Positions 1 through 64,000 of a stretch of 64,000 nucleotides of DNA are shown here, piece after piece. Below the pieces are notes generated by a model. It ran no database searches and was not told the DNA's origin. It worked only from the letters and a program-made list of their open reading frames with translations. The stretch's first letter is position 1, and every line of letters begins with the position of its first letter. A program made the translations under genes and the position numbers. This stretch comes from a virus. The DNA is taken from positions 41,633 through 105,632 of the IMG/VR virus record IMGVR_UViG_3300029787_000002; one strand, given 5' to 3'.

Positions 1-678
1 GAGTATGACGGTCTGAAGATCCTCATGCTTCCATGGATTTGTGATGACAATCGCGATGAAGTCTTTAATATTGTAGCATCAACTGATGCGAAAGTATGTA
101 TGGGTCACTTAGAACTGAATGGTTTTGAGGCACACCCAGGACATGTCATGGAAAGTGGCATGGATAAAACTTTGTTTGATAAGTTCAAACGTGTGTTCAC
201 TGGACACTATCATCAGAAATCTACTAAAGGTAATATCAGTTACCTAGGCAACCCTTATCAACTATATTGGAATGACTACGGATGCAAAAGGGGGTTTCAC
301 GTTTTTGATACGGATACTCTTAAGACTACTTTTTATAGGAATCCCTTTGACACTTTTCATAAATTGTATTATAATAATGGAGTTAGTATCCCAGAGTCGG
401 CAGAACTCGAAGGAGGTTTTGTAAAACTAATCGTTGAAGAAAAAGGCGATTACCAAAAGTTTGATTACACAGTCAAACAACTACAAAACATCGGTCTTGG
501 AGATCTTAAGATTGTCGAAGACCTTAGTGCTGAACTAGAGTGTTCGGATACTACCCTTGAAACAGAGGACACTATGACGTTACTCGAATCATACATAGAT
601 GAGATAGAACTAAAAGTCAATAAGACTAATATCAAATCTGTAATGAGATCTTTATACGTCGAAGCGTCTGAACTTTAA
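1..678 (+). CDS. 47: Recombination endonuclease subunit gp47 (5' truncated)
   Basis: C-terminal 225 residues of the SbcD/Mre11-type nuclease subunit that pairs with gp46 in DNA recombination, end processing and host DNA breakdown. The frame is open from base 1, so the start codon and the first metallophosphatase motifs lie outside the window. Visible calcineurin-like motifs are GHLE near residue 36 and GHYHQ near residue 75, where the histidines would be metal ligands. The tail is a capping-type extension ending in EASEL. The stop overlaps the next ATG (TAATG), and gp46 follows after one small gene, as expected for this pair. The identity rests on these motifs and the context. Confidence 0.93.
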   Translation, partial: EYDGLKILMLPWICDDNRDEVFNIVASTDAKVCMGHLELNGFEAHPGHVMESGMDKTLFDKFKRVFTGHYHQKSTKGNISYLGNPYQLYWNDYGCKRGFHVFDTDTLKTTFYRNPFDTFHKLYYNNGVSIPESAELEGGFVKLIVEEKGDYQKFDYTVKQLQNIGLGDLKIVEDLSAELECSDTTLETEDTMTLLESYIDEIELKVNKTNIKSVMRSLYVEASEL

Positions 679-935
679 TGTTTGTTTTAACCGAAGTTGG
701 TACTGGTGGTGTCTATGCTTGCACTAATAAGGAAAAGCAGAAAACTGTAACTGTCTTTGAAAACGAAGACGATGCTGAACGGTATGCTATTCTATTAGAA
801 GCAACTGATTACCACAAAGAACTTGAACTCATGGAAGTTGATCCTGATATCATTGCCATGAACTGTGTTAACTACAACTATAAGTTTACAATCATTAAAT
901 CTAACGAACTGATCGTACCTATTATTAAAGAATGA
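678..935 (+). CDS. DUF3110-like small protein between gp47 and gp46
   Basis: An 85-residue protein starting at the ATG that overlaps the gp47 stop; its own end overlaps the start of gp46 by four bases, so all three should be translationally coupled. The pattern FENEDDAERYAILLEA followed by a short acidic stretch resembles the DUF3110 family of small cyanobacterial proteins of unknown function (recognised from memory, not searched). No membrane segment or signal peptide is visible. The position inside the 47/46 pair suggests a modulator of the nuclease, but that is inference only. Confidence 0.75.
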   Translation: MFVLTEVGTGGVYACTNKEKQKTVTVFENEDDAERYAILLEATDYHKELELMEVDPDIIAMNCVNYNYKFTIIKSNELIVPIIKE

Positions 936-2653
936 TTACCTTTGAAACACTTCGTTGGAAGAACTTTCTTTCGACAGGTGACCAATGGACCGAAATCGAT
1001 TTAGATGGAAGTCCTTCTACATTAATCGTGGGCAGTAATGGCAGTGGGAAATCGACTATGCTCGATGCCCTTTGTTTTGCTTTGTTCAACAAACCCTTTA
1101 GACAGATTACTAGGGGACAACTAGTAAACAGTATCAATGAAAAGGGACTCAAAGTAGAGGTGACATTCTCTATTGGTAAGGATGATTATAGAGTATTCAG
1201 GGGTGCAAAACCTAACGTCTTTGAACTGTACAGGAATAATAAACTAGTTGATCAAGATGCTGCAGCAAAAGATACGCAGAAATATCTTGAGCAATCAGTT
1301 CTTAAACTTAACTATAAGTCTTTCACACAAGTTGTCATCTTAGGTTCATCAACCTTTGTACCTTTTATGCAACTCAAAGGACCTCATAGGAGAGAAGTTA
1401 TTGAAGATCTACTGGACATCAAGATCTTTTCACAAATGAATCTGTTGCTTAGGGATAGAGTCCGAGCAACCATGGCATCAAGCAAAGAATGTGATCACCT
1501 GTTGACTGTAGCAGAACAACAAGTATCATCACAACAGAAATTATTAGATAACTTGACCGAGATCAATAAGTCTCGTCAGGATGAAAGAGAAAAAAAGATC
1601 AAAGACAATCGAGTAATGATTGAAGGTCTTGAAAAAGAAAGAGAAACTAAAAAGAAAGAACTATCTGAACTCGAAGTTAAGTTAGTTGATGTTGAAGATA
1701 AGAGAAGTTCAATGTCAGATCTTAAAAGCGACAAAGCAGATATCACTGCAGAACTAAAATTGGCAAGGAAAGATATTAAGTTCTTGGAATCTCATGAAGA
1801 GTGTCCTACATGCAATCAACTTATTGAAAATGATTTTAGGCAGGCAAGAGTTGGTGTTCTACAAGGCAAATCTAAAATACAATTAAAGGAACTAGATAAA
1901 ATTAAGAATGGTATTGATGATCTATTCAGGTCTATTGCTGAAGCAGATGATATGTCTATGCAATGCCATGAAAAGAGAAGTGAAATTAGTCAAAGTGAAC
2001 GTGATATTGTAAGAGTTGAAATGGAAACTCTTAAGATTCAGGATGAGTTGTTTAATCTGAGAGAGAATCGTCCATCTATTGATAAGGAAGAGAAAGAACT
2101 TAAGGTCTTGCAGAAAGAACTTGCAGAAACTCAAGAAGGGTGTGCAAAAATTAGTAAGAAACTGGATGAGTTCCAAGTTGTATCACATTTATTGCGTGAT
2201 GGGGGCATCAAAAGTCAAATCATTAAGAAGTATGTGCCAGTTTTTAACAAACTAATTAATAAATACCTTAACAACATGGACTTCTTTGTTAATTTTACTC
2301 TTGATGAAGAGTTTAACGAGACATTGAAGAGCAGATTTAGGGATGAGTTTACATATTCTTCTTTCTCAGAAGGTGAAAAGCAGAAGATTGATCTAGCACT
2401 ACTGTTTACATGGAGAGAAGTTGCTAGAATGAAAAATAGTGTAGCAACTAATCTATTGATTCTTGATGAAGTATTCGATTCTTCTCTTGATGCAGGTGCA
2501 ACTAACGAGTTACTTCAAATTTTGAGAGCACTAGGACATTCAACTAACCTATTTGTCATCTCACATAAAGGTGAGATCTTAGTTGATAAGTTTCTAAGGA
2601 CTTTAAAGTTTGAAAAGATTAATGATTTCAGTAAAATGTCGGATGATTCCTAA
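932..2653 (+). CDS. 46: Recombination endonuclease subunit gp46 (SbcC/Rad50-like ATPase)
   Basis: SMC-like ATPase partner of gp47; the complex resects DNA ends for recombination-dependent replication. At 573 residues it is close to T4 gp46. Walker A GSNGSGKST lies at residues 34-42. A long charged coiled coil is interrupted by a zinc hook, CPTC, at about 291-294. The C-terminal half carries the ABC signature FSEGEKQKIDLAL near 478 and Walker B LLILDEVFDSSLD near 510. The ATG overlaps the upstream stop as ATGA. The complete set of motifs makes this one of the safest calls in the window. Confidence 0.97.
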   Translation: MITFETLRWKNFLSTGDQWTEIDLDGSPSTLIVGSNGSGKSTMLDALCFALFNKPFRQITRGQLVNSINEKGLKVEVTFSIGKDDYRVFRGAKPNVFELYRNNKLVDQDAAAKDTQKYLEQSVLKLNYKSFTQVVILGSSTFVPFMQLKGPHRREVIEDLLDIKIFSQMNLLLRDRVRATMASSKECDHLLTVAEQQVSSQQKLLDNLTEINKSRQDEREKKIKDNRVMIEGLEKERETKKKELSELEVKLVDVEDKRSSMSDLKSDKADITAELKLARKDIKFLESHEECPTCNQLIENDFRQARVGVLQGKSKIQLKELDKIKNGIDDLFRSIAEADDMSMQCHEKRSEISQSERDIVRVEMETLKIQDELFNLRENRPSIDKEEKELKVLQKELAETQEGCAKISKKLDEFQVVSHLLRDGGIKSQIIKKYVPVFNKLINKYLNNMDFFVNFTLDEEFNETLKSRFRDEFTYSSFSEGEKQKIDLALLFTWREVARMKNSVATNLLILDEVFDSSLDAGATNELLQILRALGHSTNLFVISHKGEILVDKFLRTLKFEKINDFSKMSDDS

Positions 2654-2793
2654 TGGTATGTAAAGTAACACTGTATAAAGCAGGAACTGTATTCACTGAA
2701 GAAGTGATTGCTATTGATTACGAAGATGCGAAGAAAGTAGCACTTGCAAGAAACCCTGGTGCACAGGTGATGAGTGTAACTTCGGTCATGTGA
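2653..2793 (+). CDS. 46-residue conserved-looking small protein
   Basis: Small ORF with a TAATG overlap onto the gp46 stop, ending exactly where the next promoter module begins. The product begins MVCKVTLYKAGTVF and continues with an acidic-basic helix, DYEDAKKVALARNPGA, like a compact beta-alpha fold. There is no signal peptide or membrane segment. The tight junction and normal codon use support it as real; the function is unknown. Confidence 0.65.
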   Translation: MVCKVTLYKAGTVFTEEVIAIDYEDAKKVALARNPGAQVMSVTSVM

Positions 2794-2867
2794 CAGTTGA
2801 ATAAGTGGCACAACAAGTGGCACATGCTTGATCAGTCTGCTATAATAGGTATATACAAAGGAGATAC
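2791..2867 (+). promoter_or_regulatory. Promoter module, copy 1
   Basis: Intergenic DNA before the HEXXH/vWA gene. The -10 is TATAAT at 2841-2846. The hexamer 17 bp upstream is TGGCAC rather than a standard -35, and an identical GTGGCACA sits 12 bp further upstream, giving a direct repeat. The block starts CAGTTGAATAAGTGGCAC. The same layout occurs at 5053 and 26011. GGAG at about 2860-2863 is the ribosome binding site for the ATG at 2868. Confidence 0.75.
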
Positions 2868-5054
2868 ATGATCAATCCAGAAGTCAAAGGCACACTCGCA
2901 AAACTACTCGCAACTGAGAACCTTACTGTAGAGCACCGTAAAGTGACTACAGCATATTTTGATGTTGAGAAGCGTGTTCTTTGTCTGCCTATCTGGAAGA
3001 CTGCATCTAACACTGTCTATGACCTTCTAGTTGGTCATGAGGTTGGACATGCTCTATACACTCCTAACCAAGGTCTTGATGGTGTCAACAAAGGTTTCGT
3101 AAATGTTCTTGAGGACATTCGTATCGAGAAGATGATGAAGGTGACCTACCCTGGTCTTCGTAAATCTTTCTTCCAAGGATATACTGAACTATGGAAAGAT
3201 GATTTCTTTGGTGTGAATGAAGAAGATATCACCAAACTTCCTTTCATCGATCGTATCAATCTTTTCTACAAAGGCAATCCTGAGATTCAGTTCACAGAAG
3301 AGGAGCAAGTGTATGTAGATCGTGCTGCTAATACTAAAACATTTGATGATGTTCTACAACTTGCAGAAGATCTATTCGGTCGTGCAGAAGATATTGAAGA
3401 TAACAAAATGGACATGCCTCTACCATCACCAGAAGCATCACCAGAAATGGGTGGACAAGGTGAAGGTGAAGTAACTCCTCAATCATCACAGAATGAACCA
3501 ACCCAAGAAGGAGATGGTGCAGACCAATCTGCAGAATCTCAACCAAGTCAGTCTGACTCAGACGGTTATGGTAATGAGAATGCAGTGATCACTACTAATG
3601 GTGTAAACTCATTTGGTCAGGAAGAGTATGATGAGACTGAAAGTATCACTCAAGAAGCATTCAATCAAGCACTAGAGACTCTTATCGATGACAATGCTAA
3701 AGAGTGGGTTTATCTAAGTCTTCCAACTGTAGATCTTAGTGAGGTTGTTATTGGTCACAAAGAAGTTCAAGAAGATCTTAACAAGCACTATATCTTGGCA
3801 GAGCGTCCAGAACTAGAGGGTTCTTATTCTAATCGCACTGAAAAAGAAGCAGGCGAGTACAAACAATATGTTGGTGAGCAGGTACAGTTAATGCGTAACG
3901 GTTACGAATCATACAAAAAGAATGCAGCAAAATCTGTTAACTATCTTGTAAAGCAGTTCGAGATGAAAAAGTCTGCTGATGATTACAAGCGTCAGTCTAC
4001 TTCTCGCACTGGTGTTATCGATACCAACTCACTGTACAAGTACAAGTTGACTGATGACATCTTCAAGAAGATCACAGTTGTTCCTGATGGTAAGAATCAT
4101 GGTCTTGTAATGCACATTGACTGGTCTGGTTCTATGTCTAATATCCTTTTGGATACATTGAAGCAAACTTACAATCTTGTTTGGTTCTGCAGAAAAGCAG
4201 GTATCCCATTCAGAGTTCTTGCATTCCAAGATTCATATCACCACTCTCGTGAAGAAAACCATGGCAAACAGGGTGATCTAAACATTCATCAGTCTTTCAA
4301 ACTTCTTGAGTTCTTCAACTCAAAGCAGAACAAACAGTCTCTTGACAAGTCTATGTTCTTGGTCTGGTGTCAGGTATGGTCCATGGGTGGATACAATGTT
4401 CAGGCACATAGCAAGTATGGTCTTGGCGGTACTCCACTTGCTGAAGCAGTTCTTTGCACTCGTCAAATTGTTGACCAGATGAAGAGAGAAGAGAACATTC
4501 AAAAAGTAAATGTTGTTTGTCTTACTGATGGTGAAGCAAATCCAATGGCATTCAATGAGTGGTATGAACCAGGTTCTGAGCACTACGAACCATACATGAA
4601 GAGATCTTCTCTTTGTCATCAAATGGGTAAGGTATTTTACCTTCGTGACCCTAAGACTGGTTTCACTAAGAAGATCAGCAACAGTCCTTACACTACAACT
4701 AAGGAGATTGTAGGTTTCCACAGAGAGATTACTGATTACAACTGGATTGGTATTCGTATCTGCAGTAAGAGTGAACTCGGTCGTGCAGTTCGTAACAACG
4801 TGGACACTGTACCTGCTGACATGGACAAGAAGTGGAAGAAGGAAAAGTTCTTCTCTATCTCAAAGCAAGCAGGATTCTCTGAGTCTTTCTACATCCCTGA
4901 TAGAAATCTTGGTGCTGAATCTGAAGATCTTGCGGTTTCTCAAAAAGGTGAAGTTGCTACCAAGGCAGAACTACAACGTGCATTCAAAAAGCACATGGGT
5001 TCTAAGATGGGTAACAAGACTATCTTGAACAAGTTCATCGAACAGATCGCGTGA
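2868..5054 (+). CDS. HEXXH metallopeptidase-like and von Willebrand A domain protein (CobT-like partner)
   Basis: A 728-residue protein of two parts. The N-terminal half has a zinc-peptidase motif, HEVGHALYT, at residues 57-65, followed by VLEDIRIE near 80 that could supply the third ligand. A low-complexity acidic, Gln/Ser-rich linker spans about 185-245. The C-terminal half is a vWA domain with the MIDAS motif DWSGS near 418-422, a GGTPL threonine site and LTDGEAN near 552. vWA proteins paired with MoxR-type ATPases usually form chaperone or metal-insertion complexes, and the next gene is such an ATPase. Its own promoter precedes it. Whether the peptidase centre is active cannot be told from sequence. 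Confidence 0.85.
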   Translation: MINPEVKGTLAKLLATENLTVEHRKVTTAYFDVEKRVLCLPIWKTASNTVYDLLVGHEVGHALYTPNQGLDGVNKGFVNVLEDIRIEKMMKVTYPGLRKSFFQGYTELWKDDFFGVNEEDITKLPFIDRINLFYKGNPEIQFTEEEQVYVDRAANTKTFDDVLQLAEDLFGRAEDIEDNKMDMPLPSPEASPEMGGQGEGEVTPQSSQNEPTQEGDGADQSAESQPSQSDSDGYGNENAVITTNGVNSFGQEEYDETESITQEAFNQALETLIDDNAKEWVYLSLPTVDLSEVVIGHKEVQEDLNKHYILAERPELEGSYSNRTEKEAGEYKQYVGEQVQLMRNGYESYKKNAAKSVNYLVKQFEMKKSADDYKRQSTSRTGVIDTNSLYKYKLTDDIFKKITVVPDGKNHGLVMHIDWSGSMSNILLDTLKQTYNLVWFCRKAGIPFRVLAFQDSYHHSREENHGKQGDLNIHQSFKLLEFFNSKQNKQSLDKSMFLVWCQVWSMGGYNVQAHSKYGLGGTPLAEAVLCTRQIVDQMKREENIQKVNVVCLTDGEANPMAFNEWYEPGSEHYEPYMKRSSLCHQMGKVFYLRDPKTGFTKKISNSPYTTTKEIVGFHREITDYNWIGIRICSKSELGRAVRNNVDTVPADMDKKWKKEKFFSISKQAGFSESFYIPDRNLGAESEDLAVSQKGEVATKAELQRAFKKHMGSKMGNKTILNKFIEQIA

Positions 5055-5142
5055 CACTTGAATAAGTGGCACACACCCATTGCACACAGCAGTTGTACCT
5101 GCTATAATAAGTACATAACAAACAAACAATCCTTTTAATACA
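5052..5142 (+). promoter_or_regulatory. Promoter module, copy 2
   Basis: Begins at the stop of the vWA gene and contains CACTTGAATAAGTGGCAC, nearly identical to copy 1, then TTGCAC as the -35, a 17 bp spacer and TATAAT at 5112-5117. It drives the MoxR/CobS-like gene and probably the clamp and clamp-loader genes behind it. The leader to the ATG at 5143 is about 20 nt and A-rich, without a strong Shine-Dalgarno sequence. Confidence 0.75.
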
Positions 5143-6213
5143 ATGACTTTCGCTCCAAACCCAGTTACTACTGAACAACTCGTTGACTATCTTACCAATA
5201 AGGTTGGTACTGATGTTGGTTGTTCTGATATTCGTTCTGCTGCGAAGGTCCTCAAAGTTGGATATGAGACTGCTTGCAGGAGACTCAAAGAATACAAGAC
5301 AGGTATCGGTAAATGGAATCTTACTACTCAAGAGATCGAAAAAATTTACGAAGCACCTGCTGCACAACCTGCAGTAGAACCAACCTACATCCCTGATAAA
5401 GATGCTTCCTATGTCCAGTTTGGTACTTACACACCGATTAAAAAGATTATCAAGTCTAAACTCTTTTATCCTGCATTCATTACAGGTCTTTCTGGCAACG
5501 GTAAAACAATGTCCGTTGAGCAAGTTTGTGCAGACCTTGGTCGCGAATTGATTCGTGTAAACATTACTATTGAGACTGATGAAGACGATCTTATTGGCGG
5601 TTTCCGTCTTGTTGATGGGTCAACTGTTTGGCATAACGGACCTGTCATCGAAGCACTCGAAAGGGGTGCAGTCCTGCTACTCGACGAGATTGACCTTGCT
5701 AGTAACAAGATCCTCTGCCTACAATCCGTTCTTGAAGGGAAGGGTGTGTATCTGAAGAAGATCGGTAAGTATGTTCGTCCTGCTAAAGGATTCACAGTTA
5801 TCGCTACTGCTAACACAAAAGGTAAGGGCAGTGATGATGGTAGGTTCGTCGGTACTAATGTATTGAATGAAGCATTCCTTGAGCGTTTCCCTATCACTAT
5901 CGAGCAAGAGTATCCTTCTTCTGCTATCGAGACTAAGATTCTTGTTGCTAATGGATGTGATAAAAACTTTACTGAGAATCTTGTCAAGTGGGCAGGTGTT
6001 ATCCGTAAGACATTCTATGATGGTGGTGTTGATGAAGTTATCACTACTCGTAGACTTGTGCACATTGCTAAGGCATACTCCATCTTCGGTGATCGTCTTC
6101 AAGCAGTTACTCATTGTGTGAACCGTTTCGACAATGACACTAAGCAATCATTCCTTGACCTTTATACAAAGGTTGACGCAGGAGAAGAAACAGAGTATAA
6201 TGAAGAGGACTAA
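5143..6213 (+). CDS. cobS: MoxR/CobS-like AAA+ ATPase
   Basis: A 356-residue AAA+ protein. Walker A GLSGNGKT is at residues 115-122 and Walker B LLLDEID near 178. Further on are a sensor-1 stretch, VIATANTKGKG, and an arginine-finger region, LNEAFLERFPI. This is the cyanophage gene usually labelled cobS, after the CobS subunit of cobaltochelatase; AAA+ members of that complex work with a vWA partner (CobT), and a vWA protein is encoded just upstream. A role in cobalamin synthesis is therefore possible, but MoxR-type assembly or disassembly of a phage or host complex fits the sequence equally well. The N-terminal 60 residues look like a small helical DNA- or protein-binding domain. Confidence 0.88.
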   Translation: MTFAPNPVTTEQLVDYLTNKVGTDVGCSDIRSAAKVLKVGYETACRRLKEYKTGIGKWNLTTQEIEKIYEAPAAQPAVEPTYIPDKDASYVQFGTYTPIKKIIKSKLFYPAFITGLSGNGKTMSVEQVCADLGRELIRVNITIETDEDDLIGGFRLVDGSTVWHNGPVIEALERGAVLLLDEIDLASNKILCLQSVLEGKGVYLKKIGKYVRPAKGFTVIATANTKGKGSDDGRFVGTNVLNEAFLERFPITIEQEYPSSAIETKILVANGCDKNFTENLVKWAGVIRKTFYDGGVDEVITTRRLVHIAKAYSIFGDRLQAVTHCVNRFDNDTKQSFLDLYTKVDAGEETEYNEED

Positions 6214-6222
6214 ATCCTCTTC
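6202..6222 (+). terminator. Hairpin around the cobS-like stop codon
   Basis: An 8-bp perfect inverted repeat, GAAGAGGA / TCCTCTTC, with loop CTAAA, spans the stop codon of the preceding gene and ends 6 bases before the next ATG. It lacks a run of T, so it may be an RNA-processing or stability element or a weak terminator rather than a full intrinsic terminator. Confidence 0.45.
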
Positions 6223-6228
6223 TATATT

Positions 6229-6510
6229 ATGAAGTATCAAGAAGATACGATACTTGAAGAACTACGATCATACATCAGTTCGACGTATGGTCAACATTAC
6301 TCTTCAGGTAATGACAGTATTCAGACTCTCGATTTGATTCAAGCATGTGGGGACGCTGAGGCATTCTGTCGTAGTAATATTCTTAAGTACGCTTCACGGT
6401 ATGACAAAAAGGGATCTGCACAAATGGATCTCTTGAAGGTCATGCACTACGCTGTACTCCTTTACCATTTTAATCAAAAAGACAAAGAAATCGAAACCTA
6501 TCCTCAATGA
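6229..6510 (+). CDS. DUF3310-like small protein
   Basis: A 93-residue protein. The core AEAFCRSNILKYASRYDKKGS followed by DLLKVMHYAVLLYHF matches the pattern of DUF3310, small phage proteins sometimes annotated as nucleotide-kinase-like, whose hallmark is CRGN-x-hydrophobic-KY-x-x-RY. The family assignment is from memory. It overlaps the start of gp45 by four bases (ATGA), so it is expressed with the sliding clamp. No signal peptide is seen. Confidence 0.7.
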   Translation: MKYQEDTILEELRSYISSTYGQHYSSGNDSIQTLDLIQACGDAEAFCRSNILKYASRYDKKGSAQMDLLKVMHYAVLLYHFNQKDKEIETYPQ

Positions 6511-7166
6511 CAGTAATCACTCCCCAAACAATTGAAGTCCTTAAAAACTTTTGTGCGATCAACAAATCAATCGTTATCAAACCAGGTAATACGATTTCTA
6601 CTCTGAGCATTAACAAGAACATTCTTGCTATTGCTGAAGTTCAAGAACAGTTTGAATCTGAGATCAGCATTTATGATTTGGGTCTTTTTGTTAACGGTCT
6701 CTCTCTTTTTGATCAACCAAAGATTGACACCAATAGCAAAAGTTTCGTAGTCGTTAGTGATGAAGTTGGTCGCTCTAAGACACGGTTCTTCTATGCTGAT
6801 CCTGAAATCATTACTCAGGCACCTGAGGAAGAGATCAAACTTCCTGACATGGATGTTCACTTTCACCTAGATTCTGAAACCCATAAGCAACTCAATAAGG
6901 CAGCAGCAATCTATCAACTCCCAGACCTTTGTTTGTTTGGTGATGGTGAGGAGATGAATCTCTGTGTTACTGACAAGAAGAACGAAACTTCTAATAACTT
7001 CTCAGTTAAGGTTGGAAACACAGATCAAACATTCTGTTATTGCTTCCGAGTTGAGAACTTGAAACTTCTTGCAGGTGCATATGATGTATCTGTTAGTAGT
7101 AAAAACGTTGCCAAATTCCAAGGAACTGGCATCAAGTACTATATCGCACTTGAACCTAATGAATGA
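6507..7166 (+). CDS. 45: Sliding clamp gp45
   Basis: A 219-residue processivity clamp, close to T4 gp45 (228). The protein shows the two-domain beta-rich pattern of clamp proteins, for example FVVVSDEVGRSKTRFFYAD followed by an acidic linker and IKLPDMDVHFHLDSE. It forms the ring that tethers DNA polymerase gp43 and, in T4, also links to late transcription. The start overlaps the previous stop (ATGA), and gp44 begins 8 bases before its end, so stoichiometry is probably set by coupling. Identity is supported mainly by size, fold pattern and position next to gp44. Confidence 0.92.
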   Translation: MTVITPQTIEVLKNFCAINKSIVIKPGNTISTLSINKNILAIAEVQEQFESEISIYDLGLFVNGLSLFDQPKIDTNSKSFVVVSDEVGRSKTRFFYADPEIITQAPEEEIKLPDMDVHFHLDSETHKQLNKAAAIYQLPDLCLFGDGEEMNLCVTDKKNETSNNFSVKVGNTDQTFCYCFRVENLKLLAGAYDVSVSSKNVAKFQGTGIKYYIALEPNE

Positions 7167-8103
7167 TGATTTTCTCTGGGTTGAGAAATACCGTCCTAAA
7201 ATTATTGACGAGTGTATTCTACCCCAGAATGTGAAAGACACCTTCACTAACTTTGTAGAGCAGGGGGAGATTCCTAATCTTCTTCTCTCTGGCACAGCAG
7301 GTGTAGGTAAGACAACTATTGCGAAAGCACTTTGTAATGAACTAGGAGCAGACTCTTATGTCATCAATGGATCTGATGAAGGTCGATTCTTGGACACTGT
7401 ACGCAATCAGGCAAAATCCTTTGCTGCTACTGTGTCTCTTACTTCTTCTAGCAAGCACAAGATTCTTATCATTGATGAAGCAGACAATACGACACCCGAC
7501 GTACAACTACTCCTTAGGGCATCGATCGAAGAGTTTCAAAAGAACTGTCGTTTTATCTTTACCTGTAACTTCAAGAACAAGATAATCGAACCCCTGCATA
7601 GTCGAACAACTGTTATCGACTTCAATGCTCGTGGTAAGATCAAACAAGAACTTGCTGCATCATTCTTTGAAAGATGTCGTGACATTCTTACTTCCGAGAA
7701 GGTTTCATTCTCCGACAAAGTTGTTGCTGAGGTTGTACAAAAATACTACCCAGACTTCCGACGTACTCTCAATGAACTTCAAAGGTATGCTTCATCAGGA
7801 AGTATTGACACTGGTATCCTAGCAATCCTAGGTGATGCCAAGATCGATACTCTTGTTGGTGCTATGAAAACCAAGAAGTTTAATGATGTAAAGAAATGGG
7901 TACAACAGAATCTAGATTCAGATCCTGCTGCTATCCTAAGACAGATCTACGATAATCTATCATCTATTATGGATGGTCCTAGCACTGCAGCAGCAGTTCT
8001 AATTATTGCAGACTATCAATACAAATCTGCATTCGTAGCAGATCAAGAAATTAATCTGTTAGCATGTCTAACTCAACTTATGATGGAGTGTAATTTTAAC
8101 TAA
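7159..8103 (+). CDS. 44: Clamp loader large subunit gp44
   Basis: AAA+ clamp-loader ATPase of 314 residues. I place the start at ATG 7159, giving MNDDFLWVEKYRPK, the standard clamp-loader opening; a longer ORF from 7069 would invade gp45. Walker A GTAGVGKT is at about residues 45-52, Walker B LIIDEAD near 104-110, and the arginine-finger loop reads PLHSRTT. The C-terminal collar helices follow. With gp62 it opens gp45 rings onto primed DNA. Unusually, its partner gp62 is 2 kb downstream, separated by four other genes. Confidence 0.95.
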   Translation: MNDDFLWVEKYRPKIIDECILPQNVKDTFTNFVEQGEIPNLLLSGTAGVGKTTIAKALCNELGADSYVINGSDEGRFLDTVRNQAKSFAATVSLTSSSKHKILIIDEADNTTPDVQLLLRASIEEFQKNCRFIFTCNFKNKIIEPLHSRTTVIDFNARGKIKQELAASFFERCRDILTSEKVSFSDKVVAEVVQKYYPDFRRTLNELQRYASSGSIDTGILAILGDAKIDTLVGAMKTKKFNDVKKWVQQNLDSDPAAILRQIYDNLSSIMDGPSTAAAVLIIADYQYKSAFVADQEINLLACLTQLMMECNFN

Positions 8104-8342
8104 TGGGACCAGGAGAAATGCTCGCTATACGCGACCTAATCGCATCATGCCCACCAGTGTATACCCTACCTGGAACTTGGACTAAGTGTAATGCAATCAT
8201 CCCACATTACAATGCAGATCCAAACATTACTCTTGCTATCAGTGTAGGAGTTATCGTAGCACTTTTTACCTTCTATGGTGTCTACCGAGGATTTTTTGCA
8301 AACGAAGGACTAGACGACCCATTTGACGATCATGACGACTAA
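8103..8342 (+). CDS. Small single-pass membrane protein
   Basis: A 79-residue protein starting on the TAATG overlap with gp44. Residues around 43-63 (ITLAISVGVIVALFTFYGVYRG) form a clear transmembrane helix, followed by a very acidic tail of Asp residues. There are two cysteines in the N-terminal part (about 15 and 28). The N-terminal segment has no signal cleavage site. Not recognised. It forms a pair with the next membrane gene, inside the insertion between gp44 and gp62. Confidence 0.65.
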   Translation: MGPGEMLAIRDLIASCPPVYTLPGTWTKCNAIIPHYNADPNITLAISVGVIVALFTFYGVYRGFFANEGLDDPFDDHDD

Positions 8343-8589
8343 ACGAGACAAAGTACGACATCAAGTGAAAAGTAGATTCTACTATCTGTTCTGGGGCACT
8401 GCTACTGTTGCAGTTGTTGCAGGACAAGTTTATGTTGGAGCAGGTTACAGAATGTATTCAAGGAGTTTGAATAGGTTATTCAATTCTATTGATGCTGTTA
8501 TTATTCCTCAACCAAAACCCAGAGGATACTATGCACCTTTAGTTCCACCACCTCCTACTGGAGATCCTGGTTACATTGAATGGTTGTAA
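8332..8589 (+). CDS. Small membrane protein with proline-rich tail
   Basis: An 85-residue product from ATG 8332, overlapping the upstream gene by 11 bases; a TTG nine bases earlier is a weaker choice. The basic N-terminus (MTTKRDKVRHQVKSR) is followed by a transmembrane stretch, YYLFWGTATVAVVAGQVYVGA, and a C-terminal proline-rich region with PPPPTGDPG. The topology suggests the N-terminus in the cytoplasm. Function unknown; its stop overlaps the methylase start. Confidence 0.6.
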   Translation: MTTKRDKVRHQVKSRFYYLFWGTATVAVVAGQVYVGAGYRMYSRSLNRLFNSIDAVIIPQPKPRGYYAPLVPPPPTGDPGYIEWL

Positions 8590-9425
8590 TGACTGTAGCA
8601 ACATCTTTAAAAACACCTCTTAGATATCCTGGTGGAAAATCTCGTGCTGTTAAAAAGATGGCACCATACTTTCCTAATCTAAGTGAGTACACAGAGTATC
8701 GCGAACCATTCTTGGGTGGTGGTTCTGTTGCATTGTACGTTACACAACAATACCCTAACATTAGTATTTGGGTTAATGATTTGTATGAACCATTATATAC
8801 ATTTTGGAAACAGTTGCAGATCTCTGGAGACAAACTAACTAATGAACTCAAACAACTCAAATCAAGATACTCCGATCAGCAATCAGCACGAGGAATCTTC
8901 ATTGAAGCACGAGAATACCTCAACCGAGAACTCTCTGACAGTGAACCCTTTTATCGTGCCATTAGTTTTTATGTTGTTAACAAGTGCTCTTTTTCTGGTC
9001 TCTCTGAGTCCTCATCCTTTTCTTCCCAAGCGTCCGACCAAAACTTTTCAATGCGAGGAATCGAAAAACTCCCTTTCTATTCCCAACTCATCCAAAAGTG
9101 GCACATCACTAACTTGTCGTATGAGAAATTGATGACGGATGATGATACTGTATTCTTGTATCTGGATCCTCCATACTCTATCAAAGACAACCTGTATGGT
9201 AAGAAGGGTAGAATGCATAGTGGATTCTCTCATGAAACATTCCATAAAACTTGTGACAAGTATAAGGTAGATCAAATGATCTCTTACAACTCAGACAATC
9301 TAATCAAAGAACGTTTCCAAGGTTGGAAGGCACAAGAATACGATCACACATATACAATGAGATCGGTAGGTGATTACATGAAGGATCAAGAAAAAAGAAA
9401 AGAACTAATCCTATTAAATTATTAA
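8589..9425 (+). CDS. dam: DNA adenine methylase, Dam/D12 class
   Basis: A 278-residue N6-adenine methyltransferase of the D12 class. The opening TPLRYPGGKSRAVKKM is the family hallmark. FLGGGSV (S-adenosylmethionine loop) follows at about residue 38, and the catalytic DPPY sits in FLYLDPPYS near residue 195. Start chosen at ATG 8589 in a TAATG overlap. The likely target is GATC, which is frequent in this window. It can protect phage DNA or mark it for other enzymes; the next gene is nuclease-like, so the pair could act together. Confidence 0.93.
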   Translation: MTVATSLKTPLRYPGGKSRAVKKMAPYFPNLSEYTEYREPFLGGGSVALYVTQQYPNISIWVNDLYEPLYTFWKQLQISGDKLTNELKQLKSRYSDQQSARGIFIEAREYLNRELSDSEPFYRAISFYVVNKCSFSGLSESSSFSSQASDQNFSMRGIEKLPFYSQLIQKWHITNLSYEKLMTDDDTVFLYLDPPYSIKDNLYGKKGRMHSGFSHETFHKTCDKYKVDQMISYNSDNLIKERFQGWKAQEYDHTYTMRSVGDYMKDQEKRKELILLNY

Positions 9426-9426
9426 A

Positions 9427-10089
9427 ATGAACAAAGCACCATACAATCGAAGATCTATACACAAAGATGTTTCACACCTACCTTTAGACCAGATTCAATA
9501 TGCTATCACCCCTCCACTCTTGGAAGAGGAAATAGAACATTGCCGAAGGTCTGATGAGAAGAACCTTACCAACTACGCAGGAAAAGTATGCGAAGATTTG
9601 GTAAAGTCTTACTGTGCAGAGAACAGATGGAATGTAGCAGAACCTGAGATTGATATGGGAATTGACTTGCTTATCAATAGAAGTAATAGGTGGGACAAAG
9701 TTCAAGTTAAGAAAGTTGTTTTCTGGGAAACTGACTATGGATTGATGACACAGAAGTTTCAGTTTCAATCAGGTGGTATATCAAAGGATGTAAGATTACG
9801 TCATCGTCAATCAAGTCCTGATGACTTTGATTCATTCATTCATGTATTGTCAACTCCATATCGCCAACTTATATTTGAGACTCCCGTAGATCAAATCCCT
9901 TTGAAAAAGGATGGTACTTTTATACAATCAAGAGGGACAGTTATTACTCAGAATTATAAGAAAGCACCGAAGGGGTATGTTGATTGGGGACAAAATATGG
10001 TAAGATGTTTATACCATCCTAAATTGTTTCTAACCTTCCCTGAGTTCTGGAACACAAGAGATAGCAATCTTTCAACTTTATTATCATGA
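9427..10089 (+). CDS. Putative PD-(D/E)XK-fold endonuclease next to Dam
   Basis: A 220-residue protein with the arrangement E56 (AGKVCEDLVKSY), D76/D80 (EIDMGIDLLIN) and Q93-V-K95 (KVQVKK). This is the order of active-site residues in many restriction-type and group-I-intron-type PD-(D/E)XK nucleases. It begins one base after the methylase stop and overlaps gp62 by four bases. No helix-turn-helix or zinc finger is evident. By position it could be the cutting partner of the Dam-like enzyme or a solitary nuclease. The fold call is inference from motif spacing; a structural search would settle it. Confidence 0.6.
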   Translation: MNKAPYNRRSIHKDVSHLPLDQIQYAITPPLLEEEIEHCRRSDEKNLTNYAGKVCEDLVKSYCAENRWNVAEPEIDMGIDLLINRSNRWDKVQVKKVVFWETDYGLMTQKFQFQSGGISKDVRLRHRQSSPDDFDSFIHVLSTPYRQLIFETPVDQIPLKKDGTFIQSRGTVITQNYKKAPKGYVDWGQNMVRCLYHPKLFLTFPEFWNTRDSNLSTLLS

Positions 10090-10490
10090 AATACGATGAC
10101 AGATATCCTCTAAAGGATTATCTAAACTCTATCAATCTCAACAAAGAGGACTTGATGGACGGTGAAGATCCTACATGGGAAAAGAAGTACCCTGCTTTCA
10201 TTATTAATAAATGCATGTCTCATCATATGGACACAGTTCTATATGCTAACGAGATGAATATGTATCCAAACTTACCTAATCGTATGCAGTATGATTTTTT
10301 TATACATATAGTACGACCCCGAAAGAGATTCTCTCCTTGGGGAAAGAAGGAAAAGGTGAATGATCTTGAACTTGTCAAGGAATACTATGGTTATAGTAAT
10401 GAAAAGGCAAAACAAGCATTGCGTATCCTATCTCCTAATCATCTAGACTACATTAAAGACAAACTGAACAAAGGGGGTAAGAAAAGATGA
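10086..10490 (+). CDS. 62: Clamp loader small subunit gp62
   Basis: A 134-residue protein, shorter than T4 gp62 (187). The stretches LKDYLNSINLNKEDLMD, WEKKYPAFIINKCMSH and TVLYANEMN are typical of cyanophage gp62, which completes the gp44/62 clamp loader. The C-terminus is basic. It overlaps both neighbours by four bases (ATGA) and is directly followed by regA, the usual T4 order 44-62-regA apart from the four-gene interruption. The family call comes from the sequence pattern and the position before regA. Confidence 0.88.
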   Translation: MKYDDRYPLKDYLNSINLNKEDLMDGEDPTWEKKYPAFIINKCMSHHMDTVLYANEMNMYPNLPNRMQYDFFIHIVRPRKRFSPWGKKEKVNDLELVKEYYGYSNEKAKQALRILSPNHLDYIKDKLNKGGKKR

Positions 10491-10909
10491 GTGAAGGTAA
10501 TGAAGTCCAATGGACTAAAGAGAATATGATTGAAGTGAACCTCAAGGAACCTGACGATTTCTTGAAAGTTCGCGAAACACTTACCCGTATTGGAGTTGCC
10601 TCCCGTAAGGAAAAGAAACTGTATCAGTCCTGCCACATTCTACATAAAAAAGGACAATACTATATCGTACATTTTAAAGAACTATTTGCATTAGACGGAA
10701 AGAAAGCAAACTTATCAGACAACGATGTACAAAGACGAAACAGAATAATCAAACTATTATCTGATTGGGGTCTAGTCGAGATTGTAAAGGAAGACAGCAT
10801 TAAAGGTGTAGCACCACTAAGTCAAATCAAAGTTATTGCATACAAAGAAAAGGGGGACTGGACACTAGAGTCTAAATACAATATCGGAAAGAAACGCACT
10901 ACAGAATGA
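10487..10909 (+). CDS. regA: Translational repressor RegA
   Basis: A 140-residue RNA-binding repressor that shuts down translation of early mRNAs by covering their start regions. The core LTRIGVASRKEKKLYQSCHI and GQYYIVHFKELFALDGK is strongly typical of RegA, where the basic loop and aromatic residues contact RNA. The length is close to T4 RegA (122) with a short extra N-terminus. The start overlaps the gp62 stop (ATGA). It is expected to regulate its own operon. Confidence 0.95.
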   Translation: MSEGNEVQWTKENMIEVNLKEPDDFLKVRETLTRIGVASRKEKKLYQSCHILHKKGQYYIVHFKELFALDGKKANLSDNDVQRRNRIIKLLSDWGLVEIVKEDSIKGVAPLSQIKVIAYKEKGDWTLESKYNIGKKRTTE

Positions 10910-11556
10910 GCGACTTTAATTATCATGTCCAGTGGTTTAAAAGTCCTGGATACCTACTAGCAGAGGTTCCCCCTGCAGTAGTTGAAGAATTACAGCATAG
11001 CATCAACACAGTCTCTAAGACCCCTGAGACGGACGCTAGAGGCATTCTGAGAGGGCATATAGAAGAAGAGTGGACTTTACCCCTATCTAAGGAGATAAGT
11101 GGGTTCACTCGCTGCCTTTCATACGAATATATCAAGCAGTTTGGTTTCCAACCTGCTATGGGTGTAGCAGAGACGATGAGAGAAATCAATGAGTGTGACT
11201 TTAAACTACAAAGACTTTGGGTAAACTTTCAAAGTAAATACGACTTCAACCCTCTGCATATACACAGTGGGTTATTTTCGTTTGTGATTTGGGTACAAGT
11301 TCCATACGACCTAGAAGAAGAGAGAAGGAGATATAAGACAAATGGAAATGAGACTGCAGCATTCATGTTCCAGTACAACACAGCACTAGGTGGACTAGAT
11401 ACAGAATACCTTTACATAGATAAAACTTGGGAATGGAAGATAGCATTCTTCCCTGCACGCCTTAATCACGGTGTTAATCCGTTTTATACTACAGATGATC
11501 ACCGCATCTCAATAAGTGGAAATCTTTATGTTATAGATAATAATACAATAGAATAA
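10906..11556 (+). CDS. 2OG-Fe(II) oxygenase family protein (A)
   Basis: A 216-residue protein with a double-stranded beta-helix pattern. Candidate iron ligands are H118 and/or H120 in NPLHIHSG and H188 in ARLNHGVNPF; R200 in DHRISISGN is the expected 2-oxoglutarate-binding arginine. The same HxH...H...RxSxSGN layout is seen in the ORF at 41854. The substrate is unknown; such phage enzymes could hydroxylate DNA bases or proteins. It overlaps the RegA stop by four bases and is followed by membrane-protein genes. Confidence 0.8.
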   Translation: MSDFNYHVQWFKSPGYLLAEVPPAVVEELQHSINTVSKTPETDARGILRGHIEEEWTLPLSKEISGFTRCLSYEYIKQFGFQPAMGVAETMREINECDFKLQRLWVNFQSKYDFNPLHIHSGLFSFVIWVQVPYDLEEERRRYKTNGNETAAFMFQYNTALGGLDTEYLYIDKTWEWKIAFFPARLNHGVNPFYTTDDHRISISGNLYVIDNNTIE

Positions 11557-11561
11557 TTATC

Positions 11562-11975
11562 ATGGCAGATGCAGTTAAAAAAGAAGACCCTAAGAAGGGT
11601 ATCTTAGGTAAACTTAAAGAAGCAGCAGAGGATAAAGAGGAGCAACTTGCTATCCTTTCTACCTTTGTGCGACTTGGAATTTTGATTTGGTCTGGTGGAA
11701 TCTTAACATTAGCGTATGTTGATCTACCACCTGCATTGAAAATTCCTAAACAGGACATGGATCCAACTTTCATAGCTTCGGTCTTCACAGGAGTCGTAGC
11801 TACCTTCGGTGTCCAAGCGGGAGGTAAGAAAAAGAATGGTGATGGTGGTGGTAGTGCAAACATATCTAAAAAAGATATGGAGTTTCTTATCGCTAAGGCA
11901 TCAGAGACTGCTCCTGCTCAAACTATAAGGATCGAACAAGGTCCTGTAAAAATTGTCCCTTCTGATACTAAGTAA
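11562..11975 (+). CDS. Membrane protein with two hydrophobic segments
   Basis: A 137-residue protein. A charged N-terminus (residues 1-28) precedes two hydrophobic stretches at about 32-51 (FVRLGILIWSGGILTLAYV) and 65-83 (DPTFIASVFTGVVATFGVQA), then Lys/Gly-rich and polar sequence. The layout, a small protein with two helices and a charged tail, is compatible with a holin but also with a structural membrane-associated protein, and no lysin is adjacent. Not recognised. Confidence 0.65.
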   Translation: MADAVKKEDPKKGILGKLKEAAEDKEEQLAILSTFVRLGILIWSGGILTLAYVDLPPALKIPKQDMDPTFIASVFTGVVATFGVQAGGKKKNGDGGGSANISKKDMEFLIAKASETAPAQTIRIEQGPVKIVPSDTK

Positions 11976-11980
11976 TCATC

Positions 11981-12217
11981 ATGCAAAAAATTATTAACGT
12001 TCTTGCCCTCGCATCATTCACTGTTTCTATTTCCGCTGTTGGTGGTGCTGTGTATGTGTATACACAGAAAGATGCCATCATCGAAGATCTAAAAGAGAAA
12101 GCGTTAGGTTCTTTAGGTGCAGGAATCTCTTCAGCACTCCCTAATGTAGTCGAAGGTATCATGCCTGAGACAACAGGACCTGCTATCCCAGATGTTAAAT
12201 TGCCTTCAATGCCATGA
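11981..12217 (+). CDS. Small membrane-anchored protein
   Basis: A 78-residue product with an N-terminal hydrophobic helix (VLALASFTVSISAVGGAVYVY) that could be an uncleaved anchor, followed by an amphipathic helix and a proline-rich C-terminus. It starts five bases after the previous stop and overlaps the next gene by four bases, so it belongs to the membrane-protein run 11562-13588. Function unknown. Confidence 0.65.
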   Translation: MQKIINVLALASFTVSISAVGGAVYVYTQKDAIIEDLKEKALGSLGAGISSALPNVVEGIMPETTGPAIPDVKLPSMP

Positions 12218-12828
12218 ACACTAAATGGATATCAATCGGTATAATCGGTAGTTTGTTTGCTGCTTCTCATATCGGTATGATTGGTATGCTTGCAACTAGA
12301 AATGGTTCCAAACTACCTGAGTTAAACATGCCTGTAGGACCTTATACTTCTTATGTTGCTACTGCAGACGAAGATGGGTATAAGATCAGTTACAGTGCCA
12401 ATGATCCTAAGACGATGCACATCACTAAGGACATTGTGAAACCTTCTGGGTTTCTCGGATTCGGGAAAACCAAGACACAAGTTGTTGAAGAGTATGTCAT
12501 GGACGGATCAACCAATCAAGGTGGACCTGTATCTAATGCTCGCTCATGGCAAGATGGTAGTGCAGGAGGTAAATCAGGAATCTCAAAAAAGTCTGTCGCG
12601 TGTATCGAGGCGGTCGGTGGTGGCAAGCAAACGGGACGTCTTGTCGGTACTAGTGTAGGTGCTGCTGTTGCTCCTGCTGTCACTGGAATCCCATTTGTTG
12701 GTTGGTTAGCAGCAGGTTGGATTGCTATGTTCGGTGGAGAACAAGGTTCAGAGATAGGTGGTAATATGGTTAATGATCTTAATGATGCATGTGAGGTAAC
12801 TGAAGATGTCGGAGATACCAACGATTAG
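12214..12828 (+). CDS. Membrane protein with glycine-rich helices
   Basis: A 204-residue protein. The N-terminal helix IGIIGSLFAASHIGMIGMLA looks like a signal anchor. The C-terminal part (about 145-190) is a glycine-rich hydrophobic hairpin, GTSVGAAVAPAVTGIPFVGWLA then GWIAMFGGEQGSEIGG, reminiscent of glycine-zipper membrane segments. There is a polar Gly/Ser region between them. The ATG overlaps the previous stop. Not recognised; it might be a virion or envelope-interacting protein. Confidence 0.65.
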   Translation: MNTKWISIGIIGSLFAASHIGMIGMLATRNGSKLPELNMPVGPYTSYVATADEDGYKISYSANDPKTMHITKDIVKPSGFLGFGKTKTQVVEEYVMDGSTNQGGPVSNARSWQDGSAGGKSGISKKSVACIEAVGGGKQTGRLVGTSVGAAVAPAVTGIPFVGWLAAGWIAMFGGEQGSEIGGNMVNDLNDACEVTEDVGDTND

Positions 12829-13588
12829 GATTGACGGTGGTTCAATTAGAACCATCAATATCCGAAACAATTTCATCAGTGATATACCGAAATGGTTAAC
12901 ATCGGATCCCCCTATGGCGATTCCGATATATCCTCCTGTCACTCAACAGATTGGTGTACCCATCATTGACATTCCTGGATGTGTTGAGGCACATGAAAGT
13001 AGTGATAAGAATGATAATATTGTAGGTGACGATCCTAAAGGTGCGAAGATATTTTGTGATGCAGGTTTACCTTCATTCAATCCTATTGATTACTCACCAG
13101 AACAGTTACAGTATGAAATGCAGGCACCAGTTCCACCTGTAGCACCTCCTCCAGATGATGTAGAAACTGATACTGATATACCTCCAGTCAAACCTCCACC
13201 TACTGAGTGCCCTGGACCTAATCAACCTAGAGTTGGTGACCTAACAGCAAGTGGAGATGAAAGAGTTATTGGTCACGAACTAAGTGAAGATGGTAAAATC
13301 TGTGTAATATTATATGAAGATACAACTGCAGTTGAAAAATTTCTACCAACTGCAAATCAAGTTAGCACTACTGCATCAATTGCTGTAGTAGCTACCGCTG
13401 CTGCTGCAGCAACACCATTATTATTGAGAGTTGTTAAACCTATAGTCAAGCAAATTATTAAAAAGGTTCAAAAGTTACTAGGTAAAGAACCTCGTCAACC
13501 TACTAGAATTGAAGTTAAGGCAAACGCGATCCGTCAAAAGAGAGGGTTACCTCCTTTAAAAGTGAAGCATCCGAAGAAACCTCGTTAG
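12806..13588 (+). CDS. Proline-rich protein with C-terminal membrane helix
   Basis: A 260-residue protein: a beta-rich N-terminus beginning MSEIPTIRIDGGS, a proline-rich linker at about 110-135 (PVPPVAPPPDD and IPPVKPPP), then an alanine-rich helix TASIAVVATAAAAATPLLLRVV near 196-215 and a strongly basic tail ending KHPKKPR. It overlaps the upstream gene by 23 bases, and its 3' end overlaps, tail to tail, the minus-strand gene ending at 13515. Probably a membrane-tethered or structural protein; no family recognised. Confidence 0.65.
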   Translation: MSEIPTIRIDGGSIRTINIRNNFISDIPKWLTSDPPMAIPIYPPVTQQIGVPIIDIPGCVEAHESSDKNDNIVGDDPKGAKIFCDAGLPSFNPIDYSPEQLQYEMQAPVPPVAPPPDDVETDTDIPPVKPPPTECPGPNQPRVGDLTASGDERVIGHELSEDGKICVILYEDTTAVEKFLPTANQVSTTASIAVVATAAAAATPLLLRVVKPIVKQIIKKVQKLLGKEPRQPTRIEVKANAIRQKRGLPPLKVKHPKKPR

Positions 13589-14384
13589 GTGTAATCTTAT
13601 GAACGTGGGGTTTAATAGTATTAACACCTTGTACTACCACGTCAGCACACACAGAATAATAAGGTGACTTTGGATGGAAGGATATACCCTCTTTCATTAA
13701 TGAACCGCAATTTTTCAATCTCGCGATCTCAAAATCCAAGCGTTTATTAGCATTCATCTGATTCATCAATGCGATGTTTGATGCTGCTGCTTCTTTACAT
13801 AGTTTCTGCAGTTTCTTATCCATGGGGTTAGACCATGTAGCAGACACACCTATACTTAAATTATAATTATCTTTCTGTCCTGTTCTTGTTGGAACAAAAT
13901 ATAAAATCTCTCCTGGATTATCGGGCACTCCATTATCATCTGCGTCTAACATATTGTAGACTGGAGAATCCCAGTATTGTTCGTTTGGTTTTTGTGCTGA
14001 TGCACTACCTGTAATGTATGGCGTGACATTCATAGTCGGTCCTTGACATTGAATGCCATTACCATAAGTGTTAGTTATATATGGACCTTGTAAAACCTGA
14101 ATAGCTTGATTGGTCACTGAGCCTGAACTATTCGCAACGGGAGCAGCAGTTGCACTTACACCACCAACAGTCTCTGCGTTAACAGAAGGCATAAACCCAG
14201 TCATAGCAAGGGATGTTGCTACTGGGAGAAGATACTTGTGGTATCTGTTACGCTTGTAACCTCGGTAGTCCTCTGGATTACCGTGTGATTTGAAAGACCT
14301 GGGGATTGATAGGTCTCTGTGAACTGAAACGCTGCCCCTGGTGTTGTCTGTGTGAACGTTGGTTTCGTTCCTATTCCTGTCCAT
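13515..14384 (-). CDS. Exported protein with atypical start
   Basis: Minus-strand frame of 289 residues. A classic export signal, KYLLPVATSLAMTGFMPSVNAETV, lies at about residues 50-73, but the only ATG upstream in frame is at 14384. That would put 48 polar residues before the signal and overlap the previous gene by 166 bases. The mature part has a Ser/Ala-rich start, then NTYGNGIQCQG, an acidic DADDNGVPDNPGE segment (possible calcium site) and several cysteines. The true start may be an unrecognised codon or a frameshift from the upstream ORF. Function unknown; the export prediction is from the hydrophobic pattern. Confidence 0.6.
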   Translation of the reverse strand: MDRNRNETNVHTDNTRGSVSVHRDLSIPRSFKSHGNPEDYRGYKRNRYHKYLLPVATSLAMTGFMPSVNAETVGGVSATAAPVANSSGSVTNQAIQVLQGPYITNTYGNGIQCQGPTMNVTPYITGSASAQKPNEQYWDSPVYNMLDADDNGVPDNPGEILYFVPTRTGQKDNYNLSIGVSATWSNPMDKKLQKLCKEAAASNIALMNQMNANKRLDFEIARLKNCGSLMKEGISFHPKSPYYSVCADVVVQGVNTIKPHVHKITPNEVSSDASLLKEVTLSFDGSRLP

Positions 14385-14671
14385 GTCGAAGTCACTCCTT
14401 CAATAATTACGTTTGATTTCTCAGTGGTAGGGGATAGATTACCACTTGCAGATACGCCTGAACCAGTTACCGAAAATTGATACCCAGTATTGTAGTCCAT
14501 CGAATTGATGGTTTCTGTCACTTTTGATGTCGTTTCCGTGTGAGAAGTCATTGATCCCTGTTGGAAATTTGGCACCACGGGGACAGCAATCGCAGGCGTA
14601 GTACTTACCAAAGTAATAACCGCACCTAGGACATATGTCCTCCTTGCTAATATATATGAAAGGTTCTGCAT
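14219..14671 (-). CDS. Exported Thr/Ser-rich protein
   Basis: A 150-residue minus-strand product with a signal peptide: basic ARRTY, hydrophobic VLGAVITLVSTT, and a likely cleavage after PAIA. The mature part is about 125 residues of Thr/Ser/Gly-rich beta-type sequence without cysteines, like a secreted fibre or amyloid-like repeat protein. It sits between two other probably exported proteins in the same direction. Function unknown. The C-terminal part overlaps the next gene in the -1 frame. Confidence 0.65.
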   Translation of the reverse strand: MQNLSYILARRTYVLGAVITLVSTTPAIAVPVVPNFQQGSMTSHTETTSKVTETINSMDYNTGYQFSVTGSGVSASGNLSPTTEKSNVIIEGVTSTWTGIGTKPTFTQTTPGAAFQFTETYQSPGLSNHTVIQRTTEVTSVTDTTSIFSQ

Positions 14672-14693
14672 GGTAATCTTTCTCCACTAAACT

Positions 14694-15242
14694 TTAGTCA
14701 AAGACAGAGATTTCACTAACAAATTGACCAGTAGTTGTAGTACCTGCTAGACCTGTACCTGTTAGAGTAACAGCGTGTCCGTTGGTAACAGTACCTGGTG
14801 CATTAGCAGACGCTGATACACTACCTGCAGTGTAGTGAACTTGATTACCAAACGTTGCTTCATCAGCACCTGATCCTCCAACATCACCTTGTGTGAATGA
14901 CTGACTGAAATTGAATGATCCTGAACATGCTAGGTCACTTCCTGAACTTGATCCTGTGCATCCATTTTGAACACCAGTAATTGCTCCAACTGTTCCAACA
15001 CCCGTAGTAGCACTATAGGAGTTAATGCCAATACCACCATCTACAGCACTACCACCTGTTGGTGTATGTGTTGTGACTACATTCGTACCAGAGATTGAGA
15101 AAGCATTACCAACTCTATTGTAAGATTTGTACCCTGCTTCCACCGTATGTTGTAAACTAGACTGATGTTTACTAACTATTCCACCCGCATGAGCAGGAAT
15201 TCCTGCCATGAGTAACATAACCAGAGGTAAAATTTTCTTCAT
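14694..15242 (-). CDS. Exported Gly/Ser/Thr-rich protein
   Basis: A 182-residue minus-strand protein with a textbook signal peptide (MKKILPLVMLLMAGIPAHA, cleavage before GGIV). The mature region is rich in Gly, Ser and Thr with alternating small and hydrophobic residues, suggesting beta structure; it has two cysteines near NGCTGSSSGSDLACSGS that could form a disulfide. It is the first gene of a three-gene minus-strand cassette of exported proteins. No family recognised. Confidence 0.7.
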   Translation of the reverse strand: MKKILPLVMLLMAGIPAHAGGIVSKHQSSLQHTVEAGYKSYNRVGNAFSISGTNVVTTHTPTGGSAVDGGIGINSYSATTGVGTVGAITGVQNGCTGSSSGSDLACSGSFNFSQSFTQGDVGGSGADEATFGNQVHYTAGSVSASANAPGTVTNGHAVTLTGTGLAGTTTTGQFVSEISVFD

Positions 15243-15394
15243 TTTTACTCATGATTGAGATCTACCACTATATAGGTTAGGTATTTCCTACAAAAGGGTT
15301 CGGACTGTACACTATCAGTTAGGGACTGGAATGTAGTTAAATATAACTGTGATGCTTCGGGTCACACATTCACACTCGCTTAATAAGGAGCACT
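15243..15394. promoter_or_regulatory. Divergent intergenic region between exported-protein cassette and hsp20
   Basis: 152 bases without a gene. On the minus strand, TATAGT with TTTTGT 17 bp upstream is a plausible weak promoter for the cassette. On the plus strand, TTAAATA near 15338 resembles a late motif, and TGTGA-N9-TCACA at 15348-15366 encloses a CTTCGG loop that could fold into a hairpin in the hsp20 leader. AAGGAG at about 15385 is a good ribosome binding site for hsp20. Confidence 0.4.
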
Positions 15395-15844
15395 ATGACA
15401 AACTTACAAAAATGGTCCTCGAAGGACGTTAATGCAATTTTTGATGCAGCAAACCGCTACAGTGTAGGACTAGATGATTTGTTCTACAGACTGCATTCAT
15501 ACGGAGCAGGATCTCCAGGTGGAGCATACCCTCCATACAATATCGTCAAAGAATCAAATGTTAAATGGCGTATTGAACTAGCACTAGCAGGATGGAAGAA
15601 AGAAGATATTGAAGTTACTACTGAATCTAACATTATGATTGTCAAATCAAAATGCCAAGAAGAAGCACCAGATCAAGAACAATATCTACACAAAGGTGTG
15701 GCAGGTAGATCTTTCACACGAGGGTTCAACTTATCCGACGATGTAGAGATCGGTGAAGTTGCGTTTAATAATGGTTTGCTAACAATCGAGTTAAAGAAAG
15801 TTATACCTGAACATCAAAAACTCAAGTCATACACTATCTCTTGA
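15395..15844 (+). CDS. hsp20: Small heat shock protein, Hsp20/alpha-crystallin family
   Basis: A 149-residue chaperone. The alpha-crystallin domain spans about 48-140 with WRIELALAGWKKEDIEV, the internal HKGVAGRSFTRGFNLSDDVE and the conserved FNNGLLTIELKK near the end; the C-terminal IxI-type motif is only weakly present. It holds unfolding proteins during infection and may aid capsid assembly or protect the photosynthetic apparatus. A strong ribosome binding site (AAGGAG) supports ATG 15395. Similar genes are common in T4-like cyanophages. It ends just before a candidate Pho box. Confidence 0.95.
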   Translation: MTNLQKWSSKDVNAIFDAANRYSVGLDDLFYRLHSYGAGSPGGAYPPYNIVKESNVKWRIELALAGWKKEDIEVTTESNIMIVKSKCQEEAPDQEQYLHKGVAGRSFTRGFNLSDDVEIGEVAFNNGLLTIELKKVIPEHQKLKSYTIS

Positions 15845-15848
15845 AAAC

Positions 15849-15893
15849 CTTAAACTGACCTTTACCCAAAACTATGGGCAACTGTGCTATATT
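15849..15893 (+). promoter_or_regulatory. Candidate Pho box and promoter
   Basis: Two 8-base direct repeats, CTTAAACT and CTTTACCC, separated by exactly three bases (15849-15856 and 15860-15867), fit the cyanobacterial Pho-box layout, followed by a -10-like TATATT at 15888-15893. It lies upstream of an exported protein gene and pstS. The third repeat of the usual three is not obvious. PhoB-type control is inferred. Confidence 0.5.
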
Positions 15894-15945
15894 ACATAGG
15901 TGTTCTGATATACCAGAATACCTTGTAAATTTACACAAAAAACAA

Positions 15946-16305
15946 ATGAAAGCATTCGCAGTTGCCCTGCTCGGTTTGGCGATCTCCGCCCCCGTCATGG
16001 CAGGTCCATACGTTGAGTCCAAACACGAGTTCAAAGGGACTGATGAAGACTACAGTAAGGCAGTCCACCAAGGACGTGTCGGTTATTCAACCAAGTCAGG
16101 TCGTTTCTCTCCATATATTGAAGGTGGTTTTGGTGTTTCCGTTCCTGAGAGTGGGGATAATGAAACATTCAAAGTTATTGAAGTTGGTAGTAAAGTAAAG
16201 ATCACTGACAAGTTCGGTGCTTATGGTAAGTGGGAGAACAAATTCCAAGATAGCGATGACACTCGCGATTGGAAGTTTGAAGTTGGCACCAAGTACAAAT
16301 TCTAA
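15946..16305 (+). CDS. Exported small beta-barrel-like protein (copy 1)
   Basis: A 119-residue protein from ATG 15946; an upstream in-frame ATG at 15874 overlaps the promoter and is unlikely. The signal peptide MKAFAVALLGLAISAPVMA is cleaved before GPYVE. The mature 100 residues alternate in a beta pattern with Gly/aromatic turns (GRFSPYIEGGFGVSV) and end in KFEVGTKYKF. A terminal Phe with this pattern is the recognition signal of outer-membrane barrel proteins. A second protein of the same plan lies at 48347. It precedes pstS by 11 bases in the same unit, so a role in outer-membrane passage, perhaps of phosphate, is possible but unproven. Confidence 0.75.
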   Translation: MKAFAVALLGLAISAPVMAGPYVESKHEFKGTDEDYSKAVHQGRVGYSTKSGRFSPYIEGGFGVSVPESGDNETFKVIEVGSKVKITDKFGAYGKWENKFQDSDDTRDWKFEVGTKYKF

Positions 16306-16316
16306 GGGATTGACCA

Positions 16317-17318
16317 ATGAAACGTTCACTCGCTTTAATCGCAGCAGGTTTGACTGCTGCTCTCGCTATTCCTACAGGAGCAAACGCTTTCTGGTGGGGT
16401 GGAGAAGAAAAGAAAGAAGAATTTAGAATCAATGGTGCAGGTGCATCATTCCCTGCCATGTTGTATGCCAACTGGTTTAATTCATTCTCAAAAGAAACTG
16501 GTAACAAAGTCAACTACCAAGCAGTTGGTAGTGGTGCAGGTGTTCGTCAGTTTATTGCTAAGACAGTGGACTTCGGTGCCTCTGATGGTGCTGTAAAGGA
16601 CAGTAAGCAACCTGCTGAAGGTATGGTTCACATTCCTATGACTGGTGGTGCTATTGTTCCTGCTTATAATAATCCTGGTTGTGATCTGAAGATGACACAA
16701 CTGGAACTTGCTGATGTCTTCCTTGGTAAGATTGCTGATTGGTCTTACTTCGGTTGTGAGGGTGGTGTTATTAAAACTGTTCATCGTTCTGATGGATCTG
16801 GTACTACTAAGGGTTTCACTAACTCTTTGTCAGCATTCTCTCCTGAGTGGAAGAAGACTGTAGGCACAGGTAAGTCAGTAAAATGGCCAGTTGGTATTGG
16901 TGGTAAAGGTAACAGTGGTGTTGCTGCTTCTATCAAACTTACACCTGGTGCTATTGGTTATGTTAACTATGGTTATGTGCAAAATGAGGAAGCACTTGAG
17001 CAACCTGCACTTCAAAACAAGGCAGGTAACTTTGTGAAGGCATCTGCTGAGACTGCTTCTGCAGGTCTTGGTAAGATTATTCTTGATGATCAACTTCGTG
17101 GTGCTGATGCTAACCCTGCAGGTGATAACTCATACCCAATCGTTTCTTTGACTTGGATTCTTGCATACCCTGAGTATGATAAGAATGAAGCAGTGAAGGA
17201 AACTCTTCGTTATGCACTGACTCCTACTCAACAGCAGAAGGCAGACAGTCTTGGTTATGTTCCTCTTCCTGAGGAGTTGAGATTGAAGGCACTTGAGGCA
17301 GTAGAAAGTCTCAAATAA
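16317..17318 (+). CDS. pstS: Phosphate ABC transporter substrate-binding protein PstS
   Basis: A 333-residue periplasmic phosphate-binding protein of host type. The signal peptide MKRSLALIAAGLTAALAIPTGANA is followed by INGAGASFPAMLYANWF, the first phosphate-binding loop, and HRSDGSGTTKGFT near 158, the second. It carries phosphate to the host PstCAB importer, raising uptake for phage DNA synthesis. It is the last gene before a perfect terminator and lies downstream of a candidate Pho box, consistent with induction under phosphate starvation. It looks full length, with all loops present. No other pst gene is in the window. Confidence 0.96.
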   Translation: MKRSLALIAAGLTAALAIPTGANAFWWGGEEKKEEFRINGAGASFPAMLYANWFNSFSKETGNKVNYQAVGSGAGVRQFIAKTVDFGASDGAVKDSKQPAEGMVHIPMTGGAIVPAYNNPGCDLKMTQLELADVFLGKIADWSYFGCEGGVIKTVHRSDGSGTTKGFTNSLSAFSPEWKKTVGTGKSVKWPVGIGGKGNSGVAASIKLTPGAIGYVNYGYVQNEEALEQPALQNKAGNFVKASAETASAGLGKIILDDQLRGADANPAGDNSYPIVSLTWILAYPEYDKNEAVKETLRYALTPTQQQKADSLGYVPLPEELRLKALEAVESLK

Positions 17319-17346
17319 TCTGCATACATAATAATGAAACTAAACG

Positions 17347-17372
17347 GAGACCTTTCGCAGGTCTCTTTTTTT
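17347..17372 (+). terminator. Intrinsic terminator after pstS
   Basis: Perfect 7-bp stem GAGACCT / AGGTCTC with loop TTCGC followed by seven T. It ends the pstS transcript just before the next ORF. Confidence 0.93.
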
Positions 17373-17373
17373 A

Positions 17374-17604
17374 ATGAATATCTATTTGAATTTAAAACCA
17401 AATAATTACGATGGAGAATCGGATCTCCTAACATTAGACTTGCCAAAGGATCATTTAGATGATATAATGCGTTATGTGAGACCAATTGCTGATAACACTA
17501 AGCAAGCAGATCACCAGGTCCTAAAGGATCTGATCAAAGAGTGTATGTTAACTATTTCACAAAGGAACTATGAGCGTAAGAATCGTAAGAACAAAAAGCG
17601 GTGA
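17374..17604 (+). CDS. Small hypothetical protein
   Basis: A 76-residue protein starting two bases after the pstS terminator run. It has an acidic beta-start (MNIYLNLKPNNYDGESD), a helical middle and a strongly basic end (NYERKNRKNKKR). No signal peptide or membrane segment. It overlaps the next gene by 35 bases in another frame. Probably transcribed from readthrough or an unseen promoter. Unknown function; it may act near gp43 because the following genes lead into the polymerase. Confidence 0.55.
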   Translation: MNIYLNLKPNNYDGESDLLTLDLPKDHLDDIMRYVRPIADNTKQADHQVLKDLIKECMLTISQRNYERKNRKNKKR

Positions 17605-17986
17605 AGATGTCATCTCTGACCTGTTCGAGGTAACTACTAAAGAGGACCCTGAGAAAGCAGTAGCATTTCAACTACGTTATCCTTATAATGTTTGGTTGGA
17701 GAATCGTGAGGAACCTGAGTTGCTTACGGAAGTTGAGGGTGAAGAACGTCTCAACAAAAACTCAAATCCCAATATTCGCTTTGAACCTTGGGCACCTTTA
17801 TCAAAGGATAGAAGTATTATGTTGAAACTTGATGAAGTTGTCAGCGCATACGAAACCTATCCTGAGGTAGAGGAAAAATACAACAAAATCGTGGAGGCAG
17901 AAAGTGGAAGAGGAAATGCTGCAACAGGAGTTACGTTTGATCCTCCTGAAGGATCGTCCCCAGTATCTCTTGGGCAAAATAACTGA
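17570..17986 (+). CDS. Conserved-looking hypothetical protein upstream of gp43
   Basis: A 138-residue protein opening MSVRIVRTKSGEDVISDLFEV, a pattern like a small SH3-type or Sm-like beta barrel, followed by FQLRYPYNVWLENR, FEPWAPLSKDRSIML and a helical VEEKYNKIVEAES tail. It has no membrane segment. The opening 'KSGEDVI' style is seen in small proteins of T4-like cyanophages (from memory). The 3' end overlaps the next ORF by 83 bases. Function unknown; the location suggests a replication accessory protein. Confidence 0.65.
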   Translation: MSVRIVRTKSGEDVISDLFEVTTKEDPEKAVAFQLRYPYNVWLENREEPELLTEVEGEERLNKNSNPNIRFEPWAPLSKDRSIMLKLDEVVSAYETYPEVEEKYNKIVEAESGRGNAATGVTFDPPEGSSPVSLGQNN

Positions 17987-18161
17987 ACTAGATGAAGAAC
18001 CTAGCATCTTAATTGAAAAATGCTTTGAGGTCGTTGGTGATGAGGAAATCATACCCTTCCCCAAGTACACAGATCAACGAGATTTGTTCTTGACATCTGA
18101 GCAAATCTTTACTATACTGGAACCGAGTTCCAAACTTGTAGAGATCTACAACAATACATGA
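17904..18161 (+). CDS. Hypothetical protein overlapping the gp43 start
   Basis: An 85-residue ORF from GTG 17904, or 81 residues from ATG 17916. It is acidic, with LLGKITELDEEPSILIEKCFEV and EEIIPFPKYTDQRD, and a helical end (SEQIFTILEPSSKLVEIYNNT). The end overlaps gp43 by four bases (ATGA), which strongly suggests a real coupled gene, although the 83-base overlap with the previous ORF leaves its start uncertain. Function unknown. Confidence 0.6.
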   Translation: MEEEMLQQELRLILLKDRPQYLLGKITELDEEPSILIEKCFEVVGDEEIIPFPKYTDQRDLFLTSEQIFTILEPSSKLVEIYNNT

Positions 18162-20662
18162 GTTCATTCTATACAAACATTCAACTCGCAGGAGACACGA
18201 TCCTTTATCGGGGATATGAGAACGGAGAACCCGTTCAATTTCGTACACAGTTTTCTCCTACATTGTATGTTCTATCTAAGAATGCAACCGAAGAATACAA
18301 GACCCTTGATGGTCGCCCTGTAGCACCTATGCAGTTTCAGACTGCAAGGGAAGCAAGGGAATTTATCAAGACCTATGATGGGGTCGAAAGTTTTGAGGTG
18401 CATGGTTATGAAAGATTCGTATATCAGTATATCCGTCGTGAGTTTCCTGACGGTGTAGACTATGATATCAAAAAAATCAAAATGTTTGCATTGGACATTG
18501 AGGTTCAATGTGACAATGGTTTCCCCTCAGTAGAGGAAGCAGCAGAAGAAATGCTATCAATCACCATCAAAGACATGGTGACAAAACAGTATTACACTTG
18601 GGCGATGCGTGAGTTTGATCCCCCTGAAGGAGTCAAGGCAAAGTTTTTCTGGACAGAAAATGAAATGCTTACTGACTTTATTACTTGGTGGGCACAGAAC
18701 ACTCCTGACATCTTGACAGGATGGAACGTCAATCTTTATGACGTCCCATACATTGCTCGTCGTGTAAATAGAGTATTAGGTTCAAAGTGGACAAAATCAT
18801 TGTCACCTTGGAATCGTGCAAACGAAAGGGAAGTTTATGTCCAAGGACGGAAGAACTATGCTTATGACCTTAGTGGGATCAATATTCTTGACTATCTTGA
18901 TCTTTATCGTAAGTTTACTTATAGTAACCAAGAGTCCTATCGACTCGACCATATCGCTTTCGTTGAGTTAGGACAACGTAAGGTTGACCATAGTGAGTAT
19001 GAAAACTTCAAAGACTTCTATACAAAAGATTGGCAGAAGTTTATGGAGTACAACATCCAAGACGTTGAGTTGATCGACAGACTGGAAGACAAGATGAAGT
19101 TGCTTGAACTAGCAATCACTATGTCATATGATGCCAAGGCAAACTTTGAGGATGTATATTCTCAGGTTCGCATGTGGGATACTATCATCTATAACTATCT
19201 TACAGATCGAAAGGTCGTGGTGCCACCTCGAAAAGGTGCAGCAAGGAAGAACGAAAAGTATGCAGGTGCTTATGTTAAAGAACCGAAGACTGGATGCTAT
19301 GATTGGGTGGTCAGTTTTGACCTTAATAGTCTGTATCCTCACCTTATTATGCAGTACAATATTTCCCCAGAGACCCTCGTCGAACAACGTCATCCAAAGG
19401 TTACAGTTGATCGAATCCTTAAAGAGGAACTAACTTTCGAGAAAGACTATTGTGTCTGTGCCAACGGTGCTCAATACCGTAAAGACGTCCATGGGTTCTT
19501 ACCCGAAATCATGCAGAAGATCTATGATGAACGTACCATTTACAAGAAAAGGATGCTACAAGCAAAGCAGCATCTTGAACATGCCAAGACACCTGCAGAG
19601 ACCTTGGCACTACAAAAAGATATATCAAAGTTCAACAACATCCAAATGGCAAGAAAGATCCAACTCAACTCTGCCTATGGTGCCATTGGAAACCAATACT
19701 TCAGATACTACAATCTGGCAAATGCTGAGGCGATTACTCTCTCTGGGCAAGTAAGTATTCGATGGATTGAAAACAAAATGAACGAGTACCTCAACAAGGT
19801 ACTCAAAACTGATGGAGATGATTATGTTATTGCTTCTGATACTGATTCTATCTACCTTAATCTTGGTCCTCTGGTCCAAGGTGTATTCAAGGGCGGAGAA
19901 ACGGATGTTAAGAGGGTCGTTACTTTCCTTAACAAGGTGTGTGAGGTGGAATTTGAAAAATATATTTCGGATTCTTACCAAACGCTCGCCACATATGTCA
20001 ACGCTTACGAGCAGAAAATGATTATGAAGCGTGAGAACATTGCTGAAAAGGGTCTATGGACTGCTAAGAAGCGATACATTCTCAACGTATGGGACAGTGA
20101 GGGTGTTCGTTATGAAACACCTAAACTTAAGATCATGGGTCTGGAGGCAGTTAAGTCTTCTACTCCTATGGCATGTCGTGAGGCGATTCGTAAATGCTTT
20201 ACCATTATCATGAATGAAGGTGAAGCAGAAGCACAGAAGTTTATCAAAGACTTCAAGACTGAGTTCTGTTCATTGCCAGTTGAAGACATCTCATTCCCAA
20301 GGGGATGCAACGGAATAAATAAGTGGGCGAACCCGACCACTATCTACAGCAAAGGCACACCCATTCATGTTCGTGGTGCTTTGTTGTACAACTTTTACAA
20401 CAAGAAAAACAAATTGACTCACAAGTATCCTCTGATACAAGATGGTGAAAAGGTCAAGTTTGTGTACATGAAGACTCCAAACAAGATCAATGAAAACGTG
20501 ATCAGTTACCTAAACACTTTCCCCAAAGAGTTTGGTCTTAACAATCATGTGGACTATGATCTACAGTTCTCTAAGTCTTTCCTTGAACCTGTAAAGGTTA
20601 TCTTGGACACTATCGGGTGGAAACATGAAAAAGTAGCATCATTGGAGTTTTTATTTGCATGA
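18158..20662 (+). CDS. 43: DNA polymerase gp43 (family B)
   Basis: Family B replicative polymerase with 3'-5' proofreading, 834 residues (T4: 898). Exonuclease motifs in order are FALDIEVQCDN (Exo I, near 112), LTGWNVNLYDVPY (Exo II, near 188) and YNIQDVELIDRL (Exo III, near 300). Polymerase motif A is SFDLNSLYPHLI near 388, motif B KIQLNSAYGAIGN near 502 and motif C ASDTDSIYLNL near 566. All catalytic Asp residues are present. The C-terminus ASLEFLFA is the expected clamp-binding tail for gp45. No intein or intron interrupts it. Confidence 0.98.
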   Translation: MSSFYTNIQLAGDTILYRGYENGEPVQFRTQFSPTLYVLSKNATEEYKTLDGRPVAPMQFQTAREAREFIKTYDGVESFEVHGYERFVYQYIRREFPDGVDYDIKKIKMFALDIEVQCDNGFPSVEEAAEEMLSITIKDMVTKQYYTWAMREFDPPEGVKAKFFWTENEMLTDFITWWAQNTPDILTGWNVNLYDVPYIARRVNRVLGSKWTKSLSPWNRANEREVYVQGRKNYAYDLSGINILDYLDLYRKFTYSNQESYRLDHIAFVELGQRKVDHSEYENFKDFYTKDWQKFMEYNIQDVELIDRLEDKMKLLELAITMSYDAKANFEDVYSQVRMWDTIIYNYLTDRKVVVPPRKGAARKNEKYAGAYVKEPKTGCYDWVVSFDLNSLYPHLIMQYNISPETLVEQRHPKVTVDRILKEELTFEKDYCVCANGAQYRKDVHGFLPEIMQKIYDERTIYKKRMLQAKQHLEHAKTPAETLALQKDISKFNNIQMARKIQLNSAYGAIGNQYFRYYNLANAEAITLSGQVSIRWIENKMNEYLNKVLKTDGDDYVIASDTDSIYLNLGPLVQGVFKGGETDVKRVVTFLNKVCEVEFEKYISDSYQTLATYVNAYEQKMIMKRENIAEKGLWTAKKRYILNVWDSEGVRYETPKLKIMGLEAVKSSTPMACREAIRKCFTIIMNEGEAEAQKFIKDFKTEFCSLPVEDISFPRGCNGINKWANPTTIYSKGTPIHVRGALLYNFYNKKNKLTHKYPLIQDGEKVKFVYMKTPNKINENVISYLNTFPKEFGLNNHVDYDLQFSKSFLEPVKVILDTIGWKHEKVASLEFLFA

Positions 20663-20811
20663 CAACTAAATATGTGGTATCATATCAAAAAGCATTTGGT
20701 ATCCCAGATAAGAGAGAGCAATCTTTCGAGGAAGAATCAGAAGCAAAATGGTTTGAGCGTGCCATGAAACGTTCTAATTTTATTACAACTATGACGGAGG
20801 TCAAAGAGTGA
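20659..20811 (+). CDS. 50-residue hypothetical protein between gp43 and uvsX
   Basis: Small ORF whose ATG overlaps the gp43 stop and whose stop overlaps the GTG start of uvsX (GTGA). It begins [14 protein letters not shown] and has an acidic-basic helix ([16 protein letters not shown]). The perfect coupling at both ends supports expression. No homologue is recognised. Confidence 0.65.
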
Positions 20812-21815
20812 ACTCATTTCTAAAGGATGTATCAAGTGAAATTGATAATGATTATGCCAGTCTTGTCTCCGATGGAGTTTCAGCAGGAGATACTAGCAAT
20901 TTCATTGACACTGGTAGTTATATCTTTAATGCTCTCGTTAGCGGAAGCATCTATGGGGGTGTACCAGGGAATAAGATCACTGCTATTGCGGGTGAGTCTT
21001 CCACTGGCAAAACTTTCTTTTGCCTTGGCATTGTTCAACATTTTCTTGAGTCTAACCCAGATGCAGGAGTGATCTACTTTGAGTCTGAGTCTGCTATTTC
21101 TAAGCAGATGATTGAAGATAGGGGTATTGATTCTACTCGTATGATGATTGTACCTGTAACTACAGTACAAGAGTTTCGACATCAATCAATCAAGATCATT
21201 GACAAGTATATGGGACTTGATGATAAGAAACCTATGATGTTTGTTCTTGATTCTCTTGGTATGTTATCTACTTCTAAAGAAGTAACTGACAGTGAGGAAG
21301 GTAAAGAAACTCGTGACATGACAAGAGCACAAGTTGTTAAGTCTATCTTCCGAGTTTTGACTCTTAAGTTGGGTAAAGCAAATGTTCCTATGTTAGTTAC
21401 TAACCATACCTATGATGTTGTAGGTGCCTACATTCCTACTAAAGAAATGGGTGGTGGAAGTGGACTTAAGTATGCATCTTCAAGTATCATCTTTCTCTCT
21501 AAGAAAAAAGAAAAGGATGGTAAAGAAGTAGTTGGTAATATTATCAAATGTAAGAATGCTAAATCACGTTTAACCAAGGAGAACTCGCAAGTTGAAACAC
21601 GTCTTTATTACGACCGTGGACTGGACAGGTATTACGGACTACTGGAGTTGGGTGAGAAGTATGGAGTCTTCCAACGGAAGGGGAATCGCGTTGTTGTTGG
21701 GGAATCTTCCGTTTATCCTTCTGCTATTCTTGCCAATCCTGAGAAATATTTCACCGAAGAAATAATGAACAAACTAGATGAAGCAGCAGCAAAAGAGTTT
21801 AGGTATGGCAACTAA
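20808..21815 (+). CDS. uvsX: RecA-like recombinase UvsX
   Basis: A 335-residue strand-exchange protein of the RecA/UvsX family. The start is GTG 20808, overlapping the small upstream gene and preceded by a good GGAGG. Walker A GESSTGKT is at residues 62-69. Walker B is [10 protein letters not shown] near 150, and loop 2 is around [11 protein letters not shown]. It coats ssDNA and drives recombination-dependent replication with gp32, gp41 and gp59, all encoded in this window. Confidence 0.96.
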
Positions 21816-22371
21816 TTTAAAAGACTATGTTAGAACGTATGATCAATTGGTTGACGCTGATCTTTGTCAGAGGATACTTGAAGCGTTTGGAAAATCCAAC
21901 GGTGAGTATATTGATCGAGAGCAGCGACCTTCCTTCACGGAACTGAATCTAACAAATAGACTCAGAGCAAAAGATCCTTTATGGTCTGATATTCATGTCA
22001 AACTAGAGGATGCTTTTATTGATGCTACACAAATGTATATGGAAGAACTGGATTTAGGTCCAGACTTTCCATCAAAGTATTGCTTTGAAGAATTACGATT
22101 AAAATATTATCAAAACAATGGGCATGACCAGTTCAAGAACCATGTCGATGTACAAGACTACAACAGCGCACGTCGTTTCCTTGTTTGTTTCTTGTACCTA
22201 AACAGTGTCGGGATGGGAGGTCAAACACATTTTCCAAAGTTGGACTGTACAATTGAACCGAAGTGTGGTAGGATACTATTGTTCCCATCTACTTGGCAGT
22301 ACAGACATGCGGGTCTACCCCCTGAGTCCAACAACAAGTACATCGTTGGCACCTATTTGCACTATCTCTAA
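21805..22371 (+). CDS. 2OG-Fe(II) oxygenase, prolyl-4-hydroxylase type (B)
   Basis: A 188-residue protein from ATG 21805, overlapping uvsX by 11 bases. Iron ligands are H113-x-D115 in KNHVDVQD and H168 in YRHAGLPP; K178 in [13 protein letters not shown] is at the 2-oxoglutarate position. The pattern [16 protein letters not shown] is the hallmark of the P4H-like branch. The target could be a host or phage protein, or modified DNA. It sits in the recombination-replication cluster between uvsX and gp41, where such genes are common in cyanophages. Confidence 0.85.
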
Positions 22372-23750
22372 TGTCCCTCGAACTCACGATTCTTAGTAAT
22401 CTCGTCTATAATGAGAAGTATGCTCGCAAGGTCCTTCCCTTCCTGAAGGTAGACTACTTTACTGAGAAGACTCTCAAGGTTATCTTTCTGGAGATCCATG
22501 AGTACATCAGTCAGTATAACGGTTTACCATCTCTCAATGCCATTAGTATTGAGTGTCAAGAAAGGAATGATCTAAGTGACGAGCAATATAAAACTGTTCT
22601 GGAGACTTTAAATGTCCTTTCCGATGATCCCACAGACTACGATTGGATCGTTGATACTACGGAAAAGTGGTGTCAAGAGCGTGCGATCTACCTATCTCTT
22701 ATGGAGAGTGTCAAGATTGCTGACGGTCAAGATCCCAAGAAAGATAAGGGTGCCATTCCCCAGATTCTTTCAGATGCATTAGGGGTTTCCTTTAATCAAA
22801 GTGTTGGACATGATTACATGGACAACGCATTTGATCGTTTTGATTACTACCATCGTAAGGAAGATAAGATTCCTTTTGACTTAGAGTTCTTTAATAAGAT
22901 CACTAAAGGTGGACTGGTAAACAAATCTTTGAATGTTGCACTTGCAGGCACAGGTGTCGGTAAGTCTTTGTTTATGTGTCACGTTGCAGCAAGTATGCTA
23001 CTCCGAGGTAAGAATGTTTTATACATCACTTGTGAGATGGCAGAAGAAAAGATTGCAGAAAGGATTGATGCTAATCTTATGAACGTCAACATCCAGAAAC
23101 TCTCTGAGTTACCTCGTATGATGTTTGAAAAGAAGATTCAGCAGTTAGGAAAGAAGACTCAAGGTAAGTTAATCATTAAAGAATATCCAACTGCTTCGGC
23201 ACATGTTGGTCACTTTCGATCTTTGATTTCTGACCTTGCTCTCAAAAGAAGTATTAAACCTGATATTATATTTGTAGACTACCTCAACATTTGTGCCTCT
23301 GAAAGGTACAAAGGATCTATTGTTAACTCTTATACCTATGTTAAAGCAATTGCTGAAGAACTCAGGGGACTTGCTGTTGAAACTAATGTCCCCATTGTCT
23401 CTGCGACACAAACGACTCGCTCTGGTTTTGGGAGTACTGATGTTGATCTCACTGATACGAGTGAGTCCTTTGGTCTTCCTGCCACTGCTGATCTTATGTT
23501 CGCTCTTATCTCGACTGAGGAACTTGAGGGAATGAATCAGATCATGGTCAAGCAGTTGAAGAATAGATACAATGATCCGACTATGAACAAAAGGTTCTGT
23601 ATCGGTATTGACAGAGCGAAGATGAGGTTGTATGATGTAGAGGAATCTGCTCAGACTGATATCGTTGACTCTGGTCAAGAAGATCTAGAAAAGAATCTAG
23701 TCAAACGTTTCACTTCATCCAAACCTTTCGATGCACTCTCCTATGATTGA
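22371..23750 (+). CDS. 41: Replicative DNA helicase gp41 (DnaB-like)
   Basis: A 459-residue hexameric 5'-3' helicase of the replisome. Walker A GTGVGKS is near residue 194, Walker B IIFVDYLNIC near 300, and the DnaB-type loop VSATQTTRSGFGSTDV near 345. The N-terminal domain is helical. It acts with primase gp61 and loader gp59. The start overlaps the previous stop (TAATG), and mazG begins within the last eight bases. Length and motifs are normal. Confidence 0.96.
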   Translation: MSLELTILSNLVYNEKYARKVLPFLKVDYFTEKTLKVIFLEIHEYISQYNGLPSLNAISIECQERNDLSDEQYKTVLETLNVLSDDPTDYDWIVDTTEKWCQERAIYLSLMESVKIADGQDPKKDKGAIPQILSDALGVSFNQSVGHDYMDNAFDRFDYYHRKEDKIPFDLEFFNKITKGGLVNKSLNVALAGTGVGKSLFMCHVAASMLLRGKNVLYITCEMAEEKIAERIDANLMNVNIQKLSELPRMMFEKKIQQLGKKTQGKLIIKEYPTASAHVGHFRSLISDLALKRSIKPDIIFVDYLNICASERYKGSIVNSYTYVKAIAEELRGLAVETNVPIVSATQTTRSGFGSTDVDLTDTSESFGLPATADLMFALISTEELEGMNQIMVKQLKNRYNDPTMNKRFCIGIDRAKMRLYDVEESAQTDIVDSGQEDLEKNLVKRFTSSKPFDALSYD

Positions 23751-24144
23751 TTTTAACAAGTATACAAAGTTCGTTAACGCTGTAACATCAGAAGAAAGTA
23801 AGTACGGTGGTCATTTCCAAGATCGTCTAAGAGACTTATACTCTAAAGATTTTCAAACACACAGAGCACTGACTGCTGCACTAGGACTATGTGCTGAGTC
23901 AGGTGAGTTCACTGAGATAGTAAAGAAGATACTATTCCAAGGTAAACCAGTCAGTCAAGAGAATCTATTTCATATGAAACGTGAACTAGGTGATATCATG
24001 TGGTATTTTATACAGGCATGTATAGCACTAGATGTATCTCCTGAGGAGGTCATTGAAATGAATGTGGACAAACTAAAAGCACGTTACCCAGGTGGCGAGT
24101 TTGATGTTCACTTCTCTGAAAACCGTAAACAAGGTGACGTATGA
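23743..24144 (+). CDS. mazG: MazG-like nucleotide pyrophosphohydrolase
   Basis: A 133-residue all-alpha NTP-PPase. The metal-binding signature is LGLCAESGEFTEIVKK (ExxE) with RELGDIMWYFIQ (ExxD) about 35 residues later. The start used is ATG 23743, an 8-base overlap with gp41; ATG 23731 is an alternative. Cyanophage MazG was first linked to ppGpp control, but biochemical reports favour hydrolysis of deoxynucleotides. It therefore probably recycles or cleans the nucleotide pool. It overlaps the following gene by four bases. Confidence 0.93.
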   Translation: MIDFNKYTKFVNAVTSEESKYGGHFQDRLRDLYSKDFQTHRALTAALGLCAESGEFTEIVKKILFQGKPVSQENLFHMKRELGDIMWYFIQACIALDVSPEEVIEMNVDKLKARYPGGEFDVHFSENRKQGDV

Positions 24145-24419
24145 TTGGTAAACTAGACCCAGATGAAAGGGTTCTGTCTGATACAGAACCTATGCAACTT
24201 ACTCCTGATCTGATTAATCAGATTAATGAGAAGATGGCACACACAAAGAAGGATGGTTCCTTCAACTGGTTGACTACTGATGATTATGAAATTCAAATCG
24301 CAGGTACGTTTGCTGCTGATAGATTTATTGTCATCAAGAACGTATCCAAGAATCCTTGGGTACCTTCCCAACCTCACCCCAACTATGACTATAAAAAAAA
24401 GGAGTTTAAAAAATTATGA
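24141..24419 (+). CDS. Small hypothetical protein downstream of mazG
   Basis: A 92-residue protein. The N-terminus MIGKLDPDERVLSDTEPMQL is polar, the middle DDYEIQIAGTFAADRFIVIKNVS is a beta-hairpin-like core, and the end PNYDYKKKEFKKL is basic. No signal peptide or membrane helix. It overlaps both neighbours by four bases, so it is part of the gp41-mazG operon. Function unknown. Confidence 0.6.
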   Translation: MIGKLDPDERVLSDTEPMQLTPDLINQINEKMAHTKKDGSFNWLTTDDYEIQIAGTFAADRFIVIKNVSKNPWVPSQPHPNYDYKKKEFKKL

Positions 24420-24655
24420 AAGACTTAAAAGTTCCATTTGCCATCGTATCATTTCTGTTAGTTCAAGGAGCAGGTGCAGTATGGTGGGCGTCCCAAGTTG
24501 ATGGACGAGTCCGAACTCTTGAAACTCAAAGTTTGAATATCGCAAAAGAGAATCGTAGATACATTGAGCAAGTAATTCAACCATCTTATGGAATTGGTAA
24601 AAATTGGAAAAATCAATATCATGATGAGTGGGTTCTAAAAGGAGGTTGGAAATAG
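24416..24655 (+). CDS. Small membrane-anchored protein
   Basis: A 79-residue product with an N-terminal hydrophobic helix, VPFAIVSFLLVQGAGAVWWASQ, followed by a coiled-coil-like segment (VRTLETQSLNIAKENRRYIEQ). An anchor plus short coil is common in phage membrane-associated accessory or spanin-like proteins, but there is no lipobox. It ends one base before the next ORF. Function unknown. Confidence 0.6.
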   Translation: MKDLKVPFAIVSFLLVQGAGAVWWASQVDGRVRTLETQSLNIAKENRRYIEQVIQPSYGIGKNWKNQYHDEWVLKGGWK

Positions 24656-24656
24656 G

Positions 24657-24860
24657 TTGAAACAAGTTTGGAAGATCTGGAAGTATGCTTTAGGATCATT
24701 CAATGATAATAAAACTAAGAGATATGATGACATCATATGCATCATTAGAACTATTATTTTTACTCAGTTGGTAATTACCAACTTCTTTATTATTGCTGGT
24801 AACATCAGACACTGGAACGATCATTACTCACCACCTAATTATGAACATATTCGTGACTGA
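24657..24860 (+). CDS. Small membrane protein with TTG start
   Basis: A 67-residue ORF whose only plausible start is TTG 24657. AAAAGGAGG lies about 16 bases upstream, which is rather far. Residues 27-47 (CIIRTIIFTQLVITNFFIIAG) form a transmembrane helix; the rest is charged with a His/Pro-rich end. It directly follows another small membrane gene, so the two may work as a pair. The start is uncertain. Confidence 0.45.
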   Translation: MKQVWKIWKYALGSFNDNKTKRYDDIICIIRTIIFTQLVITNFFIIAGNIRHWNDHYSPPNYEHIRD

Positions 24861-24869
24861 CCGTACCTC

Positions 24870-24876
24870 ATAAATA
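24870..24876 (+). promoter_or_regulatory. Late-type promoter motif ATAAATA
   Basis: ATAAATA lies 37 bases upstream of the ATG at 24913, in a short non-coding gap. T4 late promoters use TATAAATA as a -10 read by gp55-programmed polymerase. The call rests on similarity and position. Confidence 0.4.
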
Positions 24877-24912
24877 TCAGGGGACGAGAATGATTTGGAG
24901 ATCTAAAGAGTA

Positions 24913-26010
24913 ATGGCATTCCTATCGGGTGGCGAACAAACAACTATCAACTCTACTATTACAGAGTTATTTCCTGCACTAGCATTTAATACAGGAAAGA
25001 AGTTTAGTAACGCTGCTGATTTAGAAGAGTACATTGATAACTTAGATCTAAGATCAATAAAAGCAAAAAAGACATTTGTAAACAATAATAATATTGATGC
25101 AGCGTATGGTTATATTAATAAATTAGATCAGATTAGACCTGCAATGAAAAAAACAAAACTGGATAATGCTGTAGGTATTCTGAATTACTTGTATAAGTAT
25201 CACAAGTCAAGACCAATCCAACAGGTTGTCTGGGGATATAGAGAAAAACCAAGAGGAGTTCCATCTAATCACGCAGGTGATATTTTTTTAGTTCATAAAA
25301 ATCAAAAGATTTCACCTAAAGTAGTAGGTATTAGTTTAAAAGCAGGAACAAAAAAATCCAAAGAACCTAAACTAAACTCTTATGTAGGAACAACTTTAAG
25401 AAAGGATGCATGGAAGAAGGCATACCCTAGAGCAACAGATCAGTTAAAAGATAAGTTGTGGGCAGAAGTATACTCTAAGGTCCCAAGATTACCTGTAAAA
25501 GGTAAAGACAAAGTTGATAAGAATAACTGGTTGACATTGACTGCCACTAGACAGAAACCAAATCCAATTCTAGTAGAAAAAGTTCTTGATCTATTTGAAG
25601 CAGATCCTAAAAAGTTTGATGCTTTCTATATTGAAATGAATAAGGTCTGCAGAGAACATCTGGTTGGGATGATCAATGGCAATCTAAATGCAACTAAAGC
25701 ATGGATTAAAGAAGAGTTTAGATTGCAAGAACAAGATGTTGAAGTACCTATGATCTTAGTAAAAGCAATTGGGAATAAAGCAGACTCATCTTCTACAGAT
25801 CCTTTAAGAGATATTCTACCTAAGGTAACCAAAGTCAAAGCATACCTTAAGTCTGGTTCTGTCCAAGAATGGTTTATCGATGTTATGGCAAATGGTAGTG
25901 AGAAATTAACTCTATCGATGACTATTAGAAGTGACTCAGAATATAGAAAGTCAAAACAGAAGGGTAAACTAGGAGCGTACATGATGCTCAAGTTACTTTA
26001 TAGAAGTTGA
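24913..26010 (+). CDS. Hypothetical protein with possible nuclease core
   Basis: A 365-residue protein. Around residues 120-150 it has NHAGDIFLVHKN, about 15 residues, then VVGISLKAGTKKSKEPKLNSY. The D123...S141-x-K143 spacing resembles the D-x(n)-(E/S)xK half of PD-(D/E)XK nucleases, and the basic 'KAGTKKSK' stretch could touch DNA. No catalytic glutamate is obvious upstream. The rest is helical and lysine-rich. It is transcribed from its own late-like motif and precedes the third promoter module. Structural or DNA-processing roles are both possible. Confidence 0.6.
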   Translation: MAFLSGGEQTTINSTITELFPALAFNTGKKFSNAADLEEYIDNLDLRSIKAKKTFVNNNNIDAAYGYINKLDQIRPAMKKTKLDNAVGILNYLYKYHKSRPIQQVVWGYREKPRGVPSNHAGDIFLVHKNQKISPKVVGISLKAGTKKSKEPKLNSYVGTTLRKDAWKKAYPRATDQLKDKLWAEVYSKVPRLPVKGKDKVDKNNWLTLTATRQKPNPILVEKVLDLFEADPKKFDAFYIEMNKVCREHLVGMINGNLNATKAWIKEEFRLQEQDVEVPMILVKAIGNKADSSSTDPLRDILPKVTKVKAYLKSGSVQEWFIDVMANGSEKLTLSMTIRSDSEYRKSKQKGKLGAYMMLKLLYRS

Positions 26011-26086
26011 GACAGTTCAACAACTGGCACACACCCCCTACACAAGGCACTTGACTGTGCTATAATAAGGGTACCGAAAGACACCT
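26008..26086 (+). promoter_or_regulatory. Promoter module, copy 3
   Basis: Begins at the stop codon of the upstream gene with CAGTTCAACAACTGGCAC, then CTACAC at the -35 position, a 17 bp spacer and TATAAT at 26060-26065. The distances from the upstream GGCAC box to the -10 are the same as at 5052 and one base longer than at 2791. It drives the ligase-like gene at 26087. Confidence 0.7.
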
Positions 26087-27016
26087 ATGCCAAACAAACA
26101 CCTAGAGCATCCAGAAGACATGATCATGTATGGTCGTCGTGCTGCTCTGAGGACAGTCAATGCTCTGTTACACGAGGATCTGCCTCTTGGTGTGAAGTGG
26201 GATGGTGCTCCTGCTATTGTATTTGGGACTAACCCTGACAATGGTAAGTTCTTTGTTGGTACAAAGTCTGTATTCAACAAGGTTAAGGTCAAGATTGCTT
26301 ATTCATACGAGGACATTGATGCGTACTACAAGGGGGAAGTGGCGAACATTCTTCGTCTATGCTATCGCCACCTTCCTAGGATTGGTGGTATTGTCCAAGG
26401 TGACTATATTGGGGTATCTGGGGGTCGTACCTATACTCCTAACACTCTTGAGTATCGGTTTGCTACCAAAACTGGTGGTCATATTGTGTTTGCCCCTCAC
26501 ACTGGTTATGATGTTGTTTCTCCAACTGCCACTCCTCGTTTTGGTGTTAATGTTTTTGGTGAGTCTGATTGCTTTATGCTAGGACACAACGAAGCAAGTG
26601 CTGTTTGTGAAGGAAAGGTTAAGTTCGACTGGTTCAAATTCATGAAGAATCTAGTCAGGGCAAAGGTTCCTGCTGATAAGAAGATTCGTGACCAGATGTT
26701 CAAGCACATCAATCTATGGATTCGATTTGAGATGGTACCACCTTCCGCAGAAATGTATAATGCCTTACCTGATAAATATAAGCAAGAAGTGAATATCTAC
26801 ACCTTTAGAGTGTGGGATCAAATCTTCCAACTGAAACAGTCACTCATGAGCAATATACGAGTCAGTGGTACAGTCACTCCTTATTTGAATGACCAACCAA
26901 CTGCTCACGAAGGTTTCGTTACACAAAACGAAGTACCTGTGAAACTTGTAGACCGAATGACCTTTAGTAAAGCAAACTTTAACCTTAAAAAAAATTGGAC
27001 GAATGAAAAAGTTTAG
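26087..27016 (+). CDS. Ligase-like nucleotidyltransferase (DUF6267-type)
   Basis: A 309-residue protein carrying motifs of the covalent nucleotidyltransferase (ligase/capping) superfamily. Motif I is KWDGAPAIVFG with K37-x-D-G, followed by QGDYIG near 104, HIVFAPHTGY near 135, EGFVTQ near 273 and PVKLVDR near 285 as motif IV/V candidates. K37 would form the AMP-lysine intermediate. It could seal RNA or DNA nicks, or modify tRNA or protein. The name DUF6267 is recalled, not searched. It overlaps the following nucleotidylyltransferase gene by 14 bases, so they are probably used together. Confidence 0.75.
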   Translation: MPNKHLEHPEDMIMYGRRAALRTVNALLHEDLPLGVKWDGAPAIVFGTNPDNGKFFVGTKSVFNKVKVKIAYSYEDIDAYYKGEVANILRLCYRHLPRIGGIVQGDYIGVSGGRTYTPNTLEYRFATKTGGHIVFAPHTGYDVVSPTATPRFGVNVFGESDCFMLGHNEASAVCEGKVKFDWFKFMKNLVRAKVPADKKIRDQMFKHINLWIRFEMVPPSAEMYNALPDKYKQEVNIYTFRVWDQIFQLKQSLMSNIRVSGTVTPYLNDQPTAHEGFVTQNEVPVKLVDRMTFSKANFNLKKNWTNEKV

Positions 27017-28160
27017 TGCTTTCCTATCTGAAGCAGAAAGATCGTTCGCTGCAAAAGCAGCAGAGAAACTAAACCTCCAACACATTGGTTACGGACGGTA
27101 TGCCGATCAAAATGGCAACGTAACCCATATGTCGAAGGATGGTAAACTAGTAAAAATTACAAAAGACAATGACGCAGGACCCCAACAATCAGCAGGAGGA
27201 GAAGAAACTGCAGATGGCGAGGGTGCGGTCGATCAAGGTGCAATATCTATTACATTTGGAAGATTTAATCCACCTACTATTGGACATGAGAAACTTCTAG
27301 ACAAAGTAGCAAGAGAGGCAAAAACTAGTGGAGGAGAGTATAGAATATACCCCTCAAGGTCGGAGGATCCTAAGAAGAACCCCCTCGATGCGGGGACTAA
27401 AATCAAGTATATGCGCCAAGCGTACCCTGATCATTCTAACGCGATTATTGATAATGCTGACATGCGTACTATTTTTGATGTTCTCAGTGGACTCGATGCT
27501 GACGGGTATAGTTCAGTTAATATTGTGGTGGGTGGTGATAGGGTCAGTGAATTCAACTCACTAGCAAACAAGTATAATGGTGACCTTTATACCTTTGATG
27601 AGATTAAAGTAACTTCAGCAGGTGGTAGAGATCCTGATGGTGAAGGTGTGTCAGGTATGTCAGCATCTAAACTTAGAGCAGCAGCAGTACAGGGTGACTT
27701 CGATTCATTTAAGTCAGGTATACCAAAGGGTATCAAAGATAAGGATCTTCAGTCACTTTACGGAACGTTAAGAACTGCAATGAAGGTTGAAGAAGACCAA
27801 GATTTTGGCGATTGTTCTTATAATATATTTGAGTACGCACCTAAGTTGGACTCTCAAGGATTGAGAGAAGCATACTTCTCAGGTGAATTATTCAAAGAGG
27901 GCACATTCGTTGAAAACCTTAACACAGGGATCATTTCTAAGATTGTTAGTAGGGGTAGCAATTACGTCATCTCTATTGATGAGTCTGACCATCTATTTCG
28001 TACTTGGTTGAAAGACATGGTGGAACGAAATGACATCAAGTTCTTTAATTTCAAACCTGCAGGTGAGATGGGAACTGATAAACTCGCTAACTATATGCGT
28101 AAACTTACCCCTGGTGAGTTTATTAACAAGATAAATAAAAAGGATAAGGTTACCAAATAA
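27003..28160 (+). CDS. Cytidylyltransferase-fold nucleotidylyltransferase with extra domains
   Basis: A 385-residue protein. After a head of about 80 residues with an acidic Gln/Gly/Glu linker, the HxGH-superfamily motif reads ITFGRFNPPTIGHEKLL (about 83-99) and the second motif SGMSASKLRAAA (about 216-227) replaces ISSTxxR. This is the NMN/pantetheine adenylyltransferase fold, so NAD or coenzyme synthesis, or nucleotide transfer to another substrate, is likely. The C-terminal 120 residues form an unknown domain with EGTFVENLNTGIISKIVSRG, an SH3-like beta pattern. It follows a ligase-like enzyme. Confidence 0.8.
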   Translation: MKKFSAFLSEAERSFAAKAAEKLNLQHIGYGRYADQNGNVTHMSKDGKLVKITKDNDAGPQQSAGGEETADGEGAVDQGAISITFGRFNPPTIGHEKLLDKVAREAKTSGGEYRIYPSRSEDPKKNPLDAGTKIKYMRQAYPDHSNAIIDNADMRTIFDVLSGLDADGYSSVNIVVGGDRVSEFNSLANKYNGDLYTFDEIKVTSAGGRDPDGEGVSGMSASKLRAAAVQGDFDSFKSGIPKGIKDKDLQSLYGTLRTAMKVEEDQDFGDCSYNIFEYAPKLDSQGLREAYFSGELFKEGTFVENLNTGIISKIVSRGSNYVISIDESDHLFRTWLKDMVERNDIKFFNFKPAGEMGTDKLANYMRKLTPGEFINKINKKDKVTK

Positions 28161-28161
28161 G

Positions 28162-29631
28162 ATGAATTTTAAAGAACTACCTGATATGTCTGCTGCCTAT
28201 CAAGAGGTGCAGGAGAAAACAAAGAAACTCGATCCAGTCGGGAAAGAGGATGGTGACATCAATAATGATGGCAAAAAAGATAAAACAGATTCTTATCTTG
28301 CTAACCGCAGAAAAGTTATTGGAAATAAACTCAAGAACGAACATCATCAGAAAGATGAAGATGGTAACGTCATTGAGCACGAAGAAACTACACCCAGTTC
28401 TGTAGAAGAAGGAGCAACTCCTGAGTCTGGTACTGGTAAGTATTATAAAGAGGGCAAACCTACTGCTATGCAGAAGGAAAAGCGTGCCAAGATGGAGAAG
28501 ATCAAGGCATTAACTAATGCAGGTAAGCATAAGGAAGCAAGTGCACTCTACAAGAAAGAAGAAGTAGAGGAAGTAGAAGAAGGTAGTGCATACGGTATCT
28601 ACAAAGGTGACGGTAAGGATAAGATCCGAGCACCAAGAATGCAGAAAGGTGCCATGGCATATGATGGTCCTAACAAGGCAGCATCCGAAGCAAAGGATCG
28701 CATTCTTGCTAAGACTAAAGCAAAGATGAAGAAGGAAGCATTTGCTTTCTCTGAAGAAGAACTATTTGATTTGTATGAAAACTTTGAAGAGTTTGATAGT
28801 GTAACTGATGAAGAACTCGTAGACTTCATGCTTGAGTCTATCTGTGAACTAGCAGAGGACGATCAGGATCTTCTGGAAATCTGTGAAGCACTTGAGGAAG
28901 TTGAGGTTCTATCTGAAGAGAAGTATAAGCAACTTGAACTCAAGTTAAAACCTTCCAAGATGGATCGAGTAAAGAGTGCTGCAAAGAAAGCAGGTGGTAT
29001 GCTCAAGAAAGGTGTTAAGGCAGCAGGTAAGTCTGTCGCTAAGAATACAGGTAAAGCAGTTGGTGAATTCCAAGCAGCACGCATCAAAGCAAAGCGTGCA
29101 TCGATGGAAAAAACTCCTGCTAAGTCCAAGGACGATGATGGTACTGGTGGCAAGTTAGATAAACTTATCTCTAGTGTCAAAGGTAAGAAGTCTGACTCTG
29201 GCAGCAGCAGTTCTTCAGATAGCAGCAGCAGTTCTTCAGGTGGTAGTTCATCTGGTAGCAGCAGCAGTGGTGAAACTAGAAGGGCAGCAGGTGGTGCACT
29301 CAGGTCTGTAGGTAGACTCCTTAAGAAGGGTCTTAAGAAAGCAGTTGGTAAGACTTCTAGATTAGTATCTAAAGGTAGTGACAAACTTGCTAAGAGACTT
29401 GGTGAAGACTATGAAACTATCTCTCATCTATATGAGTCAGGTCTGTTCCAAATCTTTGAGATCGAAAACGTTATTGCAGAGAACTATCGTGCAATGAGAA
29501 ATCCTGAGAAGTATGAGAGGGACCAAGAGAAGAGTGACAAGAGAAGTGCTAAACAGAAGAGAATGGCAGATCCTAAGAGAGGAATTAACTCTCCTGCATT
29601 TAAAGAGTTCATGCGTCAGCAAGGTATGTGA
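28162..29631 (+). CDS. Highly charged, low-complexity protein with dockerin-like calcium motif
   Basis: A 489-residue protein. Near the N-terminus, DGDINNDGKKDKTDSYL (residues 30-46) is an EF-hand/dockerin-type calcium loop. Next come Lys/Glu-rich helices, a very acidic block near 195-250, an alanine/lysine helix (KKAGGMLKKGVKAAGKSVAK), a long Ser/Gly tract at about 345-370, and a basic C-terminus ending PAFKEFMRQQGM. Internal repeats of KKGVK/KKGLK are visible. The composition is that of a scaffold, core or virion-internal protein, not an enzyme. It belongs to a run of similar charged proteins (28162-30602). Confidence 0.65.
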   Translation: MNFKELPDMSAAYQEVQEKTKKLDPVGKEDGDINNDGKKDKTDSYLANRRKVIGNKLKNEHHQKDEDGNVIEHEETTPSSVEEGATPESGTGKYYKEGKPTAMQKEKRAKMEKIKALTNAGKHKEASALYKKEEVEEVEEGSAYGIYKGDGKDKIRAPRMQKGAMAYDGPNKAASEAKDRILAKTKAKMKKEAFAFSEEELFDLYENFEEFDSVTDEELVDFMLESICELAEDDQDLLEICEALEEVEVLSEEKYKQLELKLKPSKMDRVKSAAKKAGGMLKKGVKAAGKSVAKNTGKAVGEFQAARIKAKRASMEKTPAKSKDDDGTGGKLDKLISSVKGKKSDSGSSSSSDSSSSSSGGSSSGSSSSGETRRAAGGALRSVGRLLKKGLKKAVGKTSRLVSKGSDKLAKRLGEDYETISHLYESGLFQIFEIENVIAENYRAMRNPEKYERDQEKSDKRSAKQKRMADPKRGINSPAFKEFMRQQGM

Positions 29632-29634
29632 TCT

Positions 29635-30285
29635 ATGTTAAGTTTTAAAGCACTTACGGAAAAGAAATCTAAGATCCTTGTCAATCCTAAGAAAAAGGAT
29701 ATGATGGAGGTCAAGGGCATGAATCATGGTGAAGACTGTGACTGTAAAAAATGTGAGACAAAACGTAAAGGGGAGGAAGTACAGGACGGTCCTGATATCA
29801 GTACTGAACAAGTAAACCCCCTAAATAAAACACCTACACAAACAACCAACGCTTATGACAGTCAAGAAGAAGTTTCAGAAGAAAGCAATCAAGAAGAGCG
29901 CGATCCAGAAACTTCACTTATACGATTCAGAGAATTTAATGAGGCGACTAGATTAAAGAAGGAGAAAGGTTACGACAAGGGCGGTACTAGAAAACCTGTC
30001 CCAGGAGCAAAACCTTCTGCCATGGACGTAGTAAAAGCACAGATTGCCAAACAATATGGTAAAGGTGCAATCATCGGTCAAGGTGGCAGCAAACAAGACA
30101 AAAAAGTAAAGGGTGCTAAGTCTACTGCAGGTACTGGTAAGTACAAGAAAGCAGCAGATCAGAAAAAGCAAACAGCATCTGATGCAAAGAAGAGAGGTTT
30201 CAAGGACGTCAAGTCTTACACCAACACCATGGCACGCTACGGTGGTAAAGACAACTACGATAAAGGTAGAGGACTCGGATCTTGA
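29635..30285 (+). CDS. Charged hypothetical protein with CxC/CxxC motif
   Basis: A 216-residue protein. GEDCDCKKCETKRKG near residues 33-47 has a CxC-x2-C cluster that might bind metal. It is otherwise acidic to residue 100 and then strongly basic Lys/Gly-rich (KKVKGAKSTAGTGKYKKAADQ), resembling its upstream neighbour. This composition suggests an intrinsically disordered virion or DNA-associated protein. It starts four bases after the previous stop. Function unknown. Confidence 0.6.
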   Translation: MLSFKALTEKKSKILVNPKKKDMMEVKGMNHGEDCDCKKCETKRKGEEVQDGPDISTEQVNPLNKTPTQTTNAYDSQEEVSEESNQEERDPETSLIRFREFNEATRLKKEKGYDKGGTRKPVPGAKPSAMDVVKAQIAKQYGKGAIIGQGGSKQDKKVKGAKSTAGTGKYKKAADQKKQTASDAKKRGFKDVKSYTNTMARYGGKDNYDKGRGLGS

Positions 30286-30602
30286 AGGTTGACTTAACCA
30301 ATAACTGCCCTCAGGGGCAGTATTATTGTTTTGATGATAAAAAGTGTAAACCCATGCCTAAAGGTATGACTGTAGGAGGAGATGGTATGTTACGCAAAGA
30401 AGAACTAACACATCTTAAACAAGATAGAGAGCACAAAGAACGTGACGCTCGTATGAAATATGGTAAATCATACAAAGAAGTTCTAAAAAATATGAAAGAC
30501 AAGAAAGATAAATTATATTCTGACACCAGAAAGAAGGGTGTAAGATTTTACGATAAGAAGGGTTCAGGGTATATGAAGGATGGTAAGAAGACCTACGATT
30601 AG
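30282..30602 (+). CDS. Small basic protein with two cysteine pairs
   Basis: A 106-residue ORF starting at TTG 30282, overlapping the previous stop. The N-terminus NNCPQGQYYCFDDKKCKPMPKGM has three cysteines, a disulfide or metal motif, followed by a basic helical region (KQDREHKERDARMKYGKSYKEVLK) and a Lys/Gly end. A 7-bp hairpin lies inside its first codons (30304-30321). The TTG start is inferred because no ATG fits without losing the cysteine motif. Confidence 0.55.
   Translation: MKVDLTNNCPQGQYYCFDDKKCKPMPKGMTVGGDGMLRKEELTHLKQDREHKERDARMKYGKSYKEVLKNMKDKKDKLYSDTRKKGVRFYDKKGSGYMKDGKKTYD
30304..30332 (+). terminator. Hairpin with U-rich tail inside a coding start
   Basis: Perfect stem ACTGCCC / GGGCAGT, loop TCAG, then ATTATTGTTTT. 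It looks like an intrinsic terminator but lies within the first codons of the ORF at 30282, so it may be an attenuator. Confidence 0.4.
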
Positions 30603-30636
30603 AAGCCTATATATTGTAGTTTCTAAAAATTAAATC

Positions 30637-30834
30637 ATGTTAGGTTTTCTATTACCACTCGCTTATAAAGTAGTTGATTCGGCAGTCGCTAAGATTCCTG
30701 AGGATGCAGAACTTGGCGAAAAACTTATCGACATCTGTTTACTAATCATCGGCAAGGCAGTTAAACTGACTAAAACTGATGCAGACGACAAACTTTTTGA
30801 AAAAGTAAAAGAGTCTCTAGTCACTAGAGGTTGA
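30637..30834 (+). CDS. Small hydrophobic helical protein
   Basis: A 65-residue product, MLGFLLPLAYKVVDSAVAKIPE followed by an amphipathic helical region with GEKLIDICLLIIGKAVKLTK. It could be peripheral to a membrane or virion. It is preceded by a short AT-rich gap without clear promoter boxes. Function unknown; the order suggests it belongs with the late genes. Confidence 0.55.
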   Translation: MLGFLLPLAYKVVDSAVAKIPEDAELGEKLIDICLLIIGKAVKLTKTDADDKLFEKVKESLVTRG

Positions 30835-30841
30835 TAAACAC

Positions 30842-30848
30842 CTAAATA
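30842..30848 (+). promoter_or_regulatory. Late-type promoter motif CTAAATA
   Basis: CTAAATA 31 bases upstream of the ATG at 30879, in a 44-base gap. The same motif precedes several structural genes here. Late use is inferred. Confidence 0.5.
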
Positions 30849-30878
30849 AAGAATAGGAAAGATCTTTACTGGAGTACC

Positions 30879-31733
30879 ATGGCAATCTACGGAATACTTG
30901 ACGCCAAGGCAATGGGCACTAACGTTGGAGTTACCAACGCTGATGCTACTGTCACAACTTCGGGAGACTTTACGTCCGCCTCCGACAATTTGGTTGAAGT
31001 AGGTGATGTATTGGAACTCGGTGGTGTCGCATATATCGTCAAGCAAAGAACTAGTGCAACCGCATTAGAATTACACAAGAATTATGCAGGATCAACTGCA
31101 ACAATTACTGCAGCAAACGCAGTACGAAGAACACCTCCTCGTGCAGTAGCAGAATTTGTTATCAAAGGTGGCGATACTAACTCTTATGAGTTGGTTTTCG
31201 TTGACACTACTGAAGCAGCACTTGCAGAAAATAAATCACGAGGTATTACTGGACCAGGATGGTGGCAGTATCGTACCTTCACCGATCACAATGGTAACAC
31301 CAGACATAAGACTGAGTGTTTAGCAGTTGTTCATTCAGCATCAGGAGCATCTGGTGATGACACAGATGATACAGTCGTAGCAGACGCAGTATCAGCAGTC
31401 ACTATCAGTTCTCAACCTGCAAACTCTACTTCCTCCTCTGGAGCAGGTACATTCGCAGTCGGTACTGCTACAACTGGTACACCTGGAACTCTTGCTTTCA
31501 AATGGCAGAGACAGACAGCAAACGCTACTACTCGTTGGGTTGATATCGTTGGTGGAGCAGGTGGACTTGACACTGGCATCACATACGCAGACTTCACAAC
31601 TGCAACACTTGCATACTCAGCACTGGGTGGAGACACTCTTGATGGTTACAAGTACAGAGTGAAGATCACATCAGCAGGTGGTACAGAAGAGATCATCTCA
31701 AACGGTGCAGCAACACTAACCTTCAGCAGTTAA
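30879..31733 (+). CDS. Virion-type structural protein with Ig-like domain
   Basis: A 284-residue protein. The N-terminal half (1-145) is a beta-rich domain (GDVLELGGVAYIVKQRTSAT, GPGWWQYRTFTDHNGNTRHK) typical of capsid or tail decoration proteins. After a Gly/Asp linker, residues about 172-284 form an Ig-like domain (SAVTISSQPANSTSSSGAG...LAFKWQRQ...YKYRVKITSAGGTEEIISNGA). There are no enzyme motifs. A late-type motif precedes it, so it is probably an abundant virion protein with a surface-exposed Ig-like fold. The exact T4 counterpart is unclear. Confidence 0.7.
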   Translation: MAIYGILDAKAMGTNVGVTNADATVTTSGDFTSASDNLVEVGDVLELGGVAYIVKQRTSATALELHKNYAGSTATITAANAVRRTPPRAVAEFVIKGGDTNSYELVFVDTTEAALAENKSRGITGPGWWQYRTFTDHNGNTRHKTECLAVVHSASGASGDDTDDTVVADAVSAVTISSQPANSTSSSGAGTFAVGTATTGTPGTLAFKWQRQTANATTRWVDIVGGAGGLDTGITYADFTTATLAYSALGGDTLDGYKYRVKITSAGGTEEIISNGAATLTFSS

Positions 31734-31740
31734 TAACTAA

Positions 31741-32103
31741 ATGAAATTTGACGAATTGAATGAGTCTAACTACATTCTTTTCGCCATCAAACATTATGAA
31801 AATCCTCACTGTGTTACACGAGAGGATTTTGATGAAGACATAAAACGCTTCAAATACTTGAAGCGGTTATTGAAAAGATACTTGAGAGGGGGTCCACTAA
31901 GGATCCCTTTGATCTTGAATCACCTCATCATACTTTATAATGTATTTGGCGAAGCAGCAACACCCCTGCTCTTTTTTAAATTTGAAAGGGAATATTGGTG
32001 TTTGCTCAAAACTCTACTTCTTTATTTGAATAAATATCCCATAGGGATGATGCCAAATCTTGACGTAGATCCTACACTTAAAGCAGAATTGGACAAGATC
32101 TAA
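31741..32103 (+). CDS. Conserved-looking helical protein
   Basis: A 120-residue all-helical basic protein: RFKYLKRLLKRYLRGGPLRIPLILNHLIILYNVFG and a C-terminal NLDVDPTLKAELDKI. The double ILNHLIILYNVF pattern is common among cyanophage proteins of unknown function (from memory). There are no signal or membrane segments despite the hydrophobic helices. It sits seven bases after the Ig-like structural gene and overlaps the next gene (TAATG). Possibly an assembly or connector factor. Confidence 0.65.
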   Translation: MKFDELNESNYILFAIKHYENPHCVTREDFDEDIKRFKYLKRLLKRYLRGGPLRIPLILNHLIILYNVFGEAATPLLFFKFEREYWCLLKTLLLYLNKYPIGMMPNLDVDPTLKAELDKI

Positions 32104-32645
32104 TGAACGAAGAAATGATGACAGCAGGTACAGGAGGTTTCAGTGGCAGTGCTGCTGCGACAGGTCCTAATGCGGGTTATGATCCAGTTCTAAATTTTAA
32201 GAAAAAGGTACAGAAAAGAAAAAAATTAAAAGTAAAAGAATCCAAAGAAAATCCAACACAACCATCTAGACTATTTCAATACAAAGTAAAAGTTCCTGGG
32301 ATCGGTGATACTATTATCTACGCTAATAGTCCTGCTGAACTCAAGATGAAACTCAGATTAACAGTGATGCCTCAGTATAGAGGAGACATTAGTATAGAAA
32401 GAATCCTTCCTGCTAACGCTGCGAAGTTTTTTATGGATAAGCGGATGAAGCATATGAGAAATGTTAATGTTCATGAACAGGCAGGTGATGCCCAGATGAA
32501 ACAACAACAAACACAGATGAAGATTGCTATAGAAAAGAAGAAAGTGATGCTAAAGAAACAAGAATTAGCAAAACAACTTCAGATGAAGACCGCACAACTT
32601 AAGAAACAAGCAAGGGCAGGAGCAGAACAAGACGCAACGAGGTAA
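32103..32645 (+). CDS. Basic hypothetical protein with C-terminal coiled coil
   Basis: A 180-residue protein: a Gly/Ala-rich start, basic KKKVQKRKKLKVKESK, a small alpha/beta core (FQYKVKVPGIGDTIIYANSPAELKMKLR), then a Gln/Lys-rich coiled coil (MKQQQTQMKIAIEKKKVMLKKQELAKQ) to the end. The core resembles a small virion-associated fold. It overlaps both neighbours (TAATG). Function unknown; probably a virion-internal protein. Confidence 0.65.
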   Translation: MNEEMMTAGTGGFSGSAAATGPNAGYDPVLNFKKKVQKRKKLKVKESKENPTQPSRLFQYKVKVPGIGDTIIYANSPAELKMKLRLTVMPQYRGDISIERILPANAAKFFMDKRMKHMRNVNVHEQAGDAQMKQQQTQMKIAIEKKKVMLKKQELAKQLQMKTAQLKKQARAGAEQDATR

Positions 32646-33028
32646 TGTCTGACATAAACACCGCAATATTAGAGAGACTCGAAAGAGTAGTTGATTCCCT
32701 ACAGGAAAATTCTGTAAAGATGGGACAACTTCTTGCTGTCCATAACGAGAAGTTGGAAAATCAAGATCAGATTGACCGTGTGTTATTTGAAAAGATTGAT
32801 AGGTTACATGCGGATCTTACTCGTGATACATCAGAGATAAAAAAGGGGTGCGAACGTGACATCAGAAAAATCGATGAGCGTCTTAGACTCATGGAAAAGA
32901 AAATGTGGTCTATTTTTGGTGCTCTGTCTATTATATCTTTCTTGGTTAGTCCAATCGGACAAAAATTCCTCGGAGGATCAACAGGGTTGACAAACACAAC
33001 AAACAGTAGTATCATAGAAAAGCAATAA
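32645..33028 (+). CDS. Coiled-coil protein with C-terminal membrane anchor
   Basis: A 127-residue protein: a long coiled coil (residues 6-85, for example ERLERVVDSLQENSVKMGQL and DERLRLMEKKM) followed by one transmembrane helix, WSIFGALSIISFLVSPIGQKFL, and a short polar tail. This is the XhlA-like architecture of membrane-associated phage proteins, which can be involved in lysis or superinfection exclusion. It precedes gp61 by a short gap. A lytic role is not shown. Confidence 0.65.
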   Translation: MSDINTAILERLERVVDSLQENSVKMGQLLAVHNEKLENQDQIDRVLFEKIDRLHADLTRDTSEIKKGCERDIRKIDERLRLMEKKMWSIFGALSIISFLVSPIGQKFLGGSTGLTNTTNSSIIEKQ

Positions 33029-33039
33029 TTCTTTCCTAA

Positions 33040-34026
33040 GTGATCGACTATCACTTTGCCAATCTTGTATCGGCACGCTTAGACAAATTTAAAAAGGTAA
33101 AGGACGGTACATACAACTTCCGTTGTCCTTATTGTGGTGACTCACAGAAGCATCTCAACAAGGCACGAGGGTACTTCTTTACTAAAAATTCAGGACTTGT
33201 TTACAAATGCCACAACTGTGGTGTAGGCAGGTCCTTTGGTAATTTTTTGAAGGATCAAGCGAACGATCTCTACGACGAATATGTCATGGAGAGGTACAAG
33301 AGTGGACTTACAGGAAAGGGTAGAAACGTTGCTTCCCCTAAGTTTGAAATTAAAAAACCTAAGTTCAAGAAAAAGGGAAACCTAGAGTCTGTTGCCGATC
33401 TAAATAATGAGCACCCCGCAAAAGGATACTTAAAAGGTCGTGGTATTCCAGAGAAATTCTTCTCTGATTTATACTATGTGGACTCCTTTTGTACATGGGT
33501 CAATACCCAAAAACCTACTTTCACAGATGTCAATAAAGATCACCCCAGAGTTATCATACCTTTCATTGACACGCAGGGAGAATGGTTTGGGTTTCAAGGA
33601 CGATCGTTAAATCCTTCAGATAAACTACGTTACATAACGGTCATGCTTGATGATAATAGAACCAAAGTTTATGGTTTAGATCGAGTAGATTTTAATAAAA
33701 CTGTTTACATCACAGAAGGACCGTTAGATAGTCTGTTTATCGACAATGCTATTGCAATGGCAGGAGCAGACATCGACTGGTCTCTATTGAAAGATAGAGA
33801 AGCAGTGTTCGTCTTTGACAATGAACAAAGAAATCCAGAGATTATCAAACGCATGTCAAGTGCTATTGATAGGGGATACGAAATTGTTATCTTCCCATCA
33901 CATTTGGTTGAAAAAGACCTTAATGATATGGCAAGTAGTGGACATGACGTTCAATCTCTGGTAGAATTCAATACTTACAGTGGACTAGAAGCACACGTTA
34001 AACTCAGTGAATGGAAAAAGGTATGA
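33040..34026 (+). CDS. 61: DNA primase gp61
   Basis: A 328-residue primase that makes RNA primers with helicase gp41. The N-terminus has a zinc finger, CPYC (29-32) and CHNC (about 55-58). The TOPRIM-like core follows with VYITEGPLDSLFID near 228 and AVFVFDNEQRN near 261. The start is GTG 33040; no ATG lies near it and the ribosome site is weak. The length matches T4 gp61 (342). It overlaps nrdA by four bases (ATGA). Confidence 0.93.
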   Translation: MIDYHFANLVSARLDKFKKVKDGTYNFRCPYCGDSQKHLNKARGYFFTKNSGLVYKCHNCGVGRSFGNFLKDQANDLYDEYVMERYKSGLTGKGRNVASPKFEIKKPKFKKKGNLESVADLNNEHPAKGYLKGRGIPEKFFSDLYYVDSFCTWVNTQKPTFTDVNKDHPRVIIPFIDTQGEWFGFQGRSLNPSDKLRYITVMLDDNRTKVYGLDRVDFNKTVYITEGPLDSLFIDNAIAMAGADIDWSLLKDREAVFVFDNEQRNPEIIKRMSSAIDRGYEIVIFPSHLVEKDLNDMASSGHDVQSLVEFNTYSGLEAHVKLSEWKKV

Positions 34027-36323
34027 CACCACCAACAGAAACTAATGTAATCAAAAGAGATGGTGCTAAGACACCTCTTGATCTTGATAAGATTCATAAA
34101 ATGGTCGAACTCGCTTGCGAAGGTCTCGCAGGTGTATCCGAGTCGGCAGTTGAGATGAATTCATCACTTCAAATCTTTGATGGCATTAAGACTTCTGACA
34201 TCCAAGAGATTCTTATTCGTTCTGCGAATGATTTGATTTCTCTTGAAGCACCCAACTATCAATATGTGGCAGCAAGACTGCTACTGTTTAGTCTTAGAAA
34301 ACAAGTATACGGTGAGCATCCAGACCGTCGCCCTAATCTATATCAGCATGTGAAAAAATGCATTGATCAGGGTGTATACGATGCAGGTATCTTGAGCAAG
34401 TATACAGAAGAAGAGTTCAATGTTCTAGATGGTTATCTAGATCATGATCGTGATTACTTGTTCACATATGCAGGTATGCGTCAGGTCTCTGATAAATACC
34501 TTGTACAATGTCGTAGTACTGGAGAGGTGTATGAAACACCCCAGTTCATGTACATCATGGTTGCTGCGACTCTCTTCCAAGATGATGACAAGTTCTATCG
34601 ATTGGAGTACGTTAAAAAGTATTATGATGCAATCTCAAAACACAAACTCAACATCCCAACGCCAATCATGGCAGGGGTCCGAACCCCTATTAGACAATTT
34701 GCTAGTTGTGTTCTTGTTGATGTTGATGACACCCTCGATAGTATCTTTAGCAGTGACATGGCGATTGGTAAATATGTTGCACAACGTGCGGGTATCGGCA
34801 TCAACGCAGGCAGAATCCGTGGGATCAACAGTAAAATCAGGAGTGGAGAAGTTCAACACACAGGTGTTGTACCATTCCTCAAAAAATTTGAGGCGACTGT
34901 CAGATGCTGCACTCAAAATGGCATTCGAGGTGGAAGCGCGACTGTCCACTTCCCAATCTGGCACCAAGAAATAGAGGACATTATTGTTCTCAAGAATAAC
35001 AAAGGGACAGAAGACAACCGAGTAAGGAAACTAGATTATAGTATTCAATTATCAAAATTATTTTATGAGAGATTCTGTCAGAATGCAGAAATTAGCTTAT
35101 TCTCACCGCATGACGTACCAGGTCTGTATGATGCTTTTGGTACTGATGACTTTGACACTTTATATCGGATGCATGAACTCAATGATGCTGTTCCGAGAAA
35201 GACTATCGGGGCACAAAAACTCTTTATGGATATTCTAAAGGAGAGAGCAGAGACTGGTCGTATCTATCTGATGAACATCGACCACTGTAACACTCACTCT
35301 TCCTTTAAAGACAAGGTGAACATGTCTAACCTTTGTCAGGAGATCACTCTACCTACAGATCCTATCCAACATATTGATGGTAATGGTGAGATTGCTTTGT
35401 GCATTCTATCTGCTATCAACGTTGGTAAGATCAACAAGTTAGATGAACTCGATGAGTTATGTGATCTAGCAGTCAGAGGATTAGATGCTCTGATTGATTA
35501 TCAGAACTATCCTGTACTTGCTGCAAAGCAAAGTACGCTTAACCGAAGATCATTAGGAATCGGTTATATTGGTCTAGCACATTACCTTGCAAAGAATGGT
35601 GCGAAGTATGATTCACAGAAGGCATTCGACCTCGTTCATAAACTGTCTGAGAGGTTCCAGTATGCCCTTCTAACGACGTCAAATCGTCTCGCCATGGAGA
35701 AGGGTCCTTGCGGTTATTTTGGTAAAACAAAGTACGCTGATGGAATTCTTCCCATCGATACATATAAACAGGACGTGGATGAAATTGTACCAAATGACCT
35801 TTCATGTGATTGGGAGTATCTCAGGGGTAGGATTGTTGAGTACGGATTACGGCACAGCACGTTGTCCGCACAGATGCCTTCGGAGAGCAGTTCCGTTGTG
35901 TCAAATGCAACCAATGGAATCGAACCACCTAGAGACTACTTGTCCGTTAAAAAATCAAAGAAAGGACCCCTTAAGCAGATTGTTCCATCATATACTACAT
36001 TAAAGAATAACTATACCCTTCTATGGGATATGCATAACAATGACGGTTACATCAAAGTAACTGCCCTTATGCAGAAATTCTTTGATCAAGCAATCTCAGG
36101 TAACTGGAGTTATAATCCAGAGAACTATCCTGACAACGAGGTCCCTGTCTCAGTGATGGCAAATGATCTTCTAACAACTTACAAGTATGGTTGGAAGACG
36201 TCGTATTATCAAAACACCTACGACATTAAAAAAGATGGTGAAGAACCTTCTAATAATGTAGATCAGTTAATCAATGAAATACTAACTACCGAGGAGGAAG
36301 ATTGTGACAGTTGCAAAGTTTGA
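34023..36323 (+). CDS. nrdA: Ribonucleotide reductase large subunit NrdA (class Ia)
   Basis: A 766-residue RNR alpha chain from ATG 34023, which overlaps the primase stop; ATG 34011 would add four residues. An ATP-cone start (NVIKRDGAKTPLDLDKI) is followed by the catalytic core with NLCQEITLPT and the usual PxxxSSxxxxxxNG loop (MPSESSSVVSNATNGIEPP). The C-terminal redox tail ends CDSCKV, as needed for reduction by glutaredoxin. It makes dNTPs for phage DNA from host ribonucleotides. nrdB follows, overlapping by 20 bases; the glutaredoxin gene is at 48779. Confidence 0.96.
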   Translation: MTPPTETNVIKRDGAKTPLDLDKIHKMVELACEGLAGVSESAVEMNSSLQIFDGIKTSDIQEILIRSANDLISLEAPNYQYVAARLLLFSLRKQVYGEHPDRRPNLYQHVKKCIDQGVYDAGILSKYTEEEFNVLDGYLDHDRDYLFTYAGMRQVSDKYLVQCRSTGEVYETPQFMYIMVAATLFQDDDKFYRLEYVKKYYDAISKHKLNIPTPIMAGVRTPIRQFASCVLVDVDDTLDSIFSSDMAIGKYVAQRAGIGINAGRIRGINSKIRSGEVQHTGVVPFLKKFEATVRCCTQNGIRGGSATVHFPIWHQEIEDIIVLKNNKGTEDNRVRKLDYSIQLSKLFYERFCQNAEISLFSPHDVPGLYDAFGTDDFDTLYRMHELNDAVPRKTIGAQKLFMDILKERAETGRIYLMNIDHCNTHSSFKDKVNMSNLCQEITLPTDPIQHIDGNGEIALCILSAINVGKINKLDELDELCDLAVRGLDALIDYQNYPVLAAKQSTLNRRSLGIGYIGLAHYLAKNGAKYDSQKAFDLVHKLSERFQYALLTTSNRLAMEKGPCGYFGKTKYADGILPIDTYKQDVDEIVPNDLSCDWEYLRGRIVEYGLRHSTLSAQMPSESSSVVSNATNGIEPPRDYLSVKKSKKGPLKQIVPSYTTLKNNYTLLWDMHNNDGYIKVTALMQKFFDQAISGNWSYNPENYPDNEVPVSVMANDLLTTYKYGWKTSYYQNTYDIKKDGEEPSNNVDQLINEILTTEEEDCDSCKV

Positions 36324-37464
36324 CACTAAAGGAATGACCGTATTTAACAAGAATCAAGTAGACACAAAGAAACAACCAATGTTCTTTGGACAACCATTAG
36401 GAGTCCAAAGATATGATGAGTATAAGTATCCTGTCTTTGACAAACTTACTCAGCAACAACTTGGATACTTCTGGAGACCAGAAGAAGTATCTTTACAGAA
36501 GGATCGTTCCGACTATCAAACTTTGACACCTGAGCAGAAGCACATCTTTACTTCTAACTTGAAGTATCAGATCATGCTTGATTCTGTACAGGGTAGAGGA
36601 CCTGGAATGGCATTCATTCCTTACTGCTCCTTACCTGAGTTGGAAGCATGTATGACTGTATGGGAATTTATGGAAATGATTCATAGTCGTTCCTATACTT
36701 ACATCATTAAGAATGTATATTCCAATCCTGGAGATGTATTCGATACTATCTTGGATGATGAGAATGTTATGTCTCGTGCTAGTAGTGTTACAGCATCCTA
36801 CGATGACTTCATTGAACATGCACATGATTATGACACTGGTTCAATGTGGGATCTAGCAAGAGATGGTCACACAACAGGACTCTATGACAGAAAAGAACTT
36901 AAGAGAAAACTCTACAGAGCAATCGCCAACGTCAATATCCTCGAAGGAATCCGTTTCTATGTGTCGTTTGCGTGCTCGTTTGCTTTTGGCGAAAATAAAC
37001 TTATGGAGGGTTCGGCAAAGATACTCTCTCTTATTGCTAGAGATGAAAGTCAACACTTGGTTATCACGCAGAATATCTTGAAGAAGTGGGCAGAAGGAGA
37101 TGATCCTGAGATGCAAGAGATTGCTACTGAGGAGAAGGATCAAGTACAACATATGTTTATGAAGACTGTTGATGAAGAGAAGGCATGGGCAAACTACCTC
37201 TTTAAAGAAGGTAGTATGATCGGTCTAAATGAAAAACTACTTCATCAGTATGTTGAATGGATTGCTAACAAAAGAATGAAAGCAATCGGTTTAGATCCTA
37301 TCTATGATATTCCTGCTAGGAATAACCCTCTTCCATGGACACAACACTGGTTGAGTTCTAGAGGATTACAAAACGCACCACAAGAAACGGAGATTGAAAG
37401 TTATGTCGTCGGAGGAATCAAACAAGACCTCAAAGCAGATGCCTTTGCAGGATTCAGTTTATGA
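36304..37464 (+). CDS. nrdB: Ribonucleotide reductase small subunit NrdB
   Basis: A 386-residue di-iron radical subunit. The start is GTG 36304 with a strong GAGGAGG. Iron-ligand motifs are recognisable as LEACMTVWEFMEMIHSRSY (E-x-x-H type) and LIARDESQHLVITQ (near 241). The tyrosine-radical region is the helix around SRSYTYIIKN. The C-terminal DAFAGFSL is the NrdA-binding tail. It overlaps nrdA by 20 bases and encloses a small ORF in another frame at its end. Confidence 0.95.
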   Translation: MTVAKFDTKGMTVFNKNQVDTKKQPMFFGQPLGVQRYDEYKYPVFDKLTQQQLGYFWRPEEVSLQKDRSDYQTLTPEQKHIFTSNLKYQIMLDSVQGRGPGMAFIPYCSLPELEACMTVWEFMEMIHSRSYTYIIKNVYSNPGDVFDTILDDENVMSRASSVTASYDDFIEHAHDYDTGSMWDLARDGHTTGLYDRKELKRKLYRAIANVNILEGIRFYVSFACSFAFGENKLMEGSAKILSLIARDESQHLVITQNILKKWAEGDDPEMQEIATEEKDQVQHMFMKTVDEEKAWANYLFKEGSMIGLNEKLLHQYVEWIANKRMKAIGLDPIYDIPARNNPLPWTQHWLSSRGLQNAPQETEIESYVVGGIKQDLKADAFAGFSL

Positions 37465-37561
37465 TGACCTTTTAGATAAGGGAAATGAGATTGGTCCAGA
37501 CGTGACAGACATGCTCTGGACTGCTGCTAAGAAGGAAGCATTAAGAAATATTAAAGAATAG
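37439..37561 (+). CDS. Short ORF overlapping the nrdB end
   Basis: A 40-residue ORF starting at ATG 37439, 26 bases before the nrdB stop. It is acidic with a basic end: MPLQDSVYDDLLDKGNE and WTAAKKEALRNIKE. It has no ribosome binding site of its own and overlaps nrdB in frame +2, so it may be spurious, though the codon use looks normal. Unknown. Confidence 0.4.
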   Translation: MPLQDSVYDDLLDKGNEIGPDVTDMLWTAAKKEALRNIKE

Positions 37562-37598
37562 AATAAATTGTTCTAAAATGTAACGAGGTGAACTACAA

Positions 37599-37724
37599 AT
37601 GTCAGGAAACTGTGTTATAAATATAACAGTAGCAAAGAATACATTATGTATCCGCTGCTACCGTCTACGTTCATCACCTTCGGGTGACGCAAGTAGGTCG
37701 CGGAACGGAGCGTTCATCTCATGA
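37599..37724 (+). CDS. Small ORF with structured RNA (SPSGDASRSRNGAFIS)
   Basis: A 41-residue ORF with a GAGGTG ribosome site eight bases upstream; its stop overlaps the next ATG (ATGA). The peptide ends RSSPSGDASRSRNGAFIS. The DNA folds: TCACC-TTCG-GGTGA at 37674-37687 is a UUCG tetraloop hairpin, and GAACG-GAG-CGTTC at 37702-37714 a second one. The coding and RNA signals overlap, so this may be a regulatory leader or ncRNA that happens to be open. Treated as a small gene of unknown function. Confidence 0.45.
   Translation: MSGNCVINITVAKNTLCIRCYRLRSSPSGDASRSRNGAFIS
37674..37714 (+). promoter_or_regulatory. Two adjacent RNA hairpins
   Basis: UUCG tetraloop hairpin (5-bp stem TCACC/GGTGA) followed by a second stem-loop, GAACG/CGTTC. 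They lie inside the small ORF at 37599. Confidence 0.5.
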
Positions 37725-37912
37725 TACACTTAGTCGGACTACTACTAGCAAGTGGCATGACCTGTGCCGATATATCTGCAAAGATGGATCGAGTCAGGAA
37801 CCATAAAGATCCATCACTAACTCCTGTTGCAAAGCAGGAAATTATTGAGGTCTATAGGATACATTTGGTGGAAGTATTAGGACTACAGTGCGACTGGGAC
37901 GCAAACGACTGA
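37721..37912 (+). CDS. Small possibly exported protein
   Basis: A 63-residue product starting at an ATGA overlap. The N-terminus MIHLVGLLLASGMTCADISA resembles a short signal or lipoprotein-like sequence (a Cys at position 15), but it lacks a basic start. The remainder is charged with a helical core and ends QCDWDAND, with two cysteines in all. Function unknown; it is one of a series of small genes between nrdB and talC. Confidence 0.55.
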   Translation: MIHLVGLLLASGMTCADISAKMDRVRNHKDPSLTPVAKQEIIEVYRIHLVEVLGLQCDWDAND

Positions 37913-37983
37913 AGGAACGGGTAAACGGATCCACCGCAAGGTGAGAAGGTTAACTATCCAACTACTTTAGGAGAAAAAAACAA

Positions 37984-38118
37984 ATGGCAAAAGTCGTTTA
38001 CCGTGGGGTTCAATACAACCCAGAGGAGTACAAGGCAAAAGTACTCGCAGAAGCAGCACAAGAAAGAAATCACGAACTTATGTATCGTGGTATCAAACTT
38101 GTAAAAAACTATAAGTGA
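37984..38118 (+). CDS. DUF4278-like small protein
   Basis: A 44-residue product with YRGVQYNP and, again, YRGIKL; two YRG repeats are the hallmark of DUF4278, a small cyanobacterial domain of unknown function (recalled). The ribosome site AGGAG lies 12-16 bases upstream. In the preceding gap (37932-37943), CACC-GCAA-GGTG forms a GNRA tetraloop hairpin. A host-like origin is probable. Confidence 0.6.
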   Translation: MAKVVYRGVQYNPEEYKAKVLAEAAQERNHELMYRGIKLVKNYK

Positions 38119-38128
38119 GGTTAGAACT

Positions 38129-38218
38129 ATGGAAGTACTTCAAATTAGTATCGCCATGGTGGTTTTCTTAGCACTTATCTATGGTGAGGTTCAGTTACTG
38201 TTTAGAACAGGACACTGA
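38129..38218 (+). CDS. 29-residue transmembrane peptide
   Basis: Short ORF, MEVLQISIAMVVFLALIYGE followed by VQLLFRTGH, with a clear transmembrane helix. It has a ribosome site (GAGG) nine bases upstream and a start ten bases after the previous stop. Small single-helix peptides of this kind often associate with photosystems or other membrane complexes, but no family is recognised. Confidence 0.5.
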   Translation: MEVLQISIAMVVFLALIYGEVQLLFRTGH

Positions 38219-38222
38219 AGCA

Positions 38223-38399
38223 ATGAAAATCAGTCTGGAGTTTGATTCCCGTAACTGGGATTACAATCTTCCAGAATATGATGAAGACATACATGACCCT
38301 GAACAGGTCTTTGCCCTGTTATGTTACCGTGGAATACACTACGCTAAGTGGGTTACTTTAAATCCATTTCTCGTATCACCAAACTGGAAGATTAAATAG
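38223..38399 (+). CDS. Small acidic hypothetical protein
   Basis: A 58-residue ORF from ATG 38223; an in-frame ATG at 38181 lies inside the previous gene. The acidic core SRNWDYNLPEYDEDIHDPEQ is followed by FALLCYRGIHYAKW, which carries the same CYRG-x-x-Y pattern as DUF4278-type proteins. It is the last gene before a terminator-promoter unit. Function unknown. Confidence 0.5.
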   Translation: MKISLEFDSRNWDYNLPEYDEDIHDPEQVFALLCYRGIHYAKWVTLNPFLVSPNWKIK

Positions 38400-38420
38400 T
38401 TGATCTGGAGATCGACACAC

Positions 38421-38461
38421 AGACCCTGGGTATTGACACCTGGGGTCTTTTGTTGTACAAT
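38421..38461 (+). promoter_or_regulatory. Terminator interlocked with the talC promoter
   Basis: The stem AGACCCTGGGT pairs with ACCTGGGGTCT (two G-U wobbles, loop 38432-38437) and is followed by TTTTGTTG, a plausible terminator. The -35 box TTGACA (38433-38438) overlaps the loop; 17 bp later TACAAT (38456-38461) is the -10 for talC. One stretch ends one transcript and begins the next. Confidence 0.75.
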
Positions 38462-38491
38462 AAATATTGTGAAACGTAAGTAAGGAGAGTC

Positions 38492-39160
38492 ATGAAACTT
38501 TTTCTGGACTGTTCTGATGCTGAGTTAATCAAAACCTATTACGAAACAGGATTGATTGATGGTGTCACAACGAACCCATCACTCATGCTGAAGGCAGGTG
38601 AAGATCCCATGGAAGTATACAAAAAGATCTCAGATATCTTTCCATTCCATGCATCAATCTCTGCAGAGGTAGTAGGTGACACAGCACAAGAAATGTTAGA
38701 TCAAGCAGAACCCTTGATTGACATTGGACCAAATATTACTATCAAGGTTCCATGCACCCCTCAGGGTTTAAAAGCATGTAAAGATTTGTCTGATGATGAA
38801 GTACCAGTAAACGTTACTTTGGTATTTGATACTTGTCAAGCAATCTTAGCAAGTAAAGCAGGAGCAACATATGTGTCTCCTTTTGTAGGTAGAGTCTATG
38901 ACCAGTCGTTTGATGGCATTGGAGTCATCGAAGAGATTGCAGATGTATTCGCAACTCATAACTCAACTACTCAAGTTCTAGCAGCATCTATTAGAGAGGT
39001 GTATCAGGTCGCCCAATCATTCAAAGTGGGTGCTGATATCTGTACTATCCCAGGTAAAGTATTTGCAGGGATGTACTCTCATATATTAACAGACAAAGGT
39101 CTGGAGACTTTTGATAGAGACTGGAAGAATCTACACGACGAATTGGGAAAGAAGAGTTGA
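38492..39160 (+). CDS. talC: Transaldolase TalC
   Basis: A 222-residue short-form (TalC/fructose-6-phosphate aldolase type) transaldolase, the version typical of cyanophages. The opening MKLFLDCSDAELIK and DGVTTNPSLM are class hallmarks; K85 in NITIKVPCT is the Schiff-base lysine. It runs the sugar exchange of the pentose phosphate pathway and so supplies NADPH and ribose for nucleotide synthesis while the Calvin cycle is slowed. It has its own promoter and a good AGGAG ribosome site. No other carbon-metabolism genes are present in the window. Confidence 0.96.
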   Translation: MKLFLDCSDAELIKTYYETGLIDGVTTNPSLMLKAGEDPMEVYKKISDIFPFHASISAEVVGDTAQEMLDQAEPLIDIGPNITIKVPCTPQGLKACKDLSDDEVPVNVTLVFDTCQAILASKAGATYVSPFVGRVYDQSFDGIGVIEEIADVFATHNSTTQVLAASIREVYQVAQSFKVGADICTIPGKVFAGMYSHILTDKGLETFDRDWKNLHDELGKKS

Positions 39161-39219
39161 CTTGTAAAAAAACTGATGCAGATTTTAGACGCTTACCCCA
39201 ATCAAGTGGAGGAACAATT

Positions 39220-39369
39220 ATGACTAAACGAGATCTACTCGCAAGAATTTATAATCACAAAAAGAATCTTTACAATGGTCACTATGAAGAACAGACAGAA
39301 GAATGGTCTGAAGGAGCACATCATATGCTCAACAAAATGTTAGAACTAGCACAGGAGTATGGGGATTAA
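39220..39369 (+). CDS. Small hypothetical protein
   Basis: A 49-residue product from ATG 39220, with GGAGG 8-12 bases upstream; a TTG at 39157 overlapping talC is a poorer start. The sequence RDLLARIYNHKKNLYNGHYEEQ plus EGAHHMLNKMLELAQEYGD is helical and His-rich. Its stop overlaps the next ATG (TAATG). Unknown function. Confidence 0.55.
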   Translation: MTKRDLLARIYNHKKNLYNGHYEEQTEEWSEGAHHMLNKMLELAQEYGD

Positions 39370-39533
39370 TGAAAAAGAAAAACTTAAAAACACTCATTCA
39401 CGATATTGAAATCGCACTAGCAGAGTTGAAATCAGAAGTTTATTCTGACGCTGCTGCTTATCGTATAAGTAATGATAGCGATAAGCACACTACATACATT
39501 GACGTTAACGACGACGACGGACTCTGCGACTGA
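39369..39533 (+). CDS. Small acidic hypothetical protein
   Basis: A 54-residue ORF, starting in a TAATG overlap. The N-terminus is basic (MKKKNLKTLI), the middle helical, and the C-terminus strongly acidic (DVNDDDGLCD). A coiled-coil-like helix spans residues 8-28. It overlaps the following GIY-YIG-like ORF by 62 bases in a different frame, so one of the two starts may be misplaced. Function unknown. Confidence 0.5.
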   Translation: MKKKNLKTLIHDIEIALAELKSEVYSDAAAYRISNDSDKHTTYIDVNDDDGLCD

Positions 39534-39957
39534 TGATTACAAAAATCCTTGGGTTTACAATGGGAGTATCTTTACTTCTAACGACATTGGTGAGTCTTTC
39601 GGGTTTGTTTACTCTATACACAATACAGTTAATGGTAAACGCTATATCGGTAGAAAATACTTCTATCAATTCCGAACCCCCAAGGGTAAAAAAAGAAAAG
39701 TAAAATCAGAATCAGATTGGAAAAAATATTATGGAAGTTCAAAGGAACTCATAGAAGATAAAAAGAAGTATGGTGAAGAAGCATTTAATCGTGTTATAAT
39801 CAGCATACATAATACGAAAGGTCTGGTAAACTTTACTGAGACCAAACAGTTATTTCTCAACAATGTACTCACGGAGGCAATGGACGATGGAACCCCTGCA
39901 TACTACAACTCAAACATCCTCGGACGGTACATGCGTAAAGACTATTTTAATACTTGA
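39472..39957 (+). CDS. GIY-YIG-like endonuclease
   Basis: A 161-residue ORF. The GIY-YIG signature appears as FVYSIHNTVNGKRYIGRK, followed by SDWKKYYGSSKELIEDKKKYGEEAFNRVII and a catalytic-type Glu in FTETKQLF. This is the architecture of the small free-standing endonucleases of T4-like phages. The start is uncertain: ATG 39472 gives about 22 non-family residues and overlaps the previous ORF. It may be a homing nuclease or a repair enzyme; no intron is visible near it. Confidence 0.75.
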   Translation: MIAISTLHTLTLTTTTDSATDDYKNPWVYNGSIFTSNDIGESFGFVYSIHNTVNGKRYIGRKYFYQFRTPKGKKRKVKSESDWKKYYGSSKELIEDKKKYGEEAFNRVIISIHNTKGLVNFTETKQLFLNNVLTEAMDDGTPAYYNSNILGRYMRKDYFNT

Positions 39958-39982
39958 CAGACACTAGCGAATCGGTTATACT
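39954..39982 (+). promoter_or_regulatory. Sigma70-type promoter before the tRNA region
   Basis: TTGACA, a 17 bp spacer and TATACT: an excellent consensus promoter. It drives the small ORF at 40009 and the tRNA gene. Its -35 overlaps the end of the GIY-YIG-like gene. Confidence 0.85.
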
Positions 39983-40008
39983 ACTGAGGTAGTTCAGAGA
40001 CAACTTAC

Positions 40009-40167
40009 ATGAGTTGGATTGATTTCCTAGACGCTGACGTTGAAGAGGATTACCTCGACGTCCAGATCGATAAGTTGCATACTCTCGTTGACTTAGGTTA
40101 CGAAGAGGATGCTGAAAAGTTGAATCTGAATATCAAAACTGCCTCCAAAATTCTTTTGGGTCAGTAG
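40009..40167 (+). CDS. Small acidic hypothetical protein overlapping the tRNA
   Basis: A 52-residue ORF, MSWIDFLDADVEEDYLDV with a C-terminal helix NLNIKTASKILLGQ. It follows a strong promoter. The stop codon lies inside the acceptor/D-arm junction of the tRNA gene, so coding and tRNA sequences overlap by 10 bases. No good Shine-Dalgarno site is seen. Function unknown. Confidence 0.6.
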   Translation: MSWIDFLDADVEEDYLDVQIDKLHTLVDLGYEEDAEKLNLNIKTASKILLGQ

Positions 40168-40230
40168 CACAGCGGATAGTGCAACTGCCTTCTAAGCAGT
40201 CGGTCGCAGGTTCAAATCCTGCCTGACCCG
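40158..40230 (+). tRNA. tRNA-Arg (anticodon TCT)
   Basis: A 73-base cloverleaf. The acceptor GGGTCAG pairs with CTGACCC with discriminator G. D-arm GCAC/GTGC, anticodon stem ACTGC/GCAGT with loop CTTCTAA, a five-base variable loop, and T-arm GCAGG/CCTGC with TTCAAAT. No CCA is encoded. It reads AGA codons, which are frequent in this AT-rich genome. The 5' end overlaps the preceding ORF. Confidence 0.95.
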
Positions 40231-40276
40231 TTGCCCTTCACAGGGGCATTAACGGTCCATTAGAAAGGTACTTCAT

Positions 40277-40492
40277 ATGACTACAGCACAACGGTTCTCG
40301 TCGTGTCTCCCTATCCTTGAGGATGCGGTTGACAGGCAGATCATGCTCGACTCTGATTATCCTATCATTCATAATCAATTAATGAAACACTATGAGGACA
40401 GAGGAGTCGACTTCTATGGTAATGTAGACGAGGATTATGACATCCTACTTGCTAAACTTGAATCCGACCTTTATTATTATGACCAAGACTAA
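40277..40492 (+). CDS. Small hypothetical protein
   Basis: A 71-residue product, MTTAQRFSSCLPILEDAVDRQ with an acidic end (GNVDEDYDILLAKLESDLYYYDQD). It starts after a non-coding gap with a GC-rich hairpin-like TGCCC-ttcacag-GGGCA following the tRNA and a ribosome site (AAAGG). It overlaps the next gene by 14 bases. Not recognised. Transcribed from the same promoter as the tRNA or by readthrough. Confidence 0.55.
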   Translation: MTTAQRFSSCLPILEDAVDRQIMLDSDYPIIHNQLMKHYEDRGVDFYGNVDEDYDILLAKLESDLYYYDQD

Positions 40493-40715
40493 CATCATTT
40501 TGGAGCGATATCCTTATCGCTATGTTGAAGTTGGGACACTCGACAACGGGTTTCCCGACTATCGTATTCAAAAGTTTCATGAGTGGACCCAAAGGTACAG
40601 GGACATGTATCTCCTAGACAACTCTGTGCAACTGGATTATGCGATTGAAGATTTTGAATACACAAAATGGTTAGATCCTGATCCTGAGGTGCAAGCATAC
40701 CGCAAGTACACATGA
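40479..40715 (+). CDS. Small hypothetical protein
   Basis: A 78-residue protein from ATG 40479; an upstream in-frame ATG at 40437 lies deep in the previous gene. Aromatic- and acid-rich: ILERYPYRYVEVGTLDNGF, FHEWTQRYRDMYLLDNSV and a C-terminal KWLDPDPEVQAYRKYT. No membrane segment. It overlaps the next small gene by four bases. Function unknown. Confidence 0.55.
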   Translation: MTKTNIILERYPYRYVEVGTLDNGFPDYRIQKFHEWTQRYRDMYLLDNSVQLDYAIEDFEYTKWLDPDPEVQAYRKYT

Positions 40716-40789
40716 TTACTTTTATTGTTGTTGCAGTGCTCATCGCAGCAACTGCATTTCTTTTACGTTATTACGATCCTCACAATTGA
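40712..40789 (+). CDS. 25-residue transmembrane peptide
   Basis: Short ORF with product MITFIVVAVLIAATAFLLRY plus a polar end. It starts at an ATGA overlap, and its stop overlaps the TTG start of the next gene. This coupling makes it plausible as a real micro-protein. A single transmembrane helix with an outside-in orientation is likely. Confidence 0.45.
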   Translation: MITFIVVAVLIAATAFLLRYYDPHN

Positions 40790-41409
40790 CTCAACCTACA
40801 GCGGAACTAGTCCCTCTGTTTTCAACTCCTCTTTTTAAATCGAGGATTGAATCTCATAGTATCACTCCTGACATTCTAGAATCTCTAGAGTACAGAATTT
40901 ACTCTGATGGAACTGGTCAACAAACCGTAGATACTAAGATCCTACTATTAAAACCTTTTAATGAATTACGTCTTGAGATAGAGAGGTATCTTGGTCTATA
41001 CGTTTTCGATACGTTGAAGATTGGTCAAGGACAACTAGCACATGTGCAGTCATGGATCAATAAGCATAGTCCAGGTGATTATGCACCTAAACATCACCAC
41101 GTTAACTCATGTTATAGTGGTGTTTACTATTTGCATGTTCCCACTGGCAGCGGGGGCATCAGATTTTCAAAAAATCCTTCTGCTCAAGAGCAAATATTTG
41201 CTCATCCAACAGAAGGTAACATTTGGAATTCATCAGAGTGGGAGTTTCCTGTAAGGTCTGGGGACTTAATTATTTTCCCCTCCCACCTCACACATTCTGT
41301 TCCCCCAAACAACTCTGATGAAACACGATACTCAGTTGCATTTAATTATTTCTTAGAAGGAATACTTGGTGACAACACTGGACAAGTTACTTTACGGATT
41401 GAATCATGA
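40786..41409 (+). CDS. 2OG-Fe(II) oxygenase family protein (C)
   Basis: A 207-residue protein with TTG start 40786, overlapping the preceding stop. The region APKHHHVNSCYSGVYYLHVP (H103-H105) contributes the first iron ligand, H170 in IIFPSHLTHSVPP the second, and R181 in DETRYSVAFNYF binds 2-oxoglutarate. This is the putative 2OG oxygenase family seen in many cyanophages. The substrate is unknown. No ATG is available near the start, and the family N-terminus (LVPLFSTPLF) begins right after it, supporting the TTG. Confidence 0.82.
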   Translation: MTQPTAELVPLFSTPLFKSRIESHSITPDILESLEYRIYSDGTGQQTVDTKILLLKPFNELRLEIERYLGLYVFDTLKIGQGQLAHVQSWINKHSPGDYAPKHHHVNSCYSGVYYLHVPTGSGGIRFSKNPSAQEQIFAHPTEGNIWNSSEWEFPVRSGDLIIFPSHLTHSVPPNNSDETRYSVAFNYFLEGILGDNTGQVTLRIES

Positions 41410-41732
41410 ACATGTACAATTTGGCAACACAAGCGTTGAGGGATGCTGTCAAGCAAGCACTCGATGATGAAGTAGATAGCAATCTACAGGGAGAACTTTG
41501 GAGGCACTATCAGGGTATGAAGTCTATTGCTTCACAACTCCAACCTGAGTCTGCAAAGTCTTCCCAAGCATACCGTCCACTTGGGGGTGAATTCTACACA
41601 ACCCCAAGTACTTTCCCTACTGTATCTGAATCTTACGATCCAGATTACAATATAAATATCTCGTCTGGATCAAACGTGGCAGCAGCACCTGTTTTCACGT
41701 CTGATACGAAGGATGTCGTCACCTTCTCCTGA
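41406..41732 (+). CDS. Hypothetical protein
   Basis: A 108-residue product: a helical N-terminus (MNMYNLATQALRDAVKQALDDE), then a Pro/Ser/Thr-rich, Gly-containing C-terminal half with TTPSTFPTVSESYDPDYN. No membrane segment. The ATG overlaps the oxygenase stop. It is probably structural or regulatory. TATAAATA occurs inside the coding region near 41649, more likely a coincidence than a promoter. Confidence 0.55.
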   Translation: MNMYNLATQALRDAVKQALDDEVDSNLQGELWRHYQGMKSIASQLQPESAKSSQAYRPLGGEFYTTPSTFPTVSESYDPDYNINISSGSNVAAAPVFTSDTKDVVTFS

Positions 41733-41853
41733 TCTTCCGCCAATAGATCTCATAAACTCGATGGCATATAAGCGCGACAGGAATCACATATCTTTGATTA
41801 CCTGACGTCCAGACTACAGGGGGGTGGCGACACCCCTTCTTTTTTTTAATATT
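41733..41853 (+). terminator. Non-coding gap with intrinsic terminator
   Basis: No gene is seen in these 121 bases. At 41821-41848, GGGGTG-GCGA-CACCCC is followed by TTC and a T-run: a strong terminator for the tRNA/oxygenase unit. The upstream part (41742-41815) has no recognised motif. Confidence 0.85.
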
Positions 41854-42393
41854 ATGGAATGGTTAGTACCTAACAAACTCATGGTGGCATACGTTCAACC
41901 CTTCGAGGAGTTGGAAGCATATGCTATGAAAGCACTAGAAGAAAAGGTTCCTCTTGGGGATGAAGATAACGTATCTATCAAGAGAGAATATGCTATGGCA
42001 ATACCACCTCTCTTTGAGAAGTGGATGATTGATACTGTCGATGAGATGTTCGATTTACACAAGGACGTCGGTGGTATCTTTGGAAACACTAAGGATAAGA
42101 TGCGTATCGTAAAGATGTGGGCAAACGAGATGCACAAGGGTGATCAGCACCAACCCCATATGCACCAGTACTCATTATATTCCTTTACCTGTTATATAAG
42201 AACTACTAATGATGACGCTCCTTTCTATTTTATTTGGAATGAAACAGGAAATCCAGTGTACATAAACGAGGACTCTATAGGCCACGCCTTGATTTTCCCT
42301 GCTAACCTCATCCATACAGTGTACCCTAAGCAGACCGAAGACGTCAGGATTTCCATATCAGGTAACCTAATAATAGATGTTGACAAAACTTAA
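41854..42393 (+). CDS. 2OG-Fe(II) oxygenase family protein (D)
   Basis: A 179-residue protein from ATG 41854; a longer ORF from 41824 runs through the terminator and is not credible. H102 and H104 (QPHMHQYS), H154 (NLIHTVYPK) and R165 (DVRISISGN) match the ligand and cosubstrate positions of the first oxygenase at 10906. It carries the same HxH...H...RxSxSGN layout and a similar fold. Its end overlaps the hli promoter, where the -35 sits in its last codons. It has no clear promoter of its own, so it probably relies on a late or readthrough transcript. Confidence 0.8.
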   Translation: MEWLVPNKLMVAYVQPFEELEAYAMKALEEKVPLGDEDNVSIKREYAMAIPPLFEKWMIDTVDEMFDLHKDVGGIFGNTKDKMRIVKMWANEMHKGDQHQPHMHQYSLYSFTCYIRTTNDDAPFYFIWNETGNPVYINEDSIGHALIFPANLIHTVYPKQTEDVRISISGNLIIDVDKT

Positions 42394-42408
42394 TCTTTGC
42401 TATATAAT
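42380..42408 (+). promoter_or_regulatory. Sigma70-type promoter for the hli cluster
   Basis: Perfect -35 TTGACA (42380-42385) and perfect -10 TATAAT (42403-42408) 17 bp apart. It starts the transcript of the high-light-inducible genes. Confidence 0.9.
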
Positions 42409-42435
42409 AATGTAACGTTTCTTAACAAAGCAAAA

Positions 42436-42636
42436 ATGACAACGGTAACTGAACAAGGTGGTAGACAAAACGTTTACGGCATCGAACCAAAGATGACTTA
42501 TGACGAGTCCTATGAAGGATACGGTAGAAATGCTGAAAAACTCAATGGACGTCTAGCAATGCTTGGATTAGTAGCAGGGGTTATTTCGTATGTTACCACT
42601 GGAAACTTCTTTTTCTTTGGACTCGCAGGATTCTAA
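42436..42636 (+). CDS. hli: High-light-inducible protein (HLIP) 1
   Basis: A 66-residue one-helix CAB-family protein from ATG 42436; an earlier in-frame ATG at 42397 lies inside the promoter. A longer polar N-terminus precedes the chlorophyll-binding helix, AEKLNGRLAMLGLVAGVISY, and the C-terminus is FFFFGLAGF. HLIPs bind chlorophyll/carotenoid and protect photosystem II by dissipating excess light energy. The key E-x-x-N-x-R-x-A-M-L motif is intact. It sits downstream of a near-perfect promoter. Confidence 0.95.
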   Translation: MTTVTEQGGRQNVYGIEPKMTYDESYEGYGRNAEKLNGRLAMLGLVAGVISYVTTGNFFFFGLAGF

Positions 42637-42642
42637 AGACAC

Positions 42643-42660
42643 TGTGACATAACTGTCACA
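42643..42660 (+). promoter_or_regulatory. Palindrome TGTGACA-N4-TGTCACA
   Basis: Perfect 7-base inverted repeat with loop TAAC, right after the first hli gene. It is either an operator-like site or an RNA hairpin without a T-tract that stabilises the upstream mRNA. Confidence 0.4.
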
Positions 42661-42693
42661 CCAAATGTAAACAAACTCACACAGGAAAAAACA

Positions 42694-42801
42694 ATGACTC
42701 CAGAAGCAGAAAGATTTAACGGTTGGTGCGCCATGCTAGGTTTCGTAGCAGCAGTCGGTGCATACGCAACTACAGGACAAGTAATTCCAGGTATCTTTTA
42801 A
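42694..42801 (+). CDS. hli: High-light-inducible protein (HLIP) 2, minimal
   Basis: A 35-residue HLIP with just the helix: MTPEAERFNGWCAMLGFVAA and TTGQVIPGIF. The usual N-x-R is N-x-W here and Arg is missing, so the pigment-binding residues differ from the other two copies, while the E-x-x-x-x-(A)M-L-G register and the TTGQ-IPG tail are kept. It has a ribosome site (AGGA) 12 bases upstream. The stop overlaps the ATG of the third copy. Confidence 0.88.
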   Translation: MTPEAERFNGWCAMLGFVAAVGAYATTGQVIPGIF

Positions 42802-42923
42802 TGAACGATAAGCAATCAAAAGCAATCGCTGAGAAACTTAACGGTAGATTAGCAATGCTCGGCATCATCGCAGGATTAGGTGCTTACTTAACAACAGGAC
42901 AAATCATTCCTGGTTTTGTTTAA
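42801..42923 (+). CDS. hli: High-light-inducible protein (HLIP) 3
   Basis: A 40-residue HLIP with the full motif: AIAEKLNGRLAMLGIIAGLG and tail TTGQIIPGFV. It is coupled to copy 2 through a TAATG overlap. The two tails TTGQ(V/I)IPG are near-identical, which suggests a local duplication within the phage. Confidence 0.93.
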   Translation: MNDKQSKAIAEKLNGRLAMLGIIAGLGAYLTTGQIIPGFV

Positions 42924-43100
42924 GTGGACAGTCTAAGTACTGTCAGTTCAATTAGTTATGGGCAAGCAATATTGTGGTGTCTATATCCATTCGGTGTCTT
43001 GATAGGGTTAGAACTCTTTCTTAGAGCACTGGATGGAGATGACGATGACGACGATCCAGAAGGTGGGGTAATGACACCTGCCTACGCACAACAATCTTAA
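42924..43100 (+). CDS. Small membrane protein in the photosynthesis cluster
   Basis: A 58-residue ORF from GTG 42924, immediately after the hli stop. One helix (QAILWCLYPFGVLIGLELFL) is followed by a run of Asp (DGDDDDDDP) and a polar end. Its place between hli and psbA suggests a photosystem-associated peptide, but no known small subunit is recognised. The GTG start is inferred from continuity. Confidence 0.6.
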   Translation: MDSLSTVSSISYGQAILWCLYPFGVLIGLELFLRALDGDDDDDDPEGGVMTPAYAQQS

Positions 43101-43125
43101 CAACACCTGAGGAGCACAAGGTAAA

Positions 43126-43239
43126 ATGACCAATTTCAAAACATCTTTTAACTCTATCCCCCCATCAGTGCATGGTATTCTAGAGTTCGCATTCTTTGTA
43201 GCAGTGGGGATTACTGCAGGGAACATGGGGTGGGTATAA
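43126..43239 (+). CDS. 37-residue membrane peptide
   Basis: Product MTNFKTSFNSIPPSVHG then GILEFAFFVAVGITAGNMGWV, a single helix. A GAGG ribosome site precedes it, and it overlaps the next ATG by one base (TAATG). It is one of three consecutive tiny membrane proteins between hli and psbA; known small photosystem subunits do not match. Unknown function. Confidence 0.5.
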   Translation: MTNFKTSFNSIPPSVHGILEFAFFVAVGITAGNMGWV

Positions 43240-43343
43240 TGAAACCAATCCCCCTTAAGGTAGTACCATACGTTTTCTTTGCATCTTTGGTGCTGTCTAC
43301 GGTCACTGGGTTCCTACCCCAAACAGTAATGACTGGAGTTTGA
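43239..43343 (+). CDS. 34-residue membrane peptide
   Basis: Product MKPIPLKVVPYVFFASLVLS and TVTGFLPQTVMTGV, one hydrophobic helix with basic N-terminus. The start overlaps the previous stop. It ends just before a palindromic TATAAATA sequence and the psbA promoter. Probably a small membrane subunit of unknown partner. Confidence 0.5.
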   Translation: MKPIPLKVVPYVFFASLVLSTVTGFLPQTVMTGV

Positions 43344-43367
43344 GTATAAATACTCATCTTTAAGTAC

Positions 43368-43401
43368 TTTACAAAACTTAGCATCTCTGCTATACTAAAT
43401 A
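43368..43401 (+). promoter_or_regulatory. psbA promoter
   Basis: TTTACA (43368-43373), 17 bp, TATACT (43391-43396). A late-type CTAAATA (43395-43401) overlaps the -10. A further TATAAATA within the palindrome GAGTATAAATACTC lies about 20 bases upstream. psbA could thus be read by both host-type and late-type polymerase. Confidence 0.75.
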
Positions 43402-43555
43402 AATCAACTGGGTGAGGATTTCCTCACCTTTTCAATGTGCACTCCGCAAACCGAGACCTATAGGGTGCCTAAACGAGTCTCTCATACCTCCGCCTGAGGG
43501 TGGCGAAGGAATATCTTATCAGTGTTTCCCTGCACTATTATCTAACCCTTTTCAA
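43402..43555 (+). promoter_or_regulatory. Structured psbA 5' leader
   Basis: About 155 bases upstream of the psbA ATG. GGTGAGG-ATTT-CCTCACC followed by TTTTC (43411-43432) is a terminator-like hairpin soon after the start site; an inverted GAGAC/GTCTC pair and a CCGCC/GGCGA stem follow. Conserved RNA structures are known in leaders of marine psbA genes (PhotoRC motifs); identity with them was not tested. Confidence 0.5.
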
Positions 43556-44644
43556 ATGACAACTCTTTCACGTTCAAAACAACGCGGTGGTCTCCTCTCA
43601 GGATGGGACGAACTGTGCAACTGGGTCACCTCAGTTGACAACCGCATTTATGTTGGTTGGTTCGGTGTACTAATGATCCCATGCTTGTTGGCAGCAACAA
43701 CATGCTTCATCATTGCATTCATCGCAGCACCTCCAGTCGACATCGACGGAATTAGAGAACCAGTAGCAGGTTCTTTAATGTACGGTAACAACATCATCTC
43801 TGGTGCAGTTGTTCCTAGTTCAAATGCTATCGGACTTCACTTCTACCCTATCTGGGAAGCAGCATCACTCGACGAGTGGTTGTATAACGGTGGTCCTTTT
43901 CAACTTGTAGTCTTCCACTTCCTTATCGGAATCACAGCATACTGTGGTCGTCAGTGGGAACTTTCATACCGTTTAGGTATGCGTCCATGGATCTGTGTAG
44001 CATACTCTGCTCCAGTATCTGCAGCATTCGCTGTGTTCTTGGTGTATCCTTTCGGTCAAGGTTCTTTCTCTGATGCGATGCCTCTTGGTATCTCTGGTAC
44101 TTTTAACTACATGTTCGTGTTCCAAGCAGAACACAATATCCTAATGCACCCTTTCCATATGATTGGAGTCGCAGGTGTATTCGGTGGTTCATTGTTTAGT
44201 GCTATGCACGGTTCACTAGTTACCTCTTCTCTAATCAGGGAAACAACTGAGCAAGAGTCTCAGAACTATGGTTACAAGTTCGGACAAGAAGAAGAAACAT
44301 ACAACATCGTTGCTGCTCATGGATACTTTGGTAGACTTATCTTCCAATACGCATCTTTCAACAACTCACGTTCACTTCACTTCTTCCTAGCAGCATTCCC
44401 AGTTGTTTGCATCTGGTTTACTGCAATGGGTGTGTCAACTATGGCATTCAACCTTAACGGATTCAACTTCAACCAGTCGGTTGTAGATGCTTCTGGTAAG
44501 ATCATCCCAACATGGGCAGACGTATTGAACAGAGCAGGACTTGGTATGGAAGTTATGCACGAGCGTAATGCTCACAACTTCCCACTTGACCTTGCTGCTG
44601 CTGAGACAACTCAGGTTGCTCTAACTGCACCGTCAATTGGTTAA
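43556..44644 (+). CDS. psbA: Photosystem II reaction-centre protein D1
   Basis: A 362-residue D1; the ATG at 43556 is used because the in-frame ORF from 43412 would cover the leader. The N-terminus starts [19 protein letters not shown] and is a few residues longer than in cyanobacteria. All key residues are visible: the tyrosine-Z helix, the [15 protein letters not shown] histidine region, the [14 protein letters not shown]-terminus with cleavage after Ala, and the [15 protein letters not shown] loop. GRQWELS shows Gln at the position homologous to 130, the D1:1-type. It replaces host D1 that turns over fast, keeping photosynthesis running. No intron. Confidence 0.98.
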
Positions 44645-44668
44645 TAAATAGTTTCGTTCGAGATGGAA

Positions 44669-44702
44669 CTAAATAGAGGGGGACACAACCCCCTCTTTTT
44701 TT
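44669..44702 (+). terminator. psbA terminator with late-type motif
   Basis: GAGGGGG-ACACAA-CCCCCTC followed by seven T (44676-44702) is a strong terminator. CTAAATA (44669-44675) just before the stem is a late-type motif upstream of the next gene at 44703. Confidence 0.9.
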
Positions 44703-47700
44703 ATGGCATTCTATTATCCAGAAGGAAGTTTTGGTCCGATTTGTGATGTAATTCTTCCACCAACAGAAACAGTATATCAACGACCAGGGGGATTGTTACC
44801 ACCAGAGGATCCTTCGATCATAGTTATTGGTGACCCTAGAGACGACCCGCCTGAAGGTCCTCCTACTCGTAACCTCTTCCCAGGATTACCAAGGTTTATA
44901 TCACAGAGATGTAAAGTAAGACCAGATGGAACTTTCCATGACTGTGAGTATGTTTATGATTTACCAGTCACTTGGGATTGTACTGGACAAAATCCTCCTA
45001 AGGAAGGTTGTGCAGGTGTCTTTCCAAATCCAAACTTTAACTTTGATCCCACTTTCTTTGTACCAAGATTAGATGTTGACTCATGTATTGCTTGGGATCC
45101 AGAAATTAATATTAAACCTATTAAGTATTTCACACCATCAGGCACAACAATAACAAAGTACAGGAAGCAGAAATCTACACCTCTAACTTATCCTGTCACC
45201 AGTGCGACTCAAGAAACCATTGTTACTAATGATATGGTTGTGCAGTTTGATTCTACAGGTGATAATCTTATAGTCTCAGGCAGTGCTACTAGTGGTAGAG
45301 TTGCATTGGAACTTAATTGGGATGACGATCCAAAGACTAAAGACACTGCTCTAGGAAAGATTGAGGTCAATGGTCTTAAATTTGTACAACACATTTGCAA
45401 TAACGTTGAAGATCTATCTCTTACGTTGTCTGGTACTTCTCTAGTGAGTTGGGGAAATGGTAGAGGAGAGCGTGGAGGGTTTAGAAAACCAAATGAGCAT
45501 GACAATATCGGAAATCAATATATTGCTTTTGGAACTTCAGGAACTTCTCCCTTCAGTTCTCTACAAACTACAAGAACTGCTGCTGTAACTCTAGATTTAG
45601 ATAACGCAAATCATATTTTTGTGTATGCGACCTTAGGTAATGATACAAATGGTGGAGAAACAGTTAACAATTCTGGTGAAGGACTGAAAATAGTCTGGCC
45701 AGATGGAACTCAAAACGACGTTGTTGATCTAGAAGCACAGCAAGATAGTGGACAGAGTGTTAAAACATTTAAACAACGTAACTCTAAGTTTAGATATTGT
45801 GAGGTTCGTGTTCCTGTTGCATTTAGAAATTCCAATACAACAGTACAGTTCAAACAAACTATTCAAAACTCTAGCGGTGAATTACAGACAAGTAATAACG
45901 TATCTCTTTCTGCATTTTTTAACCAATTAGGTGACCTTGAGATTACTGGACAAGGATCTGGTACACTTCAACTGGACTTTGATTGGAATGATGATCCAAA
46001 CAATGCAGGAACTGCGGTATCAACAATCGAAGTTGGAGGACAAACTTTTACACAGAGTGGTGAGAAAGGGAGTCAATCAAAAAATATATCAATCTCTGCA
46101 GGACAAACTATTAACGTAACTTACAACGACAATACTGGAGGATATCGTTTAGTTGATAATGGTAGAGTTGTTTGTTTGATGGACGGTGATGACGATGATT
46201 GTAATGGAAATCTTAGAGTTGGTAATATCACCATGGATGCTATTTCAACTAATGATCCAAACTGTTTTGATAGTATTGCTATTGCAAGGATTGGATATCG
46301 TGCAGGTGGTAGTGGAGGTGATGTCGAAGAAGCAACCGTTAGAAGGTCTAAGGTGATGCAGACAGGTACATATCCAATCACATACACAGATAGGGCACAA
46401 GCACCTACTCGTGATAATACATTTACCAAACTTAAATTTAAAGACAGTGGTGGTAACGATACGAATGCTACTTTCTCTGTAGCAGCAGATGGTGATGATG
46501 CCACTACGGTTGTCACTCAAGGATACTGGAGTGATGAAGGAAACAGGTATGCTGTATGGGTTAACCCAGAACAATGTACGTTACCATTACAACAGCAGAC
46601 AGTAACTTATCTGATTCCTATTCCTGCTACTGACACATACACAATCACTGGTGGTAGTGATGATACAATGTCAGTTTTCTTGAATAACTCTTCCACTCCA
46701 CTTTCAAACTTCAACAATGCACCTGGTGGTATCTTCGCAGGTGGTTCGTATACTACTCCTTATTCAGAGACTCTTACTATCAATGGTGGTACACTAACTT
46801 TGGTAGTAAGATGTACAAACTCTGCTGCAGGTTTTCTAGACGGTGATGGTAATCCGATTGGTAATGCATACAACTGGAATAGAAATCCAGGTGGATGGTA
46901 TCTAAAAATCTGTAGAGGATCATCTTGTTACGGTGGTGCTACATCACCTTGGGTCAAGTCTGGTCCTCATCAAGCATGGAACGCTCTGATGAATAAGTAT
47001 GCTGTATACCCATCTAACGTAGAGACGCTCACTGGAGTGCCTCACAGCGCAAGTGTGCAGGTTAATATCACGCAGGCAGGTAACTATGTGATGGAAGTTT
47101 CTGCTGATAACAGTGCTGATTATACTTTCGATGGAGTCAGTATCGGATCCCAGTCTGGTTTTGCAAGTAGTAGTACTATAAATATTAATAACGTAAGCAT
47201 CGGACCTCATATTATTGGGGTCACAGTAACAAACGCAGCACCTGCTGCAGGCAACGAAGATGTCTGGTCTAAAAATCCAGGTGGAGTTGCATACACAATG
47301 AAACTGGCAGGGTCTTCTACAGTCAGTGCAAGTTTTAATTCTAGTGGTGGTATAACAACTACAGGTACAGGCAGTAGAGAGTTTACTCTCGACTTTGAAT
47401 GGGATGATAACCCAAGCGATGCAGGAACTGCTCTAGGAACATACAGGATAGCGGGTGTAAACTTCAGACAAACTCCAGGTCAGACTTCAGGTAACACTAG
47501 TCAAGTAGTTATTCTTGAAGGGGGACGTACTTACAATGCAACCATCGTTGCTAACTCAGGTGGGTTCAGATTGAAAAACAATAATAGTCAGTTGTGTTTC
47601 ATGGATCGCGATGGTGATGATTGTAACGCAGAACTTGACATTACCCCAGGTGCTAATGTAGACTTCTTTGCATCAACATCATTAGACCTAACTACAAGAT

Positions 47701-47789
47701 CTGCTTCCAATTTAGGTAATCTTATTTGGAATACCAGAGATTCTATAGGTTATGAAATCACAACAAGTGCATCCGAAGGAGGGTATTAA
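44703..47789 (+). CDS. Large repeat-containing fibre or adhesin-like protein
   Basis: A 1028-residue protein, the longest in the window. A related repeat occurs near residues 191, 414 and 886: V/ITGxGSGxxxLxF-x-WxDDPxxAGTALxxxxVxGxxFxQ. Copies 2 and 3 carry a later calcium-like loop (MDGDDDDCNG near 493 and MDRDGDDCNAE near 966). Between them (about 560-870) are two PA14/lectin-like segments with NRNPGGWYLKI and WSKNPGGVAY. There is no signal peptide or enzyme motif. It probably binds carbohydrate or forms a tail fibre tip. The ATG follows the psbA terminator by one base, so translation must use an upstream late promoter or readthrough. Confidence 0.7.
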   Translation: MAFYYPEGSFGPICDVILPPTETVYQRPGGLLPPEDPSIIVIGDPRDDPPEGPPTRNLFPGLPRFISQRCKVRPDGTFHDCEYVYDLPVTWDCTGQNPPKEGCAGVFPNPNFNFDPTFFVPRLDVDSCIAWDPEINIKPIKYFTPSGTTITKYRKQKSTPLTYPVTSATQETIVTNDMVVQFDSTGDNLIVSGSATSGRVALELNWDDDPKTKDTALGKIEVNGLKFVQHICNNVEDLSLTLSGTSLVSWGNGRGERGGFRKPNEHDNIGNQYIAFGTSGTSPFSSLQTTRTAAVTLDLDNANHIFVYATLGNDTNGGETVNNSGEGLKIVWPDGTQNDVVDLEAQQDSGQSVKTFKQRNSKFRYCEVRVPVAFRNSNTTVQFKQTIQNSSGELQTSNNVSLSAFFNQLGDLEITGQGSGTLQLDFDWNDDPNNAGTAVSTIEVGGQTFTQSGEKGSQSKNISISAGQTINVTYNDNTGGYRLVDNGRVVCLMDGDDDDCNGNLRVGNITMDAISTNDPNCFDSIAIARIGYRAGGSGGDVEEATVRRSKVMQTGTYPITYTDRAQAPTRDNTFTKLKFKDSGGNDTNATFSVAADGDDATTVVTQGYWSDEGNRYAVWVNPEQCTLPLQQQTVTYLIPIPATDTYTITGGSDDTMSVFLNNSSTPLSNFNNAPGGIFAGGSYTTPYSETLTINGGTLTLVVRCTNSAAGFLDGDGNPIGNAYNWNRNPGGWYLKICRGSSCYGGATSPWVKSGPHQAWNALMNKYAVYPSNVETLTGVPHSASVQVNITQAGNYVMEVSADNSADYTFDGVSIGSQSGFASSSTININNVSIGPHIIGVTVTNAAPAAGNEDVWSKNPGGVAYTMKLAGSSTVSASFNSSGGITTTGTGSREFTLDFEWDDNPSDAGTALGTYRIAGVNFRQTPGQTSGNTSQVVILEGGRTYNATIVANSGGFRLKNNNSQLCFMDRDGDDCNAELDITPGANVDFFASTSLDLTTRSASNLGNLIWNTRDSIGYEITTSASEGGY

Positions 47790-48034
47790 TGGACTTACCA
47801 AAGATAAAAAATGAAGATCTACCCAAGGAACTCAAAGAGATCCTAGGTGATGGAGACGCAGAGTTTGAAGCGATCATGGATCCAATGGACTACATTGATA
47901 TTCAATACAACCCTGATGAATGGTATGAAGGAAGATCTAAAGTCGCTGAGATGCTAGTAGAATCAAGAAAAAAATTAGAGGAAATCCGAAATGAGATTAA
48001 AAGACACGATAAAGGCAGCAAAGAAAATTATTAA
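47789..48034 (+). CDS. Small acidic hypothetical protein
   Basis: An 81-residue product coupled to the large fibre-like gene (TAATG). LPKIKNEDLPKELKEILGDG and MDPMDYIDIQYNPDEWYEG are acidic; the end (SRKKLEEIRNEIKRHDKGSKENY) is a basic helix. No membrane segment. It may be a chaperone or small subunit for the upstream protein, inferred from position only. Confidence 0.6.
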   Translation: MDLPKIKNEDLPKELKEILGDGDAEFEAIMDPMDYIDIQYNPDEWYEGRSKVAEMLVESRKKLEEIRNEIKRHDKGSKENY

Positions 48035-48158
48035 AGCACGCAAATGTTGCCCAGAGTATTATAATAAAGAGGATGTTTTATATGCAAAACTTCTGAAAAA
48101 ACGTGCTGAAAGATTGTTAGAGATCAAACACAATGTACGGTCATCAGAAGACACTTGA
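47991..48158 (+). CDS. 55-residue basic helical protein
   Basis: ORF overlapping the previous gene by 44 bases: MRLKDTIKAAKKIIKARKCC, then PEYYNKEDVLYAKLLKKRAE. Its helices look like a compact alpha-hairpin. It has no own ribosome site and its end overlaps the next promoter's -35. Similar short sequences occur in cyanophages (recalled). Unknown function. Confidence 0.5.
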   Translation: MRLKDTIKAAKKIIKARKCCPEYYNKEDVLYAKLLKKRAERLLEIKHNVRSSEDT

Positions 48159-48188
48159 CAAAACTTCGGGATCATGTTACTATAAATA
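48155..48188 (+). promoter_or_regulatory. Promoter for the second beta-barrel-like gene
   Basis: TTGACA (48155-48160), 17 bp, TACTAT (48178-48183). TATAAATA (48181-48188), the exact T4 late -10, overlaps it. Both early-type and late-type transcription are possible. Confidence 0.7.
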
Positions 48189-48346
48189 ATCGGTGAAGGT
48201 GGGACGCCACCCTTCGATTAAGTATTTCCGAATGCCTCAATTACTCGCGCTAGGTCCTTCTTCAATCACCTAACACGATGTCATGTCGAGACATCTATCA
48301 TCTGCTGACCAAAATTTTAATCAGCAAGTAAATTCTTTTAAACAAA
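48189..48346 (+). promoter_or_regulatory. Long structured leader
   Basis: About 158 bases upstream of the ATG at 48347. GAAGGTGG and CCAC-CCTTC (48195-48215) form a hairpin with one bulged C near the transcription start. A micro-ORF of 13 codons (48232-48273) lies inside. No known riboswitch is recognised. Confidence 0.4.
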
Positions 48347-48718
48347 ATGATCAAATCAACAATCGCAGCACTCGCTGCAACTCCTCTTCTTTTCTCTGGT
48401 GCTGCGTTTGCAGGTCCTTACGTTAATGTAGAAGCAAACGGTTCTTATCCTGATGGAACATATACTAGTGGTGCTCTTGAACTTCAGGTTGGATACGAAG
48501 GCGCGACTGAAGGCGGTCTTGCTTGGTACGCTTCTGTAGGACCTACTGTAGGACATACTGAGTCTACTGACGAGTTCGGTGACACTGAACTTGCAGGATA
48601 CCTTGGAGCATCTAAGGGAATCAGCGAGAAGGTTTCCCTTTACGGTGAAGTCTACGGTGTAACTAACGATTCTGACTTTGATATGTCTGGAAAAGTGGGT
48701 GCAAAATATACCTTCTAA
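48347..48718 (+). CDS. Exported small beta-barrel-like protein (copy 2)
   Basis: A 123-residue product with a signal peptide, MIKSTIAALAATPLLFSGAAFA, and mature start GPYVNVEAN, the same GPYV opening as the protein at 15946. Alternating beta pattern with glycine turns (GALELQVGYEGATEGGLAWYASVGPT) and the end SGKVGAKYTF, a terminal Phe, point to an outer-membrane barrel or barrel-like protein. It is a monocistronic unit: own promoter, long leader and terminator. It is probably delivered to the host envelope late in infection; the function is unknown. Confidence 0.75.
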   Translation: MIKSTIAALAATPLLFSGAAFAGPYVNVEANGSYPDGTYTSGALELQVGYEGATEGGLAWYASVGPTVGHTESTDEFGDTELAGYLGASKGISEKVSLYGEVYGVTNDSDFDMSGKVGAKYTF

Positions 48719-48741
48719 GATACACTATATAAATTAAACCT

Positions 48742-48766
48742 AGGGGATCTAAGGGTCCCCTTTTTT
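48742..48766 (+). terminator. Intrinsic terminator
   Basis: AGGGGA-TCTAAGGG-TCCCCT followed by a T-run ends the single-gene unit at 48347. Confidence 0.85.
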
Positions 48767-48778
48767 ATTCTCCTTTTT

Positions 48779-49021
48779 ATGTTTATGAACTTCGCTGTTT
48801 ACACTCGTACTGGTTGCCCTTACTGCACAAAAATTAAGCAGGTGCTTGAGGGAAAGGGATATAATTTTAGAGAATACAGATTGGGGGTTGACTTTGAGCG
48901 CGATGCGTTCTATAATCAATTCGGTAATGGATCTACCTTTCCTCAGGTAGTTCTTAATGGTACTAATCTTGGTGGTTGCACCGAGACTGTACAATACCTC
49001 CGTGAAAACAATCTTATCTGA
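48779..49021 (+). CDS. nrdC: Glutaredoxin
   Basis: An 80-residue glutaredoxin: active site TGCPYCTKI near residues 11-19, cis-proline loop STFPQVVLNG and GGCTETVQYL near the end, so the whole thioredoxin-fold is present. It reduces NrdA's C-terminal cysteines and thus feeds dNTP synthesis. The start could be ATG 48779 or ATG 48785. It begins 12 bases after the terminator T-run, so a promoter is not evident; late readthrough or a weak promoter is assumed. Confidence 0.93.
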   Translation: MFMNFAVYTRTGCPYCTKIKQVLEGKGYNFREYRLGVDFERDAFYNQFGNGSTFPQVVLNGTNLGGCTETVQYLRENNLI

Positions 49022-49023
49022 TA

Positions 49024-49371
49024 ATGGATGAATTTTATGAACTTGTGGAACGATCGATTGATTGTGCTTTTGAACAAAACAAATTTTATTTCAAAGCATA
49101 TGACTATCTAAAGTCTCGCAAGGTGAAGAGGAGAGAGATAACTGAGTTTATCCAATCCTCATCTGCCGATACCTTATCACAACTCTGTTATGATTTGGAT
49201 GCATACATTAAGGGTGGGTCTGATTCAGAACATCGATTCATCCGTGAAGCGTATGGTCACCTTGGAAAACCAAGGGCAAGAAAGATCAAAGACTATCTGT
49301 ACAAGATCCTACAAGATGCTTGGCAATATGAAATAGATCGTAGACCAGGGCGCAGGAAACCTTCTAAATAA
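49024..49371 (+). CDS. Hypothetical helical protein
   Basis: A 115-residue protein, all-helical: FYELVERSIDCAFEQNKFYF, KVKRREITEFIQSSSADTLS and a C-terminal RARKIKDYLYKILQDAWQYE ending RRPGRRKPSK. The basic end could touch nucleic acid. It follows the glutaredoxin gene by two bases. Conserved in cyanophages as far as recalled; no family name. Its stop overlaps a CTAAATA late-type motif (49364-49370). Confidence 0.6.
   Translation: MDEFYELVERSIDCAFEQNKFYFKAYDYLKSRKVKRREITEFIQSSSADTLSQLCYDLDAYIKGGSDSEHRFIREAYGHLGKPRARKIKDYLYKILQDAWQYEIDRRPGRRKPSK
49364..49370 (+). promoter_or_regulatory. Late-type motif CTAAATA
   Basis: Motif 65 bases upstream of the ATG at 49435. The distance is longer than at other sites. 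Confidence 0.35.
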
Positions 49372-49394
49372 TATTAACATCAAACATAGGAGGT

Positions 49395-49435
49395 TGGTTT
49401 CCATTTATTATAACTTTCATCTAAGGAGGAAACCA
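49395..49435 (+). promoter_or_regulatory. RNA hairpin covering the ribosome site
   Basis: TGGTTTCC (49395-49402) is perfectly complementary to GGAAACCA (49428-49435), which takes in the end of the AAGGAGG ribosome site and the A of the ATG. Folding would hide the start of the membrane-protein gene at 49435. Confidence 0.5.
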
Positions 49436-49671
49436 TGCTAATAGCACTAGCAACTTTAGTTACCATCGGTGCATTCATCTTAGGAATCACTGTTTCATGG
49501 TTAGCAAAGGGTTACGTTGAAGACTACATCGAAAACGCTGCCTACGCAAAATCAGTTACACATCCAGAGATGCTTGACGAGGACGGTAACATTTTACATG
49601 ATGAACTTATCTACGTCAGACCTACATCCCCTTGGGATATCCAAGACTTAGACGACGACGAGGACGACTGA
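49435..49671 (+). CDS. Small membrane protein with acidic tail
   Basis: A 78-residue protein. Residues 1-24 (MLIALATLVTIGAFILGITVSW) are a transmembrane helix, followed by a polar middle and an acidic C-terminus, QDLDDDEDD. AAGGAGGAA upstream is a near-perfect ribosome site, but a hairpin may mask it. Anchored, cytoplasm-facing. Function unknown; acidic-tailed small membrane proteins recur in this genome (8103, 55664). Confidence 0.65.
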   Translation: MLIALATLVTIGAFILGITVSWLAKGYVEDYIENAAYAKSVTHPEMLDEDGNILHDELIYVRPTSPWDIQDLDDDEDD

Positions 49672-49692
49672 CTTCATTATTTTAAAATCATT

Positions 49693-50160
49693 ATGGCAAC
49701 AAGAAACATGGACAATAGCAACCCTAGGTTGCTAATCAGTGAGGTTTTACGAAAAGTCTCAAACGCAAAAACAAAAGAAGAGAAGGCAAAACTTCTCAAC
49801 AAACATAATAGTCAAGCACTCAGGTCACTTTTGATCTGGAACTTTGACGACAGTGTAATTTCTATGCTCCCCGAAGGCGACGTACCTTACACCCCTAATG
49901 ATGCACCAGTAGGAACTGATCACACTCGATTAGAACAAGAGTACCGAGGTTTGTACAGGTTCGTTAAAGGTGGTGCTGATAAACTACCTAGTCTTAAGAG
50001 GGAGTCTATGTTTGTGCAACTGTTAGAAGGGTTATCCGCTGAAGAAGCAGAACTTCTTGTTCTTGTAAAGGATAAGAAACTCACCAGTAAATACAAAAGG
50101 ATTACTCGTTCTACAGTTGCAGAAGCATTTCCAAATATCGATTGGGGTAAAAGAAGTTGA
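49693..50160 (+). CDS. DUF6433-like protein
   Basis: A 155-residue protein with ISEVLRKVSNAKTKEEKAKLLNKHNSQALRSLL, the hallmark pattern I associate with DUF6433, a family found in T4-like phages, often near late or replication genes (recalled). A Pro-rich middle (GDVPYTPNDAP) precedes a helical C-terminal region with VQLLEGLSAEEAELLVLVKDK. No known activity. It overlaps the next ORF by four bases. Confidence 0.7.
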   Translation: MATRNMDNSNPRLLISEVLRKVSNAKTKEEKAKLLNKHNSQALRSLLIWNFDDSVISMLPEGDVPYTPNDAPVGTDHTRLEQEYRGLYRFVKGGADKLPSLKRESMFVQLLEGLSAEEAELLVLVKDKKLTSKYKRITRSTVAEAFPNIDWGKRS

Positions 50161-50426
50161 AAGTTCTATACGAGAACTGCGATAAAGAAAAGGCAAACGA
50201 CACTTCGTTGCCTTACACTGCCTACCTTGTAACCTATAAGGTGGACGGTAAAGAACGTTACGACATCACTATCTCCCAGAAGGGAGTGGAATTGTTTGAC
50301 TATTATTATGATCTCTATAAAAAAGACTTTGTAACTTTTGTCCAGAGTAGAGGAAACATCAATCCTAGACTGTGGCAAGATCCATCAGAGGCAAAGAAAC
50401 CTACCAAGAAGAAAAAAACCAGATGA
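50157..50426 (+). CDS. Small hypothetical protein
   Basis: An 89-residue ORF from TTG 50157, overlapping the previous stop. The beta-rich core, YLVTYKVDGKERYDITISQKG, and the basic end KKPTKKKKTR suggest nucleic-acid binding. It overlaps the thyX start by four bases (ATGA), so the three genes are coupled. Function unknown. Confidence 0.55.
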   Translation: MKVLYENCDKEKANDTSLPYTAYLVTYKVDGKERYDITISQKGVELFDYYYDLYKKDFVTFVQSRGNINPRLWQDPSEAKKPTKKKKTR

Positions 50427-51055
50427 ATGTAAGTTTGATTTCGGTCACTCCCGATGCGGAGAAGACTATTGGTTATGTAGCGAGGGTTAGTAACCCTAAC
50501 AATCAAAACAACCCTAAGGTATCAGGGTTGCTAAAGTATTGTATTAAACATCAACACTGGAGTATCTTTGAACAGGCGTTCATGACTCTAGAAATATCAA
50601 CTACAAGAGCAATTGCTGCACAGATCCTAAGACATCGTAGTTTTACATACCAAGAATTTTCACAACGCTACGCTGATAGTTCTCTACTAGGTACGATTGA
50701 TTTACCGAAACTCAGACGTCAAGACACAAAGAATCGTCAGAATAGCATCGATGATGTTGACGAATTCTTAATTCAGGAGTATGATATAAAGATGCGTAAA
50801 ATTATTGATGACTCCTTTGCACTTTATGAGGAAATGCTTAATCACGGTATTGCCAAAGAGTGTGCTAGAATGATTCTACCTTTATGTACACCCACCAAAC
50901 TTTACATGTCTGGTAGTGTTCGGTCTTGGATGCATTATATCTCATTGCGTTCTGGACATGGTACACAACAGGAGCACATGGATATCGCTGACGCTTGTAA
51001 GCATATCTTTGTCGAACAATTTCCTACAATTTCTGAAGCAATGGAGTGGAACTAA
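50423..51055 (+). CDS. thyX: Flavin-dependent thymidylate synthase ThyX
   Basis: A 210-residue ThyX from ATG 50423; the longer ORF from 50372 is inside the previous gene. The ThyX signature RHRX7S is present as RHRSFTYQEFS (70-80), followed by Q-R. It makes dTMP from dUMP with methylene-tetrahydrofolate, FAD and NADPH. With RNR and MazG it completes the phage nucleotide supply. The N-terminus (MNVSLISVTPDAEKTI) and the SVRSWMHYISLRSG substrate loop are normal. The stop overlaps the next ATG. Confidence 0.96.
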   Translation: MNVSLISVTPDAEKTIGYVARVSNPNNQNNPKVSGLLKYCIKHQHWSIFEQAFMTLEISTTRAIAAQILRHRSFTYQEFSQRYADSSLLGTIDLPKLRRQDTKNRQNSIDDVDEFLIQEYDIKMRKIIDDSFALYEEMLNHGIAKECARMILPLCTPTKLYMSGSVRSWMHYISLRSGHGTQQEHMDIADACKHIFVEQFPTISEAMEWN

Positions 51056-51285
51056 TGCCTACTTACCCTGTAATTAACACAAAAACTGAAGAGAAGAAAG
51101 AACTCTCCATGTCTATGAAAGATTATGATCAATGGCGTAAGGACAACCCAGACTGGGATAAAGACTGGTCTGCGGGTGTTGCAGGTAAAACTTATGGCAA
51201 ACCTAAGATGGACGATGGGTTCAAAGAGGTTATGTCTAAAGTTCAAGCAGCACATCCTCGTTCAAACTTGAGTCGATTCACCTAA
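51055..51285 (+). CDS. Small hypothetical protein
   Basis: A 76-residue ORF in a TAATG overlap with thyX. It opens MPTYPVINTKTEEKKELSMS; the MPTY start is like FmdB-family zinc-ribbon proteins, yet the CxxC knuckles are absent here, so a degenerate relative is possible. DYDQWRKDNPDWDKDWSAG is acidic-aromatic, and a basic end follows. Function unknown. Confidence 0.6.
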   Translation: MPTYPVINTKTEEKKELSMSMKDYDQWRKDNPDWDKDWSAGVAGKTYGKPKMDDGFKEVMSKVQAAHPRSNLSRFT

Positions 51286-51288
51286 ATT

Positions 51289-52050
51289 ATGGCAAGAGCA
51301 CGAAAAGGAACTAACAATCCTAAAACATTTCCAAATGGTATGTCTAAGAAGCATATGAAACGCAAAAAACCTATTGATGCATCCTATCTGGTTCCTATCA
51401 AACCATTGACTGATAATCAGAAGACTGCTTTTGCTCAGTACAATGAGGGTAAGAATCTTTTACTCCATGGTGCTGCAGGTACAGGTAAGACTTTCATTAC
51501 ATTGTATCTTGCTTTACAACAAGTACTTGACGAAAACACACCTTATGATAAAATATACATTGTAAGGTCTTTGGTTCCTACCAGAGAGATTGGTTTCCTT
51601 CCAGGTGACCATGAGGATAAGAGTGCTCTCTATCAGATTCCATACAAGAACATGGTTCGATACATGTTCAGTATGCCTGATGATAATTCATTCGAGATGC
51701 TTTACGACAACCTTCGTGCACAAGAGACTATTAGTTTCTGGTCCACTAGTTTCATTCGTGGTGTTACTCTTGACAATGCTATCGTTGTTGTCGATGAATT
51801 TTCTAACTTAAACTTTCATGAGTTAGATTCAATGATCACCAGAATTGGTGAAGAAAGTAAGATCATGTTCTGTGGTGACATCACCCAGTCTGATCTAACA
51901 CGAGAGAATGATAAGTCTGGTATCTCAGACTTCATCAGAATCTTAGAACAGATGAAAGAGTTTGCATGTATTGAGTTTGATATCAATGATATCGTTCGCT
52001 CTGGTCTTGTAAAGTCTTATCTCATCAGCAAATACAACCTAGGATTATAA
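51289..52050 (+). CDS. phoH: PhoH-like ATPase
   Basis: A 253-residue PhoH-family protein. Walker A GAAGTGKT is at 61-68, IYIVRSLVPTREIGFLPG follows the fold, Walker B is AIVVVDEFSNLN near 165, and CGDITQSDL near 198 marks motif III. PhoH is often a phosphate-stress gene in bacteria; in cyanophages its link to phosphate is uncertain and a role in RNA or nucleotide metabolism is likely. It starts three bases after the previous stop and overlaps the next gene (TAATG). Confidence 0.95.
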   Translation: MARARKGTNNPKTFPNGMSKKHMKRKKPIDASYLVPIKPLTDNQKTAFAQYNEGKNLLLHGAAGTGKTFITLYLALQQVLDENTPYDKIYIVRSLVPTREIGFLPGDHEDKSALYQIPYKNMVRYMFSMPDDNSFEMLYDNLRAQETISFWSTSFIRGVTLDNAIVVVDEFSNLNFHELDSMITRIGEESKIMFCGDITQSDLTRENDKSGISDFIRILEQMKEFACIEFDINDIVRSGLVKSYLISKYNLGL

Positions 52051-52727
52051 TGTTTGACTTCGTTAAAGTAGACTTCAAAGAAACTGAAGTTCAACCTGTG
52101 AATAAAGATGGTGTTCGTTTCTATAAAATACCTGATACTGATAAATACTTTCCAAGTGTTACCTCAATCACATCGTTTCAGAACGCACAGTTCTTCAAAG
52201 AATGGAGGACCAAAATTGGTGAACAAGAGGCAAATCGTATCACTGCTAGAGCAACACAACGAGGCACAACCTTTCACAGTATTACCGAAGATTATATCCG
52301 AGGCAATCTAGACATCGAACAATACCTGGAGAATAATCCATTGGCAGTTCGTATGTTTCAATCCGCAAAGAAAGATCTCAATCGTATTTCAAACATACAT
52401 TGCTTAGAAACTTTCCTATACTCTCACTATCTCGGACTAGCAGGTCGTGTTGACTGCATTGCTGAGTTCGATGGCGAGTTGGCAGTGATCGATTTTAAAA
52501 CTTCAACTAAAGAAAAGAAGGAAGATTGGATCCAGAACTATTTTGTTCAGGAGACTGCATACGCAGCAATGTTCCTTGAAAGATCTGGAATCGAGGTAAA
52601 GAAAATTGTCACACTCATTGCCACTGAAGAGGGCACTATTCAAATATTTGAGAAGTACAATCTTGATGACTATTTACAGTTACTCAAAACCTACATCTCT
52701 GAATTCGTCGCTTTCCATAATGGTTGA
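52050..52727 (+). CDS. PD-(D/E)XK exonuclease (RecB/Cas4-like)
   Basis: A 225-residue protein: the motif LAGRVDCIAEFDGELAVIDFKTST (about 131-154) has the D...DxK catalytic arrangement, with E-A-NRITARATQRGTTFHSITEDYI upstream as the helical element and ETAYAA after. It resembles MGME1/RecB-like ssDNA exonucleases found in many cyanophages, which probably trim recombination or replication ends. The start overlaps phoH (TAATG); it overlaps gp33 by eight bases. Confidence 0.85.
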   Translation: MFDFVKVDFKETEVQPVNKDGVRFYKIPDTDKYFPSVTSITSFQNAQFFKEWRTKIGEQEANRITARATQRGTTFHSITEDYIRGNLDIEQYLENNPLAVRMFQSAKKDLNRISNIHCLETFLYSHYLGLAGRVDCIAEFDGELAVIDFKTSTKEKKEDWIQNYFVQETAYAAMFLERSGIEVKKIVTLIATEEGTIQIFEKYNLDDYLQLLKTYISEFVAFHNG

Positions 52728-53010
52728 TAAAGTATTATCAAACGATGGTAAGAAAAAGTCTACCAAGAAGTCTACTGAGGACAAGTTCCTCACACCTACA
52801 AAATTTTCTCAAGAGATTGAGAGACTTGTAAAGACTAGTGGAGGACTAATTTCATACATCGAAGCAGTAGTTACATACTGTCAAGAAAATGAAATCGAAT
52901 TGGAGACGGTTCCAAAGTTATTATCTAAACCTCTCAAGGAACGCTTGAGACATGAGGCACAACGCCTCAACTATATGAAACAGACTTCTAAGGGAGTGTT
53001 ACCACTGTGA
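52720..53010 (+). CDS. 33: Late transcription coactivator gp33
   Basis: A 96-residue protein from ATG 52720 (an ORF to 52606 is inside the exonuclease gene). KFSQEIERLVKTSGGLISYIEAVVTYCQENEIELETVPKLL is the pattern of gp33 in cyanophages: it links RNA polymerase to the sliding clamp gp45 to fire late promoters in concert with gp55. The basic Lys/Ser-rich N-terminus is specific to this phage. It overlaps gp59 by four bases, as in T4-like gene order. gp55 is not within the window. Confidence 0.88.
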   Translation: MVDKVLSNDGKKKSTKKSTEDKFLTPTKFSQEIERLVKTSGGLISYIEAVVTYCQENEIELETVPKLLSKPLKERLRHEAQRLNYMKQTSKGVLPL

Positions 53011-53606
53011 CAGGGTTTGAAGTTTACAAAACTTACCTAGCACTCAAACAACATTTCACAAAGACAGACTATGATTACGAAAAGTATCGAGGTAAAGTTC
53101 GTGCTTCCGAACAATCCTTTGAGCAGAGACTTGATCGATACTTTTTCAAAAAACTAGCGGTGAAGTTCAAGGACCATGAAATCTTTGATTACTTCATCGC
53201 TAACTTTTTGTCAAATCCTAGAGGGTATATCAAATCATTTAGTGTGGAAAACTATACCAAATGGAAGATTGCACGAGAGTCTTTGACTTATAAATTTAAA
53301 GAAGACGTGAACGTTTTATTAGATGATCTCGAATCACCTTATGATCAATCGTTTGAAGACATCTTTAAAGCAAGCAAAGGTAATCATCCTCCACTGTTGA
53401 AGAGATACTATGCTAATGAAGTTTCATTAGATACATTAGTCATCTTTGAAAACTGTTTGGGTTATATCGATAACCTTTCTAAGATATTAGTTGACCCTAT
53501 CTGGGAAGATACTAAAATGAAAGTAACCAAATACAAACCCTTTCTACAGGTAGACTGTAAGAAATACAAGGGTGTTATACTAGACGTAATACACACAAAG
53601 CTATGA
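53007..53606 (+). CDS. 59: Helicase loader gp59
   Basis: A 199-residue protein from GTG 53007 (GTGA overlap). The motif YKTYLALKQHFTKTDYDYEKYRGKV and ERL...DRYFFKKLAVKFKD is the N-terminal HMG-like fold of gp59, and YTKWKIARESLTYKFKEDVN continues. It loads helicase gp41 at forks and recombination intermediates, bound to gp32. It is close in length to T4 gp59 (217). It overlaps the following gene by four bases. Confidence 0.92.
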   Translation: MTGFEVYKTYLALKQHFTKTDYDYEKYRGKVRASEQSFEQRLDRYFFKKLAVKFKDHEIFDYFIANFLSNPRGYIKSFSVENYTKWKIARESLTYKFKEDVNVLLDDLESPYDQSFEDIFKASKGNHPPLLKRYYANEVSLDTLVIFENCLGYIDNLSKILVDPIWEDTKMKVTKYKPFLQVDCKKYKGVILDVIHTKL

Positions 53607-53935
53607 GTTTTTTTGAATCTGAACAAGTCCAAGAAAATCTTAACGATATCTTCAACACTTATCAAGCAGTTGCTATGGTGACATCACAACTTGCAGAGAT
53701 GACTAAGGAAGAAAAACTGGAACACATCGATGGGTGTAGGCAACTCATTGAGAAGCAGAAGAATTTCTACTTCCGTCTCTCCCTTGCTGCTAAAGAGGAC
53801 GAAGAGGCAAAGGATATGAGAGACAGGATTCATCAGTTAACTAAAGCATTCGGGTACGAGGACCTGATGGACTGCATGGATGCAATGGTTGTGACACTCG
53901 AACAAGCAGCACAACAAGAACTTGACAGACCCTAA
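53603..53935 (+). CDS. DUF1825-like protein
   Basis: A 110-residue helical protein: MSFFESEQVQENLNDIFNTYQAV and CRQLIEKQKNFYFRLSLAAKED. The pattern FFxSExVQxxxxxIFxxYQ is that of DUF1825, a family mostly in cyanobacteria (recalled), so it may have come from the host. The C-terminus (GYEDLMDCMDAMVVTLEQAAQ) is a helix pair. Function unknown. It sits between gp59 and gp32. Confidence 0.75.
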   Translation: MSFFESEQVQENLNDIFNTYQAVAMVTSQLAEMTKEEKLEHIDGCRQLIEKQKNFYFRLSLAAKEDEEAKDMRDRIHQLTKAFGYEDLMDCMDAMVVTLEQAAQQELDRP

Positions 53936-53950
53936 ATAGTATGCTACGAT
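53922..53950 (+). promoter_or_regulatory. gp32 promoter (overlapping early and late types)
   Basis: TTGACA (53922-53927), 17 bp, TACGAT (53945-53950). The spacer contains the late-type CTAAATA at 53932-53938. gp32, needed in large amounts throughout infection, can thus be expressed by both modes. Confidence 0.65.
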
Positions 53951-53997
53951 AACTCAGTAGTACAAAAACCAAATCCAAACAATACGGAGAATACACT

Positions 53998-54936
53998 ATG
54001 TCTTTCGCATCATTAAAGAAAGCATCTGCAACTGGTAACACACTTGCAAAACTAACACAGGAGATTGAGAAACTCAATCAACCTCAACAGAGTTCATCCA
54101 ATGTAGATGACCGTCTTTGGAAACCAGAACTCGACAAATCAGGTAACGGTTATGCTGTTATCCGATTCCTACCTGCACCTGACAGTGAAGAGATTCCATT
54201 TGCAAAAGTGTGGAGTCATGCATTCAAAGGACCTGGTGGGCAATGGTACATCGAAAACTCTTTGACTACTCTTGGTAAGCAAGATCCTGTCTCTGAGTAT
54301 AATACAGAACTTTGGAACGCAGGTGGAGAAGGATCTCCACAACGTGCACAAGCAAGGGCACAGAAACGTAAGTTATCTTACTACAGTAACATCTATGTTG
54401 TGTCTGATCCTACACACCCTGAGAACGAGGGTAGGGTCTTCTTGTATAAGTATGGTAAGAAGATTTTTGACAAACTTGTTGAAGCAATGCAACCTGCATT
54501 TGCAGACGAGCAACCTCTTGATCCTTTCAACTTCTGGGAAGGAGCGAACTTCAAGTTGAAGATTCGTAAGGTCGATGGTTACTGGAACTATGATAAGTCA
54601 GAGTTCGCAGCACCTGGTGCCCTTCTTGATGACGATGCTAAACTTGAGTCTCTTTGGAAGCAAGCATATTCTCTTGCTGACTTTGAATCACCTAAGAACT
54701 TTAAGTCATATGAAAAACTTAAAGAGCGTCTCAGTCTTGTCCTACAGTTAACTGCAGCACCAAAACCTGTTGATGAGTCCCTTGAGGATGAGTCTGAAGG
54801 ACTTGGAGCACGCAACACAACTCCATCTTGGGGTACAGAGGTGAATGACTTTCGTGAGAAAGCAGTTGCTTCCACTCCTGTAGATACAGAAGAAGATGCT
54901 TTGTCTTACTTCTCTAAACTCGCTGAAGAAGAATGA
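53998..54936 (+). CDS. 32: Single-stranded DNA-binding protein gp32
   Basis: A 312-residue ssDNA-binding protein (T4 gp32: 301). The basic, helical N-terminus MSFASLKKASATGNTLAKL serves self-association, the OB-fold core follows (NGYAVIRFLPAPDSEEIPFAKVWSHAFKG, then QKRKLSYYSNIYVVSDPTHPENEGRVFLY), and the C-terminus is acidic (LAEEE), the typical partner-docking tail. It coats ssDNA and organises gp43, gp59, uvsX. The usual zinc cysteines are not seen. Preceded by dual promoter signals and a good GGAG ribosome site. Confidence 0.94.
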   Translation: MSFASLKKASATGNTLAKLTQEIEKLNQPQQSSSNVDDRLWKPELDKSGNGYAVIRFLPAPDSEEIPFAKVWSHAFKGPGGQWYIENSLTTLGKQDPVSEYNTELWNAGGEGSPQRAQARAQKRKLSYYSNIYVVSDPTHPENEGRVFLYKYGKKIFDKLVEAMQPAFADEQPLDPFNFWEGANFKLKIRKVDGYWNYDKSEFAAPGALLDDDAKLESLWKQAYSLADFESPKNFKSYEKLKERLSLVLQLTAAPKPVDESLEDESEGLGARNTTPSWGTEVNDFREKAVASTPVDTEEDALSYFSKLAEEE

Positions 54937-55340
54937 AAACCATCCTTGCTGCTATCGTAGTGGCAACCTCGATGTCGGTCCCTGCTGAGGCAGGGCACCG
55001 TCGTCATAGTCACGTCTATCGTGATGAGGTTTGCACTAAGACGATCTACGAAGAAGTATATCGTCCTCCAAGGTCACTTGGTAACCCAAGTCCTAGGGGT
55101 CAGATCTTTTCTGAGTCTTATGATGTAGAGGTTCCATGTAAGAGACGTAGATACTACGACTCACATCCCAGACGTCAACCTACACCTGATACGAACGATT
55201 GTTCAGACGGTACAGTGATTGGAGGATTACTAGGTGGTCTAGGAGCAGCAGCAATCTCCGAAAACGATGCTTTAATCTGGTCCATTCCCCTTGGTGTTGT
55301 CGGAGGGGCAATGACTGGTTGCCAAATAGACGGAGGTTAA
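54933..55340 (+). CDS. Exported glycine-zipper-like protein
   Basis: A 135-residue protein. The signal peptide MKTILAAIVVATSMSVPAEAG is followed by a basic, His/Arg-rich region with two cysteines, and the C-terminal half is a glycine-rich hydrophobic hairpin, TVIGGLLGGLGAAAI and IPLGVVGGAMTGCQI, of the glycine-zipper (2TM) kind found in outer-membrane lipoproteins. It probably inserts into the host envelope or acts in lysis. The ATG overlaps gp32's stop. Not recognised beyond that. Confidence 0.65.
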   Translation: MKTILAAIVVATSMSVPAEAGHRRHSHVYRDEVCTKTIYEEVYRPPRSLGNPSPRGQIFSESYDVEVPCKRRRYYDSHPRRQPTPDTNDCSDGTVIGGLLGGLGAAAISENDALIWSIPLGVVGGAMTGCQIDGG

Positions 55341-55343
55341 AAA

Positions 55344-55667
55344 ATGTCACATCGATTCTCTGAGATTAAACCAGAGCACTGCTATACTAAAGATGAAGTT
55401 GACAAACTCATTAAGGAAGCGGTAGATGAGGCACGGAGAATAGATGAAGAGTCCATGCGGAAACACAATAGAGATGCTACAGTCATCTCTATGATTCTAG
55501 GGTTCACAACCTTAGCATTGTTTCTGGATGGACTCCTTCGCATTTTAGGAATCATCCCACCATTCATGGGTATCGATGTTAATGTTGTTGACAAGATTGA
55601 GGATGGCATCATAGATAAACTAGACTTAATTAGACAAGTTCCAATACAAAAAATTTTCCAACGATGA
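55344..55667 (+). CDS. Coiled-coil membrane protein
   Basis: A 107-residue protein: an acidic helical N-terminus (YTKDEVDKLIKEAVDEARRIDEESMRK), one transmembrane helix near 50-70 (VISMILGFTTLALFLDGLLRIL), and a C-terminal helix with many Ile/Asp. It overlaps the next gene by four bases. The layout is that of a small membrane-associated accessory protein. Function unknown. Confidence 0.6.
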   Translation: MSHRFSEIKPEHCYTKDEVDKLIKEAVDEARRIDEESMRKHNRDATVISMILGFTTLALFLDGLLRILGIIPPFMGIDVNVVDKIEDGIIDKLDLIRQVPIQKIFQR

Positions 55668-55912
55668 GTGATCTTCAAGTCGGTATCTATTTTATTTGCT
55701 TTGCTTTGATAGCAGGTGCATCGTTTGCTTTTATGTTTAAGATGATGACTACTACACTAGAAGAGTTTAACAAACCAGTACAGAAAACAAATGTACACCC
55801 TGAGATGTCAGACGTACAGAATGGAGAGGAGTTGCTAGTCTTCAGAGGATACGAAGAAGATGATGAAGAGGATGACGATGACGAAGGTGATGTAGTCGTA
55901 ATCCGAAAATGA
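55664..55912 (+). CDS. Membrane protein with highly acidic tail
   Basis: An 82-residue protein: GIYFICFALIAGASFAFMFKM is a transmembrane helix, and the tail GYEEDDEEDDDDEGDVVVIRK is among the most acidic in the window. It may act as a membrane-bound electrostatic tether. It overlaps the previous ORF by four bases. Unknown. Confidence 0.6.
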   Translation: MSDLQVGIYFICFALIAGASFAFMFKMMTTTLEEFNKPVQKTNVHPEMSDVQNGEELLVFRGYEEDDEEDDDDEGDVVVIRK

Positions 55913-55975
55913 CTTTTAGTTTCAAAATATCGCCCAAAAAAATCCCGCCAAAAATTTGACCCCTTTAGTTTTTTC

Positions 55976-56449
55976 ATGAGTGACGTACAGTATAAAAAGC
56001 ACAGAGTGTTTCGTGAGACAGAAGATGTTATCTTCTACGATATATCTGTAGAGGAATCAAATGCTAGTGATCTTGTAGTACACACAGGTGCTGCAGTATC
56101 ACCTCCCGATGACATGGTAGGTGCAAAACAGTTTTATATACATTATCATCAGGTAGATTACAACCGTGTTCTATCTGGACAGAGAACTTTTGAACTTGTA
56201 AACTTTGAGTGGAAATATCCATATCACATTGTACATCTAGACGTTCACTCTGGTGCACTGATCATTCCTACTAACACATACCATAGATCTGTGTCTGGAG
56301 AGGGTGGATCTATAGTAATTAATCAAGCACAACGTGATGATTTATTCAAACCAGATGTAGAATTTATACCTGTATCAGCAGCAGAGAAACCAAAACTTTA
56401 TAAGGTTTTGCTTCATGAAAAACCAGTTATCCATAGGTTAGGAGAATGA
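55976..56449 (+). CDS. Cupin-like protein
   Basis: A 157-residue protein with a beta-barrel pattern: FYIHYHQVDYNRVLSGQRTFELVN, then YPYHIVHLDVHSGALIIPTNTYHRSVSGEGGSIVINQAQR. Histidines (Y-H-x-H-Y-H, and later H-R) could bind metal as in cupins. There is no 2OG signature, so its activity is open. It stands after an A-rich gap of 63 bases (55913-55975) with no clear promoter and overlaps the next small gene. Confidence 0.65.
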   Translation: MSDVQYKKHRVFRETEDVIFYDISVEESNASDLVVHTGAAVSPPDDMVGAKQFYIHYHQVDYNRVLSGQRTFELVNFEWKYPYHIVHLDVHSGALIIPTNTYHRSVSGEGGSIVINQAQRDDLFKPDVEFIPVSAAEKPKLYKVLLHEKPVIHRLGE

Positions 56450-56553
56450 TTAGCACTGAAAAACTTCTAGCAATCTATAAGGTTGTAAAAGTAAAACGAA
56501 AGGTGAAGTATAGTCCACCTCGTAAAGATCACAATCAACATCTATATGGATGA
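56446..56553 (+). CDS. 35-residue small basic protein
   Basis: Short ORF, MISTEKLLAIYKVVKVKRKV followed by KYSPPRKDHNQHLYG, a basic tail. It overlaps the previous stop (ATGA) and ends one base before the stop of gp53 on the minus strand, i.e. tail to tail. Similar small proteins occur near gp53 in cyanophages (recalled). Unknown. Confidence 0.55.
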   Translation: MISTEKLLAIYKVVKVKRKVKYSPPRKDHNQHLYG

Positions 56554-57450
56554 TTAGTAACCGCCAGAGGAACCAGACGAACCAGAGGAACTAGAGGAAC
56601 TAGAACTGCTGCTTGAAGAACTCGAACTAGTGCTAGTTGTATCAGTTGTTGTAGTATCTGTAGTCGTTGTAGTTGTAGCGGTGGTAGATGTAGCAACTCC
56701 AACACTGCCTGCTGTGCTCGCAGTAGAAGAAGGACCGTAATCAAATGTAGTTGCACTCGTTGCTGCCGACTGTCTAGACACACTAGCAGTAACAAAACCT
56801 GCAATATCAATGAACCTCGCTGCAATAGACAGTGGGGTTTTCTTATTGTTTACATCATCTAGTTCTGGATGAGGATCGTATGATACTTGTTCTGTAATCT
56901 CTTCAACCATCATGTCTGCAAGACCTGAGGTTGGGATTATAATTTGTCTCTTTAACTCATTAAGAAAAACTTCATGTTCATAGTTAGTCACAGGGTATCT
57001 AGATTGTTCTGCAGTAAGTGAAGTTCCATCTAACATGGTAGTTCTATAATTTTCTAATACTTCAATACCTTTCTTTGTTACTACAATATCACCATCTAAT
57101 ACTTCATTCGTTTCGTAGTGGTGAATGCCATTAGAATCTGAATACACTGAACTGATGTATTTCTGCAAATCATAATCAGTCTTTGGCCAGTGGTCGTAGA
57201 AGTCTGTGATATTATTTACCATTAGGATGACCCAATCCAAATGTCCATCACCTAGAAAATTTCTTGCAAGACTCTCAGGTGTGTCATTAACTCTGAGTTC
57301 ATATGCCTCAAACTGAGTAACATACTGGTCAAGATCCTCTCTTACCTTTACTCTTCTAAAGATATTTTTGACCAAACGATACTTATAGTTCTCACTATCG
57401 GAGATGCCTTCTCCTACATATACATTTGGAAAATAAGAAAAATAAGACAT
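56554..57450 (-). CDS. 53: Baseplate wedge protein gp53
   Basis: A 298-residue minus-strand protein. The N-terminal 190 residues (MSYFSYFPNVYVGEGISD, VKNIFRRVKVREDLDQYV, GHLDWVILMVNNITDFYDHWP) are typical of gp53, which closes the wedge and lets wedges form the baseplate ring. The rest is a Thr/Ser-rich extension ending in about 20 Ser/Gly and GGY, which T4 gp53 (196 aa) lacks. This tail may be exposed on the virion. It overlaps gp48 by one base (TAATG-type). Confidence 0.9.
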   Translation of the reverse strand: MSYFSYFPNVYVGEGISDSENYKYRLVKNIFRRVKVREDLDQYVTQFEAYELRVNDTPESLARNFLGDGHLDWVILMVNNITDFYDHWPKTDYDLQKYISSVYSDSNGIHHYETNEVLDGDIVVTKKGIEVLENYRTTMLDGTSLTAEQSRYPVTNYEHEVFLNELKRQIIIPTSGLADMMVEEITEQVSYDPHPELDDVNNKKTPLSIAARFIDIAGFVTASVSRQSAATSATTFDYGPSSTASTAGSVGVATSTTATTTTTTDTTTTDTTSTSSSSSSSSSSSSSSSGSSGSSGGY

Positions 57451-58427
57451 TAGAAACCTTGTGCGATAGAACCTTGATTGATAACAGAAGTTTCGGTAAA
57501 CTGCATATCAAGTTGAATGGCAGGAACTGATACTGCACCTTGATCAACGGTTTGGAAAGAAGAATACTGCCCATCAGGAGTATAATTGACGTTAATACTA
57601 GTGCAAACTGATGGTTTTATTTTAAAGTGTAATCCACCTGCTTCTGAGATAGTATCTGCTTCTGGATCGTATCTGACAAATCTAAGTTCATACTTATCAG
57701 GAATCTCAAAAAATCTATTAGCAGCAAGAGCACCAGTGGTTGCAGTTGATGTAAATGTCTTACCACCCTTTAAGAATCCAAACATTTCCTTCTCGTCTAT
57801 ACCTTTAAGTCTAGGTGCAGCACCTGTTTTAAGGTAAGTAATAATATTGTGTATTTCTTTTGCTTCATTCAGTGAACGAGAGAATAATTTAAAGGAGAAC
57901 GAATGAGTTCTAAACTGCATTTCTTTAAAAATTTGTTCAGCAAAGGGGTTGAATACTCTACCTTGACCAACAGCAAGAAGATCACTTGCAGAAACATTTC
58001 CTTCACCACCAATAAGTTGGTTTAAACTACTTACTGAACCTGCGATTGTTGATGCTGCTAGTTCTGGTGTTGCAGTCGTTGCAGCATCTGAGATTGATTT
58101 TGCTGCGCCATCAAAAGTTATTCCACCTGGGTTGATCATAGTACTTGCCATGGCACCTGCAACACCCATATTAACTTTAGCATATGATGCTTGGTATGCA
58201 GTTGAGATGTTTTTAGGCATCGCAAGATACACTGAAGTAGGATCTCTCTTTAAATTTGATTCACTCCCTGGCATATTCATGCCTTTATAACCGCCACCAG
58301 TATCATTATACTTAATTCTTGATCTTTGAATGTGAATATAATCTACTGCTTCAGTAGGGAACGGTTCATCGTTTGCTCTATCAACGACAGGGGAAATTGG
58401 ATATCTTAATGTGCTTGTGTTCGCCAT
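57450..58427 (-). CDS. 48: Tail tube cap/baseplate protein gp48
   Basis: A 325-residue minus-strand protein. The start MANTSTLRYPISPVVDRANDEPF and the tube-type core (VFNPFAEQIFKEMQFRTHSFSFKLFSRSLNEAKEIHNII, then KYELRFVRY) match gp48, which sits on the central hub and begins the tail tube with gp54. An Ala/Ser-rich stretch (97-145) is an insert. It is the first gene of the minus-strand pair, reading from a late-type motif at 58457-58463. Confidence 0.9.
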   Translation of the reverse strand: MANTSTLRYPISPVVDRANDEPFPTEAVDYIHIQRSRIKYNDTGGGYKGMNMPGSESNLKRDPTSVYLAMPKNISTAYQASYAKVNMGVAGAMASTMINPGGITFDGAAKSISDAATTATPELAASTIAGSVSSLNQLIGGEGNVSASDLLAVGQGRVFNPFAEQIFKEMQFRTHSFSFKLFSRSLNEAKEIHNIITYLKTGAAPRLKGIDEKEMFGFLKGGKTFTSTATTGALAANRFFEIPDKYELRFVRYDPEADTISEAGGLHFKIKPSVCTSINVNYTPDGQYSSFQTVDQGAVSVPAIQLDMQFTETSVINQGSIAQGF

Positions 58428-58463
58428 TCGACCTAAATAAAAGAGTACATATATTATATTTAT
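58428..58463. promoter_or_regulatory. Divergent late-type promoters
   Basis: CTAAATA at 58433-58439 (plus) lies 22 bases before gp4; ATAAATA on the minus strand at 58457-58463 lies 29 bases before gp48. Two outward late motifs share about 30 bp between two structural gene units. Confidence 0.6.
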
Positions 58464-58881
58464 GAGGTATCAAGGAAAATATCGTCCTAGTTTCCCTCGA
58501 AAGTACAAGGGTGACCCTAACAATATTATTTATAGGTCATCGTGGGAGTACAAATTCATGAAATGGTGTGACGTCACATCATCTGTAACTGAATGGGGTA
58601 GTGAAGAGATTATTATCCCCTATGTTTCCCCTGTCGATGGTAGAAAACACAGGTACTTTCCTGATTTTTATGTAAAGGTTAAGGGTAAGAAGTATCTAGT
58701 TGAAGTTAAACCATTCAGACAGACACTTGAACCCAAAACACAAAAACGACATACCAAACGATATATAAATGAAGTTGTTACCTATGCTGTTAACAGAGCA
58801 AAATGGAAAGCAGCAACTGAATTTTGTAAAGATAACTCTTGGGAGTTTATGTTAATCACCGAAAAAGAACTTAAAGTCTAA
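58462..58881 (+). CDS. 4: Head completion protein gp4
   Basis: A 139-residue protein. GDPNNIIYRSSWEYKFMKWCD and GRKHRYFPDFYVKVKGKKYLVEVKPFRQT show the TnsA/PD-(D/E)XK-type fold of gp4, which seals the filled head before tail joining (with D-x(n)-E-x-K residues in PDFYV...LVEVKP). The length is close to T4 gp4 (150). It overlaps gp54 by one base. Confidence 0.92.
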   Translation: MRYQGKYRPSFPRKYKGDPNNIIYRSSWEYKFMKWCDVTSSVTEWGSEEIIIPYVSPVDGRKHRYFPDFYVKVKGKKYLVEVKPFRQTLEPKTQKRHTKRYINEVVTYAVNRAKWKAATEFCKDNSWEFMLITEKELKV

Positions 58882-59723
58882 TGGCAATCCCCAACAAAGA
58901 AAATGCAAGACCCGTCGCCAGTGTTGGTGGTGGTGTTGGTGCGTTCATGGAGACGATGCTTAAAGACGAGACGATGCGTCCGTCTACTCTTAATAAGTAT
59001 TCAGTCAACTTCGCATCACCTCCTATTCTTTTATCAAAGAGTGTCGGTGGTAAATCTCAGTCAGATAATTTACAACTCGAAACAAAACTTCCTGCAAACT
59101 TACTAGATTACTATGCAAAAAGTGTAAGTTTACCTAGCAGACAGATTACTACTGGTCAGTTTCAACCTCCAGGTGCGTCAGTAAGATACGCAACCAACCA
59201 AGCATTTAGTCAGATGCAGATGGAGTTTCTAGTTCCTGCATCTCAATACACAAGATCTATATTTGAAACATGGGTTAATAGAATCTCTAGAGATTCCAAT
59301 CAGATGGTAGATTTCTATCAAGAGTATTGTTCTCCTAGGGTAAGAGTTTATAAGTGGGAGACACAAACAGCACGAAACGTTCTTACTGGTTGTTGGGAGA
59401 TGCAAAATGTATTCCCATATAACATTGGATCTATTCAGTTGAACAATGAACAGAATCAAATCATGTCATTGACCATGGGATTCTATTACGAGAGATATAG
59501 ATTCTACTCTGCAGATGCATTCTCTGATCCTGGATTGAGAAATCAAATCACTGTTCCTGGTTCGATTGGTGATACTTTTGTTGCTGGTGAAACCAGTGGC
59601 AATACTACAGTTAATACGAGACCACAATACAGCGGACAAACATATACAGTATCAGGTGTTACATACAGAAGTGACACTGGTCAACCCATTTCATTTGATG
59701 GTTCATATACAGGTCCTCGCTAA
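58881..59723 (+). CDS. 54: Baseplate-tail tube initiator gp54
   Basis: A 280-residue protein, near T4 gp54 (320). A tube-like core is visible: LDYYAKSVSLPSRQITTGQFQPPGASVRYATNQ, FSQMQMEFLVPASQYTRSIFETWVNRI and ENVFPYNIGSIQLNN-like strands (QNVFPYNIGSIQLNNEQNQI). It starts the tail tube on top of the baseplate with gp48. The C-terminal 70 residues are a Gly/Ser/Thr-rich extension. The start overlaps gp4. Confidence 0.92.
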   Translation: MAIPNKENARPVASVGGGVGAFMETMLKDETMRPSTLNKYSVNFASPPILLSKSVGGKSQSDNLQLETKLPANLLDYYAKSVSLPSRQITTGQFQPPGASVRYATNQAFSQMQMEFLVPASQYTRSIFETWVNRISRDSNQMVDFYQEYCSPRVRVYKWETQTARNVLTGCWEMQNVFPYNIGSIQLNNEQNQIMSLTMGFYYERYRFYSADAFSDPGLRNQITVPGSIGDTFVAGETSGNTTVNTRPQYSGQTYTVSGVTYRSDTGQPISFDGSYTGPR

Positions 59724-59728
59724 CCTGA

Positions 59729-59735
59729 CTAAATA
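59729..59735 (+). promoter_or_regulatory. Late-type motif CTAAATA
   Basis: Motif 24 bases upstream of the ATG at 59760. Same position relative to its gene as at 58433. Confidence 0.5.
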
Positions 59736-59759
59736 AAAACATGAAGTGAACTACACCTT

Positions 59760-60470
59760 ATGGCATTACCTAAGCTAAATGTACCTAAGTACAAATTGAA
59801 ACTACCGTCTGACGGTAGGACTGTGAACTATAGACCTTTCCTTGTTAAAGAAGAAAAGTTATTATTAGTCGCAACTGAGACTGGCAATCAGTCAGAGATC
59901 ATCGATGCAATCAAAGATATTATTTCTTCATGTACAGATCTAGATTCTGTAGATGATTTAGCAACCTTTGACATCGAGTTTTTATTCTTACAGATTAGAA
60001 CTAAGTCTGTTGGTGAAGAAGTTGAAGTATTAGTCAACTGCCCTGACGACGAAGAGACTCAGGTCAAGGTCAAGATTCCTCTTGATCAGATCAAAGTCAA
60101 GAAAACTAGGGGACATAAATCTACTGTTCAACTGACTGATGAGTGCGCTGTTGAAATGGGATATCCAAGTCTGGATATGTTTGTGAAATTAAACTTCACC
60201 GATCAAAACATTGGTGTGGAAGAAGTTTTTCAGATGGCAGCAGCATGTGTGAAAACTATTCAAGATCCTAATCAGGTTTATGAATGTAAAGACGTTCCTC
60301 AGGAAGAGATCCTTGCATTCTTTGATGATATGAATAGTGGGCAGTTTGCAAAGATTCAAGATTTCTTTGACACTATGCCTAAGTTAACTCACACAGTGAA
60401 GGTTGTTAATCCCAAAACTGAAGTAGAAAGTGACGTAGTACTGGAAGGACTAGCAAGTTTTTTCGGTTAG
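59760..60470 (+). CDS. 26: Baseplate hub assembly protein (gp26/gp51-type)
   Basis: A 236-residue protein, MALPKLNVPKYKLKLPSDGRTVNYRPFLVKEEKLLL, the PF12322-type pattern I associate with the T4 baseplate hub proteins (gp26 or gp51; the number is uncertain). It is mixed alpha/beta with an acidic middle and acts as hub assembly factor or chaperone. The last codons AGT TTT TTC GGT TAG contain a slippery heptamer, so part of the product may extend into the next ORF (see the frameshift feature). A late motif precedes it. Confidence 0.85.
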   Translation: MALPKLNVPKYKLKLPSDGRTVNYRPFLVKEEKLLLVATETGNQSEIIDAIKDIISSCTDLDSVDDLATFDIEFLFLQIRTKSVGEEVEVLVNCPDDEETQVKVKIPLDQIKVKKTRGHKSTVQLTDECAVEMGYPSLDMFVKLNFTDQNIGVEEVFQMAAACVKTIQDPNQVYECKDVPQEEILAFFDDMNSGQFAKIQDFFDTMPKLTHTVKVVNPKTEVESDVVLEGLASFFG

Positions 60471-60511
60471 CCCTACTTCATACTAATCTACAATCATACT
60501 ATGAGGGTAAC
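60458..60511 (+). promoter_or_regulatory. Probable -1 frameshift site with downstream stem
   Basis: T TTT TTC (60458-60464) in the zero frame is a classical X XXY YYZ slippery site. The zero-frame stop TAG is two codons further. GTTA-G-CCCT (60466-60474) pairs with AGGGTAAC (60504-60511), one bulge, giving a potential stimulatory stem starting just after the slip. Confidence 0.7.
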
Positions 60512-60646
60512 TTTGCACTGATGCACCACCACAAGTGGAACATCGAACATATAGACAACCTTTTGCCATGGGAAAAGGAAATCTATTGCGACATGCTTAT
60601 CAACCACCTCAAAGCAGAGGAACGTAGAATGAAGGAGAAACAATAG
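60461..60646 (+). CDS. -1 frame extension of the hub assembly protein (gp51-like), probably made by frameshift
   Basis: Open in the -1 frame from the slip site to TAG 60644-60646, about 61 codons. The segment RLALLHTNLQSYYEGNFALM then HHHKWNIEHIDNLLPWEKEI is a compact helical domain like the small partner following hub-assembly or tail-chaperone genes. The first in-frame ATG is at 60521, inside the conserved-looking part, with no ribosome site, and no GTG or TTG lies upstream of it back to the previous stop. The natural product is therefore a fusion to the upstream protein, comparable to the lambda G/GT tail-assembly pair. A separate 41-residue product from ATG 60521 is possible but less likely. 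Confidence 0.7.
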   Translation, partial: FRLALLHTNLQSYYEGNFALMHHHKWNIEHIDNLLPWEKEIYCDMLINHLKAEERRMKEKQ

Positions 60647-60648
60647 CA

Positions 60649-62865
60649 GTGGCAAAAATCGTAGCATACAAGTTTGTAAATCCAGGTGGAAGATCTGTAA
60701 GATCCTCTGGAGGAATTGCTGCGAGAAAACAACTGCTTGCTGTTAATCGTGTTGGTGCTAGTACTCAAAGTCTAGCGACTACATTAAGTGACATTGCAAA
60801 AATCAATACTGCATTTAAAAGAACTGAAACTGAGATAGAGAAAGCGCAGCGTAGAAAGTTACAAAGAGAAAGGGATAATCAAGCAGAGGAGTTGCAAGAA
60901 GGTAAGAGTATTGAAAAGGGAAAGGTCGATGGAGAGTTTAAAAAGGAAATTAAAAAGAAACCTAAAGGTGGTCTTTTAAAAAAAGCATTTGGTTTAAAGA
61001 ATGGTTTCTTTGGATTCTTAGCGGGATTCTTAAGTCCTATTGGTGGTCTGTTGATGAAAATTGCTGCTAAGGCAATCTTCGCCAACATTCTTCTCTACCT
61101 ATCAGACCCAAAGAAAAGTAAAGAGATAAAAGTTTTTCTTGAAAAGACATCGTTTGTCTTCAAGAAACTCTATCAGTTTGGGTCGATGATTGTTGGCAGT
61201 GTCATGGACACTGTTGGGCAAGTTGTTGGGAAGGAATCTACTATTTCAGAGAGACTCATTGGACTTGGTAAGATAATCGGTGCCATCACTGGCATGACAT
61301 TATTGCTTGAAGGTGTTGGGATGGTTAGGGATTTTTTCAACACTGCAGAAGATGTTGCTGATACTGTAGACACTGCTAAGGATGTTAAGCGTGCAATGCG
61401 GACGCAGAAAACAGTCAAAGAGTTAGGAGAACAGTTCGGTAAGGCAGCAGGAAAAAGATATGCAATGCTCATGGCTGATGGTGCTGATGATGCAGCAGAA
61501 CTCTTTGCGAAAACACTGCGAGAGACTGGTGATATTAAACAGGCAAATAAGGCAGTAAAAGCATTTACGCAAACAGCAGGAGCAGCAGCGGATGCTGCAA
61601 AACTAGTACCAAAAAAACCTGGGTTCTTTAGTAGGATGATGACACGAGGTAAAAACCTCGGAAAGCAAGGGTTAGATTTTGGTCTATCACAAGGGAAAAG
61701 ACTTTATTCAGGAATAAAAGGTCTTGATAAACAGATCGGAGATGCTCTAGAAGTTCTGGGTGAGCAGATTGGTAACCAATATGGTAGAGCGAGGCGTGCT
61801 AGTGCAGCAGCACTGGATGGTGCCAAAGGCATGATCAACTCACTCACGGAGAATGTTGGTAAGGGATTCAATAAACTTGGTAAGTTTGCACAAGAGCAGG
61901 TTCTTGGTAGACTTTATAACAAGTTCAAACCATTCTTTGATGGTATTTCTGCTGCAGTCACCCCTATAATAGGTAATTTTAAAAAGACGTTGATGTCAAT
62001 GCCTGGAATGGATAAGGCACCTGGGGTCTTGAAGAAGTTAGGCATCAATGGTATCGGTGACATTGCTAAGGGGGGTTCTAAGATAGGAGCAAGAGCAACG
62101 AGTTTCTTACCCTTGGTTGGTAGTATTGCAAACTTCTTATTTGCTTATCAACGTCTGTCACAGGGTGATACTCTTGGTGCTTTGATTGAAGGCGGTTCGG
62201 GTGCAATCCAGTTTACGGGAGAATTAGCAACAGTAACAGGTGTAGGTGCAGCACCAGGTCTTGCTGCGATTGCAGCATCCTATGCAGGCGATGCTTATAT
62301 GTTCCTTCGTGACTTTATTCCTGAATTTCAACAGACTGAAGAAAAAGTAGTTAACAAAATGGGTCTAGGTGGAATTAAGAAGTTTATTGATCAAGCATTC
62401 TCTCAGGTATTGCCTGGGTTTGGCGCGATTATGAAGGGAGTGACAGGTGATATGAAAGGTGCAACAGAAATGTATAAGGACCAGAGTAACTATGCAGGTC
62501 AAGGTTCAATGACCGATCCAAAAGGTAAAGTTTCAGGTCGTTTTGATATAGAAACTGGCAAAGGATATATTAATGATCGTGAAGTTCCTATGGAAGAGTA
62601 TGAAGCATTTGCAAACATGAGTATGTCAGAGAAGTTAGCGAAGTATAGTAAAGCAGCAGGTGGTTTAGTAGGTTCTATTAGTGCAGTAAAACGTATTGCT
62701 TCCTCTAAACTATCAGAGGAAATATCAATTGCTAAAGAAATGGCAGAAGCAATCGTGGTACCAATGGTAATTCAACAGTTAGCACCTATGCCTATGCTAG
62801 TACCAATAAATAGTGGCGATGGTGACACTGCATCAATCTCTTCAGTAACTTCTAGACGCTTATAA
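60649..62865 (+). CDS. Probable tail tape-measure protein
   Basis: A 738-residue protein with GTG start 60649 (AAGGAG 11-16 bases upstream). It is helical, with charged coiled coils (60-105), hydrophobic segments GFFGFLAGFLSPIGGLLMKI and AIFANILLYL, long Ala/Lys helices (250-420) and a hydrophobic LVPINSG-ending tail. It directly follows the frameshift pair, the classic position of the tape measure. At about 1.5 angstrom per residue it would set a tail of about 110 nm. T4's gp29 is not recognised in the window; this protein is the best candidate. Confidence 0.65.
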   Translation: MAKIVAYKFVNPGGRSVRSSGGIAARKQLLAVNRVGASTQSLATTLSDIAKINTAFKRTETEIEKAQRRKLQRERDNQAEELQEGKSIEKGKVDGEFKKEIKKKPKGGLLKKAFGLKNGFFGFLAGFLSPIGGLLMKIAAKAIFANILLYLSDPKKSKEIKVFLEKTSFVFKKLYQFGSMIVGSVMDTVGQVVGKESTISERLIGLGKIIGAITGMTLLLEGVGMVRDFFNTAEDVADTVDTAKDVKRAMRTQKTVKELGEQFGKAAGKRYAMLMADGADDAAELFAKTLRETGDIKQANKAVKAFTQTAGAAADAAKLVPKKPGFFSRMMTRGKNLGKQGLDFGLSQGKRLYSGIKGLDKQIGDALEVLGEQIGNQYGRARRASAAALDGAKGMINSLTENVGKGFNKLGKFAQEQVLGRLYNKFKPFFDGISAAVTPIIGNFKKTLMSMPGMDKAPGVLKKLGINGIGDIAKGGSKIGARATSFLPLVGSIANFLFAYQRLSQGDTLGALIEGGSGAIQFTGELATVTGVGAAPGLAAIAASYAGDAYMFLRDFIPEFQQTEEKVVNKMGLGGIKKFIDQAFSQVLPGFGAIMKGVTGDMKGATEMYKDQSNYAGQGSMTDPKGKVSGRFDIETGKGYINDREVPMEEYEAFANMSMSEKLAKYSKAAGGLVGSISAVKRIASSKLSEEISIAKEMAEAIVVPMVIQQLAPMPMLVPINSGDGDTASISSVTSRRL

Positions 62866-64000
62866 TGGCAAAAGCAGCAGTACAAAAAGGAATCAAGATT
62901 AACGTTTACAAATTAGTAACCGTTAAAGAACCTGATGCAAGAGAAAAGAAGAAAGATCCTACTGGGTATGAGACTGCAAGAGGTCTGAATGCAACTACTA
63001 AAGCAGTTAATAATTTAGGTTCCACTCTCAATGGTATCAACAAGATTGTTGGTGACCTCAAGCAAATAGAATTAGATCGTCTTGAAACTGCGAATAAAAA
63101 TAAACCCAAGATGGATCCCAAGTATGGGAAAAGTAAGAAAGGTGGTGGTATACTAGGATCACTTGCAAAAGGATTTGTAAAAACTGGTGGTGGATTCTTA
63201 TCAGGTCTATTAGGACTACTCGGTAACCTATTCAAAGCATTTGTAGTTCTTCCTGTTTTGACATGGTTGAGTAAAGAAGAAAATCAACAGAAGGTTGCAG
63301 GTGCTCTAGAAGTATTGGCAAAGTTTGGTAAGTTCATATGGGACTGGGCAAGTTTTGGAGTTACCAATACAATTGATGGACTATATAAGTTACTTAGCGA
63401 CGATTCATCTTGGATGGATCGACTTGTTGGGTTTGGTCAAGCACTTTTAGGCGTTGGATCCATCTTCATCGGTTTAAAGGGTCTAAAATGGTTACTAAAT
63501 CCTGTCAAAGTTGCTAAAGGTATTACAGCAGCAGTCAAAGCATTAGTTAAATTCGTAACGAAAAGAGGAAATCCATTGCGTATTCCAGGTAGAAGAAAAG
63601 GAAGAGCAGCAGGTGGTTTAGTTACCGCTGCTGCTTTAGCATTGCCACAGATGGCACAGGGCGGATGGATATCTGGACCTCAGTCTGGTTATCCTGTATC
63701 ACTTAATGGTGGTAAAAGCGTATCATTTATTGGTCATGGCACAGAGTATGTGTCACAGAAGTCAAGTGGTGGTGCATTTGTTACCCCGTATGATACTCCT
63801 GCAACCCGTAAGAATCCTGGGTTGACTGCTATGAGACAAGCAGAAGCAGCAAGAATGGGATATTCTCAGGGTGGAGAAGTTGAATCTCTAAATCTGACTG
63901 CAAAACAGTTTAGAGACCTAGCATATGGTGTGAGTGGTGAAGCACAACGTAAAACTGATGATGAGTATGGAGTTGCAGCAGCAATCTTAAACAGAGTTTC
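62865..64000 (+). CDS. Tail protein with SleB-like hydrolase domain (3' truncated)
   Basis: An ORF of 378 codons running off the window, starting in a TAATG overlap. The N-terminus is basic; residues 85-180 have hydrophobic helices (GSLAKGFVKTGGGFLSGLLGLLGNLFKAFVV), followed by basic FVTKRGNPLRIPGRRKGRA and a Gly-rich loop (GGWISGPQSGYPVSLNGG...FIGHGTEYV). At its end LAYGVSGEAQRKTDDEYGVAAAILNRV is the start of a SleB/hydrolase_2 (cell-wall hydrolase) domain, with the catalytic Glu in SGEAQ. It is probably a hub- or tape-associated enzyme that opens the peptidoglycan at infection. Confidence 0.75.
   Translation, partial: MAKAAVQKGIKINVYKLVTVKEPDAREKKKDPTGYETARGLNATTKAVNNLGSTLNGINKIVGDLKQIELDRLETANKNKPKMDPKYGKSKKGGGILGSLAKGFVKTGGGFLSGLLGLLGNLFKAFVVLPVLTWLSKEENQQKVAGALEVLAKFGKFIWDWASFGVTNTIDGLYKLLSDDSSWMDRLVGFGQALLGVGSIFIGLKGLKWLLNPVKVAKGITAAVKALVKFVTKRGNPLRIPGRRKGRAAGGLVTAAALALPQMAQGGWISGPQSGYPVSLNGGKSVSFIGHGTEYVSQKSSGGAFVTPYDTPATRKNPGLTAMRQAEAARMGYSQGGEVESLNLTAKQFRDLAYGVSGEAQRKTDDEYGVAAAILNRV

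Follow-up and report, generated by a model that had tools for sequence, protein, structure and literature searches.

The gpG/gpGT tail-assembly proteins of phage lambda and their relatives are reportedly the subject of work by Xu, Hendrix and Duda dating from 2004. The lambda short/long chaperone pair was reviewed in 2016 (PMC5009743), where T4 was named as the exception to G–T frameshifting, and an earlier review from 2010 (PMC3004832) described the T4 proteins gp26 and gp51 as hub-assembly chaperones, of which gp51 is essential and of unknown function. According to the passages that cite it in PMC12846349 and PMC10885494, the study of Vladimirov, Gautam and Davidson (2022, Virology 566:9–15) identified the tail-assembly chaperones TAC-N and TAC-NC of T4-like phages; the former paper credits it with the polyT signals for −1 frameshifting in the TAC-N genes of these phages, and the latter with the finding that in other T4-like phages the short and the fused form have a gene each. 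A tail-assembly chaperone frameshift at GTTTTT has also been described in Vandenendeviridae and Andersonviridae (PMC12846349). Here we describe a locus of a T4-related cyanobacterial virus which, judging from its sequence, very probably encodes two tail-assembly chaperones from one gene via a −1 slip.

A gp26-type gene and its slippery heptamer

The locus lies in the 172,907-base genome of a T4-related marine cyanobacterial virus, which is close to Synechococcus phage metaG-MbCM1 (95.8% identity across the query protein); the 64,000-nucleotide stretch of this genome that was analysed is called the window below. In the family search, the TAC-N gene (Table 1) gave a full-length match to PF12322 (E 8.7e-74), its match to phrog_150 had an E of 1.7e-85, and no other PF12322 gene was found in the whole 172.9-kb genome. 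In the zero frame, the 3′-end of the gene reads GCA AGT TTT TTC GGT TAG, where a single GGT codon (60465–60467) stands between the heptamer T TTT TTC and the stop codon (60468–60470). The positions that the first-pass annotation had assigned to the heptamer, to the end of the −1 frame, and to its first start codon all proved exact.

Table 1. Features of the chaperone locus, with positions counted from the first base of the window
Feature	Position	Strand	Basis
Tail-tube-type protein, upstream neighbour	58881..59723	+	phrog_45 tail tube E 7.6e-49
TAC-N, T4 gp26-type short tail-assembly chaperone, 236 aa, zero frame	59760..60470	+	PF12322, phrog_150
Slippery heptamer T TTT TTC, −1 shift site	60458..60464	+	Sequence; conservation; synonymous constraint
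TAC-C, gp51-type −1 frame extension, 60 aa (RLALLHTNLQSYYEGNF...)	60464..60646	+	phrog_634, pN/pS
First ATG in −1 frame, inside the conserved domain	60521..60523	+	First of ATG/GTG/TTG; ATG in 52/111 relatives
Large downstream protein, GTG start, putative tape-measure slot	60649..62865	+	phrog_790 'endolysin' E 4.7e-160

For comparison, loci were taken from 160 viral contigs and from diverse phage records, and 120 remained after removal of near-identical copies. When viral contigs were scanned with Desulfovibrio and Vibrio queries, no relatives were returned, and a diverse alignment of 15 sequences contained no stretch conserved enough to serve as a scan query. An in-frame T TTT TTN was kept at the same spot in 118 of the 120 non-redundant loci, with a spacing of one codon to the stop in 115 of these 118, and two phages added later, pf16 (T TTT TTT) and Milchi (T TTT TTC), both carry the slip site. 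The locus therefore shows, in zero-frame phase and directly before a stop, the conserved X XXY YYZ heptamer that marks −1 frameshifting. Since there are just five in-frame T TTT TTN motifs per 15,102 codons in the window, the occurrence of this motif at the TAC-N stop is, across the loci compared, far beyond chance.

The nucleotides themselves were also constrained. In a synonymous scan of the TAC-N gene based on 51 independent pairs, codons 233–235 together showed four synonymous differences against 42.5 expected (4, 0, and 0 against 15.6, 12.8, and 14.1 for the individual codons). The most constrained five-codon window of the gene was formed by codons 232–236 (z −6.4), and the other low windows lay mostly near the gene start. 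Conservation of the slip site in relatives and a synonymous scan had both been proposed as checks in the first-pass annotation, and both came out in favour of the site.

The −1 frame downstream of the heptamer

The −1 frame is open from 60434 to 60643 and is closed by a stop codon at 60644–60646. Its translation from the slip is RLALLHTNLQSYYEGNFALMHHHKWNIEHIDNLLPWEKEIYCDMLINHLKAEERRMKEKQ, which gives the predicted long form TAC-NC (TAC-N plus TAC-C) the junction ...SFF-RLAL..., and TAC-C matched phrog_634, 'baseplate hub assembly catalyst', with an E of 4.5e-28. The frame is start-less up to the ATG at 60521, as had been claimed, and the TAC-C residues preceding this ATG include LALLHTNLQSYYEGNF... 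Among 111 relatives, the stretch from the zero-frame stop to +50 had a pN/pS of 0.167 in the −1 frame, with no in-frame stops, against 2.35 and 1.63 in the two other frames; past +50 the value for the −1 frame was 0.118. The first residue past the slip was R in 93 of the 111 relatives and the next one was I, L, or V in all of them. By these substitution patterns, purifying selection acts on the −1 frame immediately past the slip, ahead of any shared start codon, and on sequence evidence this frame is translated directly from the slip site.

No start codon was common to the relatives, in keeping with the earlier expectation: an ATG was present at +2 in 7, at +23 in 31, and at +53 (the ATG of Table 1) in 52 of the 111, thus even the last of these is not a conserved start. 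The −1 ORF of Aeromonas phage G2 has no ATG, GTG, or TTG before +89, and in Desulfovibrio phage 7757 (L091:1718–1885) the conserved TAC-C frame is devoid of any of these codons. The latter phage offers a clean natural test case for the frameshift. In 35 of the 118 loci with the heptamer, a −1-frame stop directly abuts it on the 5′ side, consequently the −1 frame has to be entered at or after the heptamer.

A translated search matched the TAC-C domain in 504 phage records, and among the records listed it usually stood as a distinct 'baseplate hub assembly catalyst', or else a name was given to the upstream gene alone. Most database annotations likewise treat gp51 as a gene of its own, for example in syn9, where its start is placed about 50 bases past the stop, and in Vibrio K567. 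TAC-C would then be expressed either from its own start at ATG 60521 or by re-initiation past the gp26 stop; the ATG that overlaps the stop in 7 of the 111 relatives could start a free TAC-C, and in Vibrio phage 207E48.1 (L094:1690–1720, filed under Ackermannviridae) the heptamer is gone and ATG ATG is found at the junction, which apparently reflects a switch to separate translation. For the locus studied here, we consider an independent gene very improbable, because the relatives share no start and just those 52 have the +53 candidate, the 17 codons ahead of this ATG are already under purifying selection, the frame of phage 7757 contains none of the three start codons, and the synonymous freeze of the heptamer would be left unexplained.

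An ATG at the natural start of the downstream ORF had been named in the first-pass annotation as a sign against frameshifting, and such an ATG does occur in the seven relatives mentioned, yet all of these retain the heptamer, hence the frameshift reading is not refuted. In five loci (L003, L004, L093, L096, and L097), the heptamer is accompanied by an ATG overlapping the chaperone stop (TGATG or TAATG). The KVP40-like Vibrio phages, Stenotrophomonas Mendera, and Rhizobium RHph_I46, which have this arrangement, might use a single mRNA for both the long fusion and an unfused TAC-C and so stand between recoding and separate genes, but we regard this as rather doubtful.

The lack of a shared start, the selection on the −1 frame, the start-less frame of phage 7757, and the abutting stops make a frameshift at the heptamer by far the simplest route to TAC-C, and as the genome has a single PF12322 gene, frameshifting would be the only visible source of the long form. 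The core of the first-pass annotation, a −1 frameshift fusing a gp26-type protein to a start-less gp51-type domain, thus appears well founded, being supported by the heptamer conservation, the synonymous constraint, the −1-frame selection, and the absence of a second gene copy. The sequences show that the slip site exists, that the −1 frame is translated beginning at the slip, and that the fused protein and T4 gp51 are homologous.

Mode of slippage and candidate signals around the heptamer

According to the mechanism that we propose, most ribosomes would terminate at TAG 60468 and produce the short, gp26-type TAC-N of 236 aa. A minority, the slippage and efficiency of which we infer, would move back by one base at U UUU UUC, with both Phe tRNAs re-pairing to UUU UUU, and would continue in the −1 frame to 60646 to yield the TAC-NC fusion of about 295 aa. 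The C-terminal domain of the latter is predicted to be helical and shares homology with the C-terminal part of T4 gp51. If the two forms work as lambda gpG/gpGT do, the tape-measure protein would be coated by numerous copies of the short form, and the few fused copies would recruit tail-tube subunits.

The six Ts could also act through slippage of RNA polymerase, by which a U would be added to or lost from the mRNA instead of the ribosome changing frame. The motif is a T run, and in Methylophilales phage Melnitz-1 (L087:1685–1696) it extends to eight Ts (AGT TTT TTT TAA at the slip site), which makes it the only site for which transcript slippage has to be taken seriously. For the locus in the window, polymerase slippage is very improbable, since the run is just six Ts in nearly all relatives, it keeps a constant phase to the zero frame, and it is mostly followed by C or A as the seventh base, which a tandem two-tRNA slip would predict (the last codon of the heptamer was TTC in 90, TTA in 26, and TTT and TTG in one each of the 118 loci). 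The codon before the TTT of the heptamer was AGT, GAT, AAT, TCT, GCT, CGT, or CAT (Ser, Asp, Asn, Ala, Arg, or His) and ended in T throughout. That T TTT TTC is conserved merely because the protein requires Phe-Phe, a pair that is indeed conserved in the protein, T4 gp26 included, is almost certainly wrong and is refuted by the codon evidence: T4 gp26 spells the pair TTC TTT, in the window only 4 of 32 Phe-Phe cases are spelled TTT TTC, and in 27 relatives the second heptamer codon encodes Leu instead of Phe with TTTTTT left intact.

Ribosomal slippage at the heptamer is therefore preferred, and two further candidate signals were considered around it. The stem GTTA(G)CCCT/AGGGTAAC, which had been put forward as a signal, is present in the window just downstream of the heptamer, but it could not be upheld as such: its fold was no better than that of shuffled sequence (z −0.16), at most four of its eight pairs were formed in 91 of the 111 relatives, and the consensus fold of the relatives did not contain it. 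A conserved stimulatory structure, which is frequent but not obligatory for −1 frameshifting, was not found at this locus. An upstream SD-like GARGGN was also rejected; its E-G codons had 10 synonymous differences against 13.1 expected and 24 against 18.5, that is, they vary freely at synonymous sites, so there is no nucleotide-level constraint on this motif.

Gene neighbourhood and comparison with T4 and lambda

The chaperone gene is preceded by a tail-tube-type gene, as in the V-G-T-H order of lambda, and followed by a large gene in the slot where a tape-measure gene would be expected. The same-slot genes of Vibrio K567 and Prochlorococcus MED4-213 showed weak matches to tape-measure families. 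A search of the whole genome found no gp29-family match, and a phrog_4200 tape-measure match fell in another ORF outside the window, this family also matching control genomes. The neighbouring large tail genes 60649–62865 and 62865–64000 are distantly related to each other, both having matches to phrog_790 and phrog_1200, families that carry the doubtful label 'endolysin'. The pair has the appearance of a tape-measure or hub-like protein duplicated in tandem. On the minus strand, the protein encoded at 56554–57450 has a long C-terminal tail of low complexity that is rich in Ser/Thr (TSTSSSSSSSSSSSSSSS...), an unusual feature in a tail operon.

The predicted fold of TAC-N (pLDDT 86) matched predicted T4-like hub chaperones in the fold search, and its match to the HK97 tail-assembly chaperone (HK97 gp13, 2ob9_B) was weak (E 2.5, probability 0.25, TM by target 0.41). 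The TAC-N fold search of PDB gave no match at E < 0.001 and the sequence search of solved structures gave nothing credible. The predicted structure of TAC-C consists of three helices, and the fold search with this 60-aa domain yielded no significant match. Both the gene position and the predicted short and long forms suggest tail-assembly chaperones of the lambda gpG/gpGT kind, and a pair that would act in the same way is the best reading by this analogy.

T4 gp26 consists of the PF12322 domain only and is homologous to TAC-N (it matched the TAC-N profile with E 5.6e-26), while T4 gp51, in which the PF12322 domain is followed by a C-terminal domain, is homologous to TAC-N plus TAC-C. Searched against a set of 14 sequences, the TAC-C profile matched the C-terminal part of gp51 in five Straboviridae (E 3.7e-12 to 7.8e-06), the match in T4 gp51 covering residues 207–244. 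The locus thus has the features of the T4-like chaperones, a TAC-N homologous to gp26 and a long form sharing its C-terminal domain with gp51. T4 and four other Straboviridae have two paralogous genes, the short gp26 and the fused long gp51, whereas the genome studied here has its one PF12322 gene, and T4 gene 26, which ends with GAG TTC TTT GAG TTA CTA TAA, lacks the heptamer. In an unrooted tree, some rows of which were long, a 99/95 branch separated the gp26 and gp51 sequences, the latter of which formed a single group, from the frameshift-type genes together with 207E48.1, which has lost the heptamer. This topology fits a duplication that may have swapped recoding for one short and one fused gene.

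The start-less 'gp51' of cyanophages would accordingly be the end of a frameshifted chaperone and not a gene of its own, although databases usually annotate two genes or miss it. With T4 gp26 and gp51 as its unfused and fused paralogues, a concrete and testable role, that of short and long tape-measure chaperones, can be proposed for two T4 hub proteins whose function has long been unclear.

Compared with lambda gpG/gpGT, the slippery heptamer differs, being T TTT TTN in the window gene, and homology of TAC-N/TAC-C to lambda gpG/gpT was not seen in the family searches. The frameshift of Vandenendeviridae and Andersonviridae is likewise a −1 shift at a T-rich site in the same place of the tail operon, found in other phage families (PMC12846349). 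The closest system is that of Vladimirov et al. (2022): as that work is represented in the papers citing it, the window locus shares with the T4-like TAC-N/TAC-NC a gp26-type short and a gp51-type long form, and adds a new instance and a larger conservation test. The suggestion of the first-pass annotation that the strategy is common to T4-like phages is borne out, but by the same accounts the frameshift in these phages was already published in 2022, and the locus described here is a well-supported new instance of a usually misannotated gene.
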